29,525 nucleotides of DNA. Origin: Candidatus Sumerlaeota bacterium (GTDB lineage Bacteria > Sumerlaeota > Sumerlaeia > JAFGJS01). A program made the position numbers and the translations under genes. Where the stretch lies: the NCBI GenBank assembly GCA_016928995.1, contig JAFGJS010000103.1:1-29525 (forward strand), read 5' to 3'. The number at the start of each line of letters is the position of its first letter. Positions within the stretch are counted from its first letter, which is position 1. The notes below the pieces were generated by a model. The model ran no database searches and was not told the DNA's origin. It was given only the letters and a program-made list of their open reading frames with translations. This document shows positions 1-29,525 of this stretch, one piece after another.

Positions 1-130
1 AGGCCTCGCTTGAAAAGGAATGGGAGTCATTTCTCGTCTCCAGATGTACTTTCGCATAACTTTGGGAGCTCCGTCAAGATGCGCCCTCGCAGGCGGTCAG
101 AGAAAAAAATTGACGTTACGCGCTAGCGAC

Positions 131-240
131 ACTTTGGACTGCGGCGGCCATGCCGCTGCCGTAGGCCTGCGGATGGGCGGAAATCTTTGCGAGTGAATTT
201 TCATCATTAAGGCGCAGGCATGGCCTGCGCACTCCAAAGA
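131..240. repeat. Palindromic-ended intergenic element (CTTTGGA type), copy 1
   Basis: Two arms face each other. The left arm at 131-160 reads CTTTGGACTGCGGCGGCCAT and continues into a GCCGC palindrome. The right arm at 211-240 is close to its reverse complement (GCAGGCATGGCCTGCGC then ACTCCAAAG). Each arm is itself a small palindrome, so both arms and the whole unit could fold. The roughly 50-base centre contains no convincing gene. A second unit with the same arms lies at 6767-7011. It resembles a non-autonomous, MITE-like or REP-like element. I see no clear target-site duplication. It lies about 100 bases upstream of the candidate trp leader, and the trp promoter was not identified with confidence. 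Confidence 0.6.
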
Positions 241-340
241 TAGATACCATGCGCAACACCTGCTGATAATTTCGCTGGACAAACGCGATTGGGCGTCATA
301 TGGTCAAGACTCACATCACTAAAAAAAAGCAGCAAAGGTT

Positions 341-421
341 ATGGCTTCTTACGCCGCACATTCCGCCGCCGTTTCAATGAGCGTTCGCCGCTGGTGGTGG
401 GCCTTTGCGCCCTGCCGATAA
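341..421 (+). CDS. trpL: Candidate trp operon leader peptide (three consecutive Trp codons)
   Basis: A 26-codon reading frame starts at ATG 341. An internal in-frame ATG at 377 would give the 14-residue peptide MSVRRWWWAFAPCR, ending at TAA 419-421. The three adjacent TGG codons at 392-400 are the hallmark of trp leader peptides, where ribosome stalling on scarce Trp-tRNA controls the attenuator downstream; WWW runs are known from other bacterial trp leaders. Neither start has an ideal ribosome site: AAAGG at 334-338 is only 2 bases from ATG 341, and nothing obvious precedes 377. The frame lies about 140 bases before trpE and is followed by hairpins and a T-run. The Trp-codon run and position are seen directly; the regulatory role is inferred. 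Confidence 0.72.
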   Translation: MASYAAHSAAVSMSVRRWWWAFAPCR

Positions 422-453
422 TCACATATTACCCTATCGCAGTCTGTAAAGTT

Positions 454-513
454 GCAAAACCGCTGAAAAGCGGAAGTCTTCATCGCGCTTGAGCCAATTT
501 GCGGTTGCTTTTT
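454..513 (+). terminator. Candidate trp attenuator: alternative hairpins ending in a T-run
   Basis: GCGGTTGC at 501-508 can pair with GC/AACCGC at 454-463 (two bulged A). A second inner stem, AAGCG 468-472 with CGCTT 486-490, would extend the structure, and TTTTT follows at 509-513, as in an intrinsic terminator. A competing local hairpin, CCGCT-GAAA-AGCGG at 460-473, uses the same CCGC bases, so the two folds exclude each other. An upstream stem (CTGC-GAT 412-419 with ATCGCAG 436-442, one bulge) overlaps the end of the leader frame and could sense ribosome position. The arrangement fits translational attenuation of trpE transcription. No energies were calculated, so the exact pairing is tentative. 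Confidence 0.55.
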
Positions 514-559
514 ATGGCTCGCGGCACAACGTTATTCTATCTGGCAAAGGACTGAACCA

Positions 560-2044
560 ATGAATGGAAACATCCTGCCCACCCGCGAGGAATTCCGGGA
601 ACTGGCGAAGCAAGGGAATCTGATCCCCGTGCGGCGCGAGATCGTGGCTGATCTGGAGACGCCGGTTTCGGCGTATTTGAAACTGGCGCAAGGTCCGTAC
701 GCCTTTCTGCTGGAGAGCGTGGAGCAGGGCGAGATCGCCGGCCGTTATTCCTTCATGGGCGCGGATCCGGTGATGCTTTTCATGAGCAAGGGGCGCGAGG
801 TGACGCTGCGAACGAACGGCGAAACGAGGACGTTTGAAACCCAGGCCACGGCGCTGGATGAGCTGCGCAAGGTCATGGCGCAATATCAGGAGGTGGACGT
901 GCCGGGGATGCCGCCGTTCAACGGCGGCGCCGTGGGGTATATGGCCTATGACACGGTGCGCGACATCGAGGATTTGCCGTCGGAGAATCCGGACGATCTC
1001 GACATGCCGGACAATTATTTCATGATCGCCGATTCGCTGGTCGCGTTCGATCATGTGAAGCACCGTATGATCCTGATTGCCAATGCGCACGTGGGCGACG
1101 ACGGTCCCGACGCCGCCTATGATCGGGCGTTGGAGCGGATCGAGGCGATGCGGTTGCAGCTGAAACAGCCTTATCAATTACCTCCCCTTTGCAACGGCAA
1201 GCCAGTGGAACCTCTATCCAATTTTACTCAGCCCGATTTTGAAAAGATGGTAGAGCACTGCAAGGAGTACATCCTGGCGGGTGACATCTTCCAGGTGGTG
1301 CCGAGTCAGCGTTGGGCCATCGATTTGCCGTGCGATTCGTTTCATATCTATCGAGCGTTGCGCGCGATCAATCCGTCGCCATACATGTTTTACCTGAAGA
1401 TGGGCGACGTGCAACTGGCCGGCAGCAGTCCGGAGATCCTTTGCCGCTTGAAAGACGGCCGGGTCACCGTGCGGCCCATCGCGGGCACGCGTCCGCGCGG
1501 CGCCACAAAAGAGGAGGATCTTGCGCTGGAAAAGGAACTGCTCGCCGATCCGAAGGAGCGCGCGGAGCATGTGATGCTGATCGACCTCGGGCGCAACGAC
1601 ATCGGCCGCGTGAGCAAGTTCGGCACGGTGAAGGCCGACGAGGTGATGGTGATCGAGCGCTACTCGCACGTGATGCACATCGTTTCGAACGTGACCGGCG
1701 AGATTAACGATGGGCTCGACGCCTTCGACCTGATCAAGGCGACCTTTCCGGCAGGCACGCTCAGCGGCGCGCCGAAAATCCGCGCGATGGAAATCATCGA
1801 GGAGATGGAGCCGGTGCGGCGCGGTCCGTATGGCGGCGCGGTCGGCTATTTCAGTTTCAACGGCAACCTGGACTCGTGCATCATCATTCGCACCGTCGTG
1901 GTCAAGGGCGACAAGGCCTACATTCAGGCTGGCGCGGGGATCGTGGCCGACTCGAATCCTACGCGTGAATTCGAAGAGACATGCAATAAGGCCCGCGGCA
2001 TGCTCCGCGCTGTCGAATGGGCCGCAAGGGGGTTGGACCAATGA
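560..2044 (+). CDS. trpE: Anthranilate synthase component I
   Basis: TrpE converts chorismate and ammonia (supplied by TrpG) to anthranilate, the first committed step of tryptophan synthesis, in the cytoplasm. The 494 residues match the usual length. LLES at residues 50-53 belongs to the Trp-binding allosteric pocket known in TrpE, so feedback inhibition is likely. The chorismate-binding C-terminal domain shows [33 protein letters not shown] and [10 protein letters not shown]. The start is ATG 560, with AAAGGA at 546-551 eight bases upstream. The stop overlaps the trpG start as ATGA at 2041-2044, which indicates translational coupling and equal production of the two subunits. A candidate leader peptide and attenuator lie directly upstream. 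Confidence 0.98.
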
Positions 2045-2604
2045 TTTTTGTGCTCGATAATTACGACTCGTTCACCTATAACCTCGTGCAGTATATGGGC
2101 GAACTCGGCGCCGGGATGTTCGTGCGGCGCAACGATGAAATCAGCGTCGCCGAGGTGGAGGCGCTGAAGCCGGACAAGGTCGTCGTCAGTCCCGGCCCTT
2201 GCACGCCGGACGACGCCGGGATTTCGATGGAGCTGATCGGCGCGCTTGGGCCGAAAGTTCCCACGCTCGGCGTCTGCCTCGGCCATCAAAGTCTGGGCCA
2301 GGTCTTCGGCGGCAAGGTGATCCGCGCGCCGTACCTGATGCACGGCAAGACCTCGCAGATTCACCACAACGGCGCCGGGATCTTCGCGGGCGTGTCGAAT
2401 CCATTCGAGGCTACGCGCTATCATTCGCTGATCGTGGAGCGCGAAAGCCTGCCGGATTGCCTGGAAGTCACGGCGTGGACCGATGACGATATCATCATGG
2501 GCCTGCGCCACAAAGAGCACGCGATTTTCGGGCTGCAATTCCATCCCGAATCGATCCTCACCGGCGAAGGCAAGAACATCTTGAAAAACTTTTTGGAGCT
2601 GTGA
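2041..2604 (+). CDS. trpG: Anthranilate synthase component II, glutamine amidotransferase
   Basis: This class I glutamine amidotransferase hydrolyses glutamine and channels ammonia to TrpE. The 187 residues are a full single domain. They show the N-terminal signature [14 protein letters not shown], the oxyanion segment [11 protein letters not shown], nucleophile Cys79 in GVCLGHQ, and the His168/Glu170 dyad in LQFHPES. The start is ATG 2041, overlapping the trpE stop. A longer in-frame reading from 2017 lies inside trpE and is not supported by homology. It may also serve folate synthesis as PabA, as in some bacteria; the operon position makes the tryptophan role primary. Confidence 0.97.
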
Positions 2605-2611
2605 TTATTTA

Positions 2612-2947
2612 ATGGCTGAAAAAGAGCAGAAAAGCGGACAAGATCGGTTGGCCAAACGCAACAATTGGAAATTGACGCTCGTACTATGCTACTCTTTGCT
2701 GATCTGCAATATTTACATGATATGGCATTGTTATTACACGATACTTGCGATGCATAACGATGACATCCATGAGAAGTCTATTGGGCTGTACGAAAATAGA
2801 CTGATTGCGTCAATAGCGACACTGATTATGCTATGTGGAATAATCGCTTTGGCGCATGTTTTAAGGCATAAAGACAATCTGAAAAAAAAGGATGCAGGCA
2901 TGAATCAAGAGAAACATAAATTGTCCCGAAGGGACAACGGAACGTAG
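2612..2947 (+). CDS. Small two-helix membrane protein of unknown function, AT-rich
   Basis: I do not recognise this 111-residue protein. It has a charged N-terminus (residues 1-19), a hydrophobic helix at about 20-41 (WKLTLVLCYSLLICNIYMIW), a short polar loop and a second helix at about 64-84 (IASIATLIMLCGIIALAHVL), then a Lys-rich tail. It starts 7 bases after the trpG stop, with GGAG at 2594-2597 inside trpG. Composition differs sharply from trp genes: 60 bases at 2701-2760 hold 21 G+C. The last eight residues (from Leu104) are encoded by the left palindromic arm of the following transposase element, so the natural C-terminus may have been replaced or extended by that insertion. It looks horizontally acquired. 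Confidence 0.65.
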   Translation: MAEKEQKSGQDRLAKRNNWKLTLVLCYSLLICNIYMIWHCYYTILAMHNDDIHEKSIGLYENRLIASIATLIMLCGIIALAHVLRHKDNLKKKDAGMNQEKHKLSRRDNGT

Positions 2948-3624
2948 CCGGGGATGAAGCGAGGCCTTCAGGCTGAGCGAGTCCCCGGAAAAGACGAAAC
3001 AAAAAAGAGTCCCGAAGGGACGAAGGAACAACATCGCAGCAACAGGATTATGAAAATGGCGGGCACATTCACCAATTTGAATTACCACCTCGTCTTCAGC
3101 ACAAAACACCGCCGGCCAATGATCTCGGAGGAAATCCGCCCGCGCCTGTACGCATACCTGGGCGGGATTATCAAGGATGACGATGGAGTTCTCTATCAAA
3201 TCGGAGGCATGCCCGACCATGTGCATCTATTGATCCGCTATAAGCCGGCTCGCGACATTTCGCATTTGATGCAGGATTTGAAGAGCCATTCCAGCGGCTG
3301 GGTGCATAAAACATTTTCCGGGCATGATCAGTTTCAATGGCAGGAAGGCTACGGAGCGTTCACGGTCAGCAAGTCGCAATGCGCTCGAGTTCAGAAATAC
3401 ATCGCCAATCAGGAGGGTCATCACCAAAATAGGGATTTCAAATCGGAATTCATTGCGTTGCTGAATGCGCATGGATGCGAGTATGATGAAAAATACATTT
3501 GGGATTGAACGTCATTTCCTGCGTCCCTCCGGGACTTGATGAGACGTCTGATTTTCCGGAGACTCGCTCAGCCTGAGGGCTTCGCTCATCCCCGGCTACA
3601 TTCCTTTGTCCCTTCGGGACAAAA
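2921..3624 (+). mobile_element. RAYT transposase unit with mirrored palindromic arms
   Basis: A Y1 transposase gene is enclosed by two roughly 105-base arms in inverted orientation. The left arm (2921-3027) reads outward to inward: palindrome GTCCCGAAGGGAC (2923-2935), then GTAGCCGGGGATGAAGCGAG and on to GAGTCCCCGG, then a second GTCCCGAAGGGAC (3009-3021). The right arm (3522-3624) mirrors this: GTCCCTCCGGGAC (3523-3535), CCGGAGACTCGCTCAGCC running to CATCCCCGGCTAC, then GTCCCTTCGGGAC (3608-3620). This is the layout of REP sequences flanking their RAYT. It sits inside the trp operon between trpG and trpD. Confidence 0.85.
3050..3508 (+). CDS. REP-associated tyrosine transposase (IS200-like, Y1/HUH family)
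   Basis: This 152-residue HUH endonuclease of the Y1 (TnpA_REP/IS200-like) class is expected to nick and rejoin single-stranded palindromic DNA. The opening FTNLNYHLVFSTKHRRP is typical. The metal-binding HUH motif is His57-Val58-His59 in GMPDHVHLLI, and Tyr117 in ARVQKYIANQEGHH is the probable catalytic tyrosine. Length and motifs look intact, so it may be active. ATG 3050 was chosen because the longer reading from 2954 runs through the left palindromic arm. The flanking mirrored arms are the likely substrates. It lies in the trp operon in the same direction and is probably co-transcribed. Confidence 0.9.
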   Translation: MKMAGTFTNLNYHLVFSTKHRRPMISEEIRPRLYAYLGGIIKDDDGVLYQIGGMPDHVHLLIRYKPARDISHLMQDLKSHSSGWVHKTFSGHDQFQWQEGYGAFTVSKSQCARVQKYIANQEGHHQNRDFKSEFIALLNAHGCEYDEKYIWD

Positions 3625-3743
3625 GAAGCGCCAATCTCTGTTTGCAGGATGAAATCCAAGCCGATGAAGGCGACGAATTTTACCCGCTGTGAGAATAAAG
3701 AAAAAAAAACATAACAATATTCCATACTTTACGGAGCGGAAAC

Positions 3744-4757
3744 ATGATCATTAAAGACGTGATCGCCAAACTGGCGGACAATGAGGAAATCACGAGCGAG
3801 GAATGCAAGTCAGTCGCTAACGAAATTCTGGGCGGCGAGGCCACGCCGTGCCAGATCGCGGGTTTCATCACGGCACTGCGCTGCCGCGGCGAGCAGATCG
3901 AGCACATCGTGCCGTTCGTCGAGGTGATGCGCGAAAAGATGGAGCCGTTCAACAGCCCGGACGGCGTGATTCTCGACATCGTCGGCACGGGCGGCGATTG
4001 CACGGGCACGTTCAACATCAGCACCACGGCCGCGATCATCGCCGCCGGAGCGGGCGTGCGCGTGGCCAAGCATGGCAATCGCGCCGTGAGCAGCAGCTGC
4101 GGAGCGGCCGACGTGCTCAAGGCTCTCGGCGTCAACACCGAAGCGCCCATCGCCGTGCAGGAAAAATGCCTGGAGGAAATCGGCCTTTGCTTCCTTTTCG
4201 CGCCGGTCTTCCACAGCGCGATGAAGCATGCCGTGCAGCCGCGCAAGGAACTTGGCATCCGCACGATCTTCAACATGATCGGCCCGCTGTGCAATCCGGC
4301 CCAGGCCACCAATTACGTCGTCGGCGTATACAGCAACACGCTGACGGAGACCTTCGCCCGCGTGCTGGGCGAGCTCGGCTGCGAGCGCGCGCTCGTGGTG
4401 CATGGCTCCGACGGTATGGATGAGTTCACGACCACGACCACGACCACCGTGGCCGAGCTCGACGGCGACACTATCGAAACGCATGTCTATGACCCTGGCG
4501 ATTTCGATTTGTCTCCGGCCAATATGCAGGAGCTGCTTGGCGGCGATGCCGAGACCAATGCGGAGATTGTGCGCGGCGTGCTCACCGGACAATGGGGCGA
4601 GACGACCGACATCGCCGTGCTGAACGCGGGCGCCGCGATCTACGCCGCGGGCGCGGCCGAATCGATCCGGGAGGGCATGTCCATCGCCCGCAAGTCCATC
4701 GAGTCCGGCGCCGCGATGGAAAAAATTGAAGCCTTGTCGGAAATGACAAACCAATAA
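3744..4757 (+). CDS. trpD: Anthranilate phosphoribosyltransferase
   Basis: TrpD transfers the phosphoribosyl group of PRPP to anthranilate, the second pathway step. It has 337 residues, the normal length, with an N-terminal helical domain and the nucleoside phosphoribosyltransferase fold. Diagnostic motifs are GTGGD at 81-85 and KHGNR at 109-113 (PRPP and anthranilate binding), followed by LGIRTIFNMIGPLCNPA. The start ATG 3744 has GGAG at 3733-3736, spacing 7. It is unfused, unlike TrpGD forms in some bacteria. It is separated from trpG by over 1.1 kb of inserted cargo, so its expression depends on read-through of the RAYT arms or on an internal promoter. Confidence 0.98.
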   Translation: MIIKDVIAKLADNEEITSEECKSVANEILGGEATPCQIAGFITALRCRGEQIEHIVPFVEVMREKMEPFNSPDGVILDIVGTGGDCTGTFNISTTAAIIAAGAGVRVAKHGNRAVSSSCGAADVLKALGVNTEAPIAVQEKCLEEIGLCFLFAPVFHSAMKHAVQPRKELGIRTIFNMIGPLCNPAQATNYVVGVYSNTLTETFARVLGELGCERALVVHGSDGMDEFTTTTTTTVAELDGDTIETHVYDPGDFDLSPANMQELLGGDAETNAEIVRGVLTGQWGETTDIAVLNAGAAIYAAGAAESIREGMSIARKSIESGAAMEKIEALSEMTNQ

Positions 4758-4763
4758 ATGAAA

Positions 4764-4836
4764 TCACGCTGAGGCGCAGGGGCGCGGAGATGAGAATCAT
4801 TCATTTTTTTCTCTGCGTCTCCGCGCCTCTGCGTGA
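4764..4836. repeat. Inverted repeat (CGCAGAGGCGC type) between trpD and trpC
   Basis: The left arm from 4764 (TCACGCTGAGGCGCAGG then GGCGCGGAGATGAG) is nearly complementary to the right arm at 4811-4836 (CTCTGCGTCTCCGCGCCTCT then GCGTGA), with a short AT-rich loop containing a run of seven T at 4804-4810. It would form a long hairpin in operon mRNA. Units of similar design lie at 8709-8824, 11878-12108 and 13619-13894. The in-frame GTG at 4833 upstream of trpC lies in the right arm and is probably not used. Confidence 0.65.
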
Positions 4837-4859
4837 GATCTCACGTTTGGAAAATTGAT

Positions 4860-5645
4860 ATGACTGTTCTGGATAAAATTGTTGAGTATAAAAAAGAATT
4901 CGTGGCCGCGTGCAAATCAGCCAAGCCTCTCGCCGAGGTGCGGCGCGAGGCCGAGGGGGCGCCGGCGCCGCGCGATATGCTCGCCTCGCTCCGGCAAGGC
5001 GACGGCGTGCACGTGATCGCCGAGTGCAAGAAGGCCTCGCCCAGCAAGGGCGTGATCCGGCCGGACTATGATCCGGCGGCCATCGCCCGGTCGTATGCGA
5101 TGCATGGCGCCGCGGCGATCTCGTGCCTGACCGATGAAAAGTTTTTTCAAGGCTCGCTCGATCATCTGCGCGCCGTGCGGGCGGCCGTGGACATCTCCGT
5201 GATGCGCAAGGAATTCATCATCGACGAGTATCAGATCTACGAAGCGCGCGCCGCCGGAGCGGACGCGGCGTTGCTGATCTGCTCGATCCTCGACGAGGCG
5301 CAGCTGCGTGACTTCACCGCGCTGCTGCGCGAACTCGGCATGCATGCGCTGGTGGAGATTTACGATCCGGCGGAAACGCCGATGGCCCTGCGCCACAACA
5401 CCGGCATCGTCGGTGTGAACAACCGCGATCTGCGCAACTTCGAGGTGGACCTGCGGCACACCGCCACCGTGGCGAAAGAAGTTGGCGACTCTGCGCTGCT
5501 GGTCAGCGAAAGCGGCATCTTCACCCCGGAAGACGTCGCCTACATCCACAGCGCCGGCGCCAAAGCCATCCTCGTTGGCGAAGCTTTCATGCGGGCGGAG
5601 GATCCGGGAATAGAGCTAAAATATTTGATTGAGCAGCTAAGATGA
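4860..5645 (+). CDS. trpC: Indole-3-glycerol phosphate synthase
   Basis: TrpC closes the ring of CdRP to indole-3-glycerol phosphate. The 261-residue TIM barrel contains the catalytic signature AECKKASPSKG (Glu55 onward), Lys117 in MRKEFI, Glu166 in LVEIYDP, GVNNRDL at about 185-191 and SESGI at 216-220. ATG 4860 is chosen over GTG 4833, which lies inside the hairpin repeat and adds nine unconserved residues. The stop overlaps the start of the next gene as ATGA (5642-5645), an unusual coupling because that gene is not part of the pathway. TrpC and TrpF are separate proteins here. Confidence 0.98.
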   Translation: MTVLDKIVEYKKEFVAACKSAKPLAEVRREAEGAPAPRDMLASLRQGDGVHVIAECKKASPSKGVIRPDYDPAAIARSYAMHGAAAISCLTDEKFFQGSLDHLRAVRAAVDISVMRKEFIIDEYQIYEARAAGADAALLICSILDEAQLRDFTALLRELGMHALVEIYDPAETPMALRHNTGIVGVNNRDLRNFEVDLRHTATVAKEVGDSALLVSESGIFTPEDVAYIHSAGAKAILVGEAFMRAEDPGIELKYLIEQLR

Positions 5646-6757
5646 ATAATAAAACATACACAAATTGCTTATTGTGCGGACATCGGCTGGATGGAGCTGC
5701 GGAGTCTATTGAAAATCATAATCTTCCTCTGACATCAGAATGGAGGGGTATGTATATATTTAATTGTCGGGTATGCACAACATACGCATTATCAGAGAAC
5801 GACATCCATAGTGAAATCCTTAATCGTTACACACAACCTCAGAAATCTTTATTAAGCCATATTTTGTGCAAGAGATCAAAAAGCGGAGCGTTAGATAAAA
5901 AAGGATTTTATGTTACTGAAAGTTACATAAATTCAATTCTTAAAAATGAAAAACTTCCTAATCCAGGCGAGCAATATGAAATCTTAATTCATTGGCTAGG
6001 CGATTCGGATAAACCTTTTGGTGAATATTCAGAAGCAAGACATGCAAATATCAAAGCAATCATCGGTGCGCAATCAGATGAGAATATCAAAATTATTCTC
6101 AATGCTTTATTGCGAGACAAATTAATCGAATCAGAGAATATTGATGAGTATAATGGAATAGGAGGAGAAAGTACAAACATCAATCCAGAACTTGCGACAT
6201 ATGGTAGCTTATATCATCTCAGGCTTAGTTTAGAAGGATGGAAAAAGTATCAAGAGTTAAAGAAGGGGCGTACTGAAAGTAAAAGAGTCTTTATGGCAAT
6301 GCCATTCAAAAATGAAAATGATTCCGTTGGCGATCCGTATGGAATCAGGCAAACCTACGAGCGCCTTAAAGATTATGTCAAGCAAACGGGTTTTGAGTTG
6401 ATCAATCCTTTGCTGGATGAAGAAAAGGCCGGGCAAATTATTGAGCGGCTTCAGGTGGAAATTAGAAATTCTAAATTTATGATCGCCGATCTTACGGAAA
6501 GTAATAATGGTGCTTATTGGGAAGCGGGATATGCGAAAGGTTTGGGAAAAGAAGTGATTTATATATGTTCGGAAGAATGGCTGAATGAAGTTGATGAAGA
6601 TGGCAAACCGAAGCATAAGATTCATTTTGATACATTGCAATCATTGACCATACGTTGGAATAAAGATGATTTGCACGCTGTAGGAGAAAGATTGAAGGCT
6701 GTGATTCGTAATACTTTCCCGAGTGAAGCGATACAGGAAGATCCGAAAGATGTGTAA
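5642..6757 (+). CDS. AT-rich zinc-ribbon protein with nucleoside deoxyribosyltransferase-like C-terminal domain
   Basis: The protein has 371 residues and I know no gene name for it. The N-terminus carries a zinc-ribbon-like cysteine set (Cys9, Cys12, Cys42, Cys45). A middle region (about 60-205) is largely helical with no family I recognise. The C-terminal part (about 215-360) resembles the nucleoside 2-deoxyribosyltransferase/TIR-like fold: VFMAMPF at 216-222, then IADLTESNNGAYWEAGYAKG at 281-300 with Glu294 in the usual catalytic place, and HFDTLQ late. Relatives of this fold in immune proteins cleave nucleotides or NAD; activity here is inference. Composition is foreign (21 G+C in 60 bases at 5701-5760), yet its ATG overlaps the trpC stop. 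Candidate antiphage effector. Confidence 0.75.
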   Translation: MNNKTYTNCLLCGHRLDGAAESIENHNLPLTSEWRGMYIFNCRVCTTYALSENDIHSEILNRYTQPQKSLLSHILCKRSKSGALDKKGFYVTESYINSILKNEKLPNPGEQYEILIHWLGDSDKPFGEYSEARHANIKAIIGAQSDENIKIILNALLRDKLIESENIDEYNGIGGESTNINPELATYGSLYHLRLSLEGWKKYQELKKGRTESKRVFMAMPFKNENDSVGDPYGIRQTYERLKDYVKQTGFELINPLLDEEKAGQIIERLQVEIRNSKFMIADLTESNNGAYWEAGYAKGLGKEVIYICSEEWLNEVDEDGKPKHKIHFDTLQSLTIRWNKDDLHAVGERLKAVIRNTFPSEAIQEDPKDV

Positions 6758-6766
6758 GTACATATA

Positions 6767-7011
6767 CCTTGGAGTGCGGCGGCCATGCCGCCGCCTTGGA
6801 TCGGCGTATGCTTACTTAATAGCCTGTTGAAAAACGTAGCGCCAGCGTCTCGCTGGCTTAGAGGGATTGCAGAGCATTGGATGGATGCCGACGAGACGCC
6901 GGCGCTACAATTTTGGCTGGCAATCCTTTTTCAACGGGCTGTTAGCGTGCTGGTGTAATTGTGCGTAGTTGGCACTGTATACGGCGCAGGCATGGCCTGC
7001 GCAGTCCAAGG
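6767..7011. repeat. Palindromic-ended intergenic element (CTTTGGA type), copy 2
   Basis: The left arm at 6767-6795 (CCTTGGAGTGCGGCGGCCAT then GCCGCCGCC) faces a right arm at 6982-7011 (CGGCGCAGGCATGGCCTGCG then CAGTCCAAGG). The arms match the unit at 131-240. The centre is interrupted by an unrelated palindromic element (6821-6940). This fills the 303-base gap between the deoxyribosyltransferase-like gene and the channel gene; no coding sequence was seen in it. Confidence 0.65.
6821..6940. repeat. Nested inverted-repeat element inside the CTTTGGA-type unit
   Basis: The termini AGCCTGTTGAAAAA (6821-6834) and TTTTTCAACGGGCT (6927-6940) are near-perfect inverted copies. Just inside are GTAGCGCCAGCGTCTCG (6836-6852) and CGAGACGCCGGCGCTAC (6892-6908), again inverted, and GGATTGC (6864-6870) with GCAATCC (6920-6926). 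It looks like a separate MITE-like or palindromic insertion that landed in the outer unit. Confidence 0.65.
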
Positions 7012-7060
7012 GGTTTATGGACGTCGATATCAAATTTAATTGGAAAGCAGGATAGTATTT

Positions 7061-8074
7061 ATGTCCCATCGAAAGCATGAGCATCAGTTGCCGCGCGGGT
7101 ATACGAATTGGTTTATTCGCAAGGTGGATGATCTTTCGTTGAGCGGGGTGCTGTGGGGCGGATTGTTGCTATACGTAGCGGTGGCGGTCGGATTTTCGGT
7201 GTTGTTGCAGGTGTGCGCCTGGGCGGGGTGGACGATGATTTATGACGGCGGCGAGCCGGTGACGGGCTTTGGCGGAATTTTGTATTTTAATTTCGTCACG
7301 ATCCTCACGGTGGGTTATGGCGATCTGCATCCGGCTGGTTTGGGGCGCATGCTGGCGACGATTGAGGCGTTGATCGGCGTCGGGCTGTTCGGCGGCATCA
7401 TCGGCGTGGTGGTGCTGAAACTGACGCAGCCGGCGAAGAACTCAATCGTGTTCTCGCATCGGGCGTACTACGCGATTGACGAGGAGCGGTTTTTCATCAT
7501 GTTTCTCAACACGAGCCATTCGCCGCTGGTGAACGCGGAGATTTCATACGTGCTGAAACTCGGCCATCGCAACGAGGTCAAACCCTCCAAGACTACGCCG
7601 TATATCGCCGATTCGGTGTGGATTCTGAACCTGAGCCAGGCTTCGTACAACGACCTGCGCACCATCGAACTTTACGATGACGACGGGATCAAATTCGCGA
7701 TCAGCGGCTCGTACGGCTTCACGAATTTCGCCACGTCCGTGCGCTACGATCTGTGCGATATTCTGGCTGTGCCCAGCCGCGCGCCGTTGGAGCGCGAGTC
7801 GTTGCTCATCCATCCGCGGCTGGGCGATCCTGAATTCGAAAACATCTTCCATTATGAACCGGAAGGCGCGAGACCGTTCGCCGATTACGCGCACAGCATC
7901 GGCGCCAGCGCGAAGAAGGAGCAAACCAACAAGGCGATTGAGCTGACGCGAATCGGGTTGAAAATTCCCGGGCCCGGCGATTCGCCGTTGAAGGATAATC
8001 AAACCGTGATCTTCAAGAGCGAGTCGACGGATCAAAACGAGATGAATTCAATTTTCAATCAAAGGAAGAAATGA
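7061..8074 (+). CDS. KirBac-like potassium channel
   Basis: The 337-residue membrane protein has two transmembrane helices (about 29-55 and 96-121) around a pore loop with the potassium selectivity filter TVGYGD (83-88). The cytoplasmic part (about 125-300) contains FSHRAYYAIDEERFFIMFLN and LVNAEISYVL, which resemble the beta-rich domain of inward-rectifier (KirBac) channels, so it is more likely KirBac-like than MthK-like; there is no RCK domain. ATG 7061 follows AGGA at 7049-7052; a longer reading from TTG 7040 is less likely. It lies in the trp operon, ending 3 bases before trpF, whose ribosome site is inside this gene. A link with tryptophan synthesis is unknown. Confidence 0.85.
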   Translation: MSHRKHEHQLPRGYTNWFIRKVDDLSLSGVLWGGLLLYVAVAVGFSVLLQVCAWAGWTMIYDGGEPVTGFGGILYFNFVTILTVGYGDLHPAGLGRMLATIEALIGVGLFGGIIGVVVLKLTQPAKNSIVFSHRAYYAIDEERFFIMFLNTSHSPLVNAEISYVLKLGHRNEVKPSKTTPYIADSVWILNLSQASYNDLRTIELYDDDGIKFAISGSYGFTNFATSVRYDLCDILAVPSRAPLERESLLIHPRLGDPEFENIFHYEPEGARPFADYAHSIGASAKKEQTNKAIELTRIGLKIPGPGDSPLKDNQTVIFKSESTDQNEMNSIFNQRKK

Positions 8075-8077
8075 TCC

Positions 8078-8710
8078 GTGACTCTAGTGAAAATATGCGG
8101 CTTGACGAACGCCGGCGACGCGATGGCGGCGGTGGAGGCAGGGGCGGATTATCTGGGATTTGTGTTCGCGCGGTCGCCGCGTCAGGTGATGGCGCCGCAG
8201 GTGCGGCGGATCATGGAGCGCGTGCGCACGCTGGGACGGCAGGTGACGACGTTCGGCGTGTTTTTGCCCTTGCCGGTGGATGAAATCGGCGCGATCCTCC
8301 ACGAATCGCTGCTGGATGGCGCGCAATTGCACGGCTGGGGTTCGCAGGAGGAGATCGACGCGATCCGGCGCAAGGGCTTTCAGGTTTCGCGCGCGTTCCG
8401 CATCCGCGACGGGCAGTCGGTGGAGGATCTCGCGCGGCACGATGCGGACTACTATCTGTGCGACGCGTGGCATCCGACCGAGGCCGGCGGCACGGGCGAC
8501 GCGTTCGATCATGCGTTGATCCGCGAAGAGGCGCGGCAGCGGCGCTTGATTCTGGCGGGCGGCCTGACGCCGGAGAACGTGGCGGAGGCGATCCGCGAAG
8601 TGCGGCCGTTCGCCGTGGACGTTTCCAGCGGCGTGGAAGGCGAGCGCAAAGGCCAGAAGGATTTGAGCAAGATACAGAGGTTTATTGAAGAGGCGAGGAA
8701 AACGATTTAA
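8078..8710 (+). CDS. trpF: Phosphoribosylanthranilate isomerase
   Basis: TrpF isomerises N-(5-phosphoribosyl)anthranilate to CdRP. The 210-residue TIM barrel shows the N-terminal VKICGLTNAGDA with catalytic Cys7, GADYLGFVF, and AVDVSSGVE with the following GQKD near the C-terminus (phosphate binding). The start is GTG 8078, with AAAGGA at 8061-8066 inside the preceding channel gene, so translation is probably coupled to it. Its TAA stop (8708-8710) lies at the very edge of an inverted repeat. Confidence 0.97.
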   Translation: MTLVKICGLTNAGDAMAAVEAGADYLGFVFARSPRQVMAPQVRRIMERVRTLGRQVTTFGVFLPLPVDEIGAILHESLLDGAQLHGWGSQEEIDAIRRKGFQVSRAFRIRDGQSVEDLARHDADYYLCDAWHPTEAGGTGDAFDHALIREEARQRRLILAGGLTPENVAEAIREVRPFAVDVSSGVEGERKGQKDLSKIQRFIEEARKTI

Positions 8711-8824
8711 CGCAAAGACACGAAGGCGCAAAGATCGCAAAGAACAGAATAGATTTATTGACTGATTTTGCACGCCACATCGATGAAAAACTTTGCGTTC
8801 GTAGCGGCTTTGCGGCTTTGCGTT
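8709..8824. repeat. Inverted repeat (ACGCAAAG type) between trpF and trpB
   Basis: The left arm at 8709-8744 (AACGCAAAGACACGAAGGCG then CAAAGATCGCAAAG) is nearly complementary to the right arm at 8791-8824 (CTTTGCGTTCGTAGCGGCTT then TGCGGCTTTGCGTT). The 46-base centre includes TGATTTTGCAC, which recurs in the unit at 13619-13894. The whole gap between trpF and trpB is this element plus a few bases. Confidence 0.7.
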
Positions 8825-8847
8825 AAAATAAATCATGGAGCATGGCG

Positions 8848-10062
8848 ATGACATTGGTTCCTGGCGCACAACGCCCTGATACGACAGGGCATTATGGGGA
8901 ATTCGGCGGACGGTTCGTGCCGGAGACGCTGTTTCAGGCGTTGATCGACCTGGAGCGCGAGTATAAGGCGATGGCGGACGACGCGGATTTTCAAGAGGAG
9001 CTGACGGCGCTGCTGACACAATACGTGGGGCGTCCGACGCCGCTCTATTTCGCGCGGCGGTTGAGCGAGACGGCGGGCAACGGCATGCGGCTGTACCTGA
9101 AGCGCGAGGACCTGTGCCACACCGGCGCGCATAAGATCAATAACACGCTGGGGCAGGCGCTGCTGGCGAAGCGCCTGGGCAAGCCGCGCGTGATCGCGGA
9201 GACCGGCGCCGGTCAGCATGGCGTGGCCACGGCGACGGCGTGCGCGCTACTGGGGCTGGAGTGCGAGGTGTTCATGGGCGTGGAGGACATCGAGCGGCAA
9301 AAGCCGAACGTGCTGCGGATGCAGTTGCTCGGCGCGAAGGTGACGCCGGTGACGTCCGGTACGAGCACGCTGAAGGACGCGACGAACGAGGCGCTGCGCG
9401 ACTGGATGGCGCGCGTGGATGACACGCATTACATCATTGGTTCGGTGGTCGGGCCGCATCCCTTTCCGATGATCGTGCGCGATTTTCAGTCAGTGATCGG
9501 GCGCGAGGCTCGCGCGCAGATTCTCGAAGCGGAGGGGCGGCTGCCGGATGCGCTGATCGCCTGCGTGGGCGGCGGCAGCAACTCGCTGGGGCTGTTCCAT
9601 CCGTTTTACGACGACGCGGATGTGAAATTCTTCGGCGTCGAGGCGGAGGGCGAGGGGCTGCACACAGGCAAGCACGCCGTGGCCATCGGCGACGCCAGCA
9701 GTCAGCCTGGCGTGTTCCACGGTTCGCGCAGCTTCGTGCTGCAGACCGACGACGGGCAGATCGTGCCAGCGCATTCGATTTCCGCCGGGCTGGATTATCC
9801 CGGCGTCGGGCCGGAGCATTCGTTCTACGCACGCACGGGGCGTGCGCGATACATGCCGGTGACTGATGAGCGGGCGCTGATCGGCGTTAAGGAGACCTGT
9901 GTGCAGGAGGGGATCATTCCCGCACTGGAGACGGCGCATGCGCTGTATTACGCCGTGCATGAATTGCCGAAGCAACTGCCGCCGGATTCCGTCGTGATCC
10001 TCTGTTTTTCCGGCCGCGGAGACAAAGACGTGCAGACGTACCAGCGGTGTTTTCAGAAATAG
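8848..10062 (+). CDS. trpB: Tryptophan synthase beta chain
   Basis: TrpB condenses indole with serine using pyridoxal phosphate, in an alpha2-beta2 complex with TrpA. About 404 residues, the standard TrpB1 length. Motifs: [15 protein letters not shown] at the N-terminus, the PLP lysine Lys96 in [17 protein letters not shown], phosphate-binding GGGSNS, and CFSGRGDKD at the C-terminus. Two starts are possible: ATG 8842 and ATG 8848. GGAG at 8837-8840 is one base from the first and seven from the second, so 8848 is preferred. The ribosome site follows immediately after the hairpin repeat. Confidence 0.98.
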
Positions 10063-10109
10063 CAATCATTGTCATGTCGATATTATTTTAATGAAAGAGA
10101 GGAGAAGAG

Positions 10110-10991
10110 ATGTCGTTACAAAATTTTAAGTTTCAATCGTTTCAAGCAGGAATCGCGTTGATTGCGATGATGTTTTGTCTGAGCGCCACATACCGGACGG
10201 CCGTGGCTGATGAGGTGGAAGTGGCGATTGAGGGAGGAGACCTCATCACCACGACTACGATCAAGAGCACGCCTAAAGTAATGCATTACACGCTCGACAC
10301 CAGCGCCACCTTGGCTACAACGCCGACCTTGGTCGTGCATGATCCCATCCGGATTCGCGCGGTGTTCAACAAGGATAACGCGAATTTCATCACGCACGAA
10401 ATTTCCCGCTTCGGCGCCTTTCATGTGTTTTGCGACGCAGAAGTGGCGAAACATTGGGTCAGCCTGAAAGCGCCGGATGTCTCGCTGGAGGAGGCGATTC
10501 AATGCGTGGTTGACCAGGGTCAGGGGGAGTGGGTGGCGTATAACTGGCGCTATAAAAATACGTATATGATTTCGCACAAGGATAATTTCAAGAAGCTGAT
10601 GGCGTTTGATTGCCTGGTTAATCTTGATCCCGATCCGATCGTCACCAAGGCGCGCATCGTGGATATCAACGTGATTCTGGCGGAGCTCAGCAAGCAGTGC
10701 GCCGAAGTGGGAATGCCGTATGAAATCACATACCAGGGAAACGGCGGCGATCCGCCGAAACCGGCGCTGTTTCTCCGCAGCGCGCCGTTGTCATCGGCGT
10801 TATGCCGTTTGGCGCTGTTGGAAGATTTGACCGTCAAGCAGATCGAAGGGACGAATAAAATCATCCTCATTCAAAACAAGGGCGATGAGATGTATTCCTC
10901 AGGCAATGGCGGCGCCGCCGAAGAGGAACCCGATGTGAAAGAGGAAGGCAAGACGCAAGCTGGCGACGAAGCGACGACACAGGTTCAGTAG
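10110..10991 (+). CDS. Secreted protein of unknown function between trpB and trpA
   Basis: The 293-residue protein begins with a signal peptide (hydrophobic GIALIAMMFCLSA, probable cleavage after Ala33 in TAVA-DE), so it is exported. A segment around residues 85-155 (RFGAFHVFCDAEVAKHWVSL then KAPDVSLEEAIQCVVDQ) has the look of secretin/TonB short N-terminal (STN-like) modules, and a second similar segment may lie around 185-250; this is a weak resemblance. The C-terminus is acidic and low-complexity. GGAG at 10101-10104, 5 bases before ATG, is a strong ribosome site. Composition resembles the surrounding genes. I do not recognise the family, and no role in tryptophan synthesis is evident. Confidence 0.75.
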   Translation: MSLQNFKFQSFQAGIALIAMMFCLSATYRTAVADEVEVAIEGGDLITTTTIKSTPKVMHYTLDTSATLATTPTLVVHDPIRIRAVFNKDNANFITHEISRFGAFHVFCDAEVAKHWVSLKAPDVSLEEAIQCVVDQGQGEWVAYNWRYKNTYMISHKDNFKKLMAFDCLVNLDPDPIVTKARIVDINVILAELSKQCAEVGMPYEITYQGNGGDPPKPALFLRSAPLSSALCRLALLEDLTVKQIEGTNKIILIQNKGDEMYSSGNGGAAEEEPDVKEEGKTQAGDEATTQVQ

Positions 10992-11060
10992 TGATTCGCG
11001 GCGAAGATCGCACACTGAAAAAAACACAATGCGCTGTTTAGCGCGATGAAGGAGAAGAGC

Positions 11061-11867
11061 GTGAACCGGATCGAGCGAATGTTTCAGGAAAAGCGCCAGG
11101 CCGGCCAGAAGGCGCTGGTGCTGTTTATCACGGCGGGATATCCCAGCCTGGATTTCACGAAGGCGCTGCTGCCGAAGCTCGCCGAATGGGGCTGCGACCT
11201 GGTGGAGCTGGGCGTTCCGTTCAGCGATCCCATCGCCGACGGTCCGACGATCCAGTATTCATCCAACGAGGCGCTCAAGGCCGGCGTGACGGTGCGGAAA
11301 ATTCTGTCAACGATTCCACCAGTTCGTGAGCGGAGCGAGGTTCCGGTCATTCTCTTCAGCGCGGTCAATCCGTTGTTGAAATACGGCCTTGAGGCTATCG
11401 CCGACGATGCGAAAGCGGCGGGCGCGGACGGCTTCCTGATTCCCGATGTGCCGTTGGAGGAGGGGGACGAGGCCCGGTCGATCTGCTCAGAGCGCGAGCT
11501 GTCGCTGGTGTTTCTGACAGCGCCCACTTCGCCGGTGGAGCGCTTGCGCCGCATCGCCGAAGCCAGCACGGGATTCATCTACTACATCGCGCAACGCGGC
11601 GTGACAGGCGCGCGGACGGAGATCGCCGCGGATCTGGCGGACAAGATCGGCGAGTTGCGCGGCGTGACGGACAAGCCGGTCGCCGTCGGTTTCGGCGTGA
11701 GCACGCCCGAGCATGCGCGGCAAGTGGCGCAAGTGGCTGACGGCGTGATCGTGGGCAGCGCCTTGATCAACAAAATCCGCGAGGCCATCGCCAACGGCGC
11801 GGATTCCGACGAAGCGATCCTGGCTCATTTGGAGCCTTATGTCAGGTCGTTGGCTGAGGCGCTGTAA
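11061..11867 (+). CDS. trpA: Tryptophan synthase alpha chain
   Basis: TrpA cleaves indole-3-glycerol phosphate to indole and glyceraldehyde 3-phosphate and passes indole to TrpB. About 268 residues, normal length. GTG 11061 is chosen because AAGGAG (11049-11054) lies 6 bases upstream and because catalytic Glu49 (VELGVPFSDP) and Asp60 (IADGPTIQ) then fall at the same numbers as in the E. coli enzyme; an ATG at 11046 adds five residues. Phosphate-binding GFGVS and GSALI are present near the C-terminus. This is the last gene of the tryptophan operon. Confidence 0.97.
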   Translation: MNRIERMFQEKRQAGQKALVLFITAGYPSLDFTKALLPKLAEWGCDLVELGVPFSDPIADGPTIQYSSNEALKAGVTVRKILSTIPPVRERSEVPVILFSAVNPLLKYGLEAIADDAKAAGADGFLIPDVPLEEGDEARSICSERELSLVFLTAPTSPVERLRRIAEASTGFIYYIAQRGVTGARTEIAADLADKIGELRGVTDKPVAVGFGVSTPEHARQVAQVADGVIVGSALINKIREAIANGADSDEAILAHLEPYVRSLAEAL

Positions 11868-11877
11868 AGAGAACTAC

Positions 11878-12108
11878 AAAATGCGCGAAAGGCCGCGAAA
11901 AGCTGGGCGCCGGATCATCGATGGTTCGTGAAAAATAGATTCTATTTTGCGGATCAGTCTAGCGCAGCGGCATTCGTACTTGATTGGATTCTTATCGTGT
12001 AGATTTGAATTTTACGATCGCGAATGAGTGCAAGTGTGAGCTTGAATTCAGAGTCTTTCAACAAAGCAAAGATGCCCTTAATTTTTTCGCGGCATTTTGC
12101 GTTTTTCG
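11878..12108. repeat. Inverted repeat (ACGCAAAG type) after trpA
   Basis: The left arm at 11878-11902 (AAAATGCGCGAAAGGCCGCG then AAAAG) and right arm at 12082-12108 (TTTTTTCGCGGCATTTTGCG then TTTTTCG) are imperfect inverted copies, similar in design to the units within the operon. The centre of about 180 bases holds only a 64-codon open frame with no recognisable features. The element separates trpA from the convergent RDD gene and may end both transcripts. Confidence 0.5.
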
Positions 12109-12120
12109 TAGTATCAATTT

Positions 12121-13599
12121 TTATTCCATGACGGATGTCGTTGCGTCGTCGATAGTCAGCATTTTTGTGCTGATGTAATCCGTCGCCCAGGTCGTGGCGA
12201 GAAAGAGGTTGTTAGTGTGGATCGCCTCGAACACAAAGACGTTCGATGTCGGCAGGTCTTCCACTGTGTCCGCGGCCTGCATAAAGGGATACTCGCCTTT
12301 CCGCAGGCGTTCCTGGCAAAGCTCCAGCGCTTGATCCCTCAACTCGTCCAATTTCGCACGCTCCGTTTCATCCAAGGGGCGGCGATGGTAATAGAACAAG
12401 CGGATCACTCGCAACCGCATCAAATGCGCCATGGCTGTTGTATAATTGTTGAGATTCGCCGTTTCCTGTTCGGTGAGTTCTTCGCCGCCGGTGTTTTGTT
12501 TTTGCTCCAGCGTTTCGATTTCTTTTTGAATGCGGCGCAGCTCCTCATCGACTTTCGGATTCATCGCATTGAAGAAACTGGGATTTGAACGCTTCATGTT
12601 TTCGTTCGCTGGAGCGGAGTTTTCTCTTTCCGGCAACATCAGCAAGACATCGAAGGCGTTGAAGACCGGCGTAGCTGAGGTGTGAGGCAGTTCTTTTGCG
12701 ATGCGTTGTTGAACCGCATCTATCTCTTGTTGAGCATCAACATGCGGCTGCGCCGCTGCCTGATGCCGTGCATACCAGAGCGAGCCGATTTCGCTGAAAA
12801 ACAGGGTCAGAATAATTATGGAGGAAATCAGCAGCGTGCGCCGTTCGAACTTGGCGTTGAACCATTGCTCGCGCTGTTCTCGCGCCCGTTCGAGTTCCAT
12901 CGTCTGTACGACATACGTTCCGGCCAGCCGGTCGTGCAATCCCTGTTTCAAGGGATGCTGCCAGATGTGAAAGGCGTTGCCGAAAACAAAATCGATTCCT
13001 GCGTTTTTCAACAGGCCCACAACGATCAACAATCCCATGGCGCTCAGGATTTGCGTTTGCGCCTCGTCCAACCCAATCCCTTGCAGTGAAAATAAGATAA
13101 AAGAAATTTGCGGTTCGACATATTCCACTGTGCGATCAAGAAATAAGCGTGGAGTCAGCAGCGGCAAGTTTTTGATCAGAAAAGGGACAAAGCAGAATCG
13201 CAGCAGGCGGAACGCGGATTGGCCCCAGGACGGCGAGGCGAAATCGCGATTGACCACGCGGATTTTCATCAGCATTTTGCCGATGCTGCGTCCACCGAGC
13301 AGCGGTCCTTCGCAGGCCAGGAAATAGGCGAAGAAGATCGCTACGCCCAGCAAGTAATCGAATCCGCCGATAACGCGCAGCACGGGGCGCAGGGGGATGA
13401 TCAGCGCGTGATAGGCGAGGTACAACACGGCGAAGTCGCCCAGCAGCGCAGCCACACGCCGCATCAATCCCGCGTAAGGATTCAGCTCGCGGGGCGCCGC
13501 GTCCTCCGTACTGCATACGCCGTCGCAGGAGGCGCCTGTATCGCGCTGATGGTCTTTTTGCCGCCGCTCAAAATCCGCCGGGGTCAATAAATCCGCCAT
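12121..13599 (-). CDS. RDD-family membrane protein
   Basis: The 492-residue integral membrane protein begins with a hydrophilic stretch (1-42), followed by an RDD domain: LMRRVAALLGDFAVLYLAYH at about 45-64 with the Arg/Asp signature, then GRSIGKMLMKIRVVNRD at 103-119, and later QGLHDRLAGTYVV. A further helix (LLISSIIILTLFF) leads to a hydrophilic C-terminal region with a likely coiled coil (EELRRIQKEIETLEQ). RDD proteins are poorly understood; some are implicated in ion transport. ATG 13599 is preferred to TTG 13605. A second RDD protein lies at 19975-20940. Confidence 0.82.
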   Translation of the reverse strand: MADLLTPADFERRQKDHQRDTGASCDGVCSTEDAAPRELNPYAGLMRRVAALLGDFAVLYLAYHALIIPLRPVLRVIGGFDYLLGVAIFFAYFLACEGPLLGGRSIGKMLMKIRVVNRDFASPSWGQSAFRLLRFCFVPFLIKNLPLLTPRLFLDRTVEYVEPQISFILFSLQGIGLDEAQTQILSAMGLLIVVGLLKNAGIDFVFGNAFHIWQHPLKQGLHDRLAGTYVVQTMELERAREQREQWFNAKFERRTLLISSIIILTLFFSEIGSLWYARHQAAAQPHVDAQQEIDAVQQRIAKELPHTSATPVFNAFDVLLMLPERENSAPANENMKRSNPSFFNAMNPKVDEELRRIQKEIETLEQKQNTGGEELTEQETANLNNYTTAMAHLMRLRVIRLFYYHRRPLDETERAKLDELRDQALELCQERLRKGEYPFMQAADTVEDLPTSNVFVFEAIHTNNLFLATTWATDYISTKMLTIDDATTSVME

Positions 13600-13618
13600 G
13601 ATCAAGTCCTATTTTTTT

Positions 13619-13894
13619 CAACGCAAAGCCGCGAAGGCGCGGAGAGCGTTGGGACGTGAAGAACAGCAAGGGAGATATGGAGATATTGGGGGGCTTGGGG
13701 ATAAAAAAATTGAGGGAACCTTAAAGAAAAAAATTTGCACACAAAGCCACATCGAACACAAGGGTCATATTATTGATTTTGCACTGGTTCTTTGCGTCTT
13801 CGTGCCTTTTTAATGGCGCCCGAGAGTCATTCATCTAGTAATCCCCATATCCCCTTTTCTCTTTCGTATCTTTGCGTCATTGCGTCTTTGCGTT
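13619..13894. repeat. Double inverted repeat (ACGCAAAG type) between tsaD and RDD gene
   Basis: The outer arms are CAACGCAAAGCCGCGAAGGC from 13619 and TTTGCGTCATTGCGTCTTTG ending at 13894. An inner pair, ACACAAAGCCACATCGAACA from 13739 and GGTTCTTTGCGTCTTCGTGC ending near 13805, lies inside, with TTGATTTTGCAC between them as in the unit at 8709. GGGGAT-type stretches near 13690-13710 and 13841-13855 are also inverted. No coding sequence was seen in this roughly 290-base gap. It may be two stacked copies or one inside another. Confidence 0.6.
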
Positions 13895-13896
13895 AT

Positions 13897-14922
13897 TTAT
13901 TTTCCCAGCCGCAGGTTTGAGTCGGCGTTCACGGCCCAATCCTGCGCGACGTCCTGCTTGCGGCGCGCCAGACCGATGGCCGCGACCATCGCCGCGTTGT
14001 CCGTGCAGAGCAACGGCTTCGGGATGCGAATGTCCGAGCCGTTCAACCGTTCGCGCGCCGCCTGACGCAGGCAGCCGTTGCAGGCCACTCCGCCGACGAT
14101 CGCCAGTCGCTCGAGCCGCTCGCGTTTCAGCGCGCGCTCCGCCTTGGTCAGCAGCACGTCCACTACGGCCATCTGGAACGATGCGCAGATGTCCGCGAGC
14201 ATCTGCTTGCTGGCGAGGATCGTGTCGAGTCCGCGCTCCTCGATGCACAGCCGCACCGCCGTTTTCAGTCCGCTGAAGGAAAAGTTATAACCGGCTTTGG
14301 TCAGCACGGGTCGCGGAAATTTAAACGCATGCGGATCGCCGTCGCGCGCCAGGCGGTCGATGATCGGGCCGCCGGGATGGCCGAGTTCCAGCATCTGCGC
14401 CACTTTGTCGAACACCTCGCCCGAGGCGTCGTCCAGCGTGACGCCGAGTTCCCGGTACGAGCCTGGGGCGTCGCAGCGAACCAGACTCGAATGTCCGCCG
14501 GACACGATCAGACCGAGATAGGGATAGAAGCGCTCCATTTGCGCCCGGTCTTCGCCCACGAAAATCGAATGCAGATGACCGGCGATATGGTTCACCGGGA
14601 TGAGCGGCTTGCGCGCGGCGTACGCCAGCCCTTTCGCCGTCTCCAGGCCGACCAGCAGGCTGCCGATCAGTCCCGGCCCTTTTGTCGCGCAGATAAAATC
14701 GACGTCTTCCAGCGCGACGCCCGCCTCGTCCAGCGCCTGATCGAGCACGGGCATGATGCGCTCCGTGTGCGCTCGCGAGGCGATCTCCGGCACCACGCCG
14801 CCATACTTGGCATGCAACGCCGTCTGCGACGAGACGACGTTCGAAAGCGCTTCGCCGTCCTCGCGCACCACGGCGCATGACGTATCGTCGCATGATGTTT
14901 CGACGCCTAACGCGATGATCAT
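13897..14922 (-). CDS. tsaD: tRNA N6-adenosine threonylcarbamoyltransferase
   Basis: TsaD transfers the threonylcarbamoyl group to A37 of ANN-decoding tRNAs (t6A), working with TsaB, TsaE and TsaC/TsaC2. The 341 residues have the ASKHA fold: ALGVETSCDDTSCAVV at the N-terminus, the metal-binding pair in NHIAGHLHS, the nucleotide-binding SGGHSSLV, and FDKVAQMLELGHPGGP. ATG 14922 gives the standard N-terminus (MIIALGVETSCDDT); longer readings to 15138 are unsupported. It overlaps the upstream isochorismatase-family gene by four bases (ATGA), indicating coupling. Confidence 0.97.
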   Translation of the reverse strand: MIIALGVETSCDDTSCAVVREDGEALSNVVSSQTALHAKYGGVVPEIASRAHTERIMPVLDQALDEAGVALEDVDFICATKGPGLIGSLLVGLETAKGLAYAARKPLIPVNHIAGHLHSIFVGEDRAQMERFYPYLGLIVSGGHSSLVRCDAPGSYRELGVTLDDASGEVFDKVAQMLELGHPGGPIIDRLARDGDPHAFKFPRPVLTKAGYNFSFSGLKTAVRLCIEERGLDTILASKQMLADICASFQMAVVDVLLTKAERALKRERLERLAIVGGVACNGCLRQAARERLNGSDIRIPKPLLCTDNAAMVAAIGLARRKQDVAQDWAVNADSNLRLGK

Positions 14923-15479
14923 TGAATCAATCCCTGCACGGCTTTGAATTGCGGATGCTTTGCGTCGCGCATCCATTCGAATAAAATCATTTCCGTCGAA
15001 ACCGGCGTGCATCCGGCCAGCGTCATGCGCCGCATGCCGGCCTTGCGATCCGCCGGTTTGCGGCTGCTGATCGCGTCCTGCACGGCGATCACGCGCAAGC
15101 CGCGTTCCAAGCCTTCCAGCGCCGTCTGCAGCACGCACACATGCGTTTCGATGCCCGCCAGCACGAGAGTTTTGCGACCGAGCGCGTCAAACGCGGCGGT
15201 GAAATTCGGCTCCCCAAAGCAGCCAAACGCCGTCTTTTCAATCGGCGCGGTATCGCCCAGCAATTCCGCGATTGGAGCCACTGTCGGTCCCAGGCCCTTC
15301 GGATACTGCTCCGTGGCCAGGATGGGGATTTCCAGCAAGCGCGCCGCGCGCAACAGGATTTCCGTGCGTTGCACAATCCGCTTCATCCGGCTGATATGCG
15401 GCGCGAATTTTTCCTGCAAGTCCACAATCAGCAATACGGAATCTTCGGCGTCAATCCATCCGTGCGCATCGCCGCCCAT
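14919..15479 (-). CDS. Isochorismatase-family cysteine hydrolase
   Basis: The 186-residue single-domain protein of the isochorismatase-like (nicotinamidase/YcaC) superfamily. The probable catalytic triad is Asp20 in LLIVDLQEKF, Lys82 in PIEKTAFG and Cys115 in GIETHVCVLQTAL. The substrate cannot be deduced; members hydrolyse amides or isochorismate-type ethers. ATG 15479 has GAGGTG eight bases upstream on the minus strand. Its TGA overlaps the tsaD start, so the pair is a two-gene operon; a functional link to t6A is not known to me. Confidence 0.92.
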   Translation of the reverse strand: MGGDAHGWIDAEDSVLLIVDLQEKFAPHISRMKRIVQRTEILLRAARLLEIPILATEQYPKGLGPTVAPIAELLGDTAPIEKTAFGCFGEPNFTAAFDALGRKTLVLAGIETHVCVLQTALEGLERGLRVIAVQDAISSRKPADRKAGMRRMTLAGCTPVSTEMILFEWMRDAKHPQFKAVQGLIQ

Positions 15480-15538
15480 GATCGATTCACCTCGCGCAAG
15501 CTATAGCGATTCACGAAAGTTTTAACCGCATGGGAATA

Positions 15539-15562
15539 GCACACCGCCGAGGGCGGCTGTGC
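15539..15562. repeat. Short palindromic hairpin (CACCGCC/GGCGG)
   Basis: GCACA-CCGCC (15539-15548) pairs with GGCGG-TGTGC (15552-15562, one bulged C), separated by three bases. It lies in the 232-base gap between the isochorismatase-family gene and the next minus-strand gene, where I see no coding sequence. It could be a dispersed palindrome or a weak terminator; no T-run adjoins it. Confidence 0.45.
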
Positions 15563-15711
15563 CACAATTAAAAGGATGCGGCAAAAACTTTCGAGAATCG
15601 CTCGGTTTCGCCTCAACGAAAACGCATGCGCAGCCTAGACGCCGCTCAAACGCCGGTCAAGCTCTTCCGCCCTGACATTTGAGGCGGCCGGGCAGGCGCA
15701 TGGCTGAATTT

Positions 15712-16704
15712 TCAGTCCAGCAATTGCAGGGAAGGCGCTTTTTTGAACTCCTTGGGATTGTTCGTCAGACGTTGATAAGCCCAGACGGCGCAAGCCAGAT
15801 CCTGAATCGCCAGGCCGCTGCTGTCAAAAATCGTGATCTGCTCATCGTTTTCCCGGCCGGGCTTTTTGCCTGTGATGATCTCGCCAAGGTCGGCGGCGAA
15901 GTTTTCCAGATTGATCAATCCCTGATTCAACGGGACGTTGATCTCTCCGCACTCGGCGGCGTGCTCCCAGCTGTCCACCACAAGCCGCGCCTGGGCGAGC
16001 AGTTCCGGCTCCAGTTCCTGTTTGCCCGGCGCGTCCGCGCCGATGGCGTTGATATGCGTGCCGGGGCGGATCCATTCCGCTTTCACCACGGGCTGCCGCG
16101 ACGGCGTCAGCGTGGTCAGGATGTCGCTTCCTCGGGCCACGGCCTCCGCGCTCATCGCCGCGTCGCCGTCCAAGCCCGATCCGTCCACGTGCCGCGAGAT
16201 GAAAATTTCGCTTTGTTCAATGTTTTCGTCGTACACCAGCGCCTTCTCGATATTTGGGCAAGTGGCGACCAGCGCCTCGAGTTGCGCGCGGGCCTGCGCG
16301 CCGGCGCCGATGAAACCGGCCACCTTCGCGTCGGTGCGGGCCAGATACCGCGAGGCGATGCCTCCGGCGGCGCCCGTGGCGATGCGGGTCATGTATGTCG
16401 CGTCCATCGACGCGAAGGGATATCCCGTCTCCGGGCAGATCAGCATCAGCGTGGCCAGCAAGGGATGCAGTTCATGATTGCCGCTGAAATAGGTGGTGTT
16501 TTTCATGCAGGCGAAGCCCAGATCCGGAAGCCACGCCGCTCGCGACGTCATGTCTCCTTCGGCCAGGTGCATGAAAAGATGCGGTGGCATCTCCGCGCGC
16601 CCCTCGCCGTAGAAGCGATACGCCTCTTCCACGACCTCCAGGGCGTTTTCCATATTGAGCAACTTGCGCAGAAGCGATTGGGGAATGATCAATGTTGGGT
16701 GCAT
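15712..16704 (-). CDS. Ornithine cyclodeaminase / mu-crystallin family dehydrogenase
   Basis: The NAD(P)-dependent protein has 330 residues. Members act as ornithine cyclodeaminase, archaeal-type alanine dehydrogenase or ketimine reductase. Lys68 in FACMKNT and Arg108 in TRIATGAAGG are the probable substrate-binding residues; the Rossmann nucleotide loop is GFIGAGAQARAQ around 130-141. INAIGADAPGKQEL and DSSGLAIQDLA near the C-terminus are typical of the family. The exact substrate is undetermined. ATG 16704 has AGGA seven bases upstream; GTG 16710 is an alternative. It stands alone on the minus strand. Confidence 0.9.
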   Translation of the reverse strand: MHPTLIIPQSLLRKLLNMENALEVVEEAYRFYGEGRAEMPPHLFMHLAEGDMTSRAAWLPDLGFACMKNTTYFSGNHELHPLLATLMLICPETGYPFASMDATYMTRIATGAAGGIASRYLARTDAKVAGFIGAGAQARAQLEALVATCPNIEKALVYDENIEQSEIFISRHVDGSGLDGDAAMSAEAVARGSDILTTLTPSRQPVVKAEWIRPGTHINAIGADAPGKQELEPELLAQARLVVDSWEHAAECGEINVPLNQGLINLENFAADLGEIITGKKPGRENDEQITIFDSSGLAIQDLACAVWAYQRLTNNPKEFKKAPSLQLLD

Positions 16705-16827
16705 CGTCACGTCCTATGCAGTCACAGTGGTTGTATGAACAGTCATCATGCTGCCCGCCGGACGAAAAAGTCCAGTTTAAATCGCGTCCTTGTTTTGTTA
16801 ACAGCAGCTATGGCGGTGAAAAAACCA

Positions 16828-17757
16828 TTAGATCGCGCGCAGGATGTTGATGTGGTAGCCCCCCTCTTCTTCCTCGTCCTCTGCGCCTTGCTGATGGTAT
16901 ACGTCGTCAATGACATCGGAGATATGGTAAGTCGTTTCGAGGAGTTCGAAAATCGGCTCCGCCTGATGTCCCTCAAACGGCTTGTCGAGCGCGCCCATGG
17001 AGAAAAGACAGCGCTGTTGCACCAGTTCGGACAGCTCCTCAAAGGCGGCGTTGGAGTACTCGATCCGCGCGCAGATCCCGCCGGGCTTGAGCAGCGCGTG
17101 CAAATTACGCGACACGACTTTGGAGTCGAGGAGTTCCATCATCACCTGCTTGGGTTTTTCAAAGCAGGTTTCGTCATCCGGATTTTTCTCGCGGGACTTG
17201 GCCAGCGCGCGCGCGGCCTTGCGGTCCGCTTTGTGCATCGCGCCGTGCTCGTCGTAATACGGCTGATCGTCGCCGCGAGGGCAGATGTTCGGAAAGCAGT
17301 AGACGATTAAATCGCATTGCAATTCGAGTTCGAAGTTGGGCAGGTCGCTTTCGATCAGTTCGAGCCGCGCGGCGTCGTCGGGGCAGCGGTGCATCAAGAC
17401 CTGATCGGTGATTTTCAGCATCAGCTCGGAGCCGTCGATGCCGATCACGCGCGAGCGTTTGAATTTGCGCGCCAGCCTCCAGAGCAGCGCGCCCGAGCCG
17501 CAAGCGTAATCCGCCACGACTTCCTGCGGGCGGCCCTTCATGAGTTTTTTCAGCGTGTCGGCGATGTGTTTATACGCCTTACGGTGGGCCTTGTCGCCCG
17601 CCTGAGAGAGCCACCATTCGCCGACGAGTTTATTGTAGGTTTTTTGGCCGTATGTCAATTCCTTGTCAAAATCGAGCTGGGCATATTTGTTTTTTTGCTT
17701 TTTACCGGCCTTTTTTTCCGGCTGATTGCGTTTCTTTTTCTTTTTATCCTTGCTCAT
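16828..17757 (-). CDS. Class I SAM-dependent methyltransferase with Lys-rich N-terminus
   Basis: The 309-residue protein opens with a very basic stretch (MSKDKKKKKRNQPEKKAGKK and on), likely nucleic-acid or ribosome binding. A class I methyltransferase core follows: motif I ADYACGSGALLWRLARKF at about 82-99, GIDGSELMLK at 106-115, and a likely motif IV DLIVYCFPN. The middle of the protein contains an unusual acidic/Lys-rich insert. The C-terminal end is strongly acidic (DEEEEGG). The target is unknown; an RNA or ribosomal target is inferred only from the tail. Confidence 0.8.
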   Translation of the reverse strand: MSKDKKKKKRNQPEKKAGKKQKNKYAQLDFDKELTYGQKTYNKLVGEWWLSQAGDKAHRKAYKHIADTLKKLMKGRPQEVVADYACGSGALLWRLARKFKRSRVIGIDGSELMLKITDQVLMHRCPDDAARLELIESDLPNFELELQCDLIVYCFPNICPRGDDQPYYDEHGAMHKADRKAARALAKSREKNPDDETCFEKPKQVMMELLDSKVVSRNLHALLKPGGICARIEYSNAAFEELSELVQQRCLFSMGALDKPFEGHQAEPIFELLETTYHISDVIDDVYHQQGAEDEEEEGGYHINILRAI

Positions 17758-17822
17758 GGTTCAGGCGGCCTTTGCATTTGACCGGCGCTGCGCCAATTCC
17801 TGGCGCAATGACGGCCGATTGA

Positions 17823-17843
17823 CGCTTCGTTTTAAACGAAGCG
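17823..17843. terminator. Perfect-stem hairpin between lipoprotein and methyltransferase genes
   Basis: CGCTTCGTTT (17823-17832) and AAACGAAGCG (17834-17843) form a 10-bp perfect stem around one central base, so the real loop must open a few pairs. It follows the stop of the minus-strand lipoprotein gene. No T-run follows in that direction, so it may be a processing or insulating hairpin rather than an intrinsic terminator. Confidence 0.5.
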
Positions 17844-17884
17844 GTTGTTCGGTGGAATCTGTGTTGCTCCGGCGGGGAAACGGC

Positions 17885-18580
17885 CTATTCGGCGTCTTCT
17901 GTTTCTGTTGCGGTCGTGCCTTGATCGTGTTCGCTGGATGCTTCAACGTCCAGGTCTTCTTCAGCTTGTCTGTCTTGTTCAGAGCCGCCGTTATCGTCCG
18001 TATCAGCGAAATTCACCAACGCCTTGAACTGGGCTGAAAATGTCTTGTTAACGGACTCGGTTTCCAGCACGAGGCGCATCCGGCCATAGATCGCCGGTCT
18101 GTCGCTGACCATTTTCCAGTTGTCGATCACCAGGGATCCTTCGACGAATTTCAGCTCGTTGTAACCTTCAAGGTTGATCTCCGTTTTGCCGATGGAGGTT
18201 TGATCGTAGATCTTCAGGGTTTGATCGACCAATGTATCCCACGGATAGGCGGCGTCGATATCGCTCTCATAGGGTTTGAACTCGCGGGGAAATTTGCCTA
18301 CAATGCGCAGGCCGTTGCAGATAAATTCGAACATGTCCGCCCGCGAGCCTGGTTGACGATAATGCAGCATGTCTTTCAATTCAAATTTGAATCGCTGTTG
18401 ATCCAACATCAGCGTGACCTGACCGCCGCGTTCGGGTGGCTTCGGCGTGGGCGTGGGCGTGGCTTGTTGTTTAGGAGCGGGCTGATCGCCATTGCCGCTG
18501 TCGCCGCCGCAACCGGCGAAAATCATGGCGCTGGCGGCAAGAATCATGCAAAATAATGGAAAACGTGACTTGAGAATCAT
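17885..18580 (-). CDS. Predicted lipoprotein of unknown function
   Basis: The 231-residue protein has a lipoprotein signal: basic start, hydrophobic core and lipobox FAGC with Cys24, followed by a Gly/Asp linker and a Pro/Thr-rich stretch (ATPTPTPKPPERGG). The body (about 50-200) contains alternating hydrophobic strands (for example QVTLMLDQQRFKFEL and GRMRLVLETESVNKTFSAQF) suggestive of a beta-rich periplasmic domain. The C-terminus is acidic and low-complexity. I do not recognise the family. It has its own upstream region shared divergently with smpB. Confidence 0.78.
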   Translation of the reverse strand: MILKSRFPLFCMILAASAMIFAGCGGDSGNGDQPAPKQQATPTPTPKPPERGGQVTLMLDQQRFKFELKDMLHYRQPGSRADMFEFICNGLRIVGKFPREFKPYESDIDAAYPWDTLVDQTLKIYDQTSIGKTEINLEGYNELKFVEGSLVIDNWKMVSDRPAIYGRMRLVLETESVNKTFSAQFKALVNFADTDDNGGSEQDRQAEEDLDVEASSEHDQGTTATETEDAE

Positions 18581-18656
18581 GAGTCAATCCCCTTCAAATG
18601 CTGTCGGATCGCATGAATTCGTATGATCCGCAGAATGGCATAGGACAGGATTTTGT

Positions 18657-18670
18657 GGCGCCTAGGCGCC
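18657..18670. repeat. 14-base perfect palindrome in divergent intergenic region
   Basis: GGCGCCTAGGCGCC lies between the lipoprotein gene (minus strand) and smpB (plus strand), in a 248-base gap with no coding sequence seen. It may be an operator-like or fold-back site; nothing further supports a function. Confidence 0.35.
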
Positions 18671-18828
18671 GCGTGCAAGTTTTTTCCGAATCGCCGGCAA
18701 GGAATAATTTTTTACGGTCTGCGGCGCCGCGTCTTTTTTGCGGATTATGATTTGACGGGCGCCCCAAGCCAGCATAGCCTTGTGATGAATCGAAACGGCC
18801 GGTGATATCAAGACAGGTTTGAAGGATT

Positions 18829-19305
18829 ATGGCGGATCAGCAAGAAAAAAATAAAGAGTACCGGATTATCTCCACCAATCGCCGGGCGCGGCACGATTAC
18901 TTTATCGACGATGTTGTGGAAGCCGGCATCGTGCTGGCGGGTTCGGAGGTGAAGTCGTTGCGGCTGGGCAAAGCGAGCCTGGTGGATTCTTACGCTCAGA
19001 TCGAAGCTGGCGAGGCCTGGCTGATCAACTGCCACATTCCGCCCTATGAGCAGGCGAATCGCTACGCCCAGGAGCCGGAGCGCAAGCGGAAACTGCTGAT
19101 GCATCGCAAGGAAATCGGGCGATTGCTAGGCAAAATCACACAAAAGGGCTTTACGCTGATACCATTGCGGCTATACTTCAAAGGGAGCCGGGTAAAGGTG
19201 GAACTAGGTCTTTGCCGGGGCAAGGCGCAATACGACAAGCGTCAGGCGATCAAGGATCGTGATGAGAAGCGCATCCTGGATCGCGAGCACAACCGGAAGT
19301 TCTGA
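18829..19305 (+). CDS. smpB: SsrA-binding protein (tmRNA partner)
   Basis: SmpB binds tmRNA and delivers it to stalled ribosomes in trans-translation. The 158 residues match the family: HDYFIDDVVEAGIVLAGSEV and KSLRLGKASLVDSYA in the OB-fold core, then LIPLRLYFKGSRVKVELGLCRGK, and the basic C-terminal tail with YDKRQAIKDRDEKR, which folds in the mRNA channel. GAAGGA at 18821-18826 sits close to ATG 18829. The tmRNA gene itself was not found in the window. Confidence 0.97.
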   Translation: MADQQEKNKEYRIISTNRRARHDYFIDDVVEAGIVLAGSEVKSLRLGKASLVDSYAQIEAGEAWLINCHIPPYEQANRYAQEPERKRKLLMHRKEIGRLLGKITQKGFTLIPLRLYFKGSRVKVELGLCRGKAQYDKRQAIKDRDEKRILDREHNRKF

Positions 19306-19388
19306 GCGGAGACAAGGCATGTTTTTTAGTGGTTGAAAATTTACGGATTCTTCATGTTTGAGTCGGCATTTTGCGCGAGGTTGCACGG

Positions 19389-19865
19389 ATGAGCGATACA
19401 ATTCGGATACGGCGGGGGCGTTCGGCGGACATCGACGCGGTAGTGGAACTGTGGATCGCCATGATGCAGGATCATGAACAATTCGAGCCGCATTTGAAAT
19501 TGTCGCCCAATGCGGCGCAGGAATACCAGCATTACGCGACGTACCATGTGCTGAACCGCGATTCGTCGCTGGTGGTGGCCGAGGATGACCGCAAGATCGT
19601 GGGCTACTGTCTGGCCTACCGGACGAAAAATTTGCCGATGTTCCTGCCGGAATACTACGGCTATCTTTCCGATCTGGCCATCGCGCCCGGCTACCAGCGC
19701 AAGGGTTTGGGGGCGTCGCTGCTCAAGCGCACACTCGAATGGATGCGGCAAAACGGCGTGCGCAACATGCAATTGCAGGTGTACGAACGCAACGCCGGCG
19801 GCAAGAAATTCTGGAGCGCGCAAGGTTTTGATCAATACGTGCGGGGCATGTGGCTCGATTTATGA
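19389..19865 (+). CDS. GNAT-family N-acetyltransferase
   Basis: The 158-residue single-domain acetyl-CoA-dependent acyltransferase shows LSDLAIAPGYQRKGLGASLL (acetyl-CoA pyrophosphate loop, QRKGLG) and the C-terminal NMQLQVYERNAGGKKFWSAQ with GF, typical of GNAT motif B. The substrate is unknown. ATG 19389 is chosen because GAGG at 19377-19380 is eight bases upstream; TTG 19371 adds six unsupported residues. It follows smpB in the same direction. Confidence 0.9.
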   Translation: MSDTIRIRRGRSADIDAVVELWIAMMQDHEQFEPHLKLSPNAAQEYQHYATYHVLNRDSSLVVAEDDRKIVGYCLAYRTKNLPMFLPEYYGYLSDLAIAPGYQRKGLGASLLKRTLEWMRQNGVRNMQLQVYERNAGGKKFWSAQGFDQYVRGMWLDL

Positions 19866-19895
19866 AAACTCAGACGCCTGATTGCATGTTTTAAT

Positions 19896-19919
19896 CTTGC
19901 TCTTGCTCTTGCTCTTGCT
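19896..19919. repeat. Hexamer tandem repeat, four CTTGCT units
   Basis: Four exact CTTGCT copies in a row, followed by a partial CT. They lie between the GNAT gene and the GYF_2-RDD gene, about 55 bases before the latter's ATG. Two further copies occur at 29383-29394. Slippage could vary the spacing upstream of the membrane-protein gene. Confidence 0.85.
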
Positions 19920-19974
19920 CTCATCAAGAATTACGCGACATTGATAAAATTTGCATCAATGAGAAGATGACAAA

Positions 19975-20940
19975 ATGACCATGAACGAATCGCAGCAAAA
20001 CGATGAGAAGGTCTGGTGGATTTTCGATAATGTCCAGCAGCGCGGACCGTTTTCCACCGACGACGTTCGGCAGGAGATCCTGACCGGGGTGCTGCGGCGC
20101 GGCGCCCTGGTCTGGAAACAAGGCATGGCGGATTGGAGAGCCGTGGAGAGCGTCGGTGAATTTCAGAACTTCATCGAGAATCAACAGCTGCGGCCCGAAC
20201 CGTCTCAGCCGCCTATGACGCCCAGCGAAACTCCCAGCGTTCCGCTTCCCGCGCCACCGCCCAGAGAGCCAAGATATTCGGGGCGGATCGACAGTCCTGA
20301 GCCGGATCCGGCGCGACGTCCGCCTGACGATGGCTGGCGTCATGAGGAACGGCCGAACGCCGGCATGGCTTCCGCGGCAATCGCTCCGCCATCGACCAGC
20401 AGCGTGATCATACGCCGTTTGCTCGCCGGTTTTATCGACCTCGGATTGATCACTTTCATCGCGTTTGTGATTCTTTGCATCGGCATGATCTCGATCATCG
20501 GTCTGGAGGAGGTGCAGCGGCTGAACGGCCTGATCTTCACGGATCGCGAGGCATACATGACGAAGCTGCAGGAGATGAATCTTAAGATTCTGCCGGTGCA
20601 GATTTTTGCGATTCTCGTGAGTTGGGTCTTGATCGGTTTGCGCGATGCGTTTAACGGACGCAGTCTCGGCAAGTTGATTTGCGGTCTGCGCGCCGTTCGC
20701 ATCGACACGCTGGAGTCGATCGGCTTGGGCCGTTCTTTGCTGCGCAACCTGACGCTCATGCTTTGGTTTGCATTCAGTTTCTACTGCTGCGTGCCGGTGA
20801 TCATGTTTTGCGGCGAGGCCCTGTTGCTCGGTCTGTTGCCCGGCGTGCGGCGGCTGGGCGACTTGATGGCCGGAACGGTCGTGATGGATGAGCGCGCATG
20901 GCGCGCGGAACGCGAACGCGGCCTTCATGGCGAATACTGA
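19975..20940 (+). CDS. GYF_2 domain plus RDD membrane protein
   Basis: This 321-residue two-part protein opens with WWIFDNVQQRGPFSTDDVRQ (about 14-33) and later LVWKQGMADWRAV, the GYF_2 pattern, a putative peptide-binding module. A Pro-rich linker follows (about 75-110). The C-terminal half is an RDD domain: IIRRLLAGFIDLGLITFIAF around 145-165, GRSLGKLICGLRAVR around 226-240, and RRLGDLMAGTVVMDE near 290-305. The function of the combination is unknown; it probably recruits partners to the membrane. An in-frame ATG at 19981 is also possible. Confidence 0.88.
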   Translation: MTMNESQQNDEKVWWIFDNVQQRGPFSTDDVRQEILTGVLRRGALVWKQGMADWRAVESVGEFQNFIENQQLRPEPSQPPMTPSETPSVPLPAPPPREPRYSGRIDSPEPDPARRPPDDGWRHEERPNAGMASAAIAPPSTSSVIIRRLLAGFIDLGLITFIAFVILCIGMISIIGLEEVQRLNGLIFTDREAYMTKLQEMNLKILPVQIFAILVSWVLIGLRDAFNGRSLGKLICGLRAVRIDTLESIGLGRSLLRNLTLMLWFAFSFYCCVPVIMFCGEALLLGLLPGVRRLGDLMAGTVVMDERAWRAERERGLHGEY

Positions 20941-20991
20941 GCGCATCTGCGCGATTTCATTTAATATCAGTTCGAACTCGGAGCGGTGAGA

Positions 20992-21957
20992 GTGAAATAT
21001 CAGGATTATTACAAAATTCTCGGAGTGGACCGCAAGGCCAGCCAGGCGGAAATCACGAAAGCCTTTCGCAAATTGGCGCGCAAGTATCATCCGGACATGA
21101 ATAAAAGCGACAAGGACGCCACCAAGCGGTTCAAGGAGATCAATGAGGCGTACGAAGTGCTGGGTGATTCGAAAAAGCGCGAGCGGTACGATCAGCTGGG
21201 CAACGGCTTCAGCGCCGGTCAGCAATTCGATCCGTCCAGTTTCGGCTTTGGCGGCTTTGGCGGATTCGGGCGCGGCGCGTCTCAGCGCGCGCGCTCCGGG
21301 AGCGGCTTCAGCGACTTTTTCGACGCGATCTTCGGCGATTTCGGGAATTTCGGCGGCATCGGCGGCATGGGCGGCGGAGCGGAATCCATGCTGAACACTC
21401 GCGGCAACGATGTGGAAACCGAAGTGATGGTGACGCTGGAAGATATCTACAACCGGACGAAAAAATCGATCTCGCTGCAATTCCGCGAGGATGACGGCCG
21501 CGGCAACATCAAGATCGTGCCGAAGCGCTTTGACGTGCAGATCCCGCCGGGAATCGAGGACGGCAAGAAAATCCGCCTGAAAGGCCAGGGTGGTCCGGGC
21601 GTGAAGGGCGGCGCGAACGGCGACTTGCTGATCAAGATCAAGATCGCGCCGCATCCGCAGTTCAGCGTGGAAGGCGGCGACCTGATCACGGAAATCGGCG
21701 TTTCGCCGTGGGAGGCCGTGCTGGGAAGCACGATCACCGTGCCGACGATGGAGAAAACCGTGGAGATCAAACTGCCCCCGCGCACAAAGAGCGGACAAAA
21801 AATCCGTCTGCGGGATCGGGGCCTGCCCCTGGCGCATGGCGCGCGAGGGCACCTTTACGTGAAGGTCCGCATCGACGTGCCGTCGGAAGTGTCGGATGAG
21901 GAGCTCCGGCTGTTCGAAGAACTCGCCCGCGTGTCGCGCTTCAAACCGCGCAGCTAG
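20992..21957 (+). CDS. DnaJ-family co-chaperone, CbpA type
   Basis: J-domain protein of about 321 residues that stimulates the ATPase of DnaK. J domain at 3-70 with HPD at 33-35, then a Gly/Phe-rich region (about 73-135) and two C-terminal substrate-binding domains (about 140-310) containing FDVQIPPGIEDGKKIRLKGQ and ENTVEI-like strands (MEKTVEIKLPPRTKSGQKIR). The DnaJ zinc-finger CxxCxGxG repeats are absent, which makes it CbpA/type II rather than DnaJ itself. Two GTG starts exist, 20986 and 20992; GGAG at 20980-20983 is eight bases from 20992, giving the usual MKYQDYYKILGV. Confidence 0.94.
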   Translation: MKYQDYYKILGVDRKASQAEITKAFRKLARKYHPDMNKSDKDATKRFKEINEAYEVLGDSKKRERYDQLGNGFSAGQQFDPSSFGFGGFGGFGRGASQRARSGSGFSDFFDAIFGDFGNFGGIGGMGGGAESMLNTRGNDVETEVMVTLEDIYNRTKKSISLQFREDDGRGNIKIVPKRFDVQIPPGIEDGKKIRLKGQGGPGVKGGANGDLLIKIKIAPHPQFSVEGGDLITEIGVSPWEAVLGSTITVPTMEKTVEIKLPPRTKSGQKIRLRDRGLPLAHGARGHLYVKVRIDVPSEVSDEELRLFEELARVSRFKPRS

Positions 21958-21980
21958 TCCACAGGAGCGCAGCGTTATTC

Positions 21981-23147
21981 ATGCCGAAATCAATTACATC
22001 GGAAATCGATCCAGCGGAATTGCTGCGGTTTCACGCTGAGTTGATTCGCATCAACAGCGTGGGTCCGGGACTGGAAGGCTGCGAGCAAGCGGAACGGCCG
22101 ATGATGCGATGGCTGACGCGGCTGTTTGAGCGCGAGGGCGTTGAATGCTGGCAGCAGGAGGTTCAGGACGGGCGCAACAATATCCTTGCGCGCATCAAGG
22201 GCAGCGGCAACCGCACGTTGCTGCTTGAGGCGCACATGGATGTCGTAAGCACGCGCGGCATGACTATCGCGCCGTTCGATCCCGTGCAGCGCGACGGGCG
22301 CGTGTATGGGCGCGGATCCTGCGACACCAAGGGCGCGATGGCCTGCATGCTCGCGGCGATGCTGGCCCTGCGCCGTTCCGGCGAAACGCCGCCGGCGAAC
22401 GTCGTGTTTTGCGCGATGGTCGGCGAGGAGACGGACTTCGAAGGCGCGAAGCAATTCGCCGCCGATCCGCCGGTTCGCGCGGACGCCGCGATCATCGGCG
22501 AGCCGACGAATTGCCGGGTGGTCTCGGCGCACAAAGGCGGCATGCGCTATTACATCACGACGCGCGGCGTGGCGGCGCACGGCGCGATGCCGGAGCTGGG
22601 CGTCAATGCCATCGAAAACATGGCGCGCGTGATTCGTGTTTTGCGCGAGGAGATCATGCCGCGATACAAGGATCGCGCGCATCCGCTGGTCGGACCGCCT
22701 ACGATCAACATCGGCCTGATCGAAGGCGGCACGCAGGTCAATTTCGTCCCTGATTACTGCCGCATCATGATCGACCAACGCATCACGCCGGGCGAGGATC
22801 TCCGGGCGACGCTGGATGAGATCGCTCAAGCGTTGCGCGCGGCGGAGCAGCGCGACGGCGCGCCGTTGAATTTTGAATTCGAGCATCGTCTCGGTTTCGA
22901 TCCAATGGAAGCGCCAAACGGCAGCGAGATTGTGCGTTGTTGCCTTTCCGCCGTGAATCAGGACGAACCATTGGGCGTCGCATATGGAACGGACGGCAGT
23001 TTCATGCAGGCGACCGGCATGCATTGCGTCCTGCTCGGTCCCGGCGACATCGCGCAGGCCCACGCCGCCGACGAATGGATCGAGATCGCGCAGCTGCAGC
23101 GTTGCGCCGGCATCTACCTGAAAATCCTGCAGACCTATAGTGGATAA
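21981..23147 (+). CDS. M20-family metallopeptidase / deacylase
   Basis: The 388-residue protein belongs to the ArgE/DapE/ACY1/CPG2 family of di-zinc amidohydrolases. Metal and catalytic residues are visible: His85 and Asp87 in LLEAHMDVV, Asp115 in GRGSCDTKGAM, Glu149-Glu150 in VGEETD, Glu174 in IIGEPT and a late His in AQAHAADEW. The dimerisation domain contains AAHGAMPELGVNAI. The substrate (acetylornithine, succinyl-diaminopimelate or a peptide) cannot be assigned from sequence reading. It begins 23 bases after the co-chaperone gene and may share its transcript. Confidence 0.92.
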   Translation: MPKSITSEIDPAELLRFHAELIRINSVGPGLEGCEQAERPMMRWLTRLFEREGVECWQQEVQDGRNNILARIKGSGNRTLLLEAHMDVVSTRGMTIAPFDPVQRDGRVYGRGSCDTKGAMACMLAAMLALRRSGETPPANVVFCAMVGEETDFEGAKQFAADPPVRADAAIIGEPTNCRVVSAHKGGMRYYITTRGVAAHGAMPELGVNAIENMARVIRVLREEIMPRYKDRAHPLVGPPTINIGLIEGGTQVNFVPDYCRIMIDQRITPGEDLRATLDEIAQALRAAEQRDGAPLNFEFEHRLGFDPMEAPNGSEIVRCCLSAVNQDEPLGVAYGTDGSFMQATGMHCVLLGPGDIAQAHAADEWIEIAQLQRCAGIYLKILQTYSG

Positions 23148-23150
23148 TGA

Positions 23151-24143
23151 TCAATTTGGTTTAATTGCAATGAAGATACGGTCCGTGGCTTTGTAGTACA
23201 TGCGGATGTGCCGGGATAACTTGAGCAGCGGTGTGCGCCAAAGCAGCCGGATGATCCACTGTTTGATTTTGCTTCGATCCTGCAACGCATTGCGTAAGTC
23301 AGAGTGGATCCAGCCCGCTCCAAAGGGCTGTCCGTTCGGGAAATCCCAGGCGGGAAAAAAAGTATGCAGATGAAAACCAGCCTGAAGAAACATGCGTTCA
23401 TATTCGGATTGTTTGAAACTTTGTTCATTGATGCCGGCGTTGCGAAATTCATGGATGTCAGGATTTTTTTTGTCGCGATATGCATCGCAAAAACCTGTGC
23501 GTATGGCTTCGCAGATAAGAATAAACATTCCGCCCGGTTTAAGCGTCCGATAAACTTCCTGGACTGCACGCGCAGGCTCCGTGAAATGATGAAGCGCCGA
23601 ACAGATGAATGCGAAATCGAGAGATTCGTTTTGAATGGGGAGTTCTTCGGCGTCGCACTGGAGCAAGTCGAATTGAGTTTGTTCGTCGAGGGCATGCCGC
23701 GCGGCTCCGAGCCCATTGAATTCCGTGATGTTGAAATCCGCAGCGGTCATACGGGCGTTTTGCTTGGCAAATCTGGTTGCAGCCCAACCAAAACCAGAAG
23801 CGATGTCGATGCCGTGTTTGTTTCGGATATCGCCGAGTGCGGCGTCGACAAAAGGCATACATCGCTGAATGATCCGCCAATATGGGGTGTCTCCTGAATC
23901 AAGCAGGTTATGAACGTTGTCATGATTGATCTGCCAGCCGCGTTCAATGAAGACTTTCTCCCATCCGGCGGCTTCGTTTTCTTTGATGTTTTGCTGCTCA
24001 ATTCTGGGTGGCAGCAAAGAGATGATTTGCTCTTGAATGGAGTGCACGGCGCCGCAAGAATGACAATGTAGATCGTTGTCAGACTCTAGCAACGGACTCT
24101 TGCAGGCGGGGCAGGCGTATATGTCGCCATTAATCAATGTCAT
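23151..24143 (-). CDS. Methyltransferase with N-terminal zinc ribbon
   Basis: The 330-residue protein has a Trm112-like zinc ribbon (Cys11, Cys14, Cys27, Cys30) followed by a class I SAM methyltransferase domain: motif I GIDIASGFGW at 111-120, acidic AADFN near 134-138, and motif IV LDFAFICSALHHFTEPARAV. The TLKPGGMFILICEA segment is typical of Methyltransf_11 enzymes. The C-terminal region (about 270-330) is basic and hydrophobic. Together with the glycosyltransferases that follow, it may modify cell-surface sugars, but this is only context. It converges on the M20 gene and diverges from the glycosyltransferase operon. Confidence 0.85.
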   Translation of the reverse strand: MTLINGDIYACPACKSPLLESDNDLHCHSCGAVHSIQEQIISLLPPRIEQQNIKENEAAGWEKVFIERGWQINHDNVHNLLDSGDTPYWRIIQRCMPFVDAALGDIRNKHGIDIASGFGWAATRFAKQNARMTAADFNITEFNGLGAARHALDEQTQFDLLQCDAEELPIQNESLDFAFICSALHHFTEPARAVQEVYRTLKPGGMFILICEAIRTGFCDAYRDKKNPDIHEFRNAGINEQSFKQSEYERMFLQAGFHLHTFFPAWDFPNGQPFGAGWIHSDLRNALQDRSKIKQWIIRLLWRTPLLKLSRHIRMYYKATDRIFIAIKPN

Positions 24144-24263
24144 GGCCTTGCTTTATGATGAAAGATGTTGCTATCATTCTAGCGATCAAGCATCGTGTCA
24201 ATTGTTCTTCGCTAGTTGCATGTGGTTTTACAGGCTGACGTAACAAAGGATGGTTCATAAAAC

Positions 24264-25235
24264 ATGGCAGACGACCTGATGCCGCAGCGGGAGACGCCGG
24301 AAATCAGCGTGATCGTGCCGAACTGGAACGGCGGGCCTTTCATCGGCCGCTGTTTGTCGTCGATTCAGCATGCCTTGCGCGCGGCGGGACGCGTTGCGGA
24401 GATCGTCCTTGTGGACGACGCCAGCAGTGACGGTTCACGCGAGCGGATCGCCGCGCGCTTTCCGCGTGTGCGGCTGATCGCCAAAGAGCATAATGTCGGC
24501 TTCATCGAGTCGGCCAACCACGGCGTACGCTCGGCGAACGGCAAGATTGCGCTGCTGATCAACAACAGCATGACGTTGCGCGAGGATTGCATCGCGCAGC
24601 TTATTGCGCCGTTCGATGCGGAGGATGCGGACGATCTTTTCGCCGTGTCAGGATTTGTCACGCAATGGGAGAGCGGCGAACCGAGTCACGCCTGGATGGG
24701 CGCCGCGCTGGACAAGGGCTGGCTGCGGCTCAGGCGGGATCAACCAAACGATCTTTGCGAGGCGCTTTTCTTTCATGACGGCTGCGCAGCTGTGCGGCGC
24801 GAGCGTTTCCTTGAACTCGGCGGCTTCGATCCGATTTTCGCGCCGGGCGGCTGGGAGGATTATGATATGAGTTTGCGCGCCTGGACGCGCGGGTGGCGCG
24901 TGCTGTATGAACCTGCGGCGCGCACGGTGCATCTGGGCCAGGCGCCGCTTGCCGGACGTTATGGCCCGGATGGCGCGCGTCAGATCGAACAGCGCAACCG
25001 GCTGCTTTTTGGTTGGATGAACGTAGAAGACCTGTCCCTCGTGTCGCGTCTGCCTGCTTGCGCTGCGATGGCCTGCCGGCGCGGCGACACGAGTTTGCTC
25101 AAGGCCGCGCTCAAGGCTTTTGTTCAACGCAAAGCAGCCGCTGAAGGGCGCAAACGCCGCATGGCTGAACGCGAAATCTCCGCGCTGGAAATCCTGCGCC
25201 GGTTTGAACAGCGAGGCCAGTGGGCCGATGAGTAA
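24264..25235 (+). CDS. Family 2 glycosyltransferase
   Basis: The 323-residue GT-A fold protein shows ISVIVPNWNGGPFIGRCLSS at 14-33, VLVDDASSDGS at 48-58, and a second conserved acidic motif GGWEDYDMSLRAWTRGWRV around 194-213. The metal-binding DxD position reads INNSM (99-103) where relatives have NxD or NND, so an expected Asp is Ser102. This could alter metal use or activity. No transmembrane helices are evident, so it is cytoplasmic. It overlaps the next gene by eight bases, indicating an operon for surface polysaccharide or LPS assembly. Confidence 0.9.
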   Translation: MADDLMPQRETPEISVIVPNWNGGPFIGRCLSSIQHALRAAGRVAEIVLVDDASSDGSRERIAARFPRVRLIAKEHNVGFIESANHGVRSANGKIALLINNSMTLREDCIAQLIAPFDAEDADDLFAVSGFVTQWESGEPSHAWMGAALDKGWLRLRRDQPNDLCEALFFHDGCAAVRRERFLELGGFDPIFAPGGWEDYDMSLRAWTRGWRVLYEPAARTVHLGQAPLAGRYGPDGARQIEQRNRLLFGWMNVEDLSLVSRLPACAAMACRRGDTSLLKAALKAFVQRKAAAEGRKRRMAEREISALEILRRFEQRGQWADE

Positions 25236-27282
25236 AAGCGTGAAATCGCTGAGCGTGGTTTTCCTGACATGCGACCGGCTGCCGCTGACGCGGAAGGCGC
25301 TTGATGCGCTCAACGCGCAAACCTCGCCCGTGGACGAAGTCCTTGTCGTGGATACGGGATCGCGCGACGGCACGCCGGAGTGGCTGCAGGAACATGAGGA
25401 TGATTTCAAATTCCAGCTGGTCATTCTGACGCACGATCCCGGCAGCGGCACATTCGCTGTGGCGCGCAATAAGGGCCTTGATCATGCCTCGAGCGAACTG
25501 CTGGCCGTGATCGACGACGACTGCGCGCCGGAGCCTGAATGGGCTGAGCGCATCCGCGTCACGCTGGCTGAATACGACGCGATGGGCGGCGTCGCGCTTC
25601 CCGCGCTCGAACTGCGTTATCCGTTCTGGTGGCATCCGGAGATGGCCTGGATGGCCGGTTTGAGCGTGCCGGGGCAAATGACTCCGAACACCGGCGCGAT
25701 ACATTACCCCACGACGTCGAACATGGCTTTGCGGCGCGAGGCGTTTCAGCGTGTGCGCATGCGCGAGATCGCCGAGCGTTTTGACAAAAGCAATCCATAC
25801 ATCACCAGCCGCGAGGATTCGCAGTGGTGGCGCGAAATCCGCCGCGCCGGATTTCGCACGTGGAGCGATCCGCGCTGCATCGTGCGGCATCACGTGACGC
25901 AGGATCGCATCCGCCTTGGCAAACTGCTCAAGCGCGCCTACGCCGATGGCTATACGCTCTGGATGCGCGAGCGGAATACGCAATACATCCGTCAGGCGGC
26001 GTATGACGTTTTGCATGCGCCATTCCGCGCGTTCGACGCAGTTTTTCAACCAGGTTCGCAGAATTTAGGTTCGCAGAATTTCGTCGCGGAATGCCTCAAC
26101 GTGAAATTTTGGCAAACGCGGCAGGGGACGTTTCTCTTGCAGGCCGCGCGCAACGGACATCTGGGCGATGTGGTAAAGCAACTTGCAAAAATGTCGGCGC
26201 ACGTCACAGCGAGCCAGGCGAAACGCGCGGCGCGCACGGCGTCCATCGCTGTGCGCCGGTTGAGCGGCGGCATTCCTCAATTGCCGCAAGGCGAGCTGCG
26301 CCGCGTGCTGGTCGCCTGCTGGGGATTTTTCGGCGACATGATCATCATCGAACCCGCCTGCCGCGCGTTCAAGCGCGCGCATCCTGAATGCAAACTGGAG
26401 CTTTGGACGCATGCGATGGGACGGCGATTGCATACGAACATGGATTTCTGGGACGCGATTCACACCGAAGAACCGAGCGGCGATGATTTCGATGCGGCTG
26501 TTATACCATACTATCACGGCGGCGACGTCGCAGCGTTGAACCGGCTTACGCGGCGCGTTCCATGCGTGTCGTTCGACGCGGACGTGGGCTTTGCGCGTCA
26601 GTTGCATTACGAATGGCAGTCGCGCATCGTGAAAAAGGATTTCGCGCGCAACGAAGTGGAGAACATCACGCGGCTGTTTAAACCACTGAGTGGATGCGAT
26701 CCGCTCGAACCGTATCACTGGACGTTTGCCGAAGATGATGAACGTTACGCTGAAAAGCTGTTCGTTGAACTCGGACTTGATCCGCGCCGCACGATCCAGA
26801 TTCACATCGGCGCGGCCGCCGGCGCCAAGCGCTGGCCCGCGGAAAGCTGGATCGAACTCCTGCGCGGCGTTGTGCGGGAAACGGGCATGCAGGCGTTGAT
26901 GAACAGCGGCCCGGAATGCGCGGCGGATGCGGATCGCATCGCGCATGAGGCGGGCGACGGCGTGATAAACTGTTGCGGCCGCGCGGATGTGATGCAACTC
27001 GGCGCGATGCTGCGATGCTCGCCGTTGCTGATCACTGGATGCTCCGGACCGAAGCACATGGCCTTTGCCGCCGGCTGCCCTACGGTTACGCTTTACGGCA
27101 ACATGGATGAACGCCGTTGGGGCGCGCATTGGGAGCGCGAAAAGCACCTGTTCGTGCAGGGCGGCAGTTTCGACCTGACTGAAGAGGAACTCTTCGGACT
27201 GCTTGAGAATCACCTGATGCGGCTGATCGAGCCGGACGCCGTGCTGGAAAAAGTGAAGCAGCTGCTTAAGGGTACGAATTAG
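25228..27282 (+). CDS. Fused family 2 and family 9 (heptosyltransferase-like) glycosyltransferase
   Basis: The 684-residue bifunctional protein has a GT2 half (about 7-230): LSVVFLTCDRLPLTRKAL, VVDTGSRDGTPEW and AVIDDDCAPEP with Asp96-Asp98 as the DxD. A linker (about 230-355) follows. The C-terminal half (about 357-680) is GT9, as in ADP-heptose:LPS heptosyltransferases: RVLVACWGFFGDMIIIEPAC, IQIHIGAAAGAKRWPAESW, and ITGCSGPKHMAFAAGCPTVT as the nucleotide-sugar site. ATG 25228 is used because the longer frame from 25120 runs inside the previous gene. The linker holds a five-residue tandem repeat (GSQNLGSQNF, 276-285). Likely role: LPS core or glycan assembly. Confidence 0.9.
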   Translation: MSKSVKSLSVVFLTCDRLPLTRKALDALNAQTSPVDEVLVVDTGSRDGTPEWLQEHEDDFKFQLVILTHDPGSGTFAVARNKGLDHASSELLAVIDDDCAPEPEWAERIRVTLAEYDAMGGVALPALELRYPFWWHPEMAWMAGLSVPGQMTPNTGAIHYPTTSNMALRREAFQRVRMREIAERFDKSNPYITSREDSQWWREIRRAGFRTWSDPRCIVRHHVTQDRIRLGKLLKRAYADGYTLWMRERNTQYIRQAAYDVLHAPFRAFDAVFQPGSQNLGSQNFVAECLNVKFWQTRQGTFLLQAARNGHLGDVVKQLAKMSAHVTASQAKRAARTASIAVRRLSGGIPQLPQGELRRVLVACWGFFGDMIIIEPACRAFKRAHPECKLELWTHAMGRRLHTNMDFWDAIHTEEPSGDDFDAAVIPYYHGGDVAALNRLTRRVPCVSFDADVGFARQLHYEWQSRIVKKDFARNEVENITRLFKPLSGCDPLEPYHWTFAEDDERYAEKLFVELGLDPRRTIQIHIGAAAGAKRWPAESWIELLRGVVRETGMQALMNSGPECAADADRIAHEAGDGVINCCGRADVMQLGAMLRCSPLLITGCSGPKHMAFAAGCPTVTLYGNMDERRWGAHWEREKHLFVQGGSFDLTEEELFGLLENHLMRLIEPDAVLEKVKQLLKGTN
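26053..26080 (+). repeat. 15-base tandem repeat inside glycosyltransferase linker
   Basis: GGTTCGCAGAATT occurs at 26053-26065 and 26068-26080 (period 15, in frame, encoding GSQN twice), and a third identical copy lies at 27286-27298, three bases after the stop of the same gene. Confidence 0.7.
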
Positions 27283-27314
27283 ACCGGTTCGCAGAATTCC
27301 TGATGTTTTCGATT

Positions 27315-27395
27315 CCGTACCGCGACCGTGTGGGAGCGGCCCAACTGGCATTGCGGCAAGGATTTGCGGGCCGCTCCCTTACGGTCGCGGTACGG
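27315..27395. repeat. Inverted repeat (CCGTACCGCGACCGT type), possible bidirectional terminator
   Basis: CCGTACCGCGACCGT with GGGAGCGGCC (27315-27341) is mirrored by GGCCGCTCCC with ACGGTCGCGGTACGG (27369-27395); arms differ only by a two-base joint. It would form a very stable hairpin between two convergent genes, the fused glycosyltransferase and ksgA, and probably stops transcription from both sides. No coding sequence was seen in this 172-base gap. Confidence 0.75.
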
Positions 27396-27454
27396 ATTGT
27401 TGTGTCTCCTCGAAAGCGGATTCTATAATGCTGATCGGTCTAGCCGTCGTTACT

Positions 27455-28324
27455 TCAATCCATCAACGCGGCGAAGAGCCGCTGGAAATCATCGAGGGTC
27501 AAGGTTTGCGCGCGGGCTTGCGGATCGATGCCGCAGCGCTCCAGCGCGGCGAGGAGTTGTTCTTTTTCAATCGGGAACGGCGGAGAGCCGCAGAGCGAAT
27601 TGACGATGGTCTTGCGTTTCTGCGCAAAGGCGCCGTTGATCAGCGTGAAAAATCGCTGGCGCGTTGTTTCGTCGTAGGGCTGATCCTCGCGCGGAGTCAT
27701 GACGATCACGGCGGAATCCACACGCGGCGGCGGATCGAACGCGCGTCGACCGACGTCGAACAAAATATCCGTTTCCGCGAAATACCGCCCCTTCAGCGTC
27801 AGGATGCCATGATCGCCCGTGCCGCGTTCGGCCGTGAGCCGTTCGGCCATCTCCTTCTGCACCATCAGCACGGCACGGCGCCAGGGCAGTCCGCATTCCC
27901 AGATTTTGAAGAGCAGCGGCGAGGTGATCTGGTACGGGATGTTGCCCACGATCACGAGATCGCGCTCCGTCTCGGCGCCGTCCGCGCGAACGAGCGCGGC
28001 GAAATCCTGCTTCAGCGCGTCGCCGTATTCCACGCACATATTGCTGAACTCGCCGAAGACGGAATCGATCAGGTTGCTGAAGCGGCGCTCCATTTCCAGC
28101 GCGATCAACCGCCGCGGCTCTTCCGCGATCAGGTGCGCCGTCAGGTAGCCCGGTCCCATGCCGATTTCAATCACGGTGCTTTCGTCCGCGCGGATTTTCG
28201 CCGCATGGGCGATCTTCTGCAGAATCTCATTGCGCGCGAGGAAATGCTGGCCGATGCCGGTGCGCGCGCGCAGATCGTAATCTCGGCGAATCGTGGACGG
28301 CGATGGCACACGGGGAAGTTTCAT
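27455..28324 (-). CDS. rsmA: 16S rRNA dimethyladenosine transferase (RsmA/KsgA)
   Basis: RsmA/KsgA dimethylates A1518 and A1519 of 16S rRNA late in small-subunit assembly. About 289 residues from ATG 28324; a longer start at 28360 (301 residues) overlaps the upstream gene and is possible, as neither has a strong ribosome site. Motifs: GIGQHFLARNEILQKI at the N-terminus, SAM motif I VIEIGMGPGYLTAHL at 51-65, motif IV NIPYQITSPLL (NIPY 128-131), and the C-terminal PPPRVDSAVI and AFAQKRKTIVNSL. QHFL replaces the more usual QNFL. It lies immediately downstream of a DNA methyltransferase gene on the same strand. Confidence 0.95.
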   Translation of the reverse strand: MKLPRVPSPSTIRRDYDLRARTGIGQHFLARNEILQKIAHAAKIRADESTVIEIGMGPGYLTAHLIAEEPRRLIALEMERRFSNLIDSVFGEFSNMCVEYGDALKQDFAALVRADGAETERDLVIVGNIPYQITSPLLFKIWECGLPWRRAVLMVQKEMAERLTAERGTGDHGILTLKGRYFAETDILFDVGRRAFDPPPRVDSAVIVMTPREDQPYDETTRQRFFTLINGAFAQKRKTIVNSLCGSPPFPIEKEQLLAALERCGIDPQARAQTLTLDDFQRLFAALMD

Positions 28325-28325
28325 A

Positions 28326-29255
28326 TCAAAGTGAAAAGGGACTCTGTGAAATTTTTTCATTGCCCGAAGGCTGATGAATAGGCTTGTTCATCGGCCGCGT
28401 GGGCAACTCGCCATTCAGTTCCAGCGCGATGCGCTGCCGGGCGATATTGAGATATTTTTTTTCGATTTCCGCGCCGGCGGCGCGGCGTTGATGGCGGATG
28501 GCGGCGATGGCGGTCGTGCCGGTTCCCATGAACGGATCGACAACCAGGCCGCCTTCATGCGTCAAAGCCAGAACCAATCGTTCGATCAACTCCACCGGAA
28601 ACTGGCAGGGGTGCTCCGTTTTTTCGATGTGATTGTTTTTGACGTTCGGGATCGCCCAGATGTCGCCGGGATTCTTCCCTTTCGGATTGCACGAGTATTG
28701 CCCGGCTTTGGGGCCTTTGAAGTGTTTCTTGCCGGGATACTTTTGCGGCACGCGGATGGGGTCCAGATTGAAGATATAGTCGCCGGTTTTGGTGAACCAG
28801 ACAATCACCTCGTAGCGCCCGGATAGGCGTTTGGCGCAGTGTAGGCCATGCTCGAAATGCCAGATGATCCGGTTGCGCAGCTTCAGCCCGGCGTCCGCGA
28901 AAATCGGGTAGAGTATCGTGTCGAGCGGAATGATCGCGCCGTTTTCCACAAAATTGCCCACCTGCCAGCAGATGCTGCCGTGCCGGCTCAATGCGCGAAT
29001 GCATTCATGAATCACCATTTGCTGCTGCGCAACGTATTGCTCCAGGTCCAGCTTCTTCTCGTATTCCTTGCCAATGTTGTACGGCGGAGATGTGACGACC
29101 AGATCGGCGCAGGCGTCCGGCATGGATCGCAGGAGTTCCAGGCAATCGCCCGGATGCAAGGTGACGCGATTCGACGGACGAAAGGCGCTCTGAATCGCGC
29201 TTTTGTCCGTATCGGGTTTTGTTGAACGGGATTTTTGACGTGTGTCCGGTTTCAT
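28326..29255 (-). CDS. Orphan DNA methyltransferase (beta-type motif order)
   Basis: The 309-residue DNA methyltransferase of the pfam DNA_methylase (N6-adenine/N4-cytosine) type has catalytic motif IV TSPPYN at 55-60 and the SAM-binding motif DPFMGTGTT at 240-248, the order IV before I expected for the beta group. TSPPY rather than DPPY favours N4-cytosine, though this is not decisive. GSICWQVGNFVENGAI and LSGRYEVIVWFTK are typical of one widespread subgroup. No restriction endonuclease is visible within the window, so it may be regulatory or protective. The recognition sequence is unknown. The stop ends two bases from the preferred ksgA start. Confidence 0.9.
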   Translation of the reverse strand: MKPDTRQKSRSTKPDTDKSAIQSAFRPSNRVTLHPGDCLELLRSMPDACADLVVTSPPYNIGKEYEKKLDLEQYVAQQQMVIHECIRALSRHGSICWQVGNFVENGAIIPLDTILYPIFADAGLKLRNRIIWHFEHGLHCAKRLSGRYEVIVWFTKTGDYIFNLDPIRVPQKYPGKKHFKGPKAGQYSCNPKGKNPGDIWAIPNVKNNHIEKTEHPCQFPVELIERLVLALTHEGGLVVDPFMGTGTTAIAAIRHQRRAAGAEIEKKYLNIARQRIALELNGELPTRPMNKPIHQPSGNEKISQSPFSL

Positions 29256-29525
29256 AGGCCATATTCATGCAATCAATATGGCATGAACCCTAGCACGATT
29301 ACGGCGGGATGCCACTGAAAAATATCTGCGCGATCAGCGGATGAGCGCTGCTCAAGTTTATCCGGATTTTGCGTTACCGACTCTTGCTCTTGCTCTCAAT
29401 CGAATCCCGGTATCCGGATTCGGAATATGGATTCAAATGGCTAACCCATGTTCCGCAGTTTGCCGTTAAAATCGTCCAAAATTCGACAAAATTGGTTCGT
29501 AGATCATTGCAATTCCTCACCACTC
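29256..29525. other. Terminal gap without recognised gene
   Basis: I see no coding sequence with support in the last 270 bases. Two CTTGCT hexamers at 29383-29394 repeat the unit found at 19896-19919. The promoter for the minus-strand methyltransferase should lie here, but no clear -10/-35 pair was identified. Confidence 0.5.

What the first reader, a model, noticed from the sequence alone, without database searches (positions are those of the whole stretch)
341..513. trp attenuator with a WWW leader peptide
A short frame with three consecutive Trp codons (392-400) precedes trpE. After it come mutually exclusive hairpins: CCGCT-GAAA-AGCGG at 460-473, versus AACCGC 458-463 with GCGGTT 501-506 followed by TTTTT. 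This is the logic of translation-coupled attenuation, here in a lineage that may not be well described. Weak points: the ribosome site is poor and the pairing was not energy-scored.
Basis: partly seen in the sequence, partly recalled or inferred. Interest (0 to 1): 0.7.

Follow-up and report, generated by a model that had tools for sequence, protein, structure and literature searches.

The report
Probable tryptophan-sensing leader before trp operon
A short reading frame with three tryptophan codons in a row stands before a complete tryptophan operon in a bacterium of the little-studied phylum Sumerlaeota; it probably senses tryptophan supply as in classical attenuation, but the RNA hairpins first named are not the ones that would respond to the ribosome, and no strong terminator is present.

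Summary
In detail: a 26-codon (or 14-codon) frame with TGGTGGTGG at 392-400 precedes trpE, and the trp genes run in one direction to 11867. TGGTGGTGG occurs only 44 times in the 4.55 Mb genome, so a sense-strand copy here is unlikely by chance (about 0.001). W-dense leader peptides also precede trpE in two other genera of the class (4 of 35 loci, window included, against 0.12 expected), though not in most relatives, many of which have hisI-trpE instead.

The named switch fails. The GAAA hairpin (460-473) lies 38 nt past the stop codon and forms whatever the ribosome does; the 458-463/501-506 terminator is not favoured when the leader is fully translated. Ribosome-masked folding shows another pair that does respond: hairpin C (405-420/435-449) when the ribosome stalls on Trp, and 11-bp stem A (439-450/498-508), ending at TTTTT, when it reaches the stop codon (P of A 0.01 versus 0.88). 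Stem A is much weaker than the terminators of five comparison leaders. The leader has no good ribosome site, and no family-level relative was held, so conservation of C and A is untested.

Verdict: probable new member of a known kind; mechanism unproven.

The parts
276..304 (+). possible sigma-70-type promoter, TGGACA-17-TATGGT (9 of 12)
   Evidence: Consensus scan only; 2 promoter-like sites in 700 nt against 0.5 in shuffles; not evidence of function
341..421 (+). leader peptide frame, 26 aa from ATG 341 (MASYAAHSAAVSMSVRRWWWAFAPCR) or 14 aa from ATG 378; stop TAA 419-421
   Evidence: Sequence, ORF scan. AAAGG lies only 2 nt before ATG 341; no Shine-Dalgarno-like site before ATG 378
392..400 (+). 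three consecutive Trp codons TGGTGGTGG
405..449 (+). hairpin C (candidate antiterminator): 405-409/445-449 and 412-420/435-442, its 5' arm in the leader tail and stop codon
   Evidence: P of the core about 0.9 with ribosome at the Trp codons, excluded with ribosome at the stop codon
439..508 (+). stem A (candidate terminator): 439-450 pairs with 498-508, 11 pairs, directly before TTTTT
   Evidence: P 0.01 stalled at first Trp codon, 0.88 at stop codon; 19 of 1000 shuffles show a contrast of 0.8 or more, 0 of 1000 with 10 or more pairs
460..473 (+).
   Evidence: P 0.02 with ribosome at stop codon; weak, 37-nt loop
509..513 (+). T tract
   Evidence: sequence
560..2044 (+). trpE, anthranilate synthase component I
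   Evidence: TIGR00564 588 bits, above cut-off
2041..2604 (+). trpG, anthranilate synthase component II
   Evidence: TIGR00566 262 bits
3744..4757 (+). trpD
   Evidence: TIGR01245 394 bits
4833..5645 (+). trpC
   Evidence: NF001377 315 bits
8078..8710 (+). trpF
   Evidence: NCBIfam phosphoribosylanthranilate isomerase models, best 194 bits, below its cut-off of 215
8842..10062 (+). trpB
   Evidence: TIGR00263 583 bits
11046..11867 (+). trpA
   Evidence: TIGR00262 258 bits

Best explanation
The element is a Trp-sensing leader peptide that controls the downstream trp operon (trpE-G-D-C-F-B-A, with extra genes between). When charged tRNA-Trp is scarce, the ribosome stalls on the Trp codons at 392-400. 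Hairpin C (405-420/435-449) then forms and keeps 439-449 from pairing, so RNA polymerase reads through into trpE. When Trp is plentiful, the ribosome reaches the stop codon at 419-421 and covers the 5' arm of C. The freed 439-450 pairs with 498-508 to give stem A, which ends at TTTTT 509-513, and transcription stops early. Shown: the frame, the Trp run and its improbability, W-rich leaders before trpE in other genera of the class, and the predicted ribosome-dependent C/A exchange. Inferred: that the frame is translated, that the transcript starts upstream of it, that stem A terminates transcription, and that Trp controls any of this. My confidence that the leader peptide is a real Trp sensor is about 0.65; that the C/A switch is its output, about 0.3.
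For: TGGTGGTGG is rare in the genome (44 copies on both strands of 4.55 Mb) and sits in a short frame on the correct strand before a complete trp operon. Frames with 3 or more W in 6 residues precede trpE in 4 of 35 class loci, against 0.12 expected from shuffles and 0 on the antisense strand. In genus g27 both members end WWRW-x-A-stop with different stop codons (TAA, TGA) while the middle of the peptide diverges; in genus g31 the peptides end WRRWRW-stop and WRLWRC-stop. The C/A exchange is predicted under four energy models for a stall at the first Trp codon (A 0.01-0.06 stalled versus 0.55-0.95 at stop, 37 C) and for footprints +9 to +19 at that codon. It is rare in shuffles (19 of 1000, or 0 of 1000 with 10 or more pairs). 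As in the deltaproteobacterial comparison leaders, the antiterminator's 5' arm lies in the leader tail between the Trp codons and the stop. No TrpR was found in 41 genomes of the class and outgroup, and the genome's only detected T-box lies before leuA.
Against: Stem A is a poor terminator: 11 pairs of which 3 are G-U, a 47-nt loop holding another hairpin, and an energy gain of only -6.1 kcal/mol. In the comparison leaders the terminator dominates in every ribosome state (P 0.95-1.0). The consensus scan finds no terminator in 1-700, and folding z-scores are ordinary. The leader start has no convincing ribosome site. Most class relatives lack such a leader, and no genome of the same order or family was held, so conservation of the window's own peptide and helices is untested. 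Stem A was picked after looking at the folds. Stalling at the third Trp codon gives a mixed result for some energy models and for longer footprints.
Confidence: 0.5

Rival explanations
1. The attenuator works exactly: the GAAA hairpin 460-473 is the antiterminator and 458-463/501-506 is the terminator, chosen by ribosome stalling.
For: Both helices exist at the stated places and exclude each other.
Against: The 5' arm is paired alike before the 3' arm is made in all ribosome states (0.60 stalled, 0.54 at stop; E. coli control 0.62 to 0.01-0.05). The terminator is less probable at the stop codon than when stalled. The arrangement is fairly common in shuffles (52 of 2000) and in the window (22 of 426 slices).
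Confidence: 0.08
2. The leader peptide senses Trp, but the output is not an intrinsic terminator: Rho-dependent termination (as in E. coli tna) or control of trpE translation.
For: No strong intrinsic terminator is present. Two class relatives of genus g27 have WWRW leaders followed by a C-rich, G-poor, nearly unstructured spacer (C 41-44%, G 9-13%). [quoted passage not shown]
Against: The window's own spacer is not C-rich (C 25%, G 21%). Pairing of the trpE start region does not change with ribosome position (0.48-0.49 in all states).
Confidence: 0.17
3. Chance: the Trp run and the hairpins are coincidental and trpE is not controlled here by a leader peptide.
For: Poor ribosome site, ordinary folding energies, and most relatives lack the leader. 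The site was chosen by a reader scanning for striking features.
Against: Chance probability about 0.001 for the Trp run, none in 300 shuffles; W-dense leaders recur before trpE in two other genera of the class.
Confidence: 0.25

Closest known systems
E. coli trpL attenuator (NC_000913.3, locus L135; Rfam RF00513 Trp_leader)
   Same: Short leader peptide with consecutive Trp codons before trpE; downstream RNA helices whose choice depends on ribosome position.
   Different: Not detected by RF00513. E. coli has two Trp codons, four segments and a compact strong terminator; here the candidate terminator is weak with a 47-nt loop, and without translation the model predicts read-through rather than termination.
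trp leaders of Syntrophobacterales and other Deltaproteobacteria found here (L026, L037, L072, L068) and of L133 (phylum not known)
   Same: WWW or WWWW leader before trpE; in the four deltaproteobacterial leaders the antiterminator's 5' arm lies in the leader tail between the Trp codons and the stop.
   Different: They have strong short-loop terminators with long T runs that dominate in all states.
trp attenuators of Corynebacterium and Streptomyces (PMC1262725)
   Same: Leader peptides with double or triple UGG codons before the trp operon.
   Different: [quoted passage not shown] here no such strong terminator and no conserved set to test.
Leader peptides without obvious terminator (Mycobacterium cys operons, PMC1262725; E. 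coli tnaC)
   Same: Cognate-codon leader frame without a convincing intrinsic terminator.
   Different: The window has a T tract and no C-rich Rho-like spacer; the g27 relatives L128 and L131 fit this type better.

Membership tests
ribosome-mediated trp attenuator | short leader frame with tandem Trp codons upstream of a trp biosynthetic gene on the same strand | tested here: met
ribosome-mediated trp attenuator | leader frame is translated (usable ribosome site or leaderless start) | tested here: inconclusive
   AAAGG only 2 nt before ATG 341, none before ATG 378; transcript start unknown
ribosome-mediated trp attenuator | strong intrinsic terminator between leader and first gene | tested here: not met
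   No terminator in the scan; stem A weak compared with comparison leaders, P 0.95-1.0 in every state
ribosome-mediated trp attenuator | antiterminator that competes with the terminator and depends on ribosome position | tested here: inconclusive
Helices C and A: predicted dependence in the right direction, found after inspection of folds
ribosome-mediated trp attenuator | conservation of leader peptide and helices in close relatives | not testable with these tools
   No genome of the same order or family held; nearest are same class. Other class genera have W-rich leaders of different sequence
ribosome-mediated trp attenuator | expression of trpE rises on Trp starvation, dependent on the Trp codons | not testable with these tools
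   needs an experiment
Rfam RF00513 Trp_leader | match to the covariance model | tested here: not met
   the E. coli control matches
T-box | match to RF00230 upstream of trpE | tested here: not met
   Only T-box detected in this genome is before leuA

The most novel reading that the evidence does not exclude
Sumerlaeia control trp operons with leader peptides that arose or were reshaped more than once. The window would use a three-segment switch whose terminator encloses another hairpin and which reads through when untranslated, and genus g27 would use a Trp leader coupled to Rho-dependent termination.
Probability: 0.15. Interest if true: 0.55.

Novelty: new member of a known kind. Interest (0 to 1): 0.35.

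Why it matters
If true, it extends ribosome-mediated control of tryptophan synthesis to a candidate phylum for which I found no such report in the library searched. It also suggests that leader peptides differ between genera of one class while other genera keep trpE next to hisI. It is a modest extension of a well-known principle, not a new one.

Tried and rejected
Rfam scan of the window at gathering score (no match) and permissive scan of 1-700 (two chance-level matches). RF00513 in 41 genomes (none). TrpR in 41 genomes (none). T-box as the trp regulator: the genome's only detected T-box precedes leuA, so rejected for trp here. Control of trpE translation by sequestering its start region: pairing is 0.48-0.49 in all ribosome states, so no support. 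Rho-like spacer in the window: composition is not C-rich. Equilibrium contrast between ribosome states as a general test of attenuators: it fails on the comparison leaders because their terminators dominate in every state, so it cannot be used alone. A first attempt used pair lists for stem A and hairpin C that were one base off; one search replaces it. Papers naming Sumerlaeota and tryptophan together: 11, ten listed, none on trp regulation by title or abstract.

Full report
Place. The window is a contig of a 4.55 Mb genome in 161 contigs. The nearest held genomes are of the same class only. One of them has its trpE on a contig of 243318 bases, the same length and place as JASGMJ010000002.1, titled Candidatus Sumerlaeota, so the window most likely belongs to the class Candidatus Sumerlaeia. 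Genes after the leader are trpE 560-2044, trpG 2041-2604, trpD 3744-4757, trpC 4833-5645, trpF 8078-8710, trpB 8842-10062 and trpA 11046-11867, all on the + strand, with an IS200-like transposase and several other frames between them.

Observation. TGGTGGTGG is rare: 44 copies on both strands of the genome, or about 0.001 expected in the 220-300 nt before trpE on its strand. In the scan for short frames with 3 or more W within 6 residues, none of 300 shuffles of this leader scored, and over 35 class loci 4 scored against 0.12 expected, with 0 on the antisense strand. The four are the window, L091 (genus g31), and L128 and L131 (genus g27). Leaving out the window, which was chosen for this feature, 3 remain against about 0.12, from two genera.

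Relatives. Many class relatives have hisI 13 to 132 nt upstream of trpE, with no room for or sign of a leader. In g27 the peptides MELQMAASSAIARLGLSRPWWRWLA and MELRKMPSFVCLGNVPAGAWWRWRA share start and end but not the middle, and use different stop codons. In g31 the ends are GWRRWRW and GWRLWRC, again with different stop codons. So W-rich leaders occur before trpE in this class, but no relative is close enough to align with the window's own leader.

Structures. Overall folding is no better than shuffles. I modelled the ribosome by removing everything up to 13 nt past the first base of the codon in the A site.

A different exchange appears. Hairpin C joins the leader tail and stop codon (405-420) to 435-449. 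Stem A joins 439-450 to 498-508 and ends directly at TTTTT. C forms when the ribosome is on the Trp codons or absent; A forms once it is at the stop codon (A 0.01 and 0.88). The direction holds for four energy models and three temperatures at the first Trp codon, less cleanly at the third, and A at the stop codon falls to 0.26 in one model at 50 C. Among 1000 shuffles of 422-508, 19 reach a contrast of 0.8 and none does so with 10 or more pairs. I found A by looking at the folds, so these rates flatter it. In the deltaproteobacterial comparison leaders the antiterminator likewise uses the leader tail.

Weak points. Stem A is a weak terminator with a 47-nt loop and G-U pairs; five other leaders with textbook terminators (L026, L037, L072, L068, L133) keep theirs at 0.95-1.0 in every state. 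The consensus scan found no terminator in 1-700, and its promoter-like sites are not evidence of a promoter. The leader lacks a convincing ribosome site.

Other regulators. No TrpR was found in this genome or 40 others. The class carries about one detectable T-box per genome; here it precedes leuA. RF00513 does not match. This leaves the leader peptide as the only visible candidate for Trp control in cis, but absence of other regulators is weak evidence.

Known kinds. Leader peptides with double or triple UGG codons and classical terminators are described for Corynebacterium and Streptomyces trp operons, and leader peptides without obvious terminators for Mycobacterium cys operons, where Rho was proposed (PMC1262725). 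The window works like a trp attenuator in its leader peptide and perhaps in its switch, but it does not meet the terminator criterion. I therefore call it a probable Trp-sensing leader, not an established attenuator.

Noticed in passing
window 1-87: These bases recur at 85-100% identity, mostly at or near the ends of about 15 other contigs of the genome, so the contig was cut at a repeat, probably the end of a mobile element.
   Followed up: partly
window 105-258: A dispersed repeat with inverted-repeat character, about 70-77% identical to many copies across the genome, with a core at 209-240 found exactly in several places. It sits between the contig end and the leader.
   Followed up: partly
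window 2612-3508: An IS200-like transposase (PF01797, 111 bits) and an unassigned 111-aa frame lie inside the trp operon between trpG and trpD.
   Followed up: partly
window 5642-6757, 7040-8074, 10110-10991: Three frames within the trp operon gave no NCBIfam match; the first has a weak nucleoside 2-deoxyribosyltransferase match in Pfam.
   Followed up: no
L128, L131 (genus g27), about 80-160 nt before trpE: Conserved WWRW leader peptides followed by a C-rich, G-poor spacer (C 41-44%, G 9-13%) with almost no structure: candidate Rho-dependent Trp attenuation.
   Followed up: partly
L091, L098 (genus g31), about 90-190 nt before trpE: Shared leader peptides ending GWRRWRW and GWRLWRC, followed by two GC-rich hairpins without a T run.
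   Followed up: partly
L130 (G033:C5:27862-28110): A T-box just upstream of a divergent trpE in one class member, unlike the leuA T-box of the window's genome.
   Followed up: no
L026, L037, L072, upstream of trpE: Syntrophobacterales-type trp leaders with WWW or WWWW and a shared GFVH motif, followed by two consecutive terminator-like hairpins rather than one. Rfam at gathering score did not match them.
   Followed up: no
G000:C13:5357-5600 (L140:1058-1301): The only T-box detected in the window's genome lies upstream of leuA.
   Followed up: yes

What the first reader, a model, noticed from the sequence alone, without database searches (positions are those of the whole stretch)
5642..6757. 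AT-rich zinc-ribbon/deoxyribosyltransferase-like gene translationally coupled to trpC
The gene's composition (21 G+C of 60 bases at 5701-5760) contrasts with trpC (37 of 60 at 5161-5220), yet it starts inside the trpC stop codon as ATGA. The protein joins CxxC pairs (Cys9/12, Cys42/45), an unassigned middle and a C-terminal nucleoside-deoxyribosyltransferase/TIR-like domain with Glu294 in the catalytic place. Such folds serve as nucleotide- or NAD-cleaving effectors in bacterial immunity. A stand-alone sensor-effector protein of this architecture, hidden in a biosynthetic operon, is the best candidate here for an undescribed defence system.
Basis: partly seen in the sequence, partly recalled or inferred. 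Interest (0 to 1): 0.78.

Follow-up and report, generated by a model that had tools for sequence, protein, structure and literature searches.

The report
Solo zinc-ribbon/winged-helix/N-glycosidase candidate defence gene
A foreign, AT-rich single gene sits in a bacterium's tryptophan operon and encodes a sensor-plus-enzyme protein of a family that travels alone between distant bacteria and repeatedly lands at tRNA genes, near prophage or defence genes and, once, in the place of a toxin gene, so it is probably an undescribed one-gene anti-phage (cell-suicide) system, still untested.

Summary
The gene is at 5642-6757, overlaps the trpC stop as ATGA, and is foreign: 37% G+C and 32% at third codon positions, against 62% G+C for trpC, the lowest 1.1-kb stretch in the window. 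Forty-four relatives lie in many phyla. The gene is rare and patchy, and poorer in G+C than its surroundings in 36 of 36 loci. It is enriched next to tRNA/tmRNA genes, inserts as a bare 1-kb unit (Thalassospira empty site), fills the toxin slot of a higBA pair (Brevundimonas), and also lies in phage contigs and beside restriction-modification, DUF4062 and HEC-01/AriA-like genes. No relative read carries it after trpC, so the operon position is incidental. Best reading: a stand-alone abortive-infection effector that works like retron-Eco1's NDT effector or Swarozyc but belongs to neither family. Substrate and trigger are untested.

The parts
5642..6757 (+). whole gene: zinc ribbon - helical linker - winged helix - DNPH1/NDT/TIR-fold N-glycosidase, 371 aa
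5642..5645 (+). ATGA overlap of the gene's start with the trpC stop codon (possible translational coupling in this genome only)
   Evidence: not seen in the 19 relatives read
5666..5800 (+). zinc-ribbon domain, Cys9/Cys12 and Cys42/Cys45 (about residues 9-53)
   Evidence: conserved CxxC...CxxC in relatives; weak zinc-ribbon Pfam matches among relatives
5963..6274 (+). MarR-type winged helix-turn-helix, residues 108-211
   Evidence: AlphaFold plus VIA-align Z 9.3, rmsd 2.3 A over 76 residues to MarR 2qww; the listed rows span this stretch and nearly all are DNA-binding regulators
6275..6754 (+). DNPH1/MilB/NDT/TIR-fold catalytic domain, residues 212-371
   Evidence: PF05014; VIA-align Z 13.7, rmsd 2.9 A over 133 residues to DNPH1 9i57; SPARTA TIR Z 13.0
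6521..6523 (+). Glu294 codon, predicted catalytic residue in NNGAYWEAGYA
   Evidence: invariant in the 31-member alignment; aligned with the Glu of GYELGRA in Rcl/DNPH1
4872..5645 (+). trpC (indole-3-glycerol phosphate synthase), host gene upstream with a normal C-terminus (coding start lies slightly upstream of 4872)
6817..6950 (.). imperfect palindromic repeat directly downstream of the gene; MITE/REP-like, 24 matches in the own genome, about 10 of them over most of its length
7061..8074 (+). ion-channel gene (Ion_trans_2) between this gene and trpF; neighbour, not thought to be part of the system

Best explanation
The gene encodes a stand-alone, horizontally acquired defence effector. The zinc ribbon and MarR-type winged helix would sense something made during phage infection (a phage protein or an unusual nucleic acid). 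The signal would release or oligomerise the C-terminal DNPH1/NDT/TIR-fold domain, whose Glu294 would cleave an N-glycosidic bond, most likely in NAD+, otherwise in (deoxy)nucleotides, so that the infected cell stops growing before phage is released. Shown here: the domain make-up, the invariant Glu, foreign origin, single-gene mobility, and enrichment at tRNA/tmRNA sites. Inferred: enzyme activity, substrate, sensing role of the N-terminus, and anti-phage function. In this genome the gene is probably co-transcribed with trpC by accident of where it landed.
For: Fold and catalytic site: PF05014 1.2e-7, Z 13.7 to DNPH1 and 13.0 to SPARTA TIR, Glu294 aligned to the Rcl Glu, and Asn288/Gly290/Tyr292/Trp293/Glu294, His328-Phe-Asp and Arg356 invariant. 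28 of 31 members match the PADLOC 'TIR effector' model (best 5.8e-8). Sensor-like N-terminus: zinc ribbon plus winged helix. Mobility: GC below its locus in 36/36 (Wilcoxon p 3e-11). 10 of 14 tRNA/tmRNA genes lie within 600 bp, in 9.3% of the sequence (p 3e-8). Homology to 15 Ralstonia-like congeners stops at the 3' end of tRNA-Ser just upstream. A bare 1,043-bp insertion replaces about 59 bp in Thalassospira. Defence/toxin company: groEL-[gene]-higA where relatives have groEL-higB-higA or groEL-DUF3800-higA; type I and III R-M, HerA, HEC-01/AriA-like; DUF4062, DNA methylases; integrases and phage contigs L048, L049. Rare: 3/398 in Burkholderiaceae, 3/40 in its own phylum.
Against: No activity data. 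Many homologues (e.g. beside ruvCAB, tldD, fumC, gcv, trpC) have only housekeeping neighbours. The count of about 10 of 36 loci with defence-type neighbours has no matched control. The ORFs flanking the gene in the window match no known defence model. The winged helix could equally make it a transcription regulator. The tRNA test was made after a tRNA had been noticed at one locus.
Confidence: 0.6

Rival explanations
1. Toxin of a toxin-antitoxin or plasmid/prophage-addiction type: the enzyme domain poisons the cell and is restrained by its own N-terminal wHTH/zinc-ribbon part or by a neighbouring antitoxin, with selfish maintenance rather than phage defence as its main effect.
For: In Brevundimonas L032 the gene occupies the higB slot 10 bp before higA; it is mobile and solitary.
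Against: Only one such case was found; no constant small partner gene was seen beside the other homologues. The boundary between toxin-antitoxin and defence is blurred.
Confidence: 0.18
2. Nucleotide-salvage or house-cleaning enzyme with a ligand-sensing winged helix: a metabolic N-hydrolase of damaged nucleotides (DNPH1-like) picked up by chance.
For: Best structural matches are DNPH1, MilB and NDT enzymes; several homologues lie beside DNA-repair or metabolic genes such as ruvCAB and mutL.
Against: Rare, patchy, always AT-rich, often at tRNA/integrase/phage sites, with no constant metabolic neighbour; a zinc ribbon plus wHTH fusion is unusual for a salvage enzyme.
Confidence: 0.12
3. Transcription regulator whose DNPH1/TIR-fold domain only binds a nucleotide ligand and does not catalyse.
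For: MarR-type winged helix.
Against: Glu294 and the surrounding NNGAYWEAG are invariant or nearly so in 31 divergent members, as expected of a catalyst; no constant target operon.
Confidence: 0.06

Closest known systems
Retron type II-A (Retron-Eco1/Ec86) NDT effector
   Same: NDT-fold N-glycosidase combined with a winged helix-turn-helix; NAD+-hydrolysing filaments give phage immunity (gene key NDT, WH in PMC12548924 and the title of its reference 25; assignment of this effector to type II-A from own knowledge).
   Different: No reverse transcriptase or retron RNA in the window; here the order is zinc ribbon - winged helix - NDT and the protein stands alone.
Swarozyc (DUF4062 TIR-like NADase)
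   Same: TIR/NDT-like NADase with catalytic Glu fused to an HTH/winged auxiliary domain that senses phage portal; patchy, about 20% in defence islands (PMC13174449).
   Different: No DUF4062 match for the window protein, nor among the listed Pfam families for 31 members; enzyme domain is C-terminal, not N-terminal; a zinc ribbon is added. One relative (L012) lies next to a real DUF4062 gene.
SPARTA TIR-APAZ / short prokaryotic Argonaute
   Same: Enzyme-domain fold (Z 13.0, 3.3 A over 139 residues).
   Different: No APAZ domain and no Argonaute partner seen in the window or among the neighbours read.
DNPH1/Rcl and MilB nucleoside 5'-monophosphate N-hydrolases; nucleoside 2-deoxyribosyltransferases (PF05014)
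   Same: Closest fold and Pfam family, Glu position.
   Different: Those are single-domain metabolic enzymes; here the domain is fused to zinc ribbon and winged helix and travels on mobile DNA.
AbiJ-NTD1-NDT fusions predicted as abortive-infection proteins (PMC3710099, 2013)
   Same: Earlier prediction that NDT domains fused to sensor-like N-termini are conflict effectors.
   Different: N-terminus there is a mostly helical AbiJ-NTD1, not a zinc ribbon plus winged helix.

Membership tests
Nucleoside 2-deoxyribosyltransferase family (PF05014) | match over the curated Pfam cut-off | tested here: met
   32.3 bits against 28.8; all 31 members match at E up to 0.1
Nucleoside 2-deoxyribosyltransferase family (PF05014) | catalytic Glu in the WE/YE.G.A motif | tested here: met
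   Glu294 invariant, aligned with Rcl Glu
Nucleoside 2-deoxyribosyltransferase family (PF05014) | deoxyribosyl transfer or (d)NMP hydrolysis | not testable with these tools
   needs enzyme assay
Swarozyc (DUF4062) | PF13271 DUF4062 domain | tested here: not met
   the window protein matches PF05014 alone; PF13271 is not among the 25 families listed for the relatives (5 further single-member families not shown)
Swarozyc (DUF4062) | winged/HTH auxiliary sensor domain | tested here: inconclusive
   a MarR-type winged helix is present, but N-terminal to the enzyme domain; its kinship to the Swarozyc auxiliary domain was not tested
Swarozyc (DUF4062) | portal-triggered NAD+ hydrolysis | not testable with these tools
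   needs phage challenge and NAD assay
Retron type II-A | adjacent retron reverse transcriptase and structured RNA | tested here: not met
   no such ORF recognised in the window; no Rfam match in the window
Retron type II-A | NDT domain with winged-helix effector | tested here: met
   different domain order
SPARTA | Argonaute partner and APAZ domain | tested here: not met
   stand-alone gene; flanking ORFs are trp genes, a Y1 transposase and an ion channel
Thoeris / CBASS TIR effectors | ThsA or CD-NTase partner in the operon | tested here: not met
   flanking ORFs in the window; the PADLOC TIR-effector match of relatives is at domain level only

The most novel reading that the evidence does not exclude
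A new one-gene immune system in which a zinc-ribbon/winged-helix sensor binds a phage protein or modified phage nucleic acid and unleashes a DNPH1-type N-glycosidase on nucleotides or on DNA bases rather than on NAD+, spread as a bare single gene that lands at tRNA genes and can replace the toxin of a toxin-antitoxin pair.
Probability: 0.18. Interest if true: 0.78.

Novelty: new variant of a known kind. Interest (0 to 1): 0.55.

Why it matters
Most defence genes were found because they cluster in defence islands. This family is mostly solitary, often tucked behind housekeeping genes, and PADLOC sees it only through a general TIR model. If it protects against phage it adds a compact sensor-effector protein to the TIR/NDT branch of immunity shared with SARM1, plant TIRs and TEP1, and shows that single-gene systems can move as bare 1-kb units and swap with toxins.

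Tried and rejected
Conserved coupling to trpC: rejected, relatives have trpF, trpB, hisH and others after trpC. Hidden retron: no RT recognised, no Rfam match. GenBank phage collection: no match at E 1e-5. Plasmids: only distant, mostly C-terminal matches. NCBIfam: nothing meaningful. PADLOC with the window protein alone: nothing. Sequence search of the PDB found no significant relative. The tree does not name a donor: the window protein pairs with the one other full-length phylum member (support 88), long branches. A promoter/terminator scan around the gene was no better than shuffled sequence. Laying the whole genome in the script box was not possible. The census of defence models over 121 neighbours gives family counts only, without a matched control, so it is used descriptively. 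SpbK, SARM1 and other TIR structures also appear among the fold matches; Z differences under 1 do not let me choose between DNPH1-like and TIR-like by fold alone.

Full report
CHECK OF THE OBSERVATION. The ORF at 5642-6757(+) is intact and starts with the ATG of an ATGA that contains the trpC stop. The poorest 1116-bp stretch of the window is this gene, and nothing else falls below 46.8%.

WHAT THE PROTEIN IS. Pfam assigns PF05014 (nucleoside 2-deoxyribosyltransferase, E 1.2e-7, above the cut-off). A scan of GTDB genomes gave 44 relatives in Pseudomonadota, Planctomycetota, Elusimicrobiota, Chlorobiota, Latescibacterota and others. In an alignment of 31 members the four cysteines, N288, G290, Y292, W293, E294, the H328-F-D triad and R356 are invariant or nearly so. 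AlphaFold on that alignment (mean pLDDT 84) and structural comparison give residues 212-371 the fold of DNPH1 (Z 13.7, 2.9 A over 133 residues), MilB, deoxyribosyltransferases and the TIR of SPARTA (Z 13.0). The family profile aligns E294 with the Glu of GYELGRA in Rcl/DNPH1 (a weak sequence match, E 0.45), which from established knowledge is the catalytic residue. Residues 9-53 form a CxxC-CxxC zinc ribbon, by conserved cysteines and weak Pfam zinc-ribbon hits among relatives. Four relatives (L031, L033, L035, L038) match only from about query residue 104 on and appear to lack the ribbon.

FOREIGN AND MOBILE. Only three of 40 genomes of the window's whole phylum hold a match, one of them partial, and none of the 19 relatives' trpC loci that were read has it after trpC. 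In Burkholderiaceae it is in 3 of 398 genomes. The gene is poorer in G+C than its own locus in 36 of 36 relatives. tRNA/tmRNA genes are concentrated beside it: 10 of 14 within 600 bp although that zone is 9.3% of the sequence (p 3e-8). This test was made after I noticed the tRNA in L003. In the Ralstonia-like genome L003 the homology with all 15 congeners ends at the 3' end of a tRNA-Ser and the gene follows 124 bp later. In Thalassospira L028 a 1,043-bp insertion holding nothing but the gene replaces about 59 bp found in relatives.

DEFENCE AND TOXIN COMPANY. In Brevundimonas L032 the order is groEL-[gene]-higA; relatives have groEL-higB-higA (L097), groEL-DUF3800-higA (L098) or groEL followed by another single gene and higA (L099), so the family member fills a cargo slot otherwise held by a toxin or another single gene. 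Other relatives lie beside HsdM/HsdS (L010), a type III R-M pair (L027), HerA (L018), HEC-01/AriA-like ATPases (L033, L035, L038), DNA methylases (L029, L031), DUF3800 (L026) and a DUF4062 gene (L012), an integrase at tRNA-Pro (L008), and in phage contigs: L049 with integrase, XRE and an IrrE-type peptidase, L048 with HNH and methylase genes. By my reading about 10 of 36 loci have a defence-type gene within two ORFs. I had no matched control, and many others are solitary beside housekeeping genes (ruvCAB, tldD/pmbA, fumC, gcv, rluB/mutL).

HOW IT PROBABLY WORKS. From anatomy and precedent (retron-Eco1 makes NAD+-hydrolysing filaments, PMC12548924 ref. 25; DUF4062 Swarozyc is a TIR-like NADase whose HTH/winged domain binds the phage portal, PMC13174449), the zinc ribbon and winged helix would sense infection and the Glu294 enzyme would destroy NAD+ or nucleotides to stop the infected cell. 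Shown: architecture, conservation, mobility. Inferred: activity, substrate, trigger, benefit.

MEMBERSHIP. It is a PF05014-fold protein. It works like, but is not a member of, Swarozyc (no DUF4062), retrons (no RT or retron RNA in the window), SPARTA, Thoeris or CBASS (no partners). I found no description of this architecture in the searched literature; that library is incomplete.

VERDICT. It is a good candidate one-gene defence family, a new variant of a known kind, unproven until tested with phage.

Noticed in passing
window 2612-3508: The trp operon also carries, between trpG and trpD, a 111-aa unknown ORF and an IS200/RAYT-type Y1 transposase (PF01797, 3.8e-32); the operon collects foreign genes.
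   Followed up: partly
window 6817-6950: Imperfect palindromic element of about 135 bp directly after the gene; 24 matches in the own genome, about 10 over most of its length at 75-90% identity, i.e. a MITE/REP-like family.
   Followed up: partly
window 4766-4843: Second inverted repeat (GCGCAGGGGCGCGGAGA ... TCTCTGCGTCTCCGCGCC) in the trpD-trpC gap.
   Followed up: no
L032:7866-9189: groEL-[NDT gene]-higA without higB: an orphan HigA-like antitoxin 10 bp downstream of the family member, in the place where relatives have higB.
   Followed up: yes
L097-L100, after groEL: The stretch between groEL and higA in Brevundimonas is a hotspot of interchangeable single genes (higB, DUF3800, unknown 336-aa protein).
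   Followed up: partly
L031, L033, L035, L038: Ribbon-less short relatives (about 240-250 aa) lie beside other defence-type genes; in L033, L035 and L038 they precede a HEC-01/AriA-like AAA ATPase, a possible multi-gene variant of the system.
   Followed up: partly
L005:7989-8945, L007:7992-8960: Two homologues have an ORF shorter than the tblastn match, so the copies look disrupted (or the MAG sequence is faulty).
   Followed up: no
window 10110-10991: 293-aa protein without Pfam match sits between trpB and trpA.
   Followed up: no
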